Translations under genes and position numbers: made by a program
The notes under the pieces: model-generated
The model's database searches: none
Seen by the model: only the letters and a program-made list of their open reading frames with translations
Told to the model about the DNA's origin: nothing
From: Mayamaea pseudoterrestris
Lineage: Eukaryota > Bacillariophyta > Bacillariophyceae > Sellaphorales > Sellaphoraceae
Length of the DNA stretch: 64,000 nucleotides
Assembly: GCA_027923505.1 (NCBI GenBank)
Contig: BROI01000026.1
Coordinates: 1-64,000, forward strand
Reading direction: 5' to 3'
In this document: one piece after another, positions 1-64,000 of the stretch
Numbering within the stretch: the stretch's first letter is position 1
Layout of the letters: every line of letters begins with the position of its first letter

Positions 1-3000
1 GCTACAGGATCATCCACCTTGCCTGCTAAGCCATCCAATCTTTTTCCTATGATGTTGATTGACATATTGAGCCATAGCTATGGTGACTATCACCCCAATA
101 TTCACCAGCCTCGCTGCCATGGTGAGACTCAGCACATCCAATAACTTGTTGGATCTGCCAGCGGTGCACCTTGGCTGGTAAACAGACTGCCAGAATAACC
201 TGCAGACCCAAGAATATTGAAACCAAAGTACATATGATACAATTGGACCAATAGTCATCTCAATTGTGGGGTGGAACGCAGCATTGTGCCATGAGACTCC
301 GCACATTCAACAAGTTGTTGAATGTGCTAGCAGTGCACCATGCTTTGGCTACAGGATCATCCGCCTTGCCTGCTAAGCCATCCAACCCCTTCTTATGATG
401 TTGCTTGACATATTGAGCCATAGCTATGGTGACTATCACCCCAATATTCACCAGCCTGGCTGCCATGGTGAGACTCGGCACATCCAATAACTTGTTGGAT
501 CTGCCAGCAGTGCACCTCAACTGGTACACAGACTGCCAGAATAACCTGCAGACCCAAGAATATTGAAACCAAAGTACATATGATACAATTGGACCAATAG
601 TCATCTCAATTGTGGGGTGGAACGCAGCATTGTGCCATGAGACTCCGCACATTCAACAAGTTGTTGAATGTGCTAGCAGTGCACCATGCTTTGGCTACAG
701 GATCATCCGCCTTGCCTGCTAAGCCATCCAACCCCTTTCCTATGATGTTGGTTGACATATTGAGCCATAGCTAGGGTGACTATCACCCCAATATTCACCA
801 GCCTGGCTGCCATGGTGAGACTCGGCACATCCAATAACTTGTTGGATCTGCCAGCGGTGCACCTCGGCTGGTACACAGACTGCCAGAATGGCCTGCAGAC
901 CCAAGAATATCTAGCAGTGCACCATGCTTTGGCTACAGGATCATCCGCCTTGCCTGCTAAGCCATCCAACCCCTTCTTATGATGTTGCTTGACATATTGA
1001 GCCATAGCTATGGTGACTATCACCCCAATATTCACCAGCCTGGCTGCCATGGTGAGACTCGGCACATCCAATAACTTGTTGGATCTGCCAGCAGTGCACC
1101 TCAACTGGTACACAGACTGCCAGAATAACCTGCAGACCCAAGAATATTGAAACCAAAGTACATATGATACAATTGGACCAATAGTCATCTCAATTGTGGG
1201 GTGGAACGCAGCATTGTGCCATGAGACTCCGCACATTCAACAAGTTGTTGAATGTGCTAGCAGTGCACCATGCTTTGGCTACAGGATCATCCGCCTTGCC
1301 TGCTAAGCCATCCAACCCCTTTCCTATGATGTTGGTTGACATATTGAGCCATAGCTAGGGTGACTATCACCCCAATATTCACCAGCCTGGCTGCCATGGT
1401 GAGACTCGGCACATCCAATAACTTGTTGGATCTGCCAGCGGTGCACCTCGGCTGGTACACAGACTGCCAGAATGGCCTGCAGACCCAAGAATATTGAAAC
1501 CAAAGTACATATGATACAATTGGACCAATAGTCATCTCAATTGTGGGGTGGAACGCAGCATTGTGCCATGAGACTCCGCACATTCAACAAGTTGTTGAAT
1601 GTGCTAGCAGTGCACCATGCTTTGGCTACAGGATCATCCGCCTTGCCTGCTAAGCCATCCAACCCCTTTCCTATGATGTTGATTGACATTTTGAGCCATA
1701 GCTAGGGTGACTATCACCCCAATATTCACCAGCCTGGCTGCCATGGTGAGACTCGGCACATCCAATAACTTGTTGGATCTGCCAGCAGTGCCCTCGGCTG
1801 GTACACAGACCACCAGAATGGCCTGCAGACCCAAGAATATTGAAACCAAAGTACATATGATACAATTGGACCATTAGTCATTTCAATTGTGGGGTGGAAC
1901 GCAGCATTGTGCCATGAGACTCCGCACATTCAACAAGTTGTTGAATGTGCTAGCAGTGCACCATGCTTTGGCTACAGGATCATCCGCCTTGCCTGCTAAG
2001 CCAACCAGTCTGTTTCCTTTGATGTTGGTTGACATGTTGAGCCAATGCTGGGGTGACTTAACCAGCCTGGCTGCCATGGTGAGACTCGACACATCCAATA
2101 ACTTGTTGGATCTGCCAGTGGTGCACCTCAGCTGGTACACAGACTGCCAGAATGGCCTGCAGACCCAAGAATATTGAAACCAAAGTACATATGATACAAT
2201 TGGACCAATAGTCATCTCAATTGTGGGGTGGAACGCAGCATTGTGCCATGAGACTCCGCACATTCAACAAGTTGTTGAATGTGCTAGCAGTGCACCATGC
2301 TTTGGCTACAGGATCATCCGCTTTGCCTGCTAAGCCATCCAACCTCTTTCCTATGATGTTGCTTGACATTTTGAGCCATAGCTAGGGTGACTATCACCCC
2401 AATATTCACCAGCCTGGCTGCCATGGTGAGACTTGGCACATCCAATAACTTGTTGGATCTGCCAGCGGTGCACCTCAGCTGGTACACAGACTGCCAGAAT
2501 GGCCTGCAGACCCAAGAATATTGAAACCAAAGTACATATGATACAATTGGACCAATAGTCATCTCAATTGTGGGGTGGAACGCAGCATTGTGCCATGAGA
2601 CTCCGCACATTCAACAAGTTGTTGAATGTGCTAGCAGTGCACCATGCTTTGGCTACAGGATCATCCGCCTTGCCTGCTAAGCCATCCAACCCCTTTCCTA
2701 TGATGTTGGTTGAACCAGCCTGGCTGCCATGGTGAGACTCGACACATCCAATAACTTGTTGGATCTGCCAGTGGTGCACCTCAGCTGGTACACAGACTGC
2801 CAGAATGGCCTGCAGACCCAAGAATATTGAAACCAAAGTACATATGATACAATTGGACCAATAGTCATCTCAATTGTGGGGTGGAACGCAGCATTGTGCC
2901 ATGAGACTCCGCACATTCAACAAGTTGTTGAATGTGCTAGCAGTGCACCATGCTTTGGCTACAGGATCATCCGCTTTGCCTGCTAAGCCATCCAACCTCT

Positions 3001-6000
3001 TTCCTATGATGTTGCTTGACATTTTGAGCCATAGCTAGGGTGACTATCACCCCAATATTCACCAGCCTGGCTGCCATGGTGAGACTTGGCACATCCAATA
3101 ACTTGTTGGATCTGCCAGCGGTGCACCTCAGCTGGTACACAGACTGCCAGAATGGCCTGCAGACCCAAGAATATTGAAACCAAAGTACATATGATACAAT
3201 TGGACCAATAGTCATCTCAATTGTGGGGTGGAACGCAGCATTGTGCCATGAGACTCCGCACATTCAACAAGTTGTTGAATGTGCTAGCAGTGCACCATGC
3301 TTTGGCTACAGGATCATCCGCCTTGCCTGCTAAGCCATCCAACCCCTTTCCTATGATGTTGGTTGACATCTTGAGCCAATGCTGGGCTGACTATCACCCC
3401 AACATCCAAAAGCCTGGCTACCATGGTGAGACTCGGCACATTAAATAACTTGTTGGATCTGCCAGTAGTGCACCTCAACTGGTACACAGACCGCCAGAAT
3501 GGCCTGCAGACCCAAGAATATTGAAACCAAAGTACATATGATACAATTGGACCAATAGTCATCTCAATTGTGGGGTGGAACGCAGCATTGTGCCATGTGA
3601 CTCCGCACATTCAACAAGTTGTTGAATGTGCTAGCAGTGCATCATGCTTTGGCTACAGGATCATCCGCCTTGCCTGCTAAGCCATCCATCCCCTTTCCTT
3701 TGATGTTAATTGACATTTTGAGCCAATGCTGGGGTGACTATCACCCCAATATTCACCAGCCTGGCTGCCATGGTGAGACTCGGCTATTCCAATAATTTGT
3801 TGGATCTGCCAGTGGTGCACCTCGGCTGGTACACAGACGGCCAAAATGGCCTGCAGACCCAAGAATATTGAAACCAAAGTACATATGATACAATTGGACC
3901 AATAGTCATCTCAATTGTGGTGTGGAACGCAGCATTGTGCCATGAGACTCCGCACATTCAACAAGTTGTTGAATGTGCTAGCAGTGCACCATGCTTTGGC
4001 TACAGGATCATCCGCCTTGCCTGCTAAGCCATCCAACCCCTTTCCTATGATGTTGGTTGACATTTTGAGCCAATGCTGGGGTGACTATCACCCCAATATT
4101 CACCAGCCTGGCTGCCATGGTGAGACTCGGCACATCCAATAACTTGTTGGATCTGCCAGCGGTGCACCTCAGCTGGTACACAGACTGCCAGAATGGCCTG
4201 CAGACCCAAGAATATTGAAACCAAAGTACATATGATACAATTGGACCAATAGTCATCTCAATTGTGGTGTGGAACGCAGCATTGTGCCATGAGACTCCGC
4301 ACATTCAACAAGTTGTTGAATGTGCTAGCAGTGCACCATGCTTTGGCTACAGGATCATCCGCCTTGCCTGCTAAGCCATCCAACCCCTTTCCTATGATGT
4401 TGGTTGACATATTGAGCCATAGCTATGGTGACTATCACCCCAATATTCACCAGCCTGGCTGCCATGGTGAGACTCGGCACATCCAATAACTTGTTGGATC
4501 TGCCAGCGGTGCACCTCGGCTGGTACACAGACCGCCAGAATGGCCTGCAGACCCAAGAATATTGAAACCAAAGTACATATGATACAATTGGACCAATAGT
4601 CATCTCAATTGTGGGGTGGAACGCAGCATTGTGCCATGAGACTCCGCACATTCAACAAGTTGTTGAATGTGCTAGCAGTGCACCATGCTTTGGCTACAGG
4701 ATCATCCGCCTTGCCTGCTAAGCCATCGAGCCTGTTTCCTGTGATGTTAATTGACAATTTGAGCTAAGGCTAGGGTGACTATCACCCCAACATTTACCAG
4801 CCTGGCTGCCATGGTGAGACTCAGCACATCCAATAACTTGTTGACTGCCACACCCAAATCACCAAACCAAAGACAATGATACAATTGGACCAATAGCATG
4901 GTGACTATCACCCCAACAATTATATGGCTACAATACCGCCTTGCCTGCAAGCCTTCCTATGATGTTGTTTGACATATTGAGCCATAGCTAGGGTGACTAT
5001 CACCCCAATATTCACCAGCCTGGCTGCCATGGTGAGACTCGGCACATCCAATAACTTGTTGGATCTGCCAGCGGTGCACCTTGGCTGGTACACAGACTGC
5101 CAGAATGGCCTGCAGACCCAAGAATATTAAAACCAAAATACATATGATACAATTGGACCAATAGTCATCTCAATTGTGGGGTGGAACGCAGCATTGTGCC
5201 ATGAGACTCCGCACATTCAACAAGTTGTTGAATGTGCTAGCAGTGCATCATGCTTTGGCTACAGGATCATCCGCCTTGCCTGCTAAGCCATCCAGCCTGT
5301 TTCCTTTGATGTTAATTGACATTGGATCTGCCAGCGGTGCACCTTGGCTGGTACACAGACTGCCAGAATGGCCTGCAGACCCAAGAATATTAAAACCAAA
5401 ATACATATGATACAATTGGACCAATAGTCATCTCAATTGTGGGGTGGAACGCAGCATTGTGCCATGAGACTCCGCACATTCAACAAGTTGTTGAATGTGC
5501 TAGCAGTGCATCATGCTTTGGCTACAGGATCATCCGCCTTGCCTGCTAAGCCATCCAGCCTGTTTCCTTTGATGTTAATTGACATTTTGAGCCATAGCTA
5601 GGGTGACTATCACCCCAATATTCACCAGCCTGGCTGCCATGGTGAGACTCGGCACATCCAATAACTTGTTGGATCTGCCAGTGGTGCACCTAGGCTGGTA
5701 CACAGACCACCAGAATGGCCTGCAGACCCAAGAATATTGAAACCAAAGTACATATGATACAATTGGACCAATAGTCTTGTCAATTGTGGTGTGGAACGCA
5801 GCATTGTGCCATGTGACTCCGCACATTCAACAAGTTGTTGAATGTGCTAGCAGTGCATCATGCTTTGGCTACAGGATCATCCGCCTTGCCTGCAAAGCCA
5901 TCTAACCTGTTTCCTATGATGTTGGTTGACATTTTGAGCCAATGCTGGGGTGACTATCACCCCATTATCCACCAGCCTGTCTGCCATGGTGAGACTCGGC

Positions 6001-8857
6001 AGATCCAATAACTTGGTGGATCTGCCAGCAGTGCACCTCAGCTGGTATACAGACTGCCAGAATGGCCTGCAGACCCAAGAATATTGAAACCAAAGTACAT
6101 ATGATACAATTGGACCAATAGTCATCTCAATTGTGGTGTGGAACGCAGCATTGTGCCATGAGACTCCGCACATTCAACAAGTTGTTGAATGTGCTAGCAG
6201 TGCATCATGCTTTGGCTACAGGATCATCCGCCTTGCCTGCTAAGCCATCCAACCCCTTTCCTATGATGTTGGTTGACATTTTGAGCCAATGCTGGGGTGA
6301 CTATCACCCCAATATTCACCAGCCTGGCTGCCATGGTGAGACTCGGCACATCCAATAACTTGTTGGATCTGCCAGCAGTGCACCTCAGCTGGTACACAGA
6401 CTGCCAGAATGGCCTGCAGACCCAAGAATATTGTAACCAAAGTACATATGATACAATTGGACCAATAGTCATCTCAATTGTGGTGTGGAACGCAGCATTG
6501 TGCCATGAGACTCCGCACATTCAACAAGTTGTTGAATGTGCTAGCAGTGCACCATGCTTTGGCTACAGGATCATCCGCCTTGCCTGCTAAGCCATCCAGC
6601 CTGTTTCCTTTGATGTTGGTTGACATTTGGAGCCAAGGCAGGGGTGACTATCACCCCATAATCCACCAGCCTGGCTGCCATGGTGAGACTCGGCACATCC
6701 AATAACTTGTTGGATCTGCCAGCGGTGCACATCGGCTGGCACACAGACCACCAGAATGGCCTGCAGACCCAAGAATATTGAAACCAAAGTACATATGATA
6801 CAATTGGACCAATAGTCATGTCAATTCTGGTGTGGATCGCAGCATTGTGCCATGAGACTCCGCACATTCAACAAGTTGTTGAATGTGCTAGCAGTGCACC
6901 ATGCTTTGGCTACAGGATCATCCGCCTTGCCTGCTAAGCCATCCAACCCCTTTCCTATGATGTTGGTTGACATATTGAGCCATAGCTAGGGTGACTATCA
7001 CCCCAATATTCACCAGCCTGGCTGCCATGGTGAGACTCGGCACATCCAATAACTTGTTGGATCTGCCAGCGGTGCACCTCGGCTGGTACACAGACCGCCA
7101 GAATGGCCTGCAGACCCAAGAATATTGAAACCAAAGTACATATGATACAATTGGACCAATAGTCATGTCAATTGTGGTGTGGAACATTGCATTGTGCCAT
7201 GAGACTCCACACATTCAACAAGTTGTTGAATGTGCTAGCAGTGCATCATGCTTTGGCTACAGGATCATCCGCCTTGCCTGCTAAGCAATCCAGCCTGTTT
7301 CCTATGATGTTGGTTGACATATTGAGCCATAGCTAGGGTGACTATCACCCCAATATTCACCAGCCTGGCTGCCATGGTGAGACTCGGCACATCCAATAAC
7401 TTGTTGGATCTGCCAGCGGTGCACCTCGGCTGGTACACAGACTGCCAGAATGGCCTGCAGACCCAAGAATATTGAAACCAAAGTACATATGATACATTTG
7501 GACCAATAGTCATCTCAATTGTGGGGCGGAACATTGCATTGTGCCATGAGACTCCGCACATTCAACAAGTTGTTGAATGTGCTAGCAGTGCACCATGCTT
7601 TGGCTACAGGATCATCCGCCTTGCCTGCTAAGCCATCCAACCCCTTTCCTATGATGTTGGTTGACATATTGAGCCATAGCTAGGGTGACTATCACCCCAA
7701 TATTCACCAGCCTGGCTGCCATGGTGAGACTCGGCACATCCAATAACTTGTTGGATCTGCCAGCGGTGCACCTCAGCTGGTACACAGACTGCCAGAATGG
7801 CCTGCAGACCCAAGAATATTGAAACCAAAGTACATATGATACAATTGGACCAATAGTCATCTCAATTGTGGGGCGGAACATTGCATTGTGCCATGAGACT
7901 CCACATGTTCAACAAGTTGTTGAATGTGCTAGCAGTGCACCATGCTTTGGCTACAGGATCATCCGCCTTGCCTGCTAAGCCATCCAGCCTGTTTGCTTTG
8001 ATGTTGGTTGACATTTTGATCCAAAGTTGGGGTGACTATCACCCCAATATCCAAAAGCCTGTCTGCCATGGTGAGACTCAGCACATCCAATAACTTGTTG
8101 GATCTGCCAGCAGTGCACCTCAACTGGTACACAGACTGCCAGAATAACCTGCAGACCCAAGAATATTGAAACCAAAGTACATTTGATACAATTGGACCAA
8201 TAGTCATCTCAATTGTGGGGTGGAACATTGCCGACTCGCACATTCAACAATTGGATCACCATTGGAATGTGCTAGCTATGCACCATGCTTTGGCTACAGG
8301 ATCATCCGCCTTGCCTGCTAAGCCATCCAACCCCTTCTTATGATGTTGCTTGACATATTGAGCCAAAGTTGGGGGGACTATCAGACCAATATCCAAAAGC
8401 CTGTCTGCCATGGTGAGACTCGGCACATCCAATAACTTGTTGGATCTGCCAGTGGTGCACCTAGGCTGGTACACAGACCACCAGAATGGCCTGCAGACCC
8501 AAGAATATTGAAACCAAAATACATGATACAATTGGACCAATAGTCTTGTCAATTCTGGTGTGGAACGCAGCATTGTGCCATGAGACTCCGCACATTCAAC
8601 AAGTTGTTGAATGTGCTAGCAGTGCATCATGCTTTGGCTACAGGATCATCCGCCTTGCCTGCTAAGCAATCCAGCCTGTTTCCTTCGATGTTGGTTAACA
8701 TTTTGAGCCAATGCTGGGGTGACTATCACCCCAATAAAATCCAGCCTGGCTGCCATGGTGAGACTCGGCAGAACCAATAACTTGTTGGATCTGCCAGCGG
8801 TGCACCTCGGCTGGTATTTATACACAGACTGTCAGAATGGCCTGCAGTCCCAAAATA
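1..8857. repeat. 347-bp satellite array (about 25 copies, open at left edge)
   Basis: Near-identical monomers recur every 347 bp, for example the successive units around 5877, 6224, 6571, 6918 and 7265. Some are truncated (junctions near 910, 2055, 2713, 5322) and one is scrambled at 4840-4975. Each monomer has three inverted repeats: a 27-nt perfect palindrome (13-bp arms GCACATTCAACAA around a central G, e.g. 301-327), a GGGTGA-CTA-TCACCC element, and an imperfect palindrome ATCCAATAACTTGTTGGAT. A higher-order duplication of about 653 bp (one full plus one truncated monomer) is visible between 2050 and 3300. The minus strand of most full monomers is open for 98 codons, but 347 is not a multiple of 3 and I treat this as incidental. 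Confidence 0.97.
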
Positions 8858-9289
8858 TAAAAAACGTTATAGGCTGCAGTATATAATATAATATGTTGAT
8901 CATCTCACGCAAGCATTATTATTTTCCTTGCCGGCTGTCTTTCCTTTTAGAAACCGCTACGACATGTTAATCGCGCCAGCCGACGTTGGCTGACATCACT
9001 CAACCAAAACGCAACGACGGCTCGGGATGCAGGCTGCTCGACTCACTTTCGTTTCACTTTGATCAACCATATATCACAGAAACAGCAGCAGCAGCCAATA
9101 AAGCAAGAAGTGTCAACGTCTTGACCCTTGACGTGAGAATTGGCCTCGAATCGCGTAATTTTTCGCTTGTCAATCGGCCAGCGACTGCACACAAGGGCTT
9201 GGCTGTTTTCGCCTTGTCACGGACAACGACAAGCCGCACCTTGAAAGCTAATTTACTTGCAAAATTATAATCGTGACGATTGCCATAAC
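8858..9289. promoter_or_regulatory. satellite edge and 5' flank of the WSP-repeat gene
   Basis: Unique sequence between the satellite and the gene at 9290. It begins with an AT-rich stretch (8868-8905) directly after the last degenerate monomer. A TGACGT site lies at 9129-9134, about 160 bp upstream of the chosen ATG. It matches the CCRE1-type element known from CO2/cAMP-regulated Phaeodactylum promoters. A single hexamer is weak evidence. Confidence 0.4.
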
Positions 9290-12200
9290 ATGAAAGTGTC
9301 TCTTGCTATACTGTTTACGCTGGTGACTGCCTCCTCGGTTGGTTTCAGCAGCAGCAGTCGTCGTCCACTTCAGCAACGACGGAACGACAACCAGAAACCA
9401 TTCTGGAATACACCAATCACAGACTCATCAATATCAGCAAGAATACCAAAGTCAGCATTATATATTGGCATGAGTTATCTTGAGACACTCAAGACGAATG
9501 AAGAAGGCGACAGCAATCAACGCTCCAGCAACAACGACCGCTACAAGGCGCCAAGCGTCGACGTTGGTTCCTCCAACGACTACTTGAGCGCACTGGCAGC
9601 TTCGCAAAAGAGTGCATCATCGTCCAAGCCAAAGACAGTTTCCTCCGGATCACCTGCTGGCGACTACCTTGGTGCCATGTCGTCGCCGAAGACGAATGGG
9701 AGCAATAACGATGGAGGCAGCGGCAGTGGCAGCAAGTTACAGCGCGTGCTTAGTTTCATTGGCAAGACGGGCATTGCGAGCACGGAATCAAATGAAACAC
9801 CAAAGTCGTCGCCTGCCGCGAGGGACGACTACTTTCGATCCATGTCGTCGTCGTCGCAGCAATCAACAACGGCAAGCGAGTCGTCGTCCAACGAGTCTGC
9901 TTCCGCCAACAAAAGGCAGCAGCAGCAACGATCCGATGACCCAGGCAAGTTTAAACGAGTGCTTGGCTATCTTGGCAACAAGATGAAGGCTGCCTATGAC
10001 TATTCCAGTGACGAAGAAGCCGGTGAAAAGGACATGAATGGACTATCGGCAACCTTTCCTTCGACTCGCTCGAGCAGGTCATCCGCGTTGGAACCAAGCA
10101 ACGACAAGACTGACTCGAATTCGCGGTTGTCCTCGTCGGTGCTAACATCACCTTCGACTGACTATGTCACTGCCATGTCGGGGGGATCTTCTTCGGCGGC
10201 AGGGTCCGAAGCAAAACCAGCGCCAGCCGCAGCATCCTACTCTGGCTTTCCCGGTGCGGCTTGGAGCCCTGGTGGAGGTGGTGGTGGCGGCGGCGGTAGC
10301 AATGATGCCAGCAATTCACACTCGTCAAAAAGCAGCGACAACAAGTCAACGGAACCAAAGGCATCATCGTCATACTCTGGCTTTCCTGGTGCGGCCTGGA
10401 GTCCTGGCGCATCAACAACCTCCAATTCAGTATCGTCATCGAGCAGCAGCAGCAAGTCAACTTCGTCAACGGCACCAAAAAAGTCGTCCTACTCTGGCTT
10501 TCCGGGTGCAGCCTGGAATCCTGGTGCAAGTGGCGGCGATGAAACTTCGAGTGAGCAAGCTTCGTCGGGTAGCCAAGGTTACGAGTCAACGTCGTCAGCA
10601 GCAAATGAACCAAAGAAGGCTTCCTACTCTGGCTTTCCAGGATCGGCGTGGAACCCAGGAAGTGGTGGAGATTCATCTGGCTCCAATGGCGTTAACAGCA
10701 ACGGTACGCCCTCCTCGTCGTCAACGAAAGAAGCGGAAAAGGCATCTTATTCTGGCTTTCCAGGATCGGCGTGGAGTCCTGGCGGCGGTGGTGATGCATC
10801 TCATTCTGGGACATCATCGTCCAAAAGTGATAGCAAATACGGTTTAACATTGTCACCGTCAACTGATTCGAAGAAAAATTCATATTCTGGGTTCCCCGGT
10901 GCGGCTTGGAGCCCCAATACCGCCGGTAATGTACCGAGTTCCGCGGACACGTACAAACCGCCAGTCGACCGCAGCAGCTACAATGCAGGGTCGTCCTCAG
11001 CAAGCCACCCGGCTAAGGCATCCTATTCGAAGCCAGGATCCGACTGGAGCCAGAACCAACCAAGCTCCTTTGCACCATCAATGGAGGACAGCCGCAGTAG
11101 CTACAGCTCTACAACCATGCCTTTAAACGATATAAAGCAAACAGCATCGTATTCTGGATTGCCTGGCTCGGATTGGGCGCCGGATGCATCGAACTCTGAG
11201 GCTTCAACAGTTGACAACAGCCGCAATAGCTATAGCACTGCACCCAAATCTACGTCGTCCTACTCTGGATTCCCCGGCTCGGCTTGGAGTCCAGGTTCCT
11301 CAACCTCGTCAACTCCTGCGGTAGACAACAGCCGCAGCGGCTACAGTGCTGAATCCACACAATCACGCGATATAAAAGACACATCATACTCTGGATTTCC
11401 TGGCTCGACTTGGAGCCCAGGTGATTTAGGCTCGTCGAGCACAACAGATCAAGTTTCGGCGAAAGGCAGTTACAATTCAGCAGCAAAGTCATCGGCCAAT
11501 CAATCAAAGTCAGCCTCTTATTCCGGATTTCCTGGCTCAACTTGGAGTCCTGGTAGCAGTTCATCTAGCTCAAATCAAGAATCAGTGCATGACGAAAGCA
11601 AGGAAAAGTTGTCACCGCCATCACAGGCGTCGTATTCGGGTTTTCCTGGCGCCGCTTGGAGTTTTGGCGGTACTATTAATGCAGGTAGTCAAGACGTGCC
11701 GAGCAACAAAATTGGTCAAGAAGGATCATCTACATACTCTGGATTCCCTGGATCTTCTTGGTCTCCTGCTCACGGCAACGGCAGTTCGGGTTCCACACAG
11801 CAATCTTCTGGATCAAAAAAAGCTGCACTGTCGCAACCATCGAAGCCGTCGTATTCTGGCTTTCCTGGGGCTGCTTGGAGTTCTGGGAATGCGTCAAATT
11901 CTAGGAATGACGGTCGCGAACGTCGGAACGATGTTGTTGATCAGTCTTCCGCTCGTATTCCATCGTGGGTTTCAAATGATCGCCAACCCCTGGAGAAAGA
12001 CAGAACAAATCAGAACTTATCAAGTCTTGATACGCAGGGACCGGTATGGAACGCATCTCCGAAAAGTGTACCAAGCCATGGCAAGTTGGCGCATTCTCTA
12101 AACGTTCCAGACACGAAACACTACTTTTCGGGTTTTCTTGAAGAATTATCTGGTGAAGACTCGTCAAGTGAATATGACCAACGAGAAAAGCTGCCATCTG

Positions 12201-13729
12201 CAGAGAAACAATCGTCATCAAATGTTGTTTCTAAAAATACCTCTTTTTCTGGATTCCTTGACGATCTGTCGTCCGATTCCAGGGCTTCGAAATCGCACAA
12301 TTCACGGAGCAGCCATACGAAGGAGAAAGTAGCTAGAGATTCACGGACAGCTTCGTCTGCTACTCAGCCAGAATCATACGTTAGCGGCAACACTTTCGCT
12401 ACAAATCCAGTTGCCACTCCTTCTCCATCTCCTTCGTCAAGCAACTGGTTTACACCGTCGGCAGATTCAGATCCTAACTTATCTATAGAAAGAAGCGTTG
12501 GCATGGCCCCTTTGGTCAGAACTCCTTTGGTCCGTGAAGATCCGTATGTTGACGAGCAACTTGAAACTGCGATTATCGCGCTTCAGCACGAAATTGAACG
12601 ACTTTCAGATCAGCTTGCAGCACAAGGTGACGATATACAATCTCTGTTAATTCTCGGACGTAGTATGCGAGAGCAAGATGAAGATTATCGAGAGCAGGAA
12701 AACATTCGGCAACAAGAGAGGTTTGATGGAATGCACCGAGAGCTTGAAGGTCTTACCGGGCGCCTGGCACTACTGGAAGAAATCCAGCTAGAGTCTGAGC
12801 GCATAAAAGAAAGTATTGAAAATGTTGTCGACGCAAGCGATACGAAGATGCTAAACATGAATATATATGATTCACCGTCACCCAATGACGTACTCTATTT
12901 GAATGTTGGTGGCATGCCACTCGATGTCTTGCGAGGGACGCTGACATTCTTCCCCGACTCAATGCTGGCTCAAGAGTTTAGTGGGGAATGGGACGAAAGA
13001 CTCGTAAAAGACCATGAAGGTCGATTCATGGTCAACGAAGACCCAGAACTATTTGCCGAACTTGTCAACTACTTGCGCGATCAAGGCCGACGAGCAGATG
13101 ATAGGTTTATTGACCCACCAGGATTTAAGAACATCAATCAGCAGCAACGATTTCACCGGCTAGTTGATTCCTATGAATTGACAAAACATATGTATCGTTT
13201 CTCCGTTTGCACTGTCAGAGAAGATCCCCTTCCCGTCTCTTATCCAATATCAAATGCTCTGCTCATACCTGTAACAAACGACGAGGCCGATTTAAAGGAT
13301 TTTGTCTTGCAGCGAGATGGCAAGCATGCACGTAACGTCGATTCATTTGAGGTCGAGCTGGGAAGGGATACGTGTGGAGCCGTTGGGTGGTCAATATATG
13401 ACACGGATCGATTTGATGGATTCTGCTTTGACAACGAAGATCGCGTCGTTTTGGCAATTCTCTACATCTATCGGACTGGTCTGCAAGAGTCAATCTCTTT
13501 CCGTTTGGGAGATGTTACCCAAAGCATACCTACGAACGCGATAATTCGCGACAATGAGCCTGTACGGATCCGATGCGCTAATCGAGGTACCGAGTGGTAT
13601 GTCAACGATGTCCTGGTAGCGACAACGCCAGCAGTTCATCGAGCCTTAAGTTACAAGGTTGATGCAGCACCGTACGTGTCTTGCACCAAAGGGTCGATCT
13701 GCTTTACAGATCTTACGCTGGTTGCCTAG
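9290..13729 (+). CDS. signal-peptide protein with 14 YSGFPG-WSP repeats, coiled coil and T1/BTB-like domain
   Basis: 1479 aa. The ATG at 9290 is preferred over an upstream alternative because it gives a signal peptide (MKVSLAILFTLVTASSVG) followed by F, a plastid-import-like context. Residues 60-295 carry five Y-[LFV]-x-x-[LM] motifs (SYLETL, DYLSAL, DYLGAM, DYFRSM, DYVTAM). Residues about 316-866 carry 14 repeats of SYSGFPG[AS]xWSPG every 36-48 residues in Ser/Gly/Asn-rich disordered sequence: 12 exact YSGFPG cores plus YSGLPG and YSKPG variants. Two later variants read FSGFLEEL and FSGFLDDL. A coiled coil spans about 1088-1180. A K+-channel-tetramerisation-like (T1/BTB) domain begins near 1199 (VLYLNVGGMPLDVLRGTL). 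A C-terminal globular domain (about 1300-1479) is unrecognised. Stickers plus an oligomeriser suggest a condensate scaffold. The WSP core recalls the PYCO1 Rubisco-linker motif KWSP, so a pyrenoid role is my inference. No intron is needed. Confidence 0.9.
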   Translation: MKVSLAILFTLVTASSVGFSSSSRRPLQQRRNDNQKPFWNTPITDSSISARIPKSALYIGMSYLETLKTNEEGDSNQRSSNNDRYKAPSVDVGSSNDYLSALAASQKSASSSKPKTVSSGSPAGDYLGAMSSPKTNGSNNDGGSGSGSKLQRVLSFIGKTGIASTESNETPKSSPAARDDYFRSMSSSSQQSTTASESSSNESASANKRQQQQRSDDPGKFKRVLGYLGNKMKAAYDYSSDEEAGEKDMNGLSATFPSTRSSRSSALEPSNDKTDSNSRLSSSVLTSPSTDYVTAMSGGSSSAAGSEAKPAPAAASYSGFPGAAWSPGGGGGGGGGSNDASNSHSSKSSDNKSTEPKASSSYSGFPGAAWSPGASTTSNSVSSSSSSSKSTSSTAPKKSSYSGFPGAAWNPGASGGDETSSEQASSGSQGYESTSSAANEPKKASYSGFPGSAWNPGSGGDSSGSNGVNSNGTPSSSSTKEAEKASYSGFPGSAWSPGGGGDASHSGTSSSKSDSKYGLTLSPSTDSKKNSYSGFPGAAWSPNTAGNVPSSADTYKPPVDRSSYNAGSSSASHPAKASYSKPGSDWSQNQPSSFAPSMEDSRSSYSSTTMPLNDIKQTASYSGLPGSDWAPDASNSEASTVDNSRNSYSTAPKSTSSYSGFPGSAWSPGSSTSSTPAVDNSRSGYSAESTQSRDIKDTSYSGFPGSTWSPGDLGSSSTTDQVSAKGSYNSAAKSSANQSKSASYSGFPGSTWSPGSSSSSSNQESVHDESKEKLSPPSQASYSGFPGAAWSFGGTINAGSQDVPSNKIGQEGSSTYSGFPGSSWSPAHGNGSSGSTQQSSGSKKAALSQPSKPSYSGFPGAAWSSGNASNSRNDGRERRNDVVDQSSARIPSWVSNDRQPLEKDRTNQNLSSLDTQGPVWNASPKSVPSHGKLAHSLNVPDTKHYFSGFLEELSGEDSSSEYDQREKLPSAEKQSSSNVVSKNTSFSGFLDDLSSDSRASKSHNSRSSHTKEKVARDSRTASSATQPESYVSGNTFATNPVATPSPSPSSSNWFTPSADSDPNLSIERSVGMAPLVRTPLVREDPYVDEQLETAIIALQHEIERLSDQLAAQGDDIQSLLILGRSMREQDEDYREQENIRQQERFDGMHRELEGLTGRLALLEEIQLESERIKESIENVVDASDTKMLNMNIYDSPSPNDVLYLNVGGMPLDVLRGTLTFFPDSMLAQEFSGEWDERLVKDHEGRFMVNEDPELFAELVNYLRDQGRRADDRFIDPPGFKNINQQQRFHRLVDSYELTKHMYRFSVCTVREDPLPVSYPISNALLIPVTNDEADLKDFVLQRDGKHARNVDSFEVELGRDTCGAVGWSIYDTDRFDGFCFDNEDRVVLAILYIYRTGLQESISFRLGDVTQSIPTNAIIRDNEPVRIRCANRGTEWYVNDVLVATTPAVHRALSYKVDAAPYVSCTKGSICFTDLTLVA

Positions 13730-14186
13730 TCATTTCTTTGTTCAATGCTATGGGTATCAGTATGGCATAATGGCGACCATAATATACACAGGGTGACCAC
13801 AATGTTATCAGGACACATTTTTATTTTGTTAATCTCTCAGAAGTACATTTTAGATACGCATGTGTAATGACCAACTCATAGTGCGTTCAATGGCAATCGA
13901 GAACCAAGGAAACCGGGCCGCTTACACAGTTGATAATTTACTCGTACAAAGGTAAAACAAATTCAAATTTTGGCAAGAACATGCTGTATTGCTCAATCTA
14001 TGTTGACGCTTTGACTCGCTTCATTACCCTTTTGTGGTGGCATCATCATGCCAAACGCGACGGACTTAAAAAATTTCCAAATGCCTAATTGGAGAAATCT
14101 GTTGCTGGCAAATGCTAAACAATTCTCCCAAAAGAACAACCGGCATTAAGAATTGTGAATGTGCCTGGTAAGAACTTTTCACCAAA
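13730..14186. other. intergenic, 3' flank of WSP-repeat gene up to satellite
   Basis: Non-repetitive DNA between the stop codon and the first 169-bp monomer. No reading frame of interest and no RNA gene could be recognised. Confidence 0.4.
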
Positions 14187-17100
14187 TCACACCAGAATGG
14201 TGCCACCATCAATATTCAGGCTGCGCCACAAGATGGTATGCTTGGCTGGTGTCTCAGAAGACTGCAATGTAACTGGTGACAACTTGTCACCAGTCTCAGC
14301 CCCCTGATGCCTTGACATTCAAACCCCCCTACAGCAAGCCATGTCTACACCCAAATCACACCAGAATGGTGCCAACAACATTATTTAGACTGCGCTACAA
14401 GATGGTATGCCTGGCTGGTGTCTCAGAAGACTGCAATGATATCGGTGACAACTTGTCACCAATCTCCGCCGCAGATGCCGTGACATTCAAACGCTCCTAC
14501 AGCAAGCCATGTATACACCCATATCATACCAGAATGGTGCCAACAACATTTTTTAGACTGCGCTACAAGATGGTATGCTTGGCTGGTGTCTCAGAAGACT
14601 GCAATGTGATTGGTGACAACTTGTCACCAGTCTCAGCTCGCAGATGCCGTGACATTCAAACGCCCCTACAGCAAGCCCTGTAGGTGCCCAAAATACACCT
14701 GAAATGTGGCAAATTCATTATTCAGGCTGCGCTACAAGATGGTAGGCTTGGCTGGTGTCTCAGGGGATGGCAATGTATCTGGTGACAACTTGTCACCAGT
14801 CTCAGCCCGCAGATGCCGTGACATTCAAACGCCCCTACAGCAAGCCCTGTAGGTGCCCAAAATACACCAGAATGGTGCCAACATCATTATTCAGGCTGCG
14901 CTACAAGATGAAATGCTTGGCTGGTGTCTCAGAAGACTGCAATGATATTGGTGACAACTTGTCACCAGTCTCAGCCCCCAGATGCCGTGACATTCAAACG
15001 CCCTTACAGCAAGCCATGTATACACCCAGATCACACCAGAATGGTGCCAACATCATTATTCAGGCTGCGCTGCAAGATGGTTGGATTGACTGGTGTCTCA
15101 GGGGATGGCAATGTATTTAGTGACAACTTGTCACCAGTCTCAGCCCGCAGATGCCGTGACATTCTAATGCCCCTACAGCAAGCCCTGTAGGTGCCCAAAA
15201 TACACCAGAAATGTGCCGACATCATTATTCAGGCTGCGCAACAAGATGGTAGACTTGGGTGGTGTCTCAGATGACTGCAATGATATTGGTGACAACTTGT
15301 CACCAGTCTCAGCCCCCTGATGCCGTGACATTCAAACGCCCCTACAGCAAGCCATGTCTACACCCAAATCACACCAGAATGGTGCCAACATCATTATATA
15401 GATTGCGCTACAAGATGGTATGCCTGGCTGGTTTCTCAGAAGACTGCAATGTGATTGGTGACAACTTGTCACCAGTCTCAGCTCGCAGATGCCATGACAT
15501 TCAAACGCCCCTACAGCAAGCCCTGTAGGTGCCCAAAATACACCAGAATGGTGCCAACATCATTATTCAGGCTGCGCTACAAGATGGTAGGCTTGGCTGG
15601 TGTCTCAGGGGATGGCAATGTATTTGGTGACAACTTGTCACCAGTCTCAGCCCGCAGATGCCATTACATTCAAACGCCCCTACAGCAAGCCCTGTAGGTG
15701 CCCAAATCACACCAGAATGGTGCCAACATCATTATTCAGGCTGCGCTACAAGATGAAATGCTTGGCTGGTGTCTCAGAAGACTGCAATGATATTGGTGAC
15801 AACTTGTCACCAGTCTCAGCCCCCAGATGCCGTGACATTCAAACGCCCCTACAGCAAGCCCTGTAGGTGCCCAAATCACACCAGAATGGTGCCAACATCA
15901 TTATTTTGACTGCGCTACAAGATGGTATGCCTGGCTGGTTTCTCAGAAGACTGCAATGTGATTGGTGACAACTTGTCACCAGTCTCAGCTCGCAGATGCC
16001 GTGACATTCAAACGCCCCTACAGCAAGCCCTGTAGGTGCCCAAAATACACCAGAATGGTGCCAACATCATTATTCAGGCTGCGTTACAAGATGGTTGGCT
16101 TGGCTGGTGTCTCAGGGGATGGCAATGTATTTGGTGACAACTTGTCACCAGTCTCAGCCCGCAGATGCCGTGACATTCAAACGCCCCTACAGCAAGCCCT
16201 GTAGGTGCCCAAAATACACCAGAAATGTGCCAACATCATTATACAGGCTGCGCTACAAGATGAAATGAATGGCTGGTGTCTCAGATGACTGCAATGATAT
16301 TTGTGACAACTTGTCACCAGTCTCAGCCCCCTGATGCCGTGACATTCAAACGCCCCTACAGCAAGCCATGTATACACCCAAATCACACCAGAATGGTGCC
16401 AACATCATTATTTAGACTGCGCTACAAGATGGTATGCCTGGCTGGTTTCTCAGAAGACTGCAATGTGATTGGTGACAACTTGTCACCAGTCTCAGCTCGC
16501 AGATGCCGTGACATTCAAACGCCCCTACAGCAAGCCCTGTAGGTGCCCAAAATACACCAGAAATGTGGCAAATTCATTATTCAGGCTGCGCTACAAGATG
16601 GTAGGCTTGGCTGGTGTCTCAGGGGATGGCAATGTATCTGGTGACAACTTGTCACCAGTCTCAGGCCGCAGATGCCGTGACATTCAAACGCCCCTACAGC
16701 AAGCCCTGTAGGTGCCCAAAATACACCAGAATGGTGCCAACATCATTATTCAGGCTGCGCTACAAGATGGTAGGCTTGGCTGGTGTCTCAGGGGATGGCA
16801 ATGTATTTGGTGACAACTTGTCACCAGTCTCAGCCCCCAGATGCCGTGACATTCACACGCCCTTACAGCAAGCCATGTATACACCCAGATCACACCAGAA
16901 TGGTGCCAACATCATTATTCAGGCTGCGCTACAAGTTGGTTGGATTGACTGGTGTCTCAGGGGATGGCAATGTATTTAGTGACAACTTGCCACCAGTCTC
17001 AGCCCGCAGATGCCGTGACATTCAAACGCCCCTACAGCAAGCCCTGTAGGTGCCCAAAATACACCAGAATGGTGCCAACATCATTATTCAGGCTGCGCTA

Positions 17101-20100
17101 CAAGATGGTAGGCTTGGCTGGTGTCTCAGGGGATGGCAATGTATTTGGTGACAACTTGTCACCAGTCTCAGCCCGCAGATGCCATGACATTCAAACGCCC
17201 CTACAGCAAGCCATGTATACACCCAAATCACACCAGAATGGTGCCAACATCATTATTCAGGCTGCGCTACAAGATGAAATGCTTGGCTGGTGTCTCAGAA
17301 GACTGCAATGATATTGGTGACAACTTGTCACCAGTCTCAGCCCCCAGATGCCGTGACATTCAAACGCCCCTACAGCAAGCCCTGTAGGTACCCAAATCAC
17401 ACCAGAATGGTGCCAACATCATTATTTAGACTGCGCTACAAGATGGTATGCCTGGCTGGTCTCTCAGAAGACTGCGATGTGATTGGTGACAACTTGTCAC
17501 CAGTCTCAGCTCGCAGATGCTGTGACATTCATATGCCCCTACAGCAAGCCCTGTAGGTGCCCAAAATAAGCCAGAATGGTGCCAGCATCATTATTCAGGC
17601 TGCGTTACAAGATGGTTGGCTTGGCTGGTGTCTCAGGGGATGGCAATGTATTTGGTGACAACTTGTCACCAGTCTCAGCTCGCAGATGCCGTGACATTCA
17701 AACGCCTCTACAGCAAGCTCTGTAGGTGCCCAAAATACACCAGCAATGTGGCAACATCATTATTCAGTATGCGCTACAAGATGGTAGGCTTGGCTGGTGT
17801 CTCAGGGGATGGCAATGTATTTGGTGACAACTTGTCACCAGTCTCAGCCCGCAGATGCCATGACGTTCAAACGCCACTACAGCGAGCCCTGTAGGTGCCC
17901 AAATTACACCAGAATGGTGCCAACATCATAATTCAGGCTGCGCTACAAGATTAAATGCTTGGCTGGTGTCTCAGAAGACTGCAATGTATTTGGTGACAAC
18001 TTGTCACCAGTCTCAGCCCGCAGATGCCATGACATTCAAACGCCCCTACAGCAAGCCCTGTAGGTGCCCAAAATACACCAGAATGGTGCCAACATCATTA
18101 TTCAGGAGGCGCTACAAGATGGTAGGCTTGGCTGGTGTCTCAGGGGATGGCAATGTATTTGGTGACAACTTGTCACCAGTCTCAGCCCGTAGATGCCATG
18201 AATTTCAAACACCCCTACAGCGAGCCCTGTAGGTGCCCAAATCATACCAGAATGGTGCCAATACCATTATATAGACTGCTCTACAAGATGGTATGCCTGG
18301 CTGGTGTCTCGGAAGAGTGCAATGTGATTGGTGACAACTTGTCACCAGTCTCAGCCCGCAGATGCCGTGACATTCAAACGCCCCTACAGCAAGCCCTGTA
18401 GGTGCCCAAAATACACCAGAAATGTGACAACATTATTATTCAGGCTTCGCTACAAGATGGTAGGCTTGGATGGTGTCTCAGGGGATGGCAATGTATTTGG
18501 TGACAACATGTCACCAGTCTCAGCTCGCAGATGCCGTGACATTCAAACGCCCCTACAGCAAGCCCTGTAGGTGCCCAAAATACACCAGAATGGTGCCAAC
18601 ATCATTATTCAGGCTGCGCTACAAGATGGTAGGCTTGGCTGGTGTCTCAGGGGATGGCAATGTATTTGGTGACAACTTGTCACCAGTCTCAGCCCGCAGA
18701 TGCCGTGACATTCAAATGCCCCTACAGCAAGCCCTGTAGGTGCCCAAAATACACCACAATGGTGCCAACATCATTATTCAGGCTGCGCTACAAGATGGAA
18801 GGCTTGGCTGGTGTCTCAGGGGATGGCAATGTATTTGGTGACAACTTGTCACCAGTCTCAGCCCGCAGATGCCATGACATTCAAACGCCCCTACAGCAAG
18901 CCCTGTAGGTGCCCAAATCACACCAGAATGGGGCCAACATCATTATTTAGACTGCGCTACAAGATGGTATGCCTGGCTGGTGTCTCGGAAGAGTGCAATG
19001 TGATTGGTGACAACTTGTCACCAGTCTCAGCCCGCAGATGCTGTGACATTCAAACGCCCCTACAGCAAGCCCTGTAGGTGCCCAAAATACACCAGAATGG
19101 TGCCAACATCATTATTCAGGCTGCGCTACAAGATGGTTGGCTTGGCTGGTGTCTCAGGGGATGGCAATGTATTTGGTGACAACTTGTCACCAGTCTCAGC
19201 TCGCAGATGCCGTGACATTCAAACGCCCCTACAGCAAGCCCTGTAGGTGCCCAAATCACACCAGAATGGTGCCAATACCATTATATAGACTGCTCTACAA
19301 GATGGTAGGCTTGGCTGGTGTCTCAGGGGATGGCAATGTATTTGGTGACAACTTGTCACCAGTCTCAGCCCGCAGATGCCGTGACATTCAAACGCCCCTA
19401 CAGCAAGCCCTGTAGGTGCCCAAAATACACCAGAATGGTGCCGACATCATTATTCAGGCTGCGCTACAATATGAAATGCTTGGCTGGTGTCTCAGAAGAC
19501 TGCAATGATATTGGTGACAACTTGTCACCAGTCTCAGCTCGCAGATGCTGTGACATTCATATGCCCCTACAGCAAGCCCTGTAGGTGCCCAAAATACACC
19601 AGAATGGTGCCAACATCATTATTCAGGCTGCGCTACAAGATGGTAGGCTTGGCTGGTGTCTCAGGGGATGGCAATGTATTTGGTGACAACTTGTCACCAG
19701 TCTCAGCCCGCAGATGCCGTGACATTCAAACGCCCCTACAGCAAGCCCTGTAGGTGCCCAAAATACACCAGAATGGTGCCAACATCATTATTCAGGCTGC
19801 GCTACAAGATGGAGCTTGGCTCAATGGCAATGTATTTGGTGACAACTTGTCACCAGTCTCAGCTCGCAGATGCCGTGACATTCAAACGCCCCTACAGCAA
19901 GCCCTGTAGGTGCCCAAAATACACCAGAATGGTGCCAGCATCATTATTCAGGCTGCGCTACAAGATGGTTGGCTTGGCTGGTGTCTCAGGGGATGGCAAT
20001 GTATTTGGTGACAACTTGTCACCAGTCTCAGCCCGCAGATGCCTTGACATTCAAACGCCCCTACAGCAAGCCCTGTAGGTGCCCAAAATACACCAGAATG

Positions 20101-23100
20101 GTGCCAACATCATTATTCAGGCTGCGCTACAAGATGGTATGCTTGGCTGGTGTCTCAGGGGATGGCAATGTATTTGGTGACAACTTGTCACCAGTCTCAG
20201 CCCGCAGATGCCGTGACATTCAAACGCCCCTACAGCAAGCCCTGTAGGTGCCCAAATCACACCAGAATGGGGCCAACATCATTATTTAGACTGCGCTACA
20301 AGATGGTATGCCTGGCTGTTGTCTCAGGGGATGGCAATGTATTTGGTGACAACTTGTCACCAGTCTCAGCTCGCAGATGCTGTGACATTCATATGCCCCT
20401 ACAGCAAGCCCTGTAGGTGCCCAAAATAAACCAGAATGGTGCCAGCATCATTATTCAGGCTGCGTTACAAGATGGTTGGCTTGGCTGGTAACTCAGGGGA
20501 TGGCAATGTATTTGGTGACAACTTGTCACCAGTCTCAGCTCGCAGATGCCGTGACATTCAAACGCCCCTACAGCAAGCTCTGTAGGTGCCCAAAATACAC
20601 CAGAAATGTGGCAACATCATCATTCAGTATGCGCTACAAGATGGTAGGCTTGGCTGGTGTCTCAGGGGATGGCAATGTATTTGGTGACAACTTGTCACCA
20701 GTCTCAGCCCGCAGATGCCATGACATTCAAACGCCCCTACAGCAAGCCCTGTAGGTGCCCAAAATACACCAGAATGGTGCCAACATCATTATTCAGGCTG
20801 CGCTACAAGATGGTATGCCTGGTTGGTTTCTCAGAAGACTGCAATGTGATTGGTGACAACTTGTCACCAGTCTCAGCTCGCAGATGCCGTGACATTCAAA
20901 CGCCCCTACAGCAAGCCCTGTAGGTGCCCAAAATACACCAGAATGGTGCCAACATCATTATTCAGGCTGCGCTACAAGATGGTAGGCTTGGCTGGTGTCT
21001 CAGGGGATGGCAATGTATTTGGTGACAACTTGTCACCAGTCTCAGCCGCCAGATGCCGTGACATTCAAACGCCCCTACAGCAAGCCCTGTAGGTGCCCAA
21101 AATACACCAGAATGGTGCCAACATCCTTATTCAGGCTGCGCTACGAGATGGTACACTTGGCTGGTGTCTCAGGGGATGGCAATGTATTTGGTGACAACTT
21201 GTCACCAGTCTCAGCCTGCAGATGCCGTGACATTCAAACGCCCCTACAGCAAGCCCTGTAGGTGCCCAAAATACACCAGAATGGTGCCAGCATCATTATT
21301 CAGGCTGAGTTACAAGATGGTTGGCTTGGCTGGTGTCTCAGGGGATGGCAATGTATTTGGTGACAACTTGTCACCAGTCTCAGCCCGCAGATGCCTTGAC
21401 ATTCAAACGCCCCTACAGCAAGCCCTGTAGGTGCCCAAAATACACCAGAATGGTGCCAACATCATTATTCAGGCTGCGCTACAAGATGGTAGGCTTGGCT
21501 GGTGTCTCAGGAGATGGCAATGTATTTGGTGACAACTTGTCACCAGTCTCAGCTCGCAGATGCCGTGACATTCAAACGCCCCTACAGCAAGCCCTGTAGG
21601 TGCCCAAAAAAACACAATAGAAATGTGGCAACATCATTATTTAGGCTGCGCTACAATATGTTAGGCTTGGCTGGTGTCTCAGGGGATGGCAATGTATTTG
21701 GTGACAACTTGTCACCAGTCTCAGCCCGCAGATGCCGTGACATTCAAACGCCCCTACAGCAAGCCCTGTAGGTGCCCAAAATACACCAGAAATGTGCCAA
21801 CATCATCATTCAGGCTGCGCTACAAGATGGTAGGCTTGGCTGGTGTCTCAGGGGATGGCAATGTATTTGGTGACAACTTGTCACCAGTCTCAGCTCGCAG
21901 ATGCCGTGACATTCAAACGCCCCTACAGCAAGCCCTGTTTACACCCAAATCACACCAGAATGGTGCCAACATCATTATTCAGGCTGCGCTACAAGATGGT
22001 ATGCCTGGCTGGTTTCTCAGCAGACTGCAATGTGATTGGTGACAACTTGTCACCTGTCTCAGCCCGCAGATGCCATGACATTCAAACGCCCCTACAGCAA
22101 GTCCTGTAGGTGCCCAAAATACACCAGAATGGTGCCAACATCATTATTCAGGCTGCGCTACAAGATGGTGTGCTTGGCTGGTGTCTCAGGGGATGGCAAT
22201 GTATTTGGTGACAACTTGTCACCAGTCTCAGCCCGCAGATGCCGTGACATTCAAACGCCCCTACAGCAAGCCCTGTATACACCCAAATCACACCAGAATG
22301 GTGCCAACATCATTATTCAGGCTGCGCTACAAGATGGTATGCCTGGCTGGTTTCTCAGCAAACTGCAATGTGATTGGTGACAACTTGTCACCAGTCTCAG
22401 CTCGCAGATGCCGTGACATTCAAACGCCCCTACAGCAAGCCCTATAGGTGCCCAAAATACACCAGAATGGTGCCAACATCATTATTCAGTCTGCGCTTGG
22501 TAGGCTTGGCTGGTGTCTCAGGGGATGGCAATGTAGTTGGTGACAACTTGTCACCAGTCTCAGCCCGCAGATGCCGTGACATTCAAACGCCCCTACAGCA
22601 AGCCCTGTAGGTGCCCAAAATACACCAGAATGGTGCCAACATCATTATTCTGGCTGCGCTACAAGATGGTTGGCTTGGCTGGTGTCGCAGGGGATGGCAA
22701 TGTATTTGGTGACAACTTGTCACCAGTCTCAGCCCGCAGATGCCGTGACATTCAAACGCCCCTACAGCAAGCCCTGTAGGTGCCCAAAATACACCAGAAA
22801 TGTGCCAACATCATCATTCAGGCTGCGCTACAAAATAGTAGGCTTGGCTGGTGTCTCAGGGGATGGCAATGTATTTGGTGACAACTTGTCACCAGTCTCA
22901 GCTCGCAGATGCCGTGACATTCAAACGTCCCTACAGCAAGCCCTGCAGGTGCCCACAATACACCAGAATGGTGCCAACATCATTTTTCAGGCTGCGTTAC
23001 ACTACAAGATGGTAGGGTTGGCTGGTGTCTCAGGGGATGGCAATGTATTTGGTGACAACTTGTCACCAGTCTCAGCTCGCAGATGCCGTGACATTCAAAC

Positions 23101-23250
23101 GCCCCTACAGCAAGCCCTGTTTACACCCAAATCACACCAGAATGGTGCCAACATCATTTTTCAGGCTGCGCTGCAAGATGGTAGGCTTGGCTGGTGTCTC
23201 AGGGGATGGCAATGTATTTGGTGACAACTTGTCACTAGTCTCTCAATTGC
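14187..23250. repeat. 169-bp satellite array (about 54 copies)
   Basis: Monomers repeat at exactly 169 bp over long stretches (e.g. 16952, 17121, 17290). Each contains a 19-nt palindrome TGGTGACAACTTGTCACCA (9-bp arms, central C; e.g. 15625-15643). Three diagnostic subtypes alternate irregularly: one reading TCAGGGGATGGCAATGTATT before the palindrome, one with AGAAGACTGCAATGTGATT, and one with AGAAGACTGCAATGATATT. A shortened unit lies near 19811 and small indels near 21607 and 22990. Overlapping plus-strand frames of 80-140 codons run through the array in all three phases because 169 = 3x56+1. They reflect the repeat, not genes. Confidence 0.97.
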
Positions 23251-23657
23251 CCATGCATAAGCACACAGTATGAGAAACTTCAATCTCACTGGACTTGTGT
23301 AGGGACACAATTGAGACACTACAGCACCACTGTACAAATTTAATAGTAGACGATAACTTTGATGTTTCTTTCTTCTAATAATGGAACGGAAACTTTGTAC
23401 TCTCACTGGACCTGCATAGTTCAGTGACAAGTGTAGTTTATTAACGTCAGGTTACTCAAGCAATACCTTTGCACGAAGTGCCAAGTAACAGCTTTCTGAA
23501 AAAAAAGGTAAATGAGTGCTATGTCAGCTCAAAATAGCCATCCGGTGCGATGGTGAAAGATGAGTGCTAAACCCTTTTAACTCCTGTTGCGACACGCAGG
23601 AGACTTGCGTGACGAGAGCGCAGCTCTTTCTTCCTCACTTTTGAATTCAATTCAACC
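23251..23657. other. satellite edge and 5' flank of the DUF4336-like gene
   Basis: The last partial palindrome is followed by unique DNA. Two related blocks with the core CTCACTGGAC lie near 23288 and 23402. A TCTCAATTG / CAATTGAGA inverted pair lies near 23240 and 23308. An ACGTCA hexamer occurs near 23438. No gene was recognised. Confidence 0.35.
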
Positions 23658-24671
23658 ATGAAGATCCTCGTTGCATCTACTTTTCTACTCGCAAAGATTT
23701 GTTATGTAATATCCTACAATCTCCCATCGAATTTTCCCGTTAGTACGCGACAAGCCCTCATCAAAAAGTCGCAAGAAATTTGCGACACGGCTGGTTACAC
23801 AACCGCTGGTTTCTCGAATCGCAAGGGCCTCGTCTTGACGCCACTATCGCTCAATGAAAGAGACGTGTGCAGCGTATACGCGGCTGATCGACCGTTTCTA
23901 TGGAACAATATTGATGTCATGGGACGCATGGTAGTGTTGGAACTGCCTTCTGGTAGCGACAAACCGGATCTCTGGGTGCATTCGCCAGTTGCTCTGGACG
24001 GACCATTGCAAAAGGCACTCGACTCGATTGGGAATGTCAAGCATATTGTATCACCAAACTATGAGCATGTCAAATATGCGGGACAGTGGAAGCAAGCTTA
24101 TCCAAATGCTGAACTGTGGGGTTGTCCGGGGCTTGCCGCTCGGGAGACGAATGCAGCTTGGAGCGGTGAGATTCCAGACGGCTATCGGCCACCAAAGTTT
24201 GATGGTTCAGCACAAGAGTCATCGGCACTAAACGCCAAACTATGGCGCGCCGATCAGATTGAGTCACTGCATGTTGATGCTGAGATCAATCCTTTTACGC
24301 GCAAGCCCTTTTTCAACGAATGCATATTTTATCACAAGCCCAGCAAGAGTTTGATCACGACGGATTACTTTTGGAACTATCCAGAATCCGTCGTTCCAAA
24401 CTCTCAATTTGGACAAGACGATAGTTGGGAGCTTGCTCCAGTGGTTGATAAGATACCCATTGGCAGCAAACTATGGAAGTTTGGCATGGACAAGGTGTAC
24501 CTGCCCTTCTTTGACAACTTCATGGTGCAGGACAAGACGGCGTATCGAAAGATTGTAAAGCACATGCTGGATGTTTGGGATATCGAAATGATTGTTCCCG
24601 CTCATGGGGATGTGATTCGTGGGAAGGACTTGGTACGAAAGGCACTGACAAAGTTTTACAGCTATGAGTAA
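23658..24671 (+). CDS. DUF4336-like (metallo-beta-lactamase-fold related) protein, secretory or plastid N-terminus
   Basis: 337 aa, no intron needed. The N-terminus MKILVASTFLLAKICYVIS is a plausible signal peptide followed by Y, so import into the plastid or the secretory pathway is possible. The region around residues 125-160 (SPNYEHVKYAGQWKQAYPNA) and the later AHGD near residue 317 fit the DUF4336 family of algae, plants and bacteria, related to metallo-beta-lactamase-fold proteins. The full set of metal-binding His residues of active MBL enzymes is not evident, so catalysis is doubtful. The gene is convergent with the RraA-like gene, with 109 bp between stops. Substrate unknown. Confidence 0.85.
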   Translation: MKILVASTFLLAKICYVISYNLPSNFPVSTRQALIKKSQEICDTAGYTTAGFSNRKGLVLTPLSLNERDVCSVYAADRPFLWNNIDVMGRMVVLELPSGSDKPDLWVHSPVALDGPLQKALDSIGNVKHIVSPNYEHVKYAGQWKQAYPNAELWGCPGLAARETNAAWSGEIPDGYRPPKFDGSAQESSALNAKLWRADQIESLHVDAEINPFTRKPFFNECIFYHKPSKSLITTDYFWNYPESVVPNSQFGQDDSWELAPVVDKIPIGSKLWKFGMDKVYLPFFDNFMVQDKTAYRKIVKHMLDVWDIEMIVPAHGDVIRGKDLVRKALTKFYSYE

Positions 24672-24780
24672 GAGACGTTTCTCGAAAACAATTGGCCACA
24701 TAATCTCATAGAACCGGTAGCTACACATGTACTACGTTAATTAAATTTGTGCGCAAGCTATTCTATTAACGTTGCAGTAA

Positions 24781-25626
24781 CTACCAGTCCGCTGTTCCCT
24801 CAAACTGATTTGAATTCTCCGGTGTAATTCCCTTGCTCGCCAGCAGCTTTCCTAGTGGCGATTCAACCTTGATCTTGCCTGACATGAACGGATAGAATTT
24901 ACCCGGTGGTCCAGGATTCTTGGAAAGCTCCTCTTTGACGATGCCTTCAATAACCTCACGGCCGTGCGCAATATTGTACACCTTCTCGGCAACCTTGGCT
25001 GGCACGACAACTACACCATCCTGATCGCCGACAATGGCATCGCCCGGTCGCACCGTGACGCCACTCACATTCACCACTCCATTACACTCCCACGGTTGCA
25101 TGGCGGCTGGTCCTTGACGCGCCGTCGTTCCATGACTAAAGCAAGGAAAGCCGTAGTTGATAATTTCATCCGTATCTCGGACCGATCCATCCGTCACGAG
25201 TCCGCCAATCTTGCGCTGCATGAGTCGCAGAAACTTGATATCGCCACCGACGCTTTCATGCGGCCCCACAGATGCCATGACCAAGACTTCATTGGGTCCG
25301 CATAGTTCAAACGCTTCATACTCTGGCGACTCTCCTCCAGCTGGCTTGTCCTGCGCAATGTCGGGTCGGGCAGGAACAAACTGCAGCGTCACGGCTCGGC
25401 CAACACATCTCATGCTTGGGGCAAGTGGACGGGCATTGTCAATCTGCGCCGCTGGCCATCCCATGACCCAAAGTCCGTCGACGAGGGCTTGCGTGGAAAG
25501 GCTTCCAAGTTTGGAAAGGAGTTCATCGGAAATATGGCCGCCGGATGCTGGGCCTGTTGCAAACGAACGAAGCGCGACGCTGCGAAGCGTAGATGAAGAA
25601 AGTAGGCGGGAAGTGGACGAGAGCAT
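24781..25626 (-). CDS. RraA-like aldolase-type protein with N-terminal presequence
   Basis: 281 aa. The first about 24 residues (MLSSTSRLLSSSTLRSVALR) are rich in Ser and Arg and lack acids, like a mitochondrial presequence. The body matches the RraA / HMG-CHA aldolase family: GGLVTDGSVRDTDEI near residue 142 contains the family's D-G-x-x-R-D active-site motif, and PGDAIVGDQDGVVVVP near 202 is the conserved C-terminal strand-loop. Family members cleave 4-hydroxy-4-methyl-2-oxoglutarate, decarboxylate oxaloacetate, or in bacteria inhibit RNase E. The exact reaction here cannot be assigned. The ATG at 25626 directly precedes the presequence. Confidence 0.93.
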   Translation of the reverse strand: MLSSTSRLLSSSTLRSVALRSFATGPASGGHISDELLSKLGSLSTQALVDGLWVMGWPAAQIDNARPLAPSMRCVGRAVTLQFVPARPDIAQDKPAGGESPEYEAFELCGPNEVLVMASVGPHESVGGDIKFLRLMQRKIGGLVTDGSVRDTDEIINYGFPCFSHGTTARQGPAAMQPWECNGVVNVSGVTVRPGDAIVGDQDGVVVVPAKVAEKVYNIAHGREVIEGIVKEELSKNPGPPGKFYPFMSGKIKVESPLGKLLASKGITPENSNQFEGTADW

Positions 25627-25939
25627 GATAGTGATTGATGACTTTCAGTTGTTACTAAAGTGGTATGGAAGGTGATGAGAGCTTGCATGCACGTCAAAGA
25701 ACGGCCGCGTTGAGCCTTGATGATGAGGTTCATTCATGGTGATGAAGCGTTCAACAGGAGAGTGCGATGACGTACGTAAATGATGCTGTCGTATAGCGAA
25801 TCATTAGCGAATCAGATTGTTGTTGATTACCGCACCGACCGAAACGTGACTGACACGAAGCAGCGAGCGAAGGCGATTCTCACAAAACTGCAGGATCCAT
25901 TATACCATTATATCCTTCAAGGCTTTCGTTTACTTTACG
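25627..25939. promoter_or_regulatory. shared 5' flank of RraA-like (-) and MYND (+) genes
   Basis: 313-bp divergent intergenic region. It contains one ACGTCA (near 25688) and one TGACGT (near 25748), so such hexamers are not confined to plastid genes. No other element recognised. Confidence 0.4.
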
Positions 25940-27664
25940 ATGAGCATCTCTGTCGGTGACTTCGTCGAAATAATGGTGCCTCATGTCGAGGCTGGACACC
26001 GAGGCTACGTGAAAAATCAAAACAACGATGGCAGCCTTCTTCTTCGAACCGATAGTACATTCTTTGGTGGCCACTGCAACGCCATGCTCGGCATAATGAG
26101 ACCCTTGGAACATTTGTTGACTAAAAGCATGTGCACAATGGCAACTGTTCCAGTTTCTTGCATTAGAATTGTGCGGCAACATGAAACTACTGTGGTGACG
26201 AGGATTTGCGACTACATATCGGCCGAGTTCCCTTGCCTTGCCGTCGCATCGTCCTCATTGTCGACAGACATGACGATTCTCCACTCGGAAACTCCACACG
26301 GAAGACTGCGCCGTGTATCCATTCAAGAGCTTCCTGGTTTACATTCGGACGAGTCTGTCTTCGAAAGCTCGGAAATAGAACGGATATTTAGAAGCGTTTA
26401 CGAAGGCAATTTTGTTGTAAATTGGAAACATTCTTTCAAGCCACCGTCGAGTCACAACGAAAGCGATATAGTCCAAGAATGGATGCTTGATGCGGCGAAA
26501 CCAATGTATAGCTTTGAGGTGTTGGTAGCTGGGGCACGTGAGGCAGAGTATACAGTATTGGGCACCGTCACATATACTCCTCCCCAAAGAATCTGCGACG
26601 CTCGTACAAAGAGAGACGGGTTGAGCGCAACGTGGTTATCAACTTTTTCTATATCTCGGAATCAAAACGAATGTCTTACTCTGAGAATCCTTCACTTGCT
26701 TATGCGAATTACAGGCTATGATTTTAGCTACAGCAGTCTAAATGATTTCAAGCTCATCTTTGATCAATTTAAAGCTCGTAACTGGTGGAAGGAAAACTTG
26801 GACATATCCTTGATTTGGTCTGACATCTCAATCCAGCAACCAACTATTCGAAATGACCTCGCTTTTATTAGCTTTACACAGCTGGGAGAAGCACTAGAAG
26901 CTGTGAAGAAGTATACCTTGGCTGCGGACATCTACAGACAGGGTGGAAAAGATTATGCCGACCCCGATTCTGACGATGAATTCTCCGCCTATAACAAAAC
27001 TGGTCTGGCTTAAAAAAGAGGCAGAAAGTTTGACGAAGCGGAGCTGAGTTACTTGGAAGGGCTTCGCATACTTATACGTCGCGATGGAAGGCATGGGCTC
27101 CACCACCACTTTTTCAAAATAATGGCGGTGAATCTGCGAATCATGTACGACGATCGAGCAGACCTTGAAATTTCCGCGTCGCGCCATTCAATATTTTGTG
27201 AATTACCTGCGCTTATGAACACCTTGATGGATATCGCGAACATTCATCCGTTCGACGTACCTGGTTATAGCCAGTCCTGGATAGTCAGATCAAAGTATCA
27301 ATTTCAACGAGCTGCTCAGTTGGCGCTTTTTGAAGCTTATCAAACTACTACCCCAGAATTCTTTCGAGCCAAGGTACTCTCATGGAAGCGAAGTGGCGTG
27401 GAAATTCCATTTGGACCTTTCGGAGACGCTTATAAAACGAAAGACGACGTGAAAAATGAGTCGAAATTTCGAGCGCGCAAAAATATCCTCATGATGGCTA
27501 CACATATGGGATCCGTAAGCTGCGAAAACCCAGATTGCCGCACACTGACGGGCTTTATTGAGCAACTACTGCGCTGCAGTCGGTGCAAATGTGTTTCATA
27601 CTGTTCCAAAGAATGCCAGCTGGCCCATTGGAAGGCTTACCGGCCGACATGCCCCAAACCATAG
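25940..27664 (+). CDS. TPR-MYND zinc-finger protein interrupted by an in-frame TAA
   Basis: Two same-frame blocks, 25940-27010 (357 aa) and 27014-27664, are separated only by TAA at 27011-27013. The frame stays open directly after it (KRGRKFDEAELSYLEGLR), so no frameshift is needed. The C-terminus is a MYND finger: C-x4-C, C-x2-C, C-x3-C and H-x7-C within CENPDC...RCSRC...SYCSKEC..HWKAYRPTC. The sequence around the stop (LAADIYRQGG...TGLA-stop-KRGRKFDEAE) reads like a TPR helix pair. The stop therefore probably replaces one residue, e.g. Tyr. A 114-nt GT-AG interval (26911-27024) would also keep the frame but would delete that TPR. Candidates are a recent nonsense allele, read-through, or an unusual intron. 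MYND-TPR proteins are usually protein-interaction adaptors. Confidence 0.78.
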
Positions 27665-28198
27665 TTTTCATTTTATTAGCGGTCAGATGATGTCTGATGC
27701 CTGATGCTATTTGGCCTGTTTGTCGCTCCAGAAATAAACTATGTTTTCGGTCGCGGATCGATTGAGTCAACCGTGCACGTACGGTATATTAGTGAAAACT
27801 AATAGATTGCATTCCATGTATCTTACAAGCTGTCGCAATTTGACGGTTTCTACCAATCCTGTAGATTTAGCCTGCTACTCTGAGATTTCCAACATTAGCG
27901 CGAGGAGGCATTTCGATAGCTGAGCGCTAAAAGATACAGCGATATATTAATTGAAGCTAATAATCTTACAAGCTGTTGGATTTTGACGGTTCTTACCGGT
28001 AGATGTAGCCTGCTATACCCACGACTTCTGATGTTAGCATTAGGGCGCGTTGAATAGCTAGACACAAAGATACAGCGGTAATGAAAAGTTTTTCAATGGC
28101 GCATCTATTTGACCGTTGTCCGGCGCGACCATGATGATCAATTTCGCAAAACTCGCTCGTTCATTCACCAGCTCGCCATTTACTTATGCATTCAAACC
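27665..28198. other. intergenic with a diverged two-copy tandem duplication
   Basis: No gene recognised. Unit 1 (about 27785-27942) and unit 2 (about 27943-28083) align through shared blocks: TATATTA start, CTTACAAGCTGT, TTTGACGGTT, TAGCCTGCTA, and GATACAGCG near the end. The duplication is old, with many substitutions and small indels. Confidence 0.6.
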
Positions 28199-28900
28199 AT
28201 GTCAGACGAAATCGCTCCTAATATCACTGCTGCTGCTACCGTTACAGCCATCTGTCGCCTTGCGGAAACTGGAGTTGTTCCGGGCGTCTATGTGAAATGG
28301 CCAAATGGCCAGTATCACTTGGTGCGAACGTCCACGGGCCTTGCACCTGCTGCGGCAATTGACGCTTCGAACCTGCCTTCGCTTGATCCTCCTGATTCTC
28401 CGGATGATGTTATTGTAGAGGAGGTTGTTTCTTTTGAAACAGCTCTGCAGCGCCGCTACGCCAAGGCCGAGGAGGAAGGCAATGTGCTTTCATGCCTCGA
28501 CGACAGCAACGATTACGGCAAGAACGCGTCTTTCATTGTTCAGGTAGACGGAAAGGAAATGATTACGATTCTGGACAGCAGCAGCGACGAAGAAGGAGAC
28601 GACGAGAAGAAAAAGAGTTCCTCCAAGCCTGCAGCTGCGTCAACGAAGGGATCGATTTTGGACAAGGACTCCCTTTCAGACCTCTCTTACAATGACGACG
28701 AGGACGGCGACGACAGTGGAGACGACGAGTTTAGCTATTGCAGCAAATGTGATAGTGATTGCGCAGTTAAGGGCGTCCCCAAGCGTGCTGCTGCCCCTGC
28801 GAAGACGAAGACGCCAACAACCAAGTCTGTGCCGCTGTCGGAAATGATGAATGGACTTCAGGTTCGCCGCAGCAGTCGCTTGATTGCCAAGAAGAAGTAG
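28199..28900 (+). CDS. acidic Ser-rich protein with basic C-terminal tail, probably nuclear
   Basis: 233 aa, start chosen at the first ATG (28199). The upstream in-frame extension has only a TTG. Residues about 1-100 look folded (GVVPGVYVKWPNGQYHLV). They are followed by acidic, Ser-rich low-complexity segments (ILDSSSDEEGDDEKKKSSS; NDDEDGDDSGDDEFSY), a CSKCDSDC cluster, and a C-terminal RRSSRLIAKKK that resembles a nuclear localisation signal. Unrecognised family. A chromatin or RNA-processing role would be a guess. Intron-free. Confidence 0.75.
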   Translation: MSDEIAPNITAAATVTAICRLAETGVVPGVYVKWPNGQYHLVRTSTGLAPAAAIDASNLPSLDPPDSPDDVIVEEVVSFETALQRRYAKAEEEGNVLSCLDDSNDYGKNASFIVQVDGKEMITILDSSSDEEGDDEKKKSSSKPAAASTKGSILDKDSLSDLSYNDDEDGDDSGDDEFSYCSKCDSDCAVKGVPKRAAAPAKTKTPTTKSVPLSEMMNGLQVRRSSRLIAKKK

Positions 28901-29503
28901 AGGCGCAAACATTCACTTGCTGTTTGCGAAAAGTCACTACTTTTCGACTCCATCTAGAACGCTCGCAACGGCTTGTCTCCGTTGCCCAAGTCCAGCTTCA
29001 ATCGTTGCCGATTGAATACCTGACACTGGAGCCCTCGCTCTGTCTCATTCTTCCATGTAAGTAATAATCATACATCAAAAATAATTACTCTTCTCGTAGC
29101 ACTTCTTCGTGTATGCTTGGTTTGCGCATATCATTACACGGCTTTGTTATAGCAACGCCTCCGTCATGGCGAGGCCTCCGTTGACAGCCCGTCTTGCGAC
29201 TCAAGTCGACCCGCTAACTCAAAAATCAACGATTTCACAGGAGCTGCGCTTACTGTTGATGTGTGATGCAAGAAAGTCGTCCACAAACCGTAAATATGGC
29301 GCAACCTTGCTTGTTTGAAACAATCGAAACAAGCAATGCATCGTTGGCAGCAGCCACTCACACTATCAAACACAAGTACGATAGTATCTTTCACATAAAC
29401 GTTTTAATAGTAGTTAGTATTACCAAGGTATAGCAAGTAGACGATTGATAATCGTCTGCATTACTCTAACAAAATGTAGGTGCCCATTGCTTGTTGCGCG
29501 CAT
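28901..29503. other. intergenic between acidic protein and Cys-rich paralogue 1
   Basis: About 600 bp holding the 3' ends of two convergent genes. A short open stretch near 29109-29318 has no protein-like features. Nothing else seen. Confidence 0.4.
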
Positions 29504-30661
29504 TTACAGAAGAGTATTCTTCTTGACGCCAAGACGCGTGCGCAAGTACCAAACGTAAAAGGCCATGGCGCAAAATGCCATTGCGAAAATGACAATAAAG
29601 CTCGTGGCAACGGCACTTGGACGAGACGAGCCAGTGTCAATGATTCCATCCTGGCGAATCACCTTGACTCCCTCCATGTACGTGCAAGCGTTATTGTTTG
29701 GCGTGGTAACCATGCCCGATGGGTATGACGACTCGCACTTGCCGGCTCCGAGGTAAACTTCCTCGCACATTTGACTGACAGCGTCGGCATCGGCTTGGTC
29801 ATTCTCGTTCTGGTTGTCTTGGTTCTGCGTCTCCTTGCACGAAAGGCACTTGGCGTCAATGAGCGAGTCAGACGAGCCGCTGTAGGGAAGCTTGTAGCCA
29901 AACATACTGTAAAAGTCAACATCTTCGGCTTCGACAGAGCATGAATCGTCCGTGAACAAGCCAAGCTTAATGGATCCGCCTTGGCTGGAGCAGTAAGGTC
30001 CGACAAAGTACTGCGCTTGGTCCTCGCCGTTATTGTTATTGTCTCCATTGTCATTGTTTTGCGCCTTGACTTCCTTGCACTCCATGTAGTCTTCAAGCTT
30101 GAACTCATCCTGGTTACCTTGGTCGTCCTCGTAGGGGTTGCGGTCAATGCACTGGGACATGCCGGCATTCTTAAAGCAGTCATACTCGCAGTACTCGGCG
30201 TTAAAGTCATCGCCCTTGTCGTCCGAGTCCTCGCAGTCGCACGTGGCGGCCAAGTAGTTGGCGCACTCCCACTCATCCGAAGTTCTCTTGCCTTCAATGT
30301 AGGACTGCATAAAGGTATCCATATCGATAATGTAGTCTCCGTATCCAGAGCTGCAGCCAGCCGCCTTGTTGGCACTGCAACTATCGGAAGGACACATGCG
30401 GAATCGTACCAATCGCTTGGTGGCAATGCGAACATCCTCCTTGTCATCCGCTTCGTCGTTCCACTGCTTGACGGCAAGGCAGCCTTGGAACTTGACAGAG
30501 TAACCAGTCATCCAGGCGTACTCCGTCTCCCAGTCCACTTCGCCATCAAGGCGGCGAGCCTTGGACACCAAGTGCTTGCCAACGGCCGAGTCGGACGTAA
30601 TGTCGACTGCGGCGCTGGCAATGGAGAAAAGAGCGGAAAGGACACCAAGAGAAAACTTCAT
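29504..30661 (-). CDS. 18-cysteine type I membrane protein, paralogue 1
   Basis: 385 aa. The start at 30661 is chosen because it opens directly into a signal peptide (MKFSLGVLSALFSIASA). The mature part holds an ARRLDG motif, YSVKFQGC, RIATKRLVRFRMCPSDSC, an acidic Asn/Gln-rich insert, GPYCSSQGGSIKLGLFTDDSC, LIDAKCLSCKE and NACTYMEGVKVIRQDG. I count 18 Cys in the same order as in the paralogues at 40931-42286 and 43497-44645. One C-terminal membrane helix (FIVIFAMAFCAMAFYVWYL) is followed by a short basic tail, so topology is lumen/outside with a small cytosolic end. Function unknown. RRL near the N-terminus, an N/Q-rich region, Cys domain and single helix superficially recall diatom silicanin-type proteins, but I cannot establish homology. 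Confidence 0.88.
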   Translation of the reverse strand: MKFSLGVLSALFSIASAAVDITSDSAVGKHLVSKARRLDGEVDWETEYAWMTGYSVKFQGCLAVKQWNDEADDKEDVRIATKRLVRFRMCPSDSCSANKAAGCSSGYGDYIIDMDTFMQSYIEGKRTSDEWECANYLAATCDCEDSDDKGDDFNAEYCEYDCFKNAGMSQCIDRNPYEDDQGNQDEFKLEDYMECKEVKAQNNDNGDNNNNGEDQAQYFVGPYCSSQGGSIKLGLFTDDSCSVEAEDVDFYSMFGYKLPYSGSSDSLIDAKCLSCKETQNQDNQNENDQADADAVSQMCEEVYLGAGKCESSYPSGMVTTPNNNACTYMEGVKVIRQDGIIDTGSSRPSAVATSFIVIFAMAFCAMAFYVWYLRTRLGVKKNTLL

Positions 30662-31354
30662 TGTAGTAGTATAGTAGGAGAGAGAGGGAGAGTGATGCAA
30701 GCAAACCTCAATGGGAGTCGATTCGATCAATATTCGTCGCTATGGATGATGAGCGAGGACCGGCAGTGGCTGCCTCCATTGGTTTGGCGAACGGCATCGG
30801 TTGGGCGAGCGACCCAGCCGTTGAAACATCCGCCAGTCCTATGTAGACTACGCGGGAGTCATTGGTCAAGCGTAACTACGCGAAGGTTGAAACGCACTCT
30901 GGCTAGGCTGGCGTGCGGTCGGAGGAGTCGGCGACGAACGAGCGAGGTTGGGTTTTGGCGCCAAGACGTTTCGATCTTTCGGTCTTTGTCTTATCGGTTT
31001 TGACGGCAGCTATCCTCGACTTCTGTGCGTTGCGATAATCCATTAGCTGCCGTAGAGTTGCGAATTCATCTACGCTCCAGATGTCATAAACGCAGTCACT
31101 TGTTGTACTAACTTCTAAAAAAACATCAATCCTAGGCCATGTGTATCGTCAGGTTTCTCGGCTATACCAGCCTATTGTTACTCCGCAGTTCGACAGACAC
31201 TCACGTACAAAGATTAGGACAACAGGCTTGTTAGTTAACTCGAACAGAGTGCTTTATTTATATCTTCATTATTATTTCTACTTTGCTACAACGTGGTAAA
31301 TTACACGACATATATAGTTGCTTGTTGCCGGCAAAAAGACAATTCAAAAACGAC
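30662..31354. other. intergenic, 5' flank of Cys-rich paralogue 1 and 3' flank of FAM13-motif gene
   Basis: About 690 bp. No conserved frame or RNA gene seen. Open stretches here are antisense extensions of the Cys-rich gene. Confidence 0.4.
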
Positions 31355-34300
31355 TCAAGCAGTCTCGCCTTGTCCCTGCAGCGACGCGATAGCCTTTTTG
31401 ATATCCTTGTATCGACGATACTGGTTGGCCACAGGTTGAATATCGGTATAACTCGAGACTTGGCGATTGTGCTCACGGAAAAAGTCCTTCTCGTATGATC
31501 GAAGCATTTGATGCAGCTGACTCTTTTCCGTTTTGAGTGAGGCAAGGTCCTGGCCAGCAGGTGCCGATGCAGGCTGACTACGTGTTGACATTGGCGGCGA
31601 CCCAGCAACAGGCAGCTTGCGACGCGAGCGAGGAGTTGGAACGGGCATGACTCGAGCAGCAGCAGAGTCGTCGCTTCCGCTATTTTCTGATCCAGAGGTT
31701 GGCGATAGGCGTTGGGGCAAAAATGGAGCAGGCGGCGTGGGCGACATTTGCAAAGGAGAAAGTGGCGCGACGATCCCAACATCTCGCGAATGCCTTCCTT
31801 CCGACTCCATCAACGTGATTTTGCTTTTGAGTAAATTATATGCTTCGTAAAGGTGACGAATCGGTTCCTTCTCCGCCTTGACAGGCATACGACCATGCCT
31901 TCTCGCAAAGTTCATGTCGTATTGCTTGAGTTGCTGCTTCAAATCTCGTTTGTGTCCCTGCAGCTCCGGTAGTTCTAAGCCCTCAAAGTCGGGAGTATTG
32001 CTGCTGATGCTTGTCAGCGAGCTAGTCCTTGCCAGTTCGGATGGAGAGGTTGGGCCTGAGGGCGTAGCACTCATCGTTGGCGAGGCATCCCCTCGGTCGC
32101 TCGAACTGCGCCGCCGAACGATCTTGCTGGCCCATGGAAGATTCTGACCAGGTGGAATGTTCGGGTCAGTGACAGGACTTGCTCGCGGTGGTGCGGGAGG
32201 ACTTAGCATGCTTGAACCTTGATCGTCCGCTTGACCAATTTCCACCGGAAGGCTTATCTGACTCATGATAATACTGTCGCTTGCCTTGCGACGACCAGCC
32301 CTGCCCAACACTACTCGGGTCATCCTAGGATCCTTACCGCGTAGCAACATCAACCGCACATAGGCGCCACGAAACAGAGCCTGGACGCGGCAGGCGGCAT
32401 CCGTTCGAATTGCACGCTTCCATTCCTTGTACTGAGCATATGTTGTAGCCATTGGAGCTCGCTCAGAAGCACCCTTAGGTAGCCGACCATGGACATCTTT
32501 GAAGGCATCTTCAAAACGTTGAATCTGCGCTCGAAGGGCACGACATGCCGCCACCGTCCGCTTTCTTTCCGAGTTAGATGACGTCAACAATCGGTTAGAC
32601 GGTTGAATCAAAGTCGTGGTCGCAGCATTCGAAGTTCGATATGCATCCAATCCCACCGGCGACGCTGATGGAGAATTTTGCGTCGATGCAGGCGGAGCTG
32701 GCAGTCCAAGAAAGGATGGTGCGAGGACGGCCTTGCCAAGCTTTGGCGACAGCGGGTTAGTGTTTGTAAAGTCAGTGGCAAGCGTCTTGGTAGGCGACTT
32801 TGGCGTCACTATCGGAGATCTTGGTGGAGTCATTGGCGTCTTTGTTTCATCGTGCGAACTTGCGCGCTGAAGTGGCGGCGGCGAATGTGGCAATCGTTGC
32901 GACGGCGGACTCAGTGATCGGCCGCCTCGATGAGCCGACTCTCGTGGTGATAGTTCAAAAACTGCCTCAGGCGCAATGGTCAACGACTGCTGCGCCAGAT
33001 ATGATAATGGCGGAGGTGGAGTCGATGGTCCGCCAAAACCAAGCGACCTTGGTGGACTGCGAGGAGAGGACGGAATGACCTTCGGACTGTCCAGTGTCGA
33101 AGCGTGCGGCACCACCGATAACCTCTTAGTAGTACTAGTTGCCCGACGGTTGTGCGGCTTTGGTATATCGGAATGGACATTAGTTCTCGACCAGTCCATC
33201 GTCAGAACACTGCCTATGGATGCACGAATTTGACGGTCCACGGCGATCACTTCCCATTCAGCCAGCATTGCTTCCCTTTGTCCGTCGACCTTTCGACTAG
33301 CGGCCGTCACTGTCAGTGAACGACGACGATGTCCTGGCAAACCCAGCGCCAGTCCCTCCGCTGGTTCCGCATTTACCAAGTCGCGCAACTGTTGAGCGGC
33401 CGACTGCAACGTCTTGGCGCGCTTCTTATCCACCAGCAGCAAGCGACCACGCTCGTACCATCCCTTGCTGAAAACGTCAAAGGCTGAATCAAAAATCAGT
33501 TCCGCAGCCGCTAAAATCGCTTCCATGTCATTTTGATGACGAACACAGTACAGCGCAGCGCCTGGTGGACGAATCAACAGTGGAGCCACGCGCTGGACAA
33601 ACCGCCGTTGGTAGCGCACCGTGCCAGCCATACGTCGCAACTTGGCCAAGAGTAAAATGACTTCACCGGATGGCTGCTCTAGCGATGTAATTAACAATGG
33701 TGCCAGTGCCGCCATAATTTCGGAACGAAGTGGACGATGCTTCATGTGGTTCGTCGTGTCGAGCGAGGTTGGATCAATAATGGATTGCGAATCCAACAAT
33801 GCAACTCCGACGGCAACGATTCCTTCGTAACATTTGGACATGCCTTCGACGCTTTCTAGTGGATTCAACACCATACTTTCCAGCAGCAAGGCAGCTGCTG
33901 CCGATGAGGTCATTGCTTCTGGGTACGGTTCGACGCAGGTTGCAACCTTCTTGTCGTCAACAGCAGCAGACGTAAGTGACAATTGCATCATTCCTTGCTC
34001 CAATCCATTGCCATCACTCAAAAGTTGCAAACGCTGCTGCTTGGCTGCAAGTTGCATCCGGCGTAGCATCAAAGTCAGTAGCATTGTTGCCCTTAACTTG
34101 CTTCTTCTATACTCATTCCGCAGGTACGCTCGCGCAATGGCCTTTTCATGCGGACCAACGTCAAAGAAACGCAGCTTGCGTCTATAAAAGGGCAGCTTGC
34201 TACACGCCAATGGCGCTCCTCTCGAATTGTAATTGTTATTAGCATTGTCCGTCATGGAGGTTGACGCTGACAAGTAAAGTGGCTCGAGTGGATAGTAGCG

Positions 34301-35143
34301 ATCCTCAAGAGCGTCCACGTCGAGTGGTTCCACCGAACAAAGCTCAGGCAATGTCAATAGTTCATCCTCATCGCCGCTGCTTGGATCTTCGTCGCTCTCA
34401 TCTTGACTACTTGATATGCTTGCATTTGCAGAGTTGCTGTATAAAATATTAGTCCGTAGCAAAAAGGCTTCCTCTTGAGCGTCATAGTCACTCAACGATT
34501 CGGCACCAACAAGCTTGTCGAGTCCGTAGTAGAATGCATTGTCCACTGCATTATGAAATACATTCTGCTGCGATGACAATTGTCGCTGTCTCGTACTTGC
34601 GGAAAGCTGCTGCGACGGACTGCCCATGTTGCTATTTGCATTCGTAATCAATCGAGGCTTTTGCCGCAGCGCAGCCTGCAGCTCTCGTCGGCTCTTGCCA
34701 GGCGGACAGAGCAATAATTGCGTGCGAGCTCCTAATCTTAGAGCATTCTGCGTGCACATTAGTACAAGACGAGCTGCATGGCAAGGATTTTGATCCTGCT
34801 GCTGCGACTGAGGACTTGCATGATTACTTGCGTTACTTGCGCTGCTGTGAATTGTAGCCTCTGCGTTTGCCGCTCCGTCTTTTATTATGGCATCACTTCC
34901 AACACTCGTTTGTTCGCTACTGACGCTACTGCTTCCATACGCGACGATTGTTCCCTTGCTTCTATTCCGCTGCATTTGCGGCTTGCTGACTCGTCGGTTT
35001 GTATTGCTTGCGGCAGCCGCGTTGGTAGCAGAGGTACTGCCGCTGTTGCTTCCTCCGCTGGTACTCGCTCCGCCACCGGAGGAAGCGTTCGATTGGCTCG
35101 ACATGGGGACGACGCTGTTGCTAGCTTGTCCCAGCACAAGCAT
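31355..35143 (-). CDS. large Ser-rich protein with three FAM13-like motifs and an IQ motif
   Basis: 1262 aa without introns. The N-terminus (1-130) is Ser/Ala/Asn low complexity. Residues about 300-640 are helical and possibly folded (FFDVGPHEKAIARAYLRNEY; SGEVILLLAKLRRMAGTVRY). Residues 690-850 are Ser/Pro-rich. Three copies of a roughly 55-aa motif, L-(x)-L-x-x-[YF]-[DE]-x-x-F-x-x-x-H-x-R-x-P...Y-x-x-[YL]-K, lie near 861-915, 1057-1115 and 1195-1258. The pattern matches the C-terminal motif of FAM13A-type proteins. An IQ motif (ACRVQALFRGAYVR) follows copy 1, suggesting calmodulin binding. A small protein at 39880 carries one copy. No Rho-GAP domain is visible. Probably a cytoskeletal or signalling scaffold (inference). 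Confidence 0.82.
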   Translation of the reverse strand: MLVLGQASNSVVPMSSQSNASSGGGASTSGGSNSGSTSATNAAAASNTNRRVSKPQMQRNRSKGTIVAYGSSSVSSEQTSVGSDAIIKDGAANAEATIHSSASNASNHASPQSQQQDQNPCHAARLVLMCTQNALRLGARTQLLLCPPGKSRRELQAALRQKPRLITNANSNMGSPSQQLSASTRQRQLSSQQNVFHNAVDNAFYYGLDKLVGAESLSDYDAQEEAFLLRTNILYSNSANASISSSQDESDEDPSSGDEDELLTLPELCSVEPLDVDALEDRYYPLEPLYLSASTSMTDNANNNYNSRGAPLACSKLPFYRRKLRFFDVGPHEKAIARAYLRNEYRRSKLRATMLLTLMLRRMQLAAKQQRLQLLSDGNGLEQGMMQLSLTSAAVDDKKVATCVEPYPEAMTSSAAAALLLESMVLNPLESVEGMSKCYEGIVAVGVALLDSQSIIDPTSLDTTNHMKHRPLRSEIMAALAPLLITSLEQPSGEVILLLAKLRRMAGTVRYQRRFVQRVAPLLIRPPGAALYCVRHQNDMEAILAAAELIFDSAFDVFSKGWYERGRLLLVDKKRAKTLQSAAQQLRDLVNAEPAEGLALGLPGHRRRSLTVTAASRKVDGQREAMLAEWEVIAVDRQIRASIGSVLTMDWSRTNVHSDIPKPHNRRATSTTKRLSVVPHASTLDSPKVIPSSPRSPPRSLGFGGPSTPPPPLSYLAQQSLTIAPEAVFELSPRESAHRGGRSLSPPSQRLPHSPPPLQRASSHDETKTPMTPPRSPIVTPKSPTKTLATDFTNTNPLSPKLGKAVLAPSFLGLPAPPASTQNSPSASPVGLDAYRTSNAATTTLIQPSNRLLTSSNSERKRTVAACRALRAQIQRFEDAFKDVHGRLPKGASERAPMATTYAQYKEWKRAIRTDAACRVQALFRGAYVRLMLLRGKDPRMTRVVLGRAGRRKASDSIIMSQISLPVEIGQADDQGSSMLSPPAPPRASPVTDPNIPPGQNLPWASKIVRRRSSSDRGDASPTMSATPSGPTSPSELARTSSLTSISSNTPDFEGLELPELQGHKRDLKQQLKQYDMNFARRHGRMPVKAEKEPIRHLYEAYNLLKSKITLMESEGRHSRDVGIVAPLSPLQMSPTPPAPFLPQRLSPTSGSENSGSDDSAAARVMPVPTPRSRRKLPVAGSPPMSTRSQPASAPAGQDLASLKTEKSQLHQMLRSYEKDFFREHNRQVSSYTDIQPVANQYRRYKDIKKAIASLQGQGETA

Positions 35144-36216
35144 GGTACGCCCTCAATGGTAGACGGACTGTATAGTGTTGCTGCTGCTGAGTCTGCTGCT
35201 TGCTAGGGAGGTGATGCGCGCGAGGGTGGTGGAAGCGCGGTTCGCCGTTGCGTCGCAAGACTACCCTGCGAGAAAGTACTCTTCAGGCCACACTACGCTG
35301 CTCGCTCAAAAAGGCAATATAAGAAGCTGCGTGGAACCAGTCATTGACTATTGCCTCGTCTCAGACACGCGATTACGTTCATCGCGCCGGCCGCGCCACG
35401 GAATTCCGAACGAACTCCGAAATCAAGCGTCTTCGTCCCGCTGAAAAAATGACCATGGGACAATTTCCTTCATAGCTGGCAGCAGTCATGTCGTCAATGA
35501 AAGTCTTCGGAGAAAACATAAGCTGCAACATACTTTTGCGCTGGGGAAAGGTCGAAGTTTCGATGTTTCGAATATGACTAACTCTCAGCGAAGCTGCCAA
35601 GTACCCGTAGATTGCACGCTACTAATGGCGCGAGGAAACTACCGGTAGGTATGCTATTGCCTACCTACTCCTGTAGTAGCTTTGTATGGCATTGAACGCG
35701 GAAGTTTGTATCCACAGATGATCCCATTGTAACTGTCTGACATTCGCGAGGCGACAAAAATGACTCGAAAACTTTTTTTGCTTTGAATAGCACCTCCTTG
35801 TAGTCTTTTGGAACGAACTACTCTGAAAACCCAACCTTTGTATACACAGTCAGCCGACGCTGTTGCTGTTCTGGCAATTTACTCTTGATCGCAGGCACAA
35901 GAAGGCGATGCGATCAAGAATTGCGACAAGAGGATTCTTGTGCAATGAGCAGTAAATACCAGTATGACTGAACTTTTAGTGCCGCTTTCTTATCGGACCT
36001 ACTTTAGCGTCAATCGACTTACCGGTTTTACTAAACCGCCGCACCGCCGCACGATGAACCAGCGGCTCTCCATGGTCCGTCACGTCCGTGGTGTTTTGCG
36101 ACTTGCCGCTCTCGTGTCCTCGTATTGCAGTGCATCCGTCCAGTGCAGTCAGTCGTCGTAGTCGTTGATACATACAATCACTTTACAATACCTGTCGACT
36201 CTCCATTAGTAGCATC
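35144..36216. promoter_or_regulatory. divergent intergenic region between FAM13-motif gene and eL6
   Basis: About 1.07 kb. A short inverted repeat with GGTAGG and CCTACC arms lies near 35644-35666. No frame with protein-like composition was found. The last 100 bp should hold the eL6 promoter and leader. Confidence 0.4.
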
Positions 36217-36931
36217 ATGACTGTATCAGTAAGTCGTAGTCAAGCTTACTGCAACATGCATGCAAGCAGAGGAATGAAACGGCAGATGAAAGGATGAGCA
36301 CTCGTTCCGACTTGGCTGCCGAGGAATTTCACGGGCCTCTGCCGTAACTTCGTGGCTTACAATAAGTTCTCACCCTCTTTTTCTCTTCTGCTGTGCTCTA
36401 CAGAAAACTCCCCGATATTATCCTGCCGAGGACATTAAACCGGCGAAAAAGACACACTTGGTCAAGCAGAATCCTCCCCGACTTCGCAAGTCCATCACAC
36501 CCGGGACTGTTTTGATCATTCTCGCCGGAAGATTTCGAGGAAAGCGCGTCGTCTTTTTGAAGGCTTTGGAGAGTGGCTTGCTGCTTGTAAGTGGTCCATT
36601 CAAAATCAATGGCGTCCCTCTCCGACGTGTCAATCAAGCCTACGTGATTGCAACCTCAACGACTGTGGACGTGAGTGGAGTGAATGTCAAGCACATTGAC
36701 GATGTTTACTTTGGACGCAGCAAGGATCCATCCAAGGCGGAAGGCGAAGATGTTTTCTTTGAGGGCGATGCACCAAAGGCAGCCATTGTCAGTGACGAGC
36801 GCAAGGAGGACCAAAAGAAGGTTGATGAAGTCTTGCTAAAGGCAGTCGCTGCCGTTCCCATGCTGGAAGGTTACTTGGCGGCGCACTTTACCCTCACATC
36901 GAATGACAAACCACACTTGATGAAGTTTTAA
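36217..36931 (+). CDS. RPL6: 60S ribosomal protein eL6
   Basis: Two exons: 36217-36228 (ATG ACT GTA TCA, MTVS) and 36404-36931, giving 179 aa. The intron (36229-36403, 175 bp) has donor GTAAGT and acceptor CTACAG after a pyrimidine tract, in phase 0. The mature start MTVSKTPRYYPAEDIKPAKK fits the eukaryotic eL6 N-terminus. SITPGTVLIILAGRFRGKR and VVFLKALESGLLLVSGPFKI are the diagnostic eL6 core. Component of the large cytosolic ribosomal subunit. An intron a few codons after the start is common in diatom ribosomal-protein genes. Without exon 1 the frame has only a TTG start, which supports the model. Confidence 0.96.
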
Positions 36932-37211
36932 ATTAATGCAAGACTATCATATATGAATCAACTTGGTCCTAGGCTTTGCTTGTGTAGCGTATAATATTGG
37001 CAGTGAAGTCAGCTTACGCAGTAATATCCACTATTGCTTTTCCATGCAAGTAAGCAAGCGCTTCTATAGAGCGTTATCCGAGTAAACAACTATCTATGAA
37101 CAGTGAATCAGAGTATGTACAGTACCCGCAGTGGGTAGTTCTATAATGCGTGCAAATCTATGTGTATGTACAAAAACCGGTGGGTTCCTGCTTATGAACA
37201 ACTGCAATCGT
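36932..37211. other. short convergent intergenic region
   Basis: 280 bp between the eL6 and MFS stop codons. Nothing recognised. Confidence 0.4.
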
Positions 37212-39155
37212 TCAAGCAAAGATTATCGTTTCATAGGAACCCTTGTGTCGAGGTCGACAGAAGAAATGCTCCATAAACTCCACCATGAGCAGCGAAGACG
37301 GTATCATGAGCAACGCCACTGCGGCCCAACCATAGGCCCACCCTCCACCCTCCGGATTGCCGTGAGACACTACATGGCCAACAATGTGCCACAATATCGA
37401 CGCGACACCGTATGCAAAACCATCCGTGTAGGCAGAAAAGAGTCCCTTATCCCTACCAAAGGTTGCGCCGACGAGGCTTGGAATGTGGTAAAATTGAACG
37501 GCAATTCCAAAGCCAGCCGCAACAACGGCAAGGGTTTGAAAGACTGTCACCATGCCAGGCTCGTTCAACACTCGCCTCACAGCAGGAATCGCCAACAGCG
37601 CCAAGACATAGCAAGCAACAATCGTGACGAGATACAATTTCGACACGAGCCACTTTCGCTGGCGCTCGGTTCGTCGGGCAAACATGCTGCCCGCCACCAC
37701 GAGACCGACCAAGGTTCCTACCGATAGACAAACGGCCAATCCTGAGGCTCGAGATTCCGATAATGTTGCGGTGCTCGTGTCGGCCAAGTAGGTGCCCAAT
37801 ATGCGTTCCGATGATCGTACGACGGATGACCCAGTGTGCGCCAGCGCAACACTCCAAAATGTGCCACTTCGAAGCAGGTGCTTGACCGAAGGCACGACGT
37901 TGCTGCGGACGATGAACCAAAGTAAGCCGATTGCAAGACTGAGGTTCATGGTTGGTTGGTGCGGCATTTGTTGCTGTTGCTTTGCATACGCGTCGCCGAG
38001 GGCCTGCTCTCGCTGACGTTGCCGACCATGATAGTATTCTGGAAACCACTTGGCGAGTAGCTCCGGATCAACAGGATTCTGCGGCTCATCCTGCGCAATT
38101 GGAGAATCTTGAATGTATAGGTAAACGACCGATGTACCTACAGCTGCCATCCAGGCTCCGATCAGTGCCATGACACGCCAATGTAAATTGTAGCTGCGCA
38201 GCAGCATGGAACTGACTGGAATGCCAACGAGCGAACCCAGTCGCGACGCCAAACTCGTCACGTAGATGGCGCCCTCATAGTTGCTGTTGCTACTTGTAGA
38301 CATACCGTGTACATCGTTTCGAAATGATTGATTGCGACGATTCTGATTGTTTCGTTTGCCAGTCTTTCGCATGTAATGCGTCGCCAAAATGATAATGCAG
38401 CAGGGCCACTGCACGCTGCTTGTAAACTCGACTAGAAAGCAAGCAGCCAATGCTTGCGACGGATTCTGTGCGCATGCCAGTCCCAGCAGTGATACTGCGA
38501 GTAGTGCATTGTAAATGAGCGTTGTCTTGCGGGCACCCACCAAGTCACCGACGGGTCCATTCAAAATTTTACCAAAGGCAGTTCCAAGCACGGCAGCCGA
38601 CGCGGCCTGCGGCGCGAAACTAGTTGATTCGGTTGAGAATTGTGACAAGACTGGAACCAAGGCGACGGGAACGACTGAGGCAAGGCTTGATAGAAAGAGT
38701 GCACCAAAGAGTGAAAGGTTGAGTGCGTTCAAGTGTTTTGTCCACGTAATGCTCCCTGTTGATGTAGATGACAAAAGATAGGAATCGATCAGTATTTCAT
38801 CCAAAACATCTTCGTCATCTCCATCGATATCCGCTTGATTGTCGTCGTCTGAGTCGTAGAGAAAGCCAAAGAAAAAGTGCGAGAGGGATCCCTTGTGCGG
38901 CGCAGCATCGTCATCGTCGTCGTTATTGGTTTCGTCAATCTTGATGCGTCGGCGCGCTCCAGCATCCGAGAATGAAATGAGATCCTCGTCATCGACGTCA
39001 TTGCAATCTGCATAGTCTCGTCTCTGCTGTACGTATCGCTGCCGGGCCGCTGATGATTGCATGTTTAGCGAGGATTGCAAGTGATCATTGTCTTCGCCAT
39101 GATGGTCCCCAAACAAGACATTTCTGGGAGACCAGAGTTGCCTCATCCGCTTCAT
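37212..39155 (-). CDS. major facilitator superfamily transporter
   Basis: 647 aa. The N-terminus (1-155) is hydrophilic with acidic runs (DDDDD; DSDDDNQADIDGDDED). It is followed by about 12 membrane helices starting at LNLSLFGALFLSSLASVVPV. The loop GPVGDLVGARKTTLIYN between helices 2 and 3 corresponds to MFS motif A (G-x-x-x-D-x-x-G-x-[RK]). A long central loop rich in Gln/Arg separates the two six-helix halves (GRQRQREQALGDAYAKQQQQ). The overall shape resembles the organophosphate/sugar-phosphate antiporter class of MFS, but the substrate cannot be read from sequence. No clear signal peptide, so plasma or endomembrane location is likely. The acidic N-terminal extension is longer than in typical members. 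Confidence 0.9.
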   Translation of the reverse strand: MKRMRQLWSPRNVLFGDHHGEDNDHLQSSLNMQSSAARQRYVQQRRDYADCNDVDDEDLISFSDAGARRRIKIDETNNDDDDDAAPHKGSLSHFFFGFLYDSDDDNQADIDGDDEDVLDEILIDSYLLSSTSTGSITWTKHLNALNLSLFGALFLSSLASVVPVALVPVLSQFSTESTSFAPQAASAAVLGTAFGKILNGPVGDLVGARKTTLIYNALLAVSLLGLACAQNPSQALAACFLVEFTSSVQWPCCIIILATHYMRKTGKRNNQNRRNQSFRNDVHGMSTSSNSNYEGAIYVTSLASRLGSLVGIPVSSMLLRSYNLHWRVMALIGAWMAAVGTSVVYLYIQDSPIAQDEPQNPVDPELLAKWFPEYYHGRQRQREQALGDAYAKQQQQMPHQPTMNLSLAIGLLWFIVRSNVVPSVKHLLRSGTFWSVALAHTGSSVVRSSERILGTYLADTSTATLSESRASGLAVCLSVGTLVGLVVAGSMFARRTERQRKWLVSKLYLVTIVACYVLALLAIPAVRRVLNEPGMVTVFQTLAVVAAGFGIAVQFYHIPSLVGATFGRDKGLFSAYTDGFAYGVASILWHIVGHVVSHGNPEGGGWAYGWAAVALLMIPSSLLMVEFMEHFFCRPRHKGSYETIIFA

Positions 39156-39879
39156 TGATATTTATCGTTACATTCGTTCTCTAGTCTAGTATATTTCATC
39201 TTCCGTTTATATAATCATTGCGTTGTGCAGCTCCTCATACGATGCATACGACGCTTTTGTCATGGTCAAAATCGACGAGGATGTTTCTTTTTCTGTCCGG
39301 TACTCAAGCACCAATGAGACAAGATGTTTCGATGCGGCTCTTTTTGTTCTATCAGTCACAGTGCCAAAAACTTTGATTTTCAATGTACTCTCCCGGTCAC
39401 AGTGCCAAAAACTTTGATTTTTTCTTTCGGTCACTGTGCCAAAAACTTTGATTTTCAAAGTTTTTGGCACTACTGTTTAGCCCACACTGCCAGAAACTAT
39501 GATTTATCAAAAACGTCGGAACGGCCGACGCATCGCGTTCATTTTCGTCACCACTCGACAATTCGGACCGCCAAGGCATTGACTTCAGGGAGCAATTGTT
39601 TTCGCCGACCGTATTTGCTTGCGAAAAACAAGTAGTTTATGCAAGGACACGATCTCTCGGAGTGGAAAGGTTGGATAAACAAGCTGAATTGTACCGAACA
39701 GCAAACCGCACCGACACGGGAGTGTCATTGTTGACGCATTTTCCTCGCTTCAAAACTCGAACGAGGATGGCCATGGACTGAAAGAGTCACGATGCGCGCT
39801 TCAAGCGAAGGTTATCGTTTTATAAAACGAAAGGATGCCTTTTGAAGCACCGTCAATACCTTAATTCTAAAGCATATAA
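39156..39879. promoter_or_regulatory. divergent intergenic region between MFS and small FAM13-motif gene
   Basis: 724 bp shared 5' flank. It holds the triplicated motif and hairpin described separately and a 16-bp perfect palindrome TCGTTTTATAAAACGA (39815-39830) containing TATAAAA, about 50 bp upstream of the ATG at 39880 and thus a candidate TATA box. Confidence 0.45.
39355..39500. repeat. three to four direct copies of a 25-bp motif ending in a 16-bp-arm hairpin
   Basis: Copies of GTCACAGTGCCAAAAACTTT plus a GATTT tail start at 39355 and 39396, with a variant (GTCACTG) at 39430 and a degenerate copy near 39485. The third copy runs into its own inverse: 39436-39470 is a perfect hairpin with 16-bp arms (GTGCCAAAAACTTTGA) and a TTT loop. 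Confidence 0.9.
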
Positions 39880-40614
39880 ATGGGAGCCAGTTGCGGAAAG
39901 TTTGGGCATGGATACATCCATGCGGAGGCAACACTCAGTGACGAAGGAACCGTCCGCGTCTCCAACACGTCAATGAGGAAGCCTACGACTTCATCAATCG
40001 TCGGTGCAGGCCAGTATCTCACGAATGAGAAGGATGAGCATACAACTTTATTGCCACCATCACCAGGATGGATATGGTGGGCGGCCTTGCAAACCAAGGC
40101 TATAAACCCTTGGCTAGTCAAGGCAATGAATTCAACTTCCATGACATCGCCTTTGGTGTGGCTCGGCGACATGGGGCGCAAAAACGCAGAGAAGAATGCC
40201 GACGCAGTTGTATCGCATGTCACGCAATCGAAATCGACAACTGGAACGGCTTCCCGCATTTCGAGAGTGAAGCCTACAAGTTGCAATACAGAACCGGCAG
40301 CATTCAAATCGCCAGTTAATGAGCCATTAGACGTGACTGCTGTCGCCGCAATGTGGACTAGTGGAATTGACGAGTTGGAACTAAATGAGCTTTTTCGGCG
40401 CAAGGACCTTTTGAAGCGTAAGCTGAAAAATTTTGATCGCAGGTTTGCCCAGCAGCGCGGCCGACCAACAGTGCAAGCCGACCGCGAGCCCTTGCGACCA
40501 ATGTACAAGGCGTATCAAGCGCTTCGCGAGCGTATTTATGTATTAGTAGCGAGTGATCCAGCTCGGTGTGGACAAGTTGCGGTCAAAGCGAAGAAGGGAT
40601 CACTCGTGACGTAG
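39880..40614 (+). CDS. small protein with one FAM13-like motif
   Basis: 244 aa, no intron needed. Residues 1-165 have no recognised domain. Near residues 170-225 the block ELNELFRRKDLLKRKLKNFD followed by RRFAQQRGRP and REPLRPMYKAYQALRERI is one copy of the FAM13-like motif, closest to copy 2 of the 1262-aa protein encoded at 31355-35143. The upstream palindromic TATAAAA (39815-39830) suits transcription from here. Possibly a stand-alone partner or a shortened paralogue of the large protein. Function unknown. Confidence 0.65.
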   Translation: MGASCGKFGHGYIHAEATLSDEGTVRVSNTSMRKPTTSSIVGAGQYLTNEKDEHTTLLPPSPGWIWWAALQTKAINPWLVKAMNSTSMTSPLVWLGDMGRKNAEKNADAVVSHVTQSKSTTGTASRISRVKPTSCNTEPAAFKSPVNEPLDVTAVAAMWTSGIDELELNELFRRKDLLKRKLKNFDRRFAQQRGRPTVQADREPLRPMYKAYQALRERIYVLVASDPARCGQVAVKAKKGSLVT

Positions 40615-40930
40615 AGTACGACTACGAGATCTGACAGCAAAGCATTAATTAAGCAGCTCAGTATCGAGTCTTTATAATCACAGCGTGCAGCGACTTGAGA
40701 TTGGTTGACTATTGTAAACATTGGATGTAAGCCCACGAAAGCGCCTATGGCATGCATACTCGAGTACAAAAATTGGCGCTCTGAGTTAGAGAAGCAACGA
40801 CAATAAATCCTAGTAAACATATTGCAGTCAAGTAATGATAGTAAATAAAGAATAGTTTAAGTCGTGCTACACAAAATATCGAAGGTGATACTGCGGCCTA
40901 TCGCTGCCGGAATGAATCGTCGTTCCATGC
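40615..40930. other. convergent intergenic region
   Basis: 316 bp between stop codons. Nothing recognised. Confidence 0.4.
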
Positions 40931-42286
40931 TTACGCCAAAGCGCCCGACATGGCAAGGTCAGTCTTGCCTCCCTTGATCAGCTTCGAGTGAAGCATGGCA
41001 GCGTAGATGGAAAGGCCAACAGTTCCAAGAACGAAAAAGACCAAGGCAAACTTTTGTCCGCCAGTAGTTGAGACGCCGCCTCCGACAGAGCTTGATGCAC
41101 CCGAAACGATAATCTCACCCTCCTCGTCATACGTTCCACTCTTGAGCGACTGCATGTAATCGCAGACAACAGTCTCTTGGGACAATTGGTTCTCATAGCC
41201 AGAGTACGATGAGTATCCATTGTCAAATCCGTGAGTCTTTTCGCACTTGGCTGCCTCCTCGTACAAGTTCTCGCAAAGTTCAATGACAGCATCGGCATCG
41301 GCATTGTCATTGGCGGCGCGGTCATCGTCCACTTGCTCCTGGGGCTCGGCGCACGAAATGCAAGTATCTGTGTATGTGTTCTTGAGCAGAGCATGCGAAA
41401 GCTTCATTTGGACGCCATCGCCGTCGACGAGGTAGTCGTCAACCTCCTTGGTAGAGTCAAGCAAGAGGCAGTTCTCGTCCGTGAACACACCAATCTTGAC
41501 CTTGGTACCAGAGCTAGCGCACATTGGTCCAGCGTACAGGCCAGCCTTGCCGTCGTCCTCGGGATCGTAAATCATCTCGCACTCCAAAAACTTGGTAGCG
41601 TCAAGGTATCCGTTGGCTTCCATATTGTTGATCTTTTGGCACTCGTCGTAACAAGTGCTGCAGTCCAAAGTTCCATAGTACTGCTGTTCGCCAAGCTTAC
41701 GGCGGCGGCGTCCACCATCCTGGTTGTCGCCTTCACCGTCCTGCTGGTCCTCCTGTCCATCCTCCTGTTGCTGCTCCTCCTGTTGCTGGTCCTGCTGCTG
41801 CGCATCATCGCCAGCTTCCTGAGCCGCCGCGGCATCATCGCCAGCACACTCCTCGCAAGCCTTGCACATGGCCTCCTGCTGGTTCTGATAGTACTCGACA
41901 GTGGTTTGCAAATACGTATCCAAGTCAATCAAGTACTCGCCGTAATTGTAGTTGCAACTACTGCACGAGTCGGGGCAGAGGCGGAAAATTACGAATCGCT
42001 TCGTTGCCAAAACCGTAGAAGAATCCTCGTCCTGCGCAAGATCATCGTCATAGGCCTTGACAAACTGGCACTTTTCAAACTTGACACTGTACTTGCTAAT
42101 GTCGACTTGGTAGTCATCGTCTCCATTTTGGTCGAGGCGACGGCCTAGTTGCGAGTTTTCAGTGGGTTGGGCACCGCGGACAAGCTTTGACAAGTAGGCA
42201 GACTTGGAGTTGCGTGCCGTTTGGGCGCGCTCGAATGGATTGGCCGATGCCAAGCCGAGCAGGGAGAGTGCTGCAATAACCTTCAT
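40931..42286 (-). CDS. 18-cysteine type I membrane protein, paralogue 2 (Gln/Asp-rich insert)
   Basis: 451 aa. The ATG at 42286 begins a signal peptide (MKVIAALSLLGLASA). It is followed by LGRRLDQNGDDDYQVDISKY and KRFVIFRLCPDSCSSC. A long Gln/Glu/Asp-rich insert (residues about 165-205, QQQDQQQEEQQQEDGQ) is absent from the other two copies and ends in GGRRRRKLG. Eighteen Cys are retained in the same order, although local spacing differs around MCKACEEC and LDCSTCYDEC. A C-terminal helix (FALVFFVLGTVGLSIYAAML) anchors it. The gene is head-to-head with paralogue 3 across 1.2 kb. Extracellular or luminal role inferred, function unknown. This is the most diverged of the three. Confidence 0.88.
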   Translation of the reverse strand: MKVIAALSLLGLASANPFERAQTARNSKSAYLSKLVRGAQPTENSQLGRRLDQNGDDDYQVDISKYSVKFEKCQFVKAYDDDLAQDEDSSTVLATKRFVIFRLCPDSCSSCNYNYGEYLIDLDTYLQTTVEYYQNQQEAMCKACEECAGDDAAAAQEAGDDAQQQDQQQEEQQQEDGQEDQQDGEGDNQDGGRRRRKLGEQQYYGTLDCSTCYDECQKINNMEANGYLDATKFLECEMIYDPEDDGKAGLYAGPMCASSGTKVKIGVFTDENCLLLDSTKEVDDYLVDGDGVQMKLSHALLKNTYTDTCISCAEPQEQVDDDRAANDNADADAVIELCENLYEEAAKCEKTHGFDNGYSSYSGYENQLSQETVVCDYMQSLKSGTYDEEGEIIVSGASSSVGGGVSTTGGQKFALVFFVLGTVGLSIYAAMLHSKLIKGGKTDLAMSGALA

Positions 42287-43496
42287 TGTAATGAGTAGCA
42301 ATCGAGTACAAATCTGTAAGTGACGAAAAGGAGGAGTAGACTTGAGTGAGAATGGAACAAGCAACGATGAAAGTAGACTGTTTGGATTTTCAACGCTTCA
42401 ATCGCTCGCAAAACGGCTCTGTCACACATGCAAGTCGCTCCATGGATCCTTGAGATGGTCGAGGAAGCGCTCGTCCGGGAGCAAGGGTCGCAACCACTGC
42501 GCAAGCAGCAGAGTCCCTAGCGAACGCAAGCATCTAGTCATGAACGACTCGATACGACAGACATTTTGCATCGGAGTCGCCGCTGGCAGCATGTGATCGA
42601 GGCAAGCAACGGATCGTGCCGAAGCAATGACTCGAGTCGACCTCGCTCGGTCCTAGCTGCATCGTTCGACTAGTAGCTAGTCTCCCTTCGTCTTCTTCTT
42701 GTCTCTACTTCGTCATATAGAAAGCAGTCATGCTGATTTGATATATCTCACCTTCTATTTGCTGTCAGATATGATCCTTGTGCAATGGTAAAGAAGTGGC
42801 GGCGGCAACGAAAGTGTACGGCTGTTGCACGTCGGCAGGGCTTCGCCGATTGGACGCACTTTGGCGGATATACGGTATTCAGTCACCAATATACGTATAC
42901 ACTACACTCGGCTGGCATTGGAGACGTTGGAACTGTCCAACAGGCTTTCACTGTAGCATGCAAACAGCTAAATAAATCAACAATTGTATTACGCGCAGGC
43001 CGGGCTCCCTAGTTACCGTTGCGGAACGACCCATCGCCGACGCCCTACTCTTTGGGTGAGAATCAAAATAGATGCATCGGCTGGCGCGTCGGCGACACAC
43101 TTTCGCTATGTAAATTGGAGAGCGGGGTGAGATTCATCGCTGGCACCGCAAGGAGTGTGGAACACCGCGTGGGGCTGCGGCTTGTTCGAAAATCCACAAT
43201 CGACTTGTTCCTTGGGACAGCTACTTGTAGACTAAGATTCCGCTGGTGTCTCTCTGTGTAAGTCTTGGTCATGGACATGTAGTATTGTTATGTTCCCAAT
43301 CATTGAATGGTTTAGGAACGGACTTTTGTTCGAGGGATGATGGAAGCCGACTGATCGAAAGGGAATGGCTGCACCTCCGTTGGATTTTGGAGTGCAACGC
43401 TTGATAGGCAATAGATGAAGGTTTCTGTCGTGGTTCGACGTAGTCTTCTCTAACATTTTGTTACTTCTCGACTTGATAATTCGCAGTACATCAATC
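42287..43496. promoter_or_regulatory. divergent intergenic region between Cys-rich paralogues 2 and 3
   Basis: 1.2 kb shared 5' flank. Short open stretches (e.g. 42785-43012) lack domain-like composition. No tRNA-like or repeat structure was found by eye. Confidence 0.4.
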
Positions 43497-44645
43497 ATGA
43501 TGAAGACAATCAGTGCAATCCTTTCGCTCGCAACGCTCGTCAATGGCGATGGCATCATTTCGCAACCCCTCGGCGCTCAGCTCAACATTGGCAACATCCA
43601 GGCCGACTCGGAGCTTGCGCGAAACCTCTTGAGTCAGGCACGTCGAGTGGCTCAAGACGACGGTGGTGATGATGCTTTTGACGCCAACTGGGTAGCGGGG
43701 TATTCGCTCAAGTTTCAAGGCTGTCATCACATTTCACAATGGAACGACAATATCGAAAGCGAGGAGGATGTTCGCATCGCCACCAAGCGACTCGTTCGAT
43801 TTCGTCTCTGTCCGTCCGACAGTTGCAGCAAGACGAGCGGCACTGGATGCGGCGATGGCTACGGTGACTACGTTGTTGACATGAACACGTACTTATCGTA
43901 CTATGTTGCCGCTCGTGCCACATACCAACAATACGAGTGCTCGTACTTGACCAACTACGTTTGCGGCTGCAACGGCGACAATAGCTGCCTCTACAAGTGC
44001 TTTACACAGCACAACATGGCATCCGTCTGTGCTTCTAACAACAACGGAGACACGGATGATGCGACGATTAGCATGGAGGATTACATGACCTGCACGCAGA
44101 GCGCGTTTGCCGACGAGAACGGCAGCTACTTGTACATTGGGCCGTACTGTGCCAGTCAGGGAGGAGAGATTCATCTTGGAGCTTTTACGGACGACGCCTG
44201 CACCAACTTTGCCGACAATAGCGCCATGGGTGCACAGGCCTTCAAAAAGATTGCCGGATACTCGCTCCCATATGCCAGCGCCAATGTCATTGACCTTGAC
44301 TGCATCTCCTGCAAGGAACCGGCTAACAAGAATAACGACGGCAATGATGCCAACGATGCTGACGACGTTGCCGAAGTTTGCGAGGCTGTTTACACTGCCG
44401 CCGGCAAGTGCGAGGCCAACCTTCCATCAGGAACGGTTCAAACCGCCAATAACAATGCATGCAACTACATGGAAGGCATCAAGATTGTTCGCAAGGACGG
44501 TACCATTGTCACTGCCAATAGCAAGGCTGACAAGACGGCGGGGGCGTTCATTGGACTCTTTACATCGGCCTTTATTCTGCTGAGTGCGTACACTTACTAC
44601 TTGAAGCTCCGATTAGACCGAGCATCCATCAACTTGGATGAGTAA
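43497..44645 (+). CDS. 18-cysteine type I membrane protein, paralogue 3
   Basis: 382 aa from the ATG at 43497 (a second ATG follows immediately). Signal peptide MMKTISAILSLATLVNG. The order of blocks matches paralogue 1 closely: LSQARRVAQDD, WVAGYSLKFQGCHHISQWND, EDVRIATKRLVRFRLCPSDS, GDGYGDYVVDM, GPYCASQGGEIHLGAFTDDA, LDCISCKEPANKNNDGND, EVCEAVYTAAGKCEANLPSG and NACNYMEGIKIVRKDGTIVT. Eighteen Cys are conserved, allowing nine disulfides. C-terminal helix AGAFIGLFTSAFILLSAYTY with a short basic tail. The tandem neighbourhood suggests local duplication followed by divergence. Function unknown. Confidence 0.9.
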   Translation: MMKTISAILSLATLVNGDGIISQPLGAQLNIGNIQADSELARNLLSQARRVAQDDGGDDAFDANWVAGYSLKFQGCHHISQWNDNIESEEDVRIATKRLVRFRLCPSDSCSKTSGTGCGDGYGDYVVDMNTYLSYYVAARATYQQYECSYLTNYVCGCNGDNSCLYKCFTQHNMASVCASNNNGDTDDATISMEDYMTCTQSAFADENGSYLYIGPYCASQGGEIHLGAFTDDACTNFADNSAMGAQAFKKIAGYSLPYASANVIDLDCISCKEPANKNNDGNDANDADDVAEVCEAVYTAAGKCEANLPSGTVQTANNNACNYMEGIKIVRKDGTIVTANSKADKTAGAFIGLFTSAFILLSAYTYYLKLRLDRASINLDE

Positions 44646-45206
44646 ACAGAAGAGATTGAAAGGAGACAGTGTGCGTGTTTGAGATGAACATTGCGAGTAG
44701 GCAATCTGCTTGCAAGTCAATCTGTACGTCAAACACAAACACATTCATTGCACATTTTTCATCTTGCCGCCTATGTATTTAACATTCTAATAGAAGTTTA
44801 GGAGACATGCTGTTGTAATGTAATTGACTTAAATTCTATTGCGATGCGGTATTCGCAATCATTGGCTCAAGCGAATTGCAGGCGTGCGCTCTCCTCCCAT
44901 TGCAACAGCAGCCCATGCTACTGGTTGTACCTACCCCTGCGTCTGCTGCGAACTTCGCCATCCACTCGAGCGCCGGCTATTAAATATGCGATGGACGCCG
45001 TTGTCTCGGTTTGACGCGCCGCTGCGTCATTTGAGTGCGACAGCTTGTACCAGAGTCCAAACGCACCTAGTCGAGCTAGCTTGATCAGTCTTTTCCCAGG
45101 CTGTTGTAGATATATTGCACAGCTCCATTGCCAAGTAACGCTTGCTTGCTCCTTAAAGATTAACATTTCCAAAACGAACGGACCAGAGACCTATTGTAGC
45201 TCCAAA

Positions 45207-45494
45207 ATGTTATTCACGAAACGGAGAGACCATCACCCGGCTGTGTGCCATGTCCCTGGTGATGCAGATTCACTGGTGCAGCGTATCCTTCAAGAATATA
45301 TGGCATGTCACACCCAGCCAGTAGCGCCGCCTCCTGCTAATCAGCTACACAATATCGTCAATTTACGCGTAGACTTGAGTATTTATAGCAGCCTGAAGGG
45401 ATCGCTCGTCAAACAGCGTCCAGCGTCTTGGTACCAACGAATGACCAAAGATACTGCAAGCCACGTTCGAATGGACGCATCTAATAGCTTTTGA
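45207..45494 (+). CDS. hypothetical small protein (weak)
   Basis: 95 aa from ATG 45207. Composition is protein-like in places (DADSLVQRILQEYMACHTQP), but no domain or signal is recognised. It may be noncoding. Confidence 0.2.
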   Translation: MLFTKRRDHHPAVCHVPGDADSLVQRILQEYMACHTQPVAPPPANQLHNIVNLRVDLSIYSSLKGSLVKQRPASWYQRMTKDTASHVRMDASNSF

Positions 45495-45993
45495 TTTGGT
45501 GACTCCTTTGCATATGTCATTCGAGTTACCAAAAAGTTCTTGGCGCGTATGCCGTCGGTTCCTTGTTGCTCCAATGTCCAATGCCTCGTTCTTTCCGAAC
45601 TCTTTTAAAAGCAAACGTGACTCACAAATACGTAGGGCTCGACGAAGAAATGTAGCAGAATCATACAAAATATCCTCGAATTGTCAAGGATTGCGTTAAG
45701 CTTCGCTTTGGATTGGTTTGTAATTGCTGACGAAGGAAGCGTCGCTTCTGCAGAGTGCATCGCCACCATTGCGAATCGCTTGTTGCATTATAAATTCCAC
45801 CTTTTGCTATTGAAAATTCTATATGGTTCTTCATAGCTCTACCAACAGCTTACATGAGTTTCTGGCGCAAGGTCAAAAGGATTCCTCGTCATGATGGTGG
45901 TCGAACGGTAGAAGAAAATTGAACGCGTTGTTGCTGTTGTGTGTCACGCTCTGTCGCTCCAGGTATTTAAAAAGTCGCTCCGGTTTCATGCAT

Positions 45994-46001
45994 TGACGTC
46001 A
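45994..46001. promoter_or_regulatory. palindromic CRE TGACGTCA
   Basis: Consensus bZIP/CREB-type site upstream of the gene starting at 46252. The same octamer also occurs by chance inside a coding region (32579-32586), so single occurrences are weak. Confidence 0.35.
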
Positions 46002-46251
46002 GCGACTCGCAACGCGTCTGCCTGCGGCCGAAAGACACGAGCCATCATCACAAAGCATCCAAGCAAACGACAATCGTCCTGCTGCATTCTACGCCCAAAC
46101 ATAACATTAGTCGCTCATCAGAGAGACAGTTATACGTCGAAAATAACCATGAATCGAGAAGCGTCAAGCGAAAGACACAGATAGAAGATTGGCAATCGCA
46201 GCAGCAACAGTCGCTCGAGATTCCGAAACAAACGTCACTACGAAATTCATC

Positions 46252-49200
46252 ATGAGGCGCCACATCACACCTTTTACGTTGCTCATCTTGTTGACGCATT
46301 GTTCACTGATCGAGTCGTTTAGTACAGTCTCGTCCTTGTATTTGGATCAAATTGCTGCCATAACACGACGAAGAAATTACGAAGGAGCAACAGCTGCAGC
46401 AGCCGATGCTCGAACGAAACAATCTGAACGAGACGTACGAAACAGCATGGAGGAGACTCAAGCACGATTCGAAACGACAAAGACTGCAACAGATTATGAT
46501 GATGCATCCATGAAGAGACCACCACTGGCTCTATTGTCTACGAAACCACTTGGTCCCCGGCAATACTGGGGTGCAGCAGCACCTCGGCAGTCGACAGCCG
46601 CAACAATGACTACCGACAACGTTGCCGGACGACTGGAAGGCGACCATCCCATGACTCCCCGACGGCAAGAAAAGGAGTTGGCGTCACGATACGATATCTT
46701 CAAGCGGCGCAACGCAATGAAAGCAGCCGGCTATCTTGGTTCCATTTCCAACCATGGGGGCAAGCACTCGCCCAAGGCAATTTATGCGCCAACAATGTTA
46801 GGGAAACGACGCTATCGGATCATTCAATCGAATGGCTTTTTGGATCAACTTGCAGCAACAAACGTAGTGCAGTCGGTGTCAACGAGTGATAACGATGGTG
46901 CAGCAATGGCTGATGTGGAGGCGGAGGCATTGCCACTGCCAGCGACGCGAGTTGCACCCGCAACAATGATTGGCGATGCAGCACCAAACATGCATGTCAG
47001 CGACGAGTTGCATCTGGATATAGACTCAGCAATCAAGTATACACAAGAGGCGCCGTTCAGTGGTACTACAGAGGCAGCTGTTTCGGAACAATGGTCTGCC
47101 GAGACGTTTCCTTGGAACGAGTTTCGAGTCAATCTTCGAGTGCGGCAACCTCCAAGCCAAGCGCCACATGCAACATCAATGGTTGTCAACAAGACGACAG
47201 AAGCAGTCACCTTGCATGATCTCCAGCATTTTCCAACTCGGGTTCGACCATCGCAACGGGTGGTCAGACGAAACATAACTGCGGCGGATGAAAGTGGTGA
47301 AACGGACATTGAGGCAGCAGGAGTAAAACCAGCCAATACCGACTCAGCCGCAACCGTAAAAGCCTTGCCGGAATTTAAAGTCAATGTCCGGACCAGAGCG
47401 TCAACGAGACGAGTCGGAACCACTGACGTGTCCAGTAACAGTGGAGCTGCAATGCTGGCGAGCAAGCAAAACGTGCTGGCCAGAAATGCATCGATGGCTA
47501 TCTTGCCGGCTTTCAAAGTTGGCATCCGCGCCAGACATGTGTATGCGGAACGTGTCAATCAACAGATTATACTTGCTTCAAATGTCACTAACTCTACGGC
47601 GTCGATAACGACGAAACTGATAGAGTTGTCCGCAAGCACGGCCAATATGGCGACGTTCAAAGTCGGTGTCCGCGCCAGAACATCAAAATTGAAGAGTGAC
47701 GAGGCTTTGAATCTTACCGAATCGAATGACGCTGACAGCGCATCAACTCAAAAGACGCGGCAATCAGCGTCTTTGTCGGAGCTCGGCTCATTGTACACGC
47801 TACCTGCATTCAAAGTGGGTCTGCGTGTCAGAGCATCGAAAGCAATCACACATCAATCGAATGCAACGACCGTCTCGCAAGCTCGAGGTAGCACTGTTGA
47901 TGAGAAAGGGCTTTACAACTCATTACGAGAGTTTACGGTCGGAATCAGACAGTTGCGGGTGGTCGACAAGATTGTTCCCGTGGCTCATGATTTGCAGTTG
48001 TCTCATGCTCAAGAAAGTGTCGCGCCATTTAGAGAACGAATCACTAACATTGCTACCGACGCAAACACTCTTGTGAATGTTCCTTCAACTTATATTTCGC
48101 ATGCATCGACGGATGACGACAGAGATGGCAAGGAATCGAATGTTGCAAGCGCAATGCATACCATTCAGCAATCCACGGAAATTGATGACACTCTTGCACA
48201 ATTTGTTGCAAACGCTGCTACGAATCCGTTGCACAATGACCAAACAGTAGATAAACCATTGCCGAACGACTTTGCTTCTCTGAAATTGAGTAGCAATCCT
48301 GTTAAAAGCTTGGAGATGAGGAATGTCGACGTCGCTAATTCGCCAGTGGCGTTTAAGCTTGCTGATGCTGCGTCAGGTTTCGACGTTGGAACGATGCAAC
48401 AAAGGGAGGATGTATCTGACTGTGTTGGTCAACGCGCGACAGACGGCTTAGTTGAGAAAACAATGGACGACGAGGCATTTGGATTGCCCATCCAATCAAT
48501 CTACGACGCAGATAATGACATACGGCAGAGGAATGACGCCGCGAATGGCGTTTATACAGCAAGTCCGAAGATGGCGCATATCACAGCTGAAACACAAGCA
48601 GCCGACACTGCTTTTGATAGCGCATCCAATTCAGATAGTCGTCATCATCAGCTGGCTGAGCATGAGCTCGATAGGCCAACTGGATTTCGTAAGTCAATGG
48701 AAGCACAACCAACAACGTCAGTTGCCATTCCACTTAATTTCAACGTACATGACCATGTTGGATGGAGTTTGCCCGCGCCGCATTTTGATGATCAAGCGAG
48801 CGTACATATTAACGGTTGTCGAGAGGTGATATCTGCAACGCAGAAAATTAAAATCAAACACGAAATTAGTGTTTTCAGTGAGCCGAGAAATGATGATTCA
48901 ATGAAGCCAAAGAATGACGTTTGTTCAATGATGCCATTTAACGAAGCACCGTAACCGTCCTTCCGAACAGCGACAACCAATAAGAACAGACTACTGGACG
49001 AAGAGGGTATAGAGAAAATAAGGGTCATCAATCCGCAGTCGCCAGCAATCCCGGCGACTACGTGTGCCCTTCGCGATTCTTCAGTAAACATACACGATCC
49101 TTTTCCAAGGCGAGCGTATGACGAATGGTCTGACAGTCCAGTCATTCTATCGCGTGCTGATTCTGCATCAAGTTTTTTAGAAACAGTTACCGACGATATT

Positions 49201-50156
49201 TATAACAGTCAAGGTGGAGCAATAAAAAAGGTCGACCGCTTGGTACGTAACTGCTAGATGATAAATAGGAAGAAGATAACAATTTACTTACCTCGTAATA
49301 TTTCACACGACAGATGCAGCTGGAGGAGCGACTACGAAAGCTAGAGCAGCGGGGGTTAGCGGAGTCGTTGATAATACCTCGCGTCTCGTCTCCAAATGGT
49401 ATGCAAATGGCCAGAGGGAGCTTGATTACAGAAAAGATAGCCGGAGCAGCAACACCATCCGTTGCGATTGCTGGTAAGTGTACAAAACTGGAGGTTCATG
49501 GAGGATCCTTGAAGACATGGTCATACGCACATCCTTCTGTCAAGCGCATTCATGTTGTCTTGATGACTGAAGGCCGACCGCTTCATGCAGATGTCGCCTT
49601 GTGGCAGGGACCAAGTAACACGCCATGTAAAATGCGTATCTTTTGCGAAGATGGAGCCGAGCGCCCATTCAGCACCGTAATTGAGACCCCAAACAGTCCA
49701 AACACGATTAGCATTCGCAATTCCGGCAATGTGGAGCTCCCCTTGTCAGCTCAAGTCCTTGCTGAAGACGTAGGTAACCTTTCTTCGCTGCCGTCTTTCC
49801 CAAACTGCGATTTGGAAGTTGATCCAGTAACCATACAAGGTGGAGCGGTCCGCACATATCCTTTTGAAACGATTGTTGAAAGCGTCCAAATTGTTTTACA
49901 GTCCGATGGACGCCCCTTGTACGCCCAGATTGAGATTTTACAAGGACCAAGCAGCAATAAGCAAGTTGTGGATGTTTATACGGAAGATGGAACCACTCGT
50001 CCATTCTTCATGGTGGTAGAGACCCCAGGAAATGGAAATGCGGTTCGTATTGTCAACTCTGGCAGCATCGAATTTCCATTCGTTGCGAGTGTACAACCAT
50101 TTACATTTGGAATACTATCGTCGTCAATTGAACCCGTTATTGGTGGCGACTGGTGA
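46252..50156 (+). CDS. signal-peptide protein: disordered region with six FKVGxRxR motifs, coiled coil and tandem shell-like domain
   Basis: Proposed exons 46252-48877, 48971-49242 and 49314-50156, giving 1246 aa. Intron 1 (93 nt, GTGAGC...ACAG) removes the in-frame TAA at 48952 and keeps the frame. Intron 2 (71 nt, GTACGT...ACAG) is phase 0. Signal peptide MRRHITPFTLLILLTHCSLI-ES followed by F. Early motifs SLYLDQIAAI, GYLGSIS and GFLDQLAA. Stickers near residues 290, 374, 420, 468, 520 and 560: EFRVNLRVR, EFKVNVRTR, AFKVGIRAR, TFKVGVRAR, AFKVGLRVR, EFTVGIRQL. After the coiled coil (VDRL-MQLEERLRKLEQ) come two similar domains of about 100 aa (GGSLKTW / GGAVRTY; EGRPLHADVALWQGP / DGRPLYAQIEILQGP; EDGAERPF / EDGTTRPF; ETP; NSG). 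The same tandem occurs at 60298-61726. I infer a PyShell-like pyrenoid protein. Splitting into two genes is the alternative. Confidence 0.72.
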
Positions 50157-50599
50157 AATTTTTTGGTGATTTTAGCTTACATGTTCGCCGATAGCATGGT
50201 CGTCATAATTATTTTGATTGCGAAGCGACGTTGACCAAGGGAAAACTGCAGCTGTCTAAGGTGTTCGGGACGACCGTTCAGATTAGGTCGTGCAGCAACT
50301 GTCATTAAGTTTGCGCATGAGGTTACAGCCTGTAAGGAGAGCCAAGTCGAAAGCCGTAAGCTGTGTCACAGACGAGATGCTCAGGATCCCATGCACCATC
50401 ACTTGCGAGTACTTGAGATCTTTAACATTTCTACGGCTTTGTCGGGGTCACCAACATTGTTGACTCGGCTTTTTCGTGTACGAAGTATGGAAGTACAACT
50501 AGCAATAGAAAAAGCTGTACATAATTGATACAAAAAGAGGATTTGTAAGGATACAACTTAATGCATGTAGAGCCATTTCTTTACGTTTGTAAACACACA
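50157..50599. other. intergenic, 3' flank of shell-like gene up to satellite
   Basis: About 440 bp of unique DNA. Nothing recognised. Confidence 0.4.
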
Positions 50600-51770
50600 A
50601 ACTCCTAAGTCCCATCCACAGAAGCTGGCTCCGAACCAGGCCTAAGACAATACATTGATAGCTGGCAGTTGGCAGGAATTGTTTCATGCTGTTAAAAAAT
50701 GCAATGCAGTCATCACTAGCCAATGCAGTCTCCAATATCTGCCAGTAGGACTGCCAGAATTTTGTGGCCTCAGGCTTCTCCGCAGTAGCTGGCTGCCATG
50801 ACTCACTCCAACAACCAGAAAGGTATACACTGATAGCTGGCAGTTTGCAGGCATTGTTTTATGATGTAGAAAGTGCAATGCATTCATTACAAGCCTATCT
50901 AGTCTCCAAGTTCAAACACAGGGACTGCCTCAATTTGGTGGCCCCAGGCTTGTCCACAGTCGGTGACTGCCATAACCCACTCCAATGACCAGAGAGGTAT
51001 ACATTGACAGCTGGCAGTTGACAGGCATTGTTTCATGATGTAGAAAGTGCAATGCATTCATCACTAGCCCATGCAGTCTCCAAGTTCTGCCAGTGGGACT
51101 GCCAGAATTTGGTGGCCCCAGGCTTGTTTACAGTCAGTGACTGCCACGACCCACTCCAACAGCCCTAGAGGTGTACATTGACAGCTGGCAGTTGACAGGC
51201 ATTGTTTCATGACGAAGAAAGTGCAATGCATTCATCACTAGCCCATGCCGTCTCCAAGTTCTGCCAGTAAGACTGCCAAAATTCTGTGGCCCCAGGCTTG
51301 TCCACAGTTGGTGGCTACCATGACCCTCTCCAACAGCCAGAGACATATACATTGATAGTGGCAGTTGACAGGCATTGTTTCATTATGTAGACAGTGCAAT
51401 GCATTCATCACCAGCCCATGCAGTCTCCAAGTTTACCCACAGGGACTGCCTCAATTTGGTGGCCCCAGTCTTGTTTACAGCTGGTGACAGCCATAACCCA
51501 CTCAAACGGCCAGAGAGGTATAACTTGATAGCTAGCAGCTGACAGGCATTGTTTTATGATGTAGACAGTGCAATGCATTCATCACCAGCCCATGCAGTCT
51601 CCAAGTTTAACCACAGGGACTGCCAGAATTCTGTGGCCCCAGGCTTGTTTACAGTCAGTGACTGCCATAACCCACTCCAATGGCCAGAGAGGTATAACTT
51701 GATAGCTAGCAGTTAACAGGCATTGTTTCATGATGTAGAAAGTGCAATGCATTCATCATTAGCCCATGGG
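50600..51770. repeat. 174-bp satellite array (about 7 copies)
   Basis: Copies recur at 174-176 bp, marked by the block GATAGCTGGCAG or GACAGCTGGCAG near 50657, 50831, 51006, 51180, 51354, 51529 and 51704. The consensus includes TGACAGGCATTGTTTCATGA, GTGCAATGCATTCATCAC, and GGACTGCCAGAATT before GTGGCCCCAGGCTTG. Divergence between copies is higher than in the two large arrays. It joins the 181-bp array directly. Confidence 0.93.
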
Positions 51771-53290
51771 TACCATGCCCTGGCCACCCAACAACCCAAT
51801 GAGTCAGGCAAAACCTGTTCAGGGTATGCCATTGACAGGTGCAGAGTCTCAAAATGGTGCAAAAAGGACTGCCTGGAGGCTGACACCATGGTTACGGCCT
51901 CCACTGTGGGTATGGCCAACACCACAAGTTGTAGTTTCTTACCTGTCAAAAGCCCCATGCCCTGGCCACCCAACAACCCAATGAGTCAGGCAAAACCTGT
52001 CCAGGGTATGCCATTGACAGGTGCAGAGTCTCAAATGGGGCAAAAAGGACTGCCTGGAGGCTGACACCATGGTTACGGCCTCCACTGTGGGTATGGCCAA
52101 CACCACAAGTTTTAGATTCTTACCTATCAAACGCCCCATGCCCTGGCCACCCAAGAACCCAATGAGTCAGGCAAAACCTGTCCAGGGTATGCCATTGGTG
52201 CAGAGTCTCAAATGGTGCAAAAAGGACTGCCTGGAGGCTGACACCATGGTTACGGCCTCCACTGTGGGTATGGCCAACACCACAAATTGTAGATTCTTAC
52301 CTGTCAAACACCCCATGCCCTGGCCACCCAACAACCCAATGAGTCAGGCAAAACCTGTTCAGGGTATGCCATTGACAGGTGCAGAGTCTCAAAATGGTGC
52401 AAAAAACATGGCATCCTCCATGGATAGGCCCGCACCCTTGAGAAACAACCCATACTGCAAGTGCCCCCAGTGGCACAAGTCTCGGTCATGCTTAAGACCA
52501 GTCTGTAGTTGGTGCACGCAGAGCGGCATGTGTGACTGCAAGGAAGAAACGGTAGCCGCCATGAGTGTCACTCCGTGCATTGATCCATCCATGCCAGTTA
52601 ATTCCGGCTTGGCCAAGCATTGGTGCAAGTTTTGAAGTAGCAATCAAATGTGAGGTCCCATGCTGGCCATCTTGTTGTGCGAAAGTAGTGCCAAGCTTTA
52701 GACAGTTCCATGCGACACTTGGCAACACCACAAGTTGTATATTCTGACCTGCCAAACGCCCCATGCCCTGGCCACCCAAATACCCAATGAGTCAGGCAAA
52801 ACATATCCAGGGTATGCCATTGACAGGTGCAGAGTCTCAAATAGTGCATAAAGGACTGCCTGGAGACTGACACCATGGGTACGGCCTCCACTGTGGGTAT
52901 GGCCAACACCACAAGTTGTAGTTTCTTACCTGTCAAACGCCCCATGCCCTGGCCACCCAACAACCCAATGAGTCAGGCAATAACTGTCCAGGGTATGTCA
53001 TTGACAGGTGCAGAGTCTCAAATGGTGCAAAAAGGACTGCCTGGAGGCTGACACCATGGGTAGGGTCTCAACAGTGGGAATGGCCAACACCACACGTTTT
53101 AGATTCTTACCTGTCAAACGCCCCATGCCCTGGCCACCCAAATACCCAATGATTCAGACAAAACATGTCCAGGGTGTGCCATCTACAGGTGCAAAATCTC
53201 AAATGGTGCAAAAAGGACTGCCTGGAGGCTGACACCATGGGTGCGGCCTGCACTGTGGGTATGGCCAACACCGCAAGTGTTAGATTATTA
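51771..53290. repeat. 181-bp satellite array (about 8 copies) with one foreign insert
   Basis: The block CATGCCCTGGCCACCC starts at 51774, 51956, 52137, 52314, 52762, 52943 and 53124, giving a period of 177-182 bp except for the 448-bp gap. Each unit has ACAAGTTGT (or a variant) followed by CTGTCAAACGCCCC. In the long unit, about 52404-52713 replaces part of the monomer with unrelated, Cys-codon-rich sequence. The unit resumes at GGCAACACCACAAGTTGT. Confidence 0.93.
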
Positions 53291-53611
53291 CATTCATTAT
53301 AAAGTGCGAATTGAGAGCAGAAAGGTCAAAGACACGCGCATTGGAAGTTGAAAGCATCCCCTCATGCTAAGTTGTAGCGGTATGACTTAACTATCTGCTT
53401 CTCGCTGCACACGGACGACTGACAAAGGCGGACAACGACGAAAAATTATTGGTAGTGAATGCTATGTTATATGCTACCTACACAGGTCACATAGTTGCCA
53501 ATAATTATAAGCCATCCTCAGTGTTCATTCCTCACTCTGGGCGTCGTCGCTCGCAGCCCCTCCGGAAGCTACAACCTCCAGCGATTTAATGACGCCTTCC
53601 GCAATTTCCTT
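53291..53611. other. satellite edge and 3' flank of RGG/zinc-ribbon gene
   Basis: About 320 bp. Nothing recognised beyond the end of the repeat. Confidence 0.4.
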
Positions 53612-54700
53612 CTAATCAACGTGGTCAATGGCTGGGACGTGAAACCACAGATTATCAGAAATGTCGCGCGGCGTTTCAACTGTAAACTTAGAATATATCT
53701 TGGCATGTTTTGAAGGTGGACAAAAGGAAGCTGCTCTGATCTGCGGATACACTTGGCTAACCGCCGCGAAATATACCGGCCAGCACTCAACTCCCTCATA
53801 GATATCGCGCTCCTCACAGAGCAGTGCCACATACTGCTTGGCTCCTTGGCGAAATTCTAGCTGCACAGCATGGAAAGCATCAAGATAGTTACCATTATTG
53901 ATAAACTTGCTAAACTTGGTTGCTACAGATGACTTTGTTGGGGCCGTTTTGATTTCGTAGACACTCCCGCACTTATCGCACACCATCTTCTTCCAGTACC
54001 GAAATACAACACCTTTCGAGTATCCGTTCCAGCGCAAGGATTCTGCGCCACAGTGGACACACTTGGCGCCATGGCAAGCCTCTTTGCCTACCAATGCTCT
54101 TGCGACAACGCTCCACGAACCAGTATCTTCATCTACGTACTGGCGTCGAAATACCTCGAACACTGGCTCACGGGACCAGCCAAATCTTTCAAATGGATCG
54201 ACATCTGACATCGTAACCCCCAATTCCTCGTAAACTTCTTTTAAGCTGTATTCCTTGTCGTTGAAGTCATATGCAAATGGCGCTTGTTTATTTGGGAGAC
54301 CTGGATAGTCAGTAGCGAGACGGTCAATAATGACAACAAAGCCATTGCCACATTTCTCTAAACTGGCGTTGAATTCTTGGGCCATGACATGTTGAACGGC
54401 GGCTATTGGATCGGCTGGCAGCAACTCCTTAACGTTGGCTGGCTGCCGCTCAATGTTGCATCCGCGACGAATGCCTCGAACAAATGCCAAATTTGCGTCC
54501 CAAAACTTTTCATGCTTTTCATTAAGGTCGCGGTTGACTCCCCATTCCATCAAGCAGCGCTCCAACTGCTCTTCAATGTCCACGGGGCGAACATTGTGAT
54601 TGTAACCTCGTCCGACATTGGCACCGCCACCGCCGCGGGTGCCATGACCTCGTCCTCGTCCACGACCGGTACTTGTCCCGCGCATGTTTTGAGCAAACAT
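53612..54700 (-). CDS. orphan protein with RGG tail and zinc ribbon
   Basis: 362 aa, intron-free. The N-terminus is RG/GG-rich (TGRGRGRGHGTRGGGGANVG), typical of RNA-binding or methylated proteins. Near residues 215-260 a four-Cys zinc ribbon is visible: CVHCG and CDKCG separated by about 24 residues, followed by SVYEIKTAP. The rest is mixed alpha/beta without a motif I recognise. The E-x-K after the ribbon (YEIKT) could belong to a nuclease-like core, but I cannot support that. It lies between satellites and a gene-poor stretch. Possibly lineage-specific. Confidence 0.75.
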   Translation of the reverse strand: MFAQNMRGTSTGRGRGRGHGTRGGGGANVGRGYNHNVRPVDIEEQLERCLMEWGVNRDLNEKHEKFWDANLAFVRGIRRGCNIERQPANVKELLPADPIAAVQHVMAQEFNASLEKCGNGFVVIIDRLATDYPGLPNKQAPFAYDFNDKEYSLKEVYEELGVTMSDVDPFERFGWSREPVFEVFRRQYVDEDTGSWSVVARALVGKEACHGAKCVHCGAESLRWNGYSKGVVFRYWKKMVCDKCGSVYEIKTAPTKSSVATKFSKFINNGNYLDAFHAVQLEFRQGAKQYVALLCEERDIYEGVECWPVYFAAVSQVYPQIRAASFCPPSKHAKIYSKFTVETPRDISDNLWFHVPAIDHVD

Positions 54701-55831
54701 GTTGGAGCTATGATGATATATACTTTAGGCAATTCTGAAACCAAGCTGATGATTTGTCTACATTAGCAAGGTGAGAGGATGTGAGGAAACGTGCGACATT
54801 AGCGCCGGTTTTAATGTAAAAAGACGAACGTCGTCAACGCTCACGCCGTAGACTCACCGAGCTAGGGGCACCGAAAAAAACCAAATCGGTCTCATATTAG
54901 CTACACGCAAAGTCGATTGGCGGTTTGCATGCTATAAAGTTGCGTGATTGACCCAGCGAGTGAAGTAAAGGGTGGCACTGTCATGTTGACGCGATAAGAG
55001 TTCGGGGAGTCTCGCCTAGTATACTGTGCAATCTACTCCAAAAGACGTCCAATGACCCTGCTATCTTTTAACGATCCGCCATAGCTGAGTAACAACACAT
55101 TTGGCTTACTTTCCCCCGCCAGTGCGACGCGCTATTCGTGTTCCCTGACAATCAATATGATCCCGATCATCCAAGTGAAGCATCTCGGGCGTCTGATAAT
55201 CAGCGATCTGCTCTCCTTTAAAGAAGAATTGAAGCCTATCTCGCGGGACTTTGGGACATTATACAGTGCATACAACTCAGAAACACGAAGCATTTCTGTA
55301 GTCTTCGTCGCAATTTGTAAATATGTCTTTGGAAAAAGCTGTGAACAACAGAGAACTTTATTTGTAAGTCCGAGTCTTCATCCACTGTTAGCAGCCCTTT
55401 CACCGAAGATTGGTGTCCTTGCCGAGCATACGATGCTGATCGTAATCGGTTTCGTAGCATGGGCCGCAGCCATGGCGGCGCTCGCGACGGACATGGAGGC
55501 AATGGCGGCGTTGGCAGCAGCGATTGCATTTTTGGTTAAATCAGCTGCGGCCATATTTTCCATCGCTTTCTCTTCCTTTACAATACATGGGTTACCCATG
55601 GCACCAGACGGAGCTATCGCCAGTAACCTTGCAATGAGGATTTGGTCCTGTCCGACGGTGATGGTTTGATGTTTGATGTGCGCAATGACATCATGGAGAT
55701 GACTCCATCTGTCGCAGCGGCAGACCGAGTTTCGGTACGACTCGACCGAAGCATCCTTGACCGTCAATTCGCTCATCACCATGGTGATTCTGCTGATTCC
55801 AACACCTGCTAAATCAACCAAATAAGTGACC
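54701..55831. other. 1.1-kb region without a convincing gene
   Basis: Two overlapping opposite frames (55157-55669 plus; 55378 to about 55800 minus) are Ala-rich where they overlap and cannot both be real. Neither shows a domain. The promoter of the mL49 gene should lie at the right end. Confidence 0.35.
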
Positions 55832-56532
55832 ATGCTCTCTTGTATATTCAATAAAACACTGCAATTACGACCAATATGCGTCAAAGCAGTTGCATCACCT
55901 AGCGCAATTTTCTGGAGCAATCCACTGCTGCTCTTGACGCGAAGCAAGCACTCGTCGACTCAAATCAAGCGCATCTTCAACAAGCATCCCGCGCGCGCTC
56001 GGTTCGAACAACGCGAAGGAATCATTCACAAGGACGAACAGCTGCCAAATTATGCGCCGCAGTTTGCTCCCATCTTTGAGCCGGAGCTACTGTCGAACGG
56101 ATGGTCGGCGCCTCCACCAGCGGACGTTGCGGCACGAACAGCAGAGTATCCATTCAAAGTGATGCGAACCAAGAATAAACCAATGGATGCGGCTGGGTTC
56201 CTGCCCGTTTATGCAAAATTTAGGTGAGTGAATTGTAGGGGAAGCAATGAAGCGTGGCAAGAATGCGTCGGCAAGAGCGCGTTTGCGTCGTAGTCATCGT
56301 TTGCTCACTTTCATGTTCACACTTACCTCTTTCATTCTACAGAAAGGACGGCACCAAGGCAGTGACGCGCATCAAAAAGGTTGCCGGTGATCAGACTGCC
56401 TTTTTGCAGGAGCTCATGGCCACGTTGCAGCTGCCGACGAGTCAAGTGCGCGTGCGAACGGGTGGCACCATTGAAGTGAATGGCAATCGAGTACGAGACG
56501 TCAAAAGGTGGCTAGCTGGGCTTGGATTTTGA
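55832..56532 (+). CDS. MRPL49: mitochondrial large-subunit ribosomal protein mL49 (Img2)
   Basis: Exons 55832-56223 and 56343-56532, 193 aa. The intron is 119 bp (GTGAGT...CTACAG), splitting an Arg codon after two bases. The chosen ATG follows an in-frame GTG and opens a basic, acid-free presequence (FNKTLQLRPICVKAVAS) suited to mitochondria. The C-terminal half has the Img2/mL49 core: LPVYAKFR-KDGTKAVTRIKKV, GDQTAFLQELMATLQLP, RTGGTIEVNGNRVRDVKRWL. This is a structural protein of the mitoribosome. Residues 45-110 are longer and more Pro-rich than in animal homologues. Confidence 0.94.
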
Positions 56533-56737
56533 ATAAACGCAAAACTTTGATACATCGGTAAATAAGACGTTTAACGCTGTCTATTAACCTTGTAGCTTCC
56601 GTAGCTCCTTCGCGTGGCTCATGCAATTCGATGGCGCCATTTCCTATGGCACAAGTTGTATTATACAAGGTCTTTCCTCATTCATCATGCAACACGCGAC
56701 TCGTCATGCTCTACTCAATTGATTAAGCCAAATCCTT

Positions 56738-57626
56738 CTACACTAAAGCCGCCGCCAAGTAGACGGCATGCGCCACTCCTCCGCAAAGTGCAACGAGGTT
56801 GGTCAATGACGACAAACCATGAAACTTTCCAAAATTCTTTCGCAAAGCCTTGTATTCGTCAGACGACTCTTTTCCTTGTTCCTCCATGCGATAGCGCTCG
56901 AGCATATTGTTGGTTGCCGTTGGTTCCAGAATGAATTGGTTGAACAGATTCATGGCGAGTGCCACGCCAAGGGCCGTCCGAGATTGCTTGGTCAACGACT
57001 TGATTCCAGGCAGCGTTCCGAGTTGGAGAATCAAGCAGACGGATCCGAGTAAAAAGTATTTTGGGAACTGCAGAATGCGTAGGAGAGAATGCAACCGTGA
57101 GCAGACATGATGGTACATAGTCTCGGCAATCAATGTACATTATATTCAACATGCAGATGACACTACTCACGAGCTTGGCTTGCAGCTTTCCAAACGTCTT
57201 TTTCGGTAGATTCTTGAACATTGTAATTCCAGCAATAAAGGTTGTATACACGACGGACCCAAACCAGGTGCTGAACGAAAGCATGTGAACGAGTGCCAGC
57301 GCCTTGGAGCTGAGCAACTGGCTCTGCGACTGCGCCAATACGGCGGCTCCAACGAGCGCAGCGGCGCGAAAGACTGGAGTATTGAAGAAGCGCTTCTCGG
57401 TCCATGCTTCCGTCTTTGCTGCTGCTGCAGACGATGACGGAGGCTTGGAGTCATCTGGTGACGCACTGGAAAACAGTGGCGAAAATGGTTTGGATTTGGA
57501 CGCAAACGCTCCAACACCATGACGGTTGGTCCGGTGATCGAGAGAGGCAGCAGCGGAAATCGAATAAGCGCTGGCTGTCCCGCTTACAAGAAGCACGAGC
57601 GATAGCAGAAGGAAGATGGCCTTCAT
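56738..57626 (-). CDS. TMEM205-like membrane protein with signal peptide
   Basis: Exons 57626-57171 and 57067-56738, 261 aa. The intron is 103 bp (GTGAGT...CTGCAG), phase 0. The join LQAKL-FPKYFLLGSV restores the family motif. The TMEM205 (DUF4149-type) core is clear: LVHMLSFSTWFGSVVYTTFI, LPKKTFGKLQAKL, SRTALGVALAMNLFNQFILE and FGKFHGLSSLTNLVALCGGV, with four membrane helices. The N-terminus MKAIFLLLSLVLLVSGTASA followed by Y is a signal peptide with an aromatic +1, and a Ser/Ala-rich stretch like a transit peptide follows. A plastid or plastid-envelope location is therefore plausible for a family normally in endomembranes. Molecular role of the family is poorly defined. Confidence 0.9.
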
Positions 57627-57952
57627 GTTTGAATGGTAGAGTGGTCACTGAGAAAGAAGCGACAAGCAGAGGCTGGAATGGAATCACATCAATGATCGAT
57701 CGATCCCGATTGTCGCAACGATAACCGGTACGACGTGAGACGGTTTGGCGAATTTGCTACGATAGACAGCCGGTCATGCTTTATATATTAACAGTATAGC
57801 GTCTTTGGAATCAGTGGGAGTAGGCAGAATGAATGCTAACTATAAACATAAAGTTCTAGCGTCGACTCTTTCTCCGGTCGTGATTTCCACCGTGTCGCCC
57901 TTGTCAAAGGCATTCGTTTCGCTCACAACCGTCTCACGCTTTTCCTTGCTAA
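57627..57952. other. intergenic, 5' flank of TMEM205-like gene
   Basis: 326 bp. Nothing recognised. Confidence 0.4.
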
Positions 57953-59008
57953 TTACGACTCACCAAACAAGCACTTCTTGGCGTTAAAGACATGCGGAGG
58001 AGGCAAACTGTCCTCCTTGCTCAATTCCTCCGCCGGAACGTCGTTTCGCTCAAAGATACAAATGTGCATTTCGCAGTGCACGCTCTGCAAATACTTGTGC
58101 AGCGTCGGAAAGCACAATTGTTCATACACATTTGGATTACCGCAGTAGTGAATATCTTTGAAAACTTGCGGCATGAAGTGAAGTCGAAACTCTGCTGTAT
58201 CGGCTTGCGGCCGCGGTTCAATGTCTTCCATGACAAGCAAACCACCTGGTGCCATGCGCGGGAACCAGAAGAAGACTGCCTTGACCATGTGATCGGAAAT
58301 GTGCGCGCCATCGTCAACCACCAATTTGAGTGGAGGAGCATTGGGAGATGCGCGCATTTTGCCCCAAACGTCGACAAGTGTATCGTAGTCGGTGGCATCG
58401 CCGCAGTGTAAACGATTCGTATCAATCAACGTTTGATAGTCGGGATGCTTCTTAGCATTATCGTTTGATAATTCATGATTTGGGAGGCAGCCAATCTCTA
58501 GCGAGTGTATTTCCGCCATGGGCATGAACTTTTGATAGAGGTCTCGTCCGCGTCCATACTGAAATCCAATCTCCAGCATTTGAAAGGGTTCCACACTGTC
58601 TCCGGCCAGCAGTGGTCCAACCCTTGCATTGTACATGGTATGATAGTAGTGGTCTATTCCTGTGCGACACTTGGGTGTGGCTGCCTGCGGCGTGCGGCAT
58701 TTACTTGGATCCTTCAAGCAGTTTGCCAAGTGGAGGGGGCCTCGCACCTTGTCCGTGCCAGTGGTGAGGCCAATGGCTTCAAAGTCGTACACTTTCTTTG
58801 GAGGTGCTATAGCAGCCGCAGAGATACTGCTGGTCAAAACCTCTTGATTCATTCTTATTCCAGACGTGGCCAAACCTTCATAGGCCGACTGCAGTTCGAT
58901 GCGCTGCTGGAAGGCGATGATTGCTGCGACGAGCAAGACCGAGAGTACAATCCATCGAAATGTACTGCTGCTGTTGCTGCTTTCGGTTGAGCGCGATATT
59001 CTTGCCAT
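57953..59008 (-). CDS. type II membrane-anchored SAM-dependent methyltransferase
   Basis: 351 aa from the ATG at 59008. An in-frame ATG at 59116 would add 36 residues. The shorter form places the anchor STFRWIVLSVLLVAAIIAFQ near the N-terminus, as in Golgi type II proteins. The catalytic part is a class I methyltransferase: MLEIGFQYGRG (motif I), IHSLEIGC, LHCGDATD, LKLVVDDGAHISDHM and GGLLVMEDIEP. The VVDDGAHISDHM plus MEDI pattern resembles sugar O-methyltransferases of the macrocin/MycE kind. A luminal glycan-modifying role is therefore likely (inference). Cys residues in CGNPNVYEQLC could pair in the lumen. Confidence 0.87.
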   Translation of the reverse strand: MARISRSTESSNSSSTFRWIVLSVLLVAAIIAFQQRIELQSAYEGLATSGIRMNQEVLTSSISAAAIAPPKKVYDFEAIGLTTGTDKVRGPLHLANCLKDPSKCRTPQAATPKCRTGIDHYYHTMYNARVGPLLAGDSVEPFQMLEIGFQYGRGRDLYQKFMPMAEIHSLEIGCLPNHELSNDNAKKHPDYQTLIDTNRLHCGDATDYDTLVDVWGKMRASPNAPPLKLVVDDGAHISDHMVKAVFFWFPRMAPGGLLVMEDIEPRPQADTAEFRLHFMPQVFKDIHYCGNPNVYEQLCFPTLHKYLQSVHCEMHICIFERNDVPAEELSKEDSLPPPHVFNAKKCLFGES

Positions 59009-59382
59009 GGAGCTAACGTCGCTTCGCTTTGAAAAAAGTGATAGATTCAGGAATGTTTTACAAGTTGGAAGTGATGGCAAAAGATCGAATCGAAACGAAA
59101 CGGATCCTGAATCCATTCAATACATTCAAACCCAACGCGAGGCGAGAAAAATGACTGTGACTTTTTGGCGTCGTACCGGTTATGTTACGCTCGTTTCATC
59201 GCCATGGAGAATGAAGACGCCAAATAAATAGAAAAGACAATATGACTGACTGTGAATCAAGTAGTAAATCCATCGCTGACCAAAACTTTGTGACTATCGA
59301 CGTGTGACCCGATTGATTGGAGGTTTTCTTGCTTACTCTCGGCTCTCGACTCGTCCGCAGTCAAAACCGCCGGCTACATTGC
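59009..59382. promoter_or_regulatory. divergent 5' flank of methyltransferase and SENP8-like genes
   Basis: 374 bp. It includes the optional N-terminal extension of the methyltransferase (to 59116). No other element recognised. Confidence 0.4.
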
Positions 59383-60180
59383 ATGCCTCGAGAGCAACAA
59401 AACGTTGTCTCATATGACATGGACCAGCTATTACTCAACTATCATGACGCTTGCATCTATGGACGAGACCTTGAGCTATTGCGGGACCCAGCTGGATGGT
59501 TGAATGGCGATGTGATTCACTTTTATGGCAAGCGACTCGAGCAGGATCATTCCAGTATCTTGTTCTTGGACCCAGCCGTCGTTTCCTTCTTCATGCATCA
59601 GCTCGATGACGATCCGGACGACTTTCAGGAGTTTGCGCAAACGACGAAAATGAGTCTACAGAACAAACGGCTTGCCTTTATTCCAGTCAATAATGTACTC
59701 GGGACTCTAAACTGGATGCTGCCTCACCAGGGAACCCATTGGAGCCTGGTACTTTACATTGCTAGTGACTCTGACGGAGCCAAAGATGCTTCATACGGAT
59801 TTTGGCACGTTGACTCGATTCAACATAGTTCCAATCAAGAAGCTGCAGAAAGAGTCGCGCGCAGATGGAGCAGCATCCTTCGAGCGACTGCAAATAATGA
59901 TGACGCGCGGCAACGAGAGCAAGCAACGACTGACACGACAAAACTACATCACGTTGCAAACGTTCCGCAGCAGACAAACGGTCACGACTGCGGCATGCAC
60001 GTCTTGCTGGCGGCGCAAGTCATTTGTGAGTTTGAGAAGCGAGCCGAGAGGTATCGCAGTTCACAGATTGGTCCAGCCATGGAGGCTCATCTTCAATGCG
60101 AGTCGATTCTACAAATGCGACAACGAATCTCTAATGATATACAAGCGCTCATGATGGAAAATGACCAAGTAGGCGAGTAG
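59383..60180 (+). CDS. SENP8/NEDP1-like C48 cysteine protease
   Basis: 265 aa from ATG 59383. The upstream in-frame extension only offers a TTG. ULP1/C48 catalytic residues are present in order: His119 in THWSLVLY, Asp144 in WHVDSI, the oxyanion Gln in PQQTNGHDCG, and Cys203 in HDCGMHVL. The N-terminal part (LRDPAGWLNGDVIHFYGKRL) matches the substrate-binding 'W-L-N/D-D' segment of deneddylases. Length and layout fit SENP8, which removes NEDD8, but SUMO specificity cannot be excluded. An insert of about 40 residues (ATANNDDARQREQATTDTT) lies before the catalytic Gln. No targeting peptide, so cytosol or nucleus. Confidence 0.92.
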   Translation: MPREQQNVVSYDMDQLLLNYHDACIYGRDLELLRDPAGWLNGDVIHFYGKRLEQDHSSILFLDPAVVSFFMHQLDDDPDDFQEFAQTTKMSLQNKRLAFIPVNNVLGTLNWMLPHQGTHWSLVLYIASDSDGAKDASYGFWHVDSIQHSSNQEAAERVARRWSSILRATANNDDARQREQATTDTTKLHHVANVPQQTNGHDCGMHVLLAAQVICEFEKRAERYRSSQIGPAMEAHLQCESILQMRQRISNDIQALMMENDQVGE

Positions 60181-60297
60181 TATTGTAGCCAATTTACTTC
60201 TATAGCTTTAGCATAACTTGCTGCAGTTCCCTTCATTACAGCAAACAAAACAACTCTTTCTACAGCACTGCTTTCAATCAAAATCCCTCAATTGCGA

Positions 60298-61726
60298 TTA
60301 CCACTGCTTGACAAAGCCATCGTCACCTCCAATCACTGGCTCGGTGGGCGAGTAGCCCGACGCTCCCACCACAAACGGTTCCACCCAAGCCGTCAATGGA
60401 AACTCCACCGTCGCACTGTTCACGACGCGCACAACGTTACCACTGCCAGGCGTCTCAATCACCAAGTAGCATGGTCGGTCCATGCCATCCTCCGTGTACA
60501 CTTCCATGACTTGCTTGTTGTTGTTAGGGCCTTGCAGCAACTCGATGCGAGCATTCAACGGACGACCATCCGTCGTGAGCAAAATCTGAACACTGTCGAC
60601 CGACGGATCAAACGGATACGTCTTGAGCGCTCCACCTTGAATCGTCTGCGGCGGTCCCTGGAGCGGATTGGATCGCGCCGATGGAACGTCCGACTCTTCA
60701 TCCGTCTCCGCCAGTACGTGCGCCGCGAGTGGAAACTCCAACTGGCCCGTGTTGCGAATCTGAATCGTGTTGGGGCTGCGAGGAGTCTCCATGACGGCCG
60801 TGAATGGACGAACGGCGCCATCTTCCACGTAGACGCGCATCTGAAAGTGAGGAAAAAGGAGTGAAGTAGAATGAGAATGCTGAATGAAAATGACCATGCG
60901 CGAGAGAGATGATGCAACCAAAGGTTCATGTGTTTTTGATCGTCACTCTCAACACTTTCATACGCAACTTCCCCAAACTGATCACTCATCGTACCTTGTG
61001 CGGCGTATTATCTGGTCCCTGCCAAAGACTAATATCGGCATCAAGTGGTCGTCCATCCGTTTTCAGGCAAACATGAATGCGCGTAATGGATGGACTCGCA
61101 AAGGACCATGTTTTGAGCGAGCCTCCCTGCACTAGTAGCTTGGGTGACTTTGTCGCAATCATGTTGGAGGGATTCTGTGGCTCGCGCGAGGAACTAACGT
61201 TAATGGCGTTGGAGCCGCGGTCACTGCCGCGACTGCTGCTGCCAGGCAACTGCTGGGTTTTGGGGCTACTGCCCATTTTGGCATTTTCCTGCTCGAGCTG
61301 GTTCAAGCGTTCCTCCAAGCGGCGCTGTGCAAAGGAAATTGTAGAAGTGATGAATAGGAGATGATTGTGAGAAGAGACGTCGAGTATAAGATGAAAGATT
61401 ACAATCAAGCATCGTATCGAAGAATAGATTCGCCAGTCATCCTCAAAAGCTGTCACATCACATTCTATATACAGTAATACACTCACAGTCCTATCTTCAT
61501 CCGCTCGTCTCGCAAAAAAGTCCTTTGGATTCTTTGGCTGCTGCTGGTCGTCACTGTTTTGCTGCGGCGTGTTTCCCAAATCTTCCCCTCCGAGGCTGGA
61601 CAAGTAGGACCGCAGCTGCTGGTGGCAGTGCTTGGTCGGCTGCTGCTGATGCGTAATCATGAATGCGCTTGCTGACGACGATGCCGTCAAAACGCACAAG
61701 AGGGAGAGTTTCGTAAACGTCTTCAT
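60298..61726 (-). CDS. plastid-targeted tandem-domain (PyShell-like) protein
   Basis: Exons 61726-61487, 61324-60995 and 60840-60298, 370 aa. Introns 162 bp (GTGAGT...GCACAG) and 154 bp (GTACGA...TTTCAG), both phase 0. The signal peptide MKTFTKLSLLCVLTASSSAS ends in the textbook diatom plastid motif ASA-F. RSYLSSLGGEDLG follows at about residue 40. A coiled coil (RRLEERLNQLEQENAKM) precedes two similar domains: GGSLKTWSF...DGRPLDADISLWQGP...EDGAVRPF and GGALKTYPF...DGRPLNARIELLQGP...EDGMDRPC, each ending ETP...N[TS]. The intron positions before the coiled coil and the alignment to 49314-50156 show a common ancestor. The duplicated domain, plastid targeting and size fit the diatom pyrenoid shell class as I understand it. 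I cannot run the search that would prove it. Confidence 0.82.
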
Positions 61727-62098
61727 CTTGCTATAGCTATTGCGTATAGTGAGGAGAGACTCTGCTTGTGGCTGCACCTCAACTTGATTCGAAAATTTGA
61801 AATTCGTTGGATCGTGTCATGGTGTCGGATCGGGTGGAGGCAGCTGGCGGAAGATTTCGGCGATTTTTGTCGTACCGGTTATACGCAATTAAAGCTGCGT
61901 TGGTGAGGCATAAGTACGAAACGAGTGCCAGTGAAAGCTACGTCATATGGCAATATTACGAAACGAGTGCCAGTGAAAACTACGTCATACAGCAATAGTA
62001 CGAAACGGGTGCCAGTGAAAAGTGCGTCATGAGGCAATATAACGAAACGAGTGCCAGTGAAAACTGCGTCACCTCTAAGTAAGCCTTTTTGATTCGTC
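61727..62098. promoter_or_regulatory. divergent promoter region between shell-like gene and proteasome beta7 gene
   Basis: 372 bp of shared 5' flank, almost half of it occupied by the 42-bp minisatellite listed next. Confidence 0.6.
61915..62082. repeat. 42-bp minisatellite, 4 copies, each with a CRE/CCRE-like site
   Basis: Units start at 61915, 61957, 61999 and 62041 (exact 42-bp period), sharing ACGAAACGAGTGCCAGTGAA. Each unit holds a bZIP-type site at the same offset: ACGTCA at 61940-61945 and 61982-61987, GCGTCA at 62024-62029 and 62066-62071. On the other strand these read TGACGT and TGACGC, the CCRE1 and CCRE3 hexamers described for Phaeodactylum CO2/cAMP control. Confidence 0.9.
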
Positions 62099-63043
62099 AT
62101 GACGCGAGATCTTGCGGCTCGCGAGGATGCGCATGGATGCCATGATCATCCCATTTTGGCCATGAGATTGACGAGCAAGAACAAGTCTTCTTCCTTAGCA
62201 ACTACTTGTATTACTGTTACTCTCTTTGTTACTATCATGGCATCCCTTATCCAAGCAACGACAGCCTCCTCCAGTTTCCACCGCGAGCATACGACTCGCC
62301 CCATGGTGACTGGCACCAGCGTCGTTGGCTTGGTGTACAACGGCGGCGTCTTGCTCGCCGCCGACACGCTGCTGAGCTACGGAAGCATGGCCAAGAGTCA
62401 GAACGCCGAGCGCATCAAGGCCATTGGAAACAGTTTCGTTGTGGGAGCGTCGGGAGAATATTCCGATTACATGAAACTCTTGCGCGTCTTGGAAGACAAG
62501 CACTTGAGTGAGACGCGGACTGGCATCATTGAGGACGGTCAAACCGAAGTCACGGCGGAAAGTACATGGAACTATTTGCGCATGTTATTTTACAGCAAGC
62601 GCAACAAGATGAATCCATACTGGAACGAAGTGCTGGTCGCTGGCTTTGGTAACGTCAAGGATGCTGCTGGCGCGACGACGGGCGGTGACGGCGAAACGTC
62701 CAAACCCTTTTTAGGCATGGTGGACAAGATTGGAACGACGGTATCCGGAAACACGCTGGCGACTGGATTCGGCGCGTGGCTGGCGCTGCCGCTGCTGCGC
62801 GAAAAGTGGAGACCCGACTTGACGGAAGGTGAAGCCCGGGCGCTGCTGGAGGATTGCATGCGCGTCTTGTTTCTGAGAGACTGTCGGGCCAGTCCGCGCA
62901 TTCAGCTGGCCAAGGTGACGCGAGACGTCACCACTGGCAGTGTCGTGACGGCGGTTTCGGATCCGTACATTCTGGAGACGCAGTGGGATTCGGCGGAGTT
63001 TATGCGGCCCGTGGCTGGCTTGGAGGGTGATGGTGGTTGGTAA
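62099..63043 (+). CDS. PSMB4: 20S proteasome subunit beta7 (PSMB4 type) with signal-peptide-like leader
   Basis: 314 aa from 62099, or 293 from the second ATG at 62162. The mature core begins at RPMVTGTSVVGLVYNGGVLL, then AADTLLSYGSMAKSQNAERI, VVGASGEYSDY, YSKRNKMNPYWNEVLVAGFG, FLGMVDKIG, LATGFGAWLALPLLREKW and EDCMRVLFLRDCR, all diagnostic of PSMB4/Pre4. This subunit is non-catalytic and closes the beta ring. Oddly, the pro-region contains a hydrophobic stretch (LATTCITVTLFVTIMASLIQ) after a basic start (MRLTSKNK), i.e. a signal-peptide-like leader not expected in a cytosolic proteasome subunit. It may be a cleaved propeptide or direct the protein to a secretory or periplastid compartment. 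Confidence 0.95.
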   Translation: MTRDLAAREDAHGCHDHPILAMRLTSKNKSSSLATTCITVTLFVTIMASLIQATTASSSFHREHTTRPMVTGTSVVGLVYNGGVLLAADTLLSYGSMAKSQNAERIKAIGNSFVVGASGEYSDYMKLLRVLEDKHLSETRTGIIEDGQTEVTAESTWNYLRMLFYSKRNKMNPYWNEVLVAGFGNVKDAAGATTGGDGETSKPFLGMVDKIGTTVSGNTLATGFGAWLALPLLREKWRPDLTEGEARALLEDCMRVLFLRDCRASPRIQLAKVTRDVTTGSVVTAVSDPYILETQWDSAEFMRPVAGLEGDGGW

Positions 63044-63721
63044 TGGTATATACATGAGTGCGCAAAGCGTGGAAGCATGGGCGATGGCGGTCACGGACTA
63101 TGATAGGGTGGCATGTAAGGAAATGGAAATGAAACCGCTTTTATATGAAGTTATCAGGAGTAATTAGTACTGTATAGGAAAGAGAAGTCCACATCGCTTT
63201 CGTCAAACAAGCAGCAAGAACAAATGAATGCTCTTGCTCACAAGCCATTAAATCATATGCATTGTTACTGTGTACAAGTTTAATATAAGTTTTTGTCGCT
63301 GCCGGACGCCGCAGTATTTCTCATTGGAACCTTGTCGCTAGCTCAAAGTCAACTATCGTTGATCCGTTTCCGTCGAGTGACGTGGATGTCTGCGACGGCG
63401 GTACACTTTCAAGCACAGTCAAATTGCGCACGTCGAAACGCGACGAATGAGCGACCCAAAAATCATGGAGGATCATCATTGGATCAGCAAACAGCAAGCA
63501 AATACAAGCCTTTTGTATCACGAGAAACGCATTCAACTGCATGTATCACGAGAAACGCATTCAACTGCAAGTAGACGAGGCAGCCAAGCTACAGAAGGAG
63601 TAACGTGCTCGCTTTCAACGAGTCTTGCATTGGCTACGGTAGATCTGCAGACACCAGCGAGTCAAGCAGCGAGCAGGATTGAAAGGAGGCAGCGAGAACG
63701 GAGCGAGGAAACTGTTTCAAC
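63044..63721. other. intergenic, 5' flank of the right-edge gene
   Basis: About 680 bp. A TGACGT site lies at 63378-63383. A 28-bp perfect-to-near-perfect tandem duplication (core GTATCACGAGAAACGCATTC) starts at 63515 and 63543. No gene recognised. Confidence 0.45.
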
Positions 63722-64000
63722 ATGCTTCGCTTTAGCCATTGCTTGATTGCAGTGCTTGGTTTGACGACGCTACCATCCATCGAGGCATTCAACTCGTTTC
63801 TGCATCAATTAGCTACCAACGGAAGAGGAGTCTCGTCGTGGAGCGGCCATCATCATCCGCCCAAGACCTTTGGAATCGTTCCAGCAACACGCAGCAAGGA
63901 AACGAAAGCGTCACAGCTGCACGCTCATCGATTCGACTTTACCAATAGTTACCTTTCGTCACTATCAGGCAGTGGCACTGGGTTCACTCGCACCAAGGCC
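63722..64000 (+). CDS. partial signal-peptide (plastid-type) protein, runs off the right edge
   Basis: 93 codons open to the window end. MLRFSHCLIAVLGLTTLPSI-EA followed by F is a signal peptide with aromatic +1, and a basic Ser/His-rich stretch like a transit peptide follows. NSFLHQLATNG and NSYLSSLSGSG repeat the [YF]-L-x-x-L motif of the shell-like and WSP-repeat proteins. The second copy is nearly identical to SYLSSLGGED of the gene at 60298-61726. No domain can be assigned from the visible part. Confidence 0.75.
   Translation, partial: MLRFSHCLIAVLGLTTLPSIEAFNSFLHQLATNGRGVSSWSGHHHPPKTFGIVPATRSKETKASQLHAHRFDFTNSYLSSLSGSGTGFTRTKA

Follow-up and report, generated by a model that had tools for sequence, protein, structure and literature searches.

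In the alpha-carboxysomes of bacteria, a single chain, CsoS2, joins Rubisco-binding repeats to the shell, which it binds without being a shell protein itself. For the Chlamydomonas pyrenoid, excerpts of the literature (PMC10473226) propose SAGA1 and SAGA2 as links between the matrix and the starch sheath; both combine Rubisco-binding motifs, also present in EPYC1, with a sheath-binding part, and a starch-binding domain provides the anchor. The repeats of EPYC1 and CsLinker are spaced 20-120 residues apart (excerpts of PMC11570498). The Rubisco linker of Phaeodactylum, PYCO1, is characterized in excerpts of its description by KWSPR/Q and GTGYNP motifs and a pI of 10.03, with no homologue detected by BLAST outside its own genome (PMC10288592). 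The diatom shell protein PyShell is already known, and its family (DiatomPyrShell, PF25192) includes TpPyShell1, for which a helical-tube structure is available (PDB 8wqp). The review passages on PyShell that we consulted (PMC13159521 among them) name no diatom matrix-shell tether, and the literature searched, a scope outside which the primary Cell 2024 PyShell papers fall, yielded no description of a long-arm PyShell.

The window analyzed here is a 64,000-nucleotide stretch of contig C26 in the Mayamaea pseudoterrestris (Sellaphorales, Sellaphoraceae) genome assembly (30.6 Mb in 41 contigs). The gene at 46252-50156, whose coordinates the initial annotation had given correctly, corresponds to the deposited protein MPSEU_000985900 (P0003), from which we added the splicing: exons 46252-48688, 48971-49242 and 49314-50156 together encode 1183 residues that match the deposited sequence letter for letter. 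Judged by eye, the protein starts with what looks like a signal peptide and then F, an arrangement shared with diatom plastid proteins, and we infer that P0003 is plastid-targeted. The features of the gene and of its neighbors in the window are as follows.

9290..13729, + strand: P0011, with SYSGFPGxAWSPG repeats, four YLxxL motifs and a BTB_2 domain.
46252..48688, + strand: exon 1 of P0003 (aa 1-812 plus one base), comprising putative signal peptide, putative plastid-type presequence and long arm; spliced translation equal to P0003.
Within exon 1, + strand: putative presequence cleavage site between LIES and F, about aa 22-24, judged by eye.
46552..46569, + strand: GPRQYW, aa 101-106; the same class occurs in P0007, in C26_64k and three times at a locus on contig C4.
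46729..46848, + strand: weak copy of the YLxxL...YAP...GFLxxL unit, aa 160-199, from the unit HMM.
47122..47139, + strand: motif 1, FRVNLR, aa 291.
47374..47391, + strand: motif 2, FKVNVR, aa 375.
47512..47529, + strand: motif 3, FKVGIR, aa 421.
47656..47673, + strand: motif 4, FKVGVR, aa 469.
47809..47826, + strand: motif 5, FKVGLR, aa 520.
47932..47949, + strand: motif 6, FTVGIR, inside SLREFTVGIR, aa 561.
48689..48970, + strand: intron 1, 282 nt, GTAAGT...ACAG, skipped in deposited P0003.
48971..49242, + strand: exon 2, end of the arm and start of the coiled coil, without an in-frame ATG.
49165..49367, + strand: coiled-coil helix predicted by AF2, aa 878-921, split by intron 2 and exceeding pLDDT 60 only around aa 901-920.
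49243..49313, + strand: intron 2, 71 nt, phase 0, just 5' of the coiled coil.
49314..50156, + strand: exon 3, end of the coiled coil, PyShell domain and C-terminal EPVIGGDW.
49485..50099, + strand: PyShell domain PF25192, aa 961-1165, by profile match.
60298..61726, - strand: compact PyShell paralogue, three exons by eye.
63722..64000, + strand: start of C26_64k, found by homology to the repeat protein C1r; the gene runs to contig position 70597.

The C-terminal tandem domain had been suspected to be of the pyrenoid shell type, and by three tests, against PF25192 and 8wqp, it is PyShell. The PF25192 profile matches P0003 at 258.4 bits, against a curated cut-off of 27. The comparison of a predicted structure with TpPyShell1, as originally proposed for this domain, was made with an AF2 model and VIA-align; the model adopts the TpPyShell1 fold, with 53% identity to 8wqp over 214 residues. 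P0003 also keeps 98 of the 118 residues that are invariant among six other Mayamaea paralogues and TpPyShell1. The likeness to TpPyShell1 comprises the tandem beta-sandwich and most of the invariant residues, whereas P0003 is longer by an arm of some 870 residues bearing repeated motifs. In the four compact Mayamaea paralogues whose start was inspected, a short presequence exon stands where P0003 has its arm. One of these paralogues is the compact gene at 60298-61726, where our genome search recovered the tandem domain as the initial annotation had reported.

That search returned 18 PyShell matches in 12 places: the P0003 gene, the compact gene at 60-61 kb, single places on C21, C13, C33, C19 and C1, three on C2 and two on C9. 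The C19 gene is divergent and the C1 copy decayed. Protein searches limited to long proteins retained 7 of 2270 and 5 of 1426 candidates, giving eight distinct proteins, among them P0004 (907 aa, encoded on C33) and P0007 (1040 aa), which have the same architecture as P0003. Another, P0005, is known elsewhere as a transcript-derived protein (MMETSP label). In a tree of 17 rows, without one C9 copy and the C19 gene, P0003, P0004 and P0007 group with the C1 copy (96/92), and the long proteins P0005, P0006, P0008 and P0009 fall outside it; since 8 of the 14 inner branches are open, this tree is coarse.

The arm contains six copies of F-[KRT]-V-[GN]-[VIL]-R between aa 291 and 566, spaced 84, 46, 48, 51 and 41 residues apart, at the positions and spacings first noted. 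When aa 24-900 was shuffled 20,000 times, the strict motif occurred 0.00045 times on average and never more than once. Across the six copies F, V and R never vary, with their third codon positions agreeing in 0.40, 0.40 and 0.13 of pairs, and pairwise comparison of the six motifs' codons gives 38 synonymous versus 29 non-synonymous differences. The flanks are unrelated except for R at +2 (0.67 of pairs) and leucine at -3 (0.40 of pairs). Because F, V and R are fixed, third positions free and flanks unrelated, these are not a recent DNA duplication; at the level of sequence, this is a kept motif within a drifting chain.

Around these motifs, the arm is uneven in charge and in predicted order. 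Its pI is 6.1 overall, the sticker segment (aa 281-575) being basic (pI 10.6) and the next 320 residues acidic (pI 4.5), and FoldIndex scores 40% of its windows as unfolded. In the AF2 model, for which the arm has almost no alignment depth, 865 of the 1183 residues of P0003 have pLDDT below 50, as does the whole of aa 237-751, which contains all six motifs. Two helices are predicted within the arm, one spanning aa 7-77, where pLDDT reaches 86, and one spanning aa 138-159 with pLDDT about 73. The arm is probably floppy for the most part, although it does not appear plainly disordered throughout. The coiled coil previously placed 3' of the motifs is recovered as the helix at aa 878-921, with confidence confined to about aa 901-918. 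Scoring of 8000 candidates gave no relative of the arm.

Comparison with described linkers is one of features. The motif spacing of P0003 (41-84 residues) falls within the EPYC1 and CsLinker range (PMC11570498) and its chain is predicted mostly without confident structure, but the overall arm pI is 6.1. As in the described part of PYCO1, several copies of a short aromatic/basic motif occur in a presumed plastid protein, whereas the motifs and pI of PYCO1 differ and the excerpts describe no shell domain (PMC10288592). By eye, the KWSPR/Q sticker is absent from P0003, and a PYCO1-like KWSPxGG pattern has 0 matches in the genome. The simpler pattern KWxP proved too loose to use (350 matches versus 197 in the control); among the matches listed, it forms one cluster of three, on C3, in a gene that looks ordinary by eye.

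Other arm elements are shared more widely. A repeat protein with 16 detected units (C21r) adjoins the compact PyShell gene on C21, on the opposite strand, and a genome search with it led to two more, on C1 (C1r) and C33 (C33r), the latter about 11 kb from the P0004 gene, center to center. PDB sequence searches with C33r and C1r gave nothing meaningful. Their unit reads roughly [GS]DYLSxMSG...KKSYAPGGG.[FWM]K[VP]VKESGYLxNL. An HMM built from 43 copies (38 distinct) from the three proteins, without any PyShell sequence, gives P0004 26.1 bits (equaled by 0 of 1000 shuffles) and P0003 5.3-5.5 bits (equaled by 0 of 1000 shuffles in one run and by 10 of 20,000 in a larger one). The P0003 result is a second attempt, since it came only after the C1r and C33r units were added; a first HMM from C21r alone gave -1.6 bits, against shuffles of up to 3.6. 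Across 186 real ORFs, each 150 aa or longer (the window plus loci L012-L038, with the P0004 gene present twice), scores of at least 5 bits occur only at PyShell genes or C21r. The unit is not carried by the other PyShell arms: P0005 and P0008 have no match, P0006, P0007 and P0009 do no better than shuffles (P 0.07, 0.41 and 0.24), and P0010 reaches P 0.015. The half-unit SYLSSLG occurs in compact PyShells, equaled in 0 of 1000 shuffles for the C13 and C26 proteins, 4 of 1000 for C21 and 39 of 1000 for the gene C2_1944k.

P0003 also carries GPRQYW followed by SLREFTVGIR, and P0007 carries GPKQYW and SLREFRSGPK in the same order; the corresponding BLAST pieces are weak on their own (E 0.10 and 7.7). 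A third long protein, C26_64k, combines SYLSSLSG and SYAP units with RPKQYW and NLREFSAGPK. BLASTP of P0003 against it returned nothing significant (best E 0.13), three of the weak pieces falling on the shared elements. The C4 locus contains three [GR]P[KR][QR]YW motifs in two reading frames, together with unit-like pieces; two of the QYW copies are there by design, as the locus was found by the P[KR]QYW pattern.

Taken as a plastid-targeted long-arm PyShell, P0003 may act as an adaptor between shell and matrix, our leading reading, at about even odds. The C-terminal domain would co-assemble in, or cap, the protein shell of the pyrenoid, with P0003 molecules perhaps paired through the coiled coil. 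The N-terminal arm of about 870 residues, long enough by our estimate to pass several Rubiscos, would then extend into the matrix and bind a component there (Rubisco, or a Rubisco-condensing scaffold) weakly and many times through short motifs: the six F-x-V-[GN]-[VIL]-R copies, the one GPRQYW and the one YLxxL/YAP unit. A network role for P0003 is suggested by the recurrence of its other arm elements in other long proteins. Such a function would resemble that proposed for SAGA1 and SAGA2, which likewise join Rubisco-binding motifs to a sheath-binding part, but there the sheath is of starch and the anchor a starch-binding domain, whereas here the shell protein itself would be the anchor (excerpts of PMC10473226). 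The likeness would be one of function, not descent. With a bacterial protein such as CsoS2, the parallel of one chain running from Rubisco-binding repeats to shell would be an analogy only. Should P0003 be a tether, the gene, the motifs to mutate and the partners to pull down are already named, and it would offer a ready fusion for engineered shelled pyrenoids.

Several observations weigh against a tether. The arm pI of 6.1 is unlike that of PYCO1, P0003 has no exact SYxP, and P0007 lacks both YLxxL and SYxP. The FoldIndex share of 40%, the two helices predicted within the arm, the lack of an arm relative among the 8000 candidates and the failure of the first unit HMM on P0003 count against it too. 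The F-K-V motif, moreover, clusters nowhere else. Genome-wide, the DNA pattern for FKVxxR has 32 matches, versus 31 in a reversed control; 4 of the 32 lie in the P0003 gene, and every other gene-size stretch has at most 2. No cluster was found elsewhere: in 15 stretches that take in 16 of the 28 remaining matches, six ORF segments (60 aa or longer) contain the motif, each once. The F-K-V cluster is unique to the P0003 gene, which speaks against reading the motif as a universal sticker, as do the near-control count of LREFxxG and the lack of KWSPxGG, and so the motif does not imply a shared Rubisco site. Of the original tether idea, the fused gene and the PyShell domain are supported, the six motifs are candidate Rubisco stickers and the pyrenoid edge is a putative location.

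The same uniqueness favors the alternative that P0003 is a real long-arm PyShell whose arm binds a target other than the Rubisco matrix, for instance another shell layer or the thylakoid membranes of the pyrenoid. In F-K-V-G-V-R-x-R, hydrophobic and basic residues alternate, giving an amphipathic strand; the motif could rest on a membrane or extend a beta-sandwich by one strand. The arms of P0005 and P0008 look by eye like coiled coil, which implies that long arms need not share one partner. Yet the P0003 arm also bears elements that are frequent in long repeat proteins, and, as weak evidence, the motif stretch stays below pLDDT 50 in the full-length AF2 model, so that docking of the motifs on the shell domain finds no support. 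We consider this alternative unlikely, but the likeliest of the rivals.

An arm that serves mainly as a spacer or size regulator of a shell paralogue, without a specific partner and with motifs that are drift or low-complexity relics, we regard as improbable. It would fit the great differences among the arms of long PyShells and the scatter of the long-arm label on the tree, which requires 5 changes, at least 3 of them forced, a count matched or undercut in 210 of 500 shuffles. From this scatter, long arms seem to have arisen more than once. Drift is harder to reconcile with six copies that preserve F, V and R despite freely varying third positions, or with the order of GPKQYW and SLREF in P0007, the same as in P0003, even though those BLAST pieces are weak.

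A gene-model artefact, with two separate genes or one decaying gene at 46252-50156, is very improbable. Intron 1 is known solely from the deposited annotation; if it were retained, the frame would stay open until a TAA at 48952-48954 and the product would lack the shell domain. A decayed domain copy also exists on C1. The stretch from that TAA to intron 2 (48955-49242), however, contains no in-frame ATG, and the shell domain retains its 98 invariant residues. By eye, a presequence exon lies 5' of the coiled-coil exon in the compact C26, C21, C13 and C2 1944k paralogues, and P0004 repeats the layout of P0003, with one 581-residue exon separated by a phase-0 intron from the coiled coil and shell domain. 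That motif arm and tandem domain form one fused gene, as first claimed, is supported by the deposited model, the missing ATG and the P0004 layout. Our first splice guess, an intron at 48951-49022, gave way to 48689-48970 in view of the deposited protein. Intron 2 agrees in phase with the P0004 intron and in position to within about three codons, and the compact gene at 60298-61726 has an intron at the same place by eye; owing to this common position, the arm looks like an enlarged first exon, not a random merger. Least probable of all is a plastid protein outside the pyrenoid, such as a girdle-lamella or stromal scaffold built on a recruited PyShell domain, to which the 20 changed residues among 118 invariant positions might point, since the model still matches the TpPyShell1 helical tube at 53% identity over 214 residues.

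Beyond the single gene, we tentatively propose, while leaning against it, that raphid diatoms build their pyrenoid with a shared short-motif code, of which scaffolds carry many copies and PyShell N-termini few, with long-arm PyShells (an enlarged first exon) as shell-matrix adaptors and several of the genes clustered. The code would comprise the YLxxL/YAP unit, [GR]P[KR][QR]YW, L[RP][EA]FxxGx[KR] and perhaps AWSPGG. Ten family sequences (11,921 aa) contain 56 SYxP, 6 PxxYW, 6 LxxF and 77 YLxxL, and 102 background ORFs (31,061 aa) contain 0, 0, 0 and 3; the classes were defined partly after being seen, so these counts describe and do not test. P0003 has 2 YLxxL, 0 SYxP, 1 PxxYW and 4 LxxF, and P0007 has 0, 0, 1 and 1. 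F[KR]P was discarded as a mark of the set (4 background matches versus 6 in the family). Genome-wide, LREFxxG is hardly above its control (9 matches versus 6), two of the matches being in P0003 and C26_64k. As for clustering, of the 4 arm genes whose discovery did not depend on position, 2 have a PyShell gene within 15 kb (chance 7e-4, counting 11 places and with the distance limit set afterwards).

The P[KR]QYW pattern has 58 matches, versus 7 in the control, including two on C26 (P0003 and C26_64k) and two at the C4 locus; 41 of the 58 are one identical 15-mer, which looks like a dispersed repeat. The AWSPG pattern has 45 matches, versus 25 in the control, and four of them lie in P0011, whose repeats share a WSP-G core with the KWSPRGGS sticker of PYCO1 as excerpted (PMC10288592), a resemblance without demonstrated homology. 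C26_64k, the repeat proteins and P0011 are candidate linkers in a diatom. For P0011, a possible scaffold, the C-terminal domain is common to C33r (2e-29).

The long protein at the end of the window (C26_64k) and the gene at 9290-13729 (P0011) appear, by eye, to have a domain in common.

63722 to contig position 70597 (1-6795 of genome stretch L052), forward strand: C26_64k, about 2290 aa
9290-13729, forward strand: P0011, with SYSGFPGxAWSPG repeats in tandem, a BTB_2 domain and, at its C-terminal end, an unnamed domain

Sequence comparison places the unnamed domain of P0011 also in the long tandem-repeat protein of contig C33, and we recognized it by eye in C26_64k. P0011 is a possible candidate for a diatom matrix scaffold. 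C26_64k carries PyShell-like motifs at its N-terminus, SYAP units, RPKQYW and LREFSAGPK; its C-terminal part looks, by eye, like an FAD oxidoreductase, and the protein has no Pfam match at 0.01.

Related loci elsewhere in the genome are as follows.

L012 1465-4494, reverse strand: large tandem-repeat protein, 16 units detected
L045 2347-6168, forward strand: large tandem-repeat protein, 11 units detected
L046 2305-8352, reverse strand: large tandem-repeat protein, 16 units detected
L053 (contig C4, 786000-791000): two overlapping reading frames
L019 about 6690-7130 (contig C1), forward strand: decayed copy of the shell domain of the fused gene (46252-50156)

One of the three tandem-repeat genes adjoins a compact PyShell gene on the opposite strand, and another lies ~11 kb from a long-arm PyShell gene. 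The L053 frames, possibly a single spliced gene, hold three [GR]P[KR][QR]YW motifs, unit-like pieces and, by eye, a coiled-coil-like stretch. Genome-wide, the 15-mer CCAAAACAATACTGG, which looks like a piece of a dispersed repeat, accounts for 41 of the 58 matches to P[KR]QYW.

At the decayed C1 copy the arm is not detectable, and the arm search yields a single match only. Within the arm of P0003, the product of the fused gene, AF2 models helices at aa 7-77 (pLDDT up to 86; its start falls within the putative signal peptide) and aa 138-159 (pLDDT about 73). If intron 1 (48689-48970) were kept in the transcript, the reading frame would close at 48954 and the product would consist of the arm alone; this may be an alternative form of the protein. 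Local repeats that look tandem by eye lie directly downstream of the fused gene (50600-51500) and upstream of the compact PyShell gene (61900-62080).
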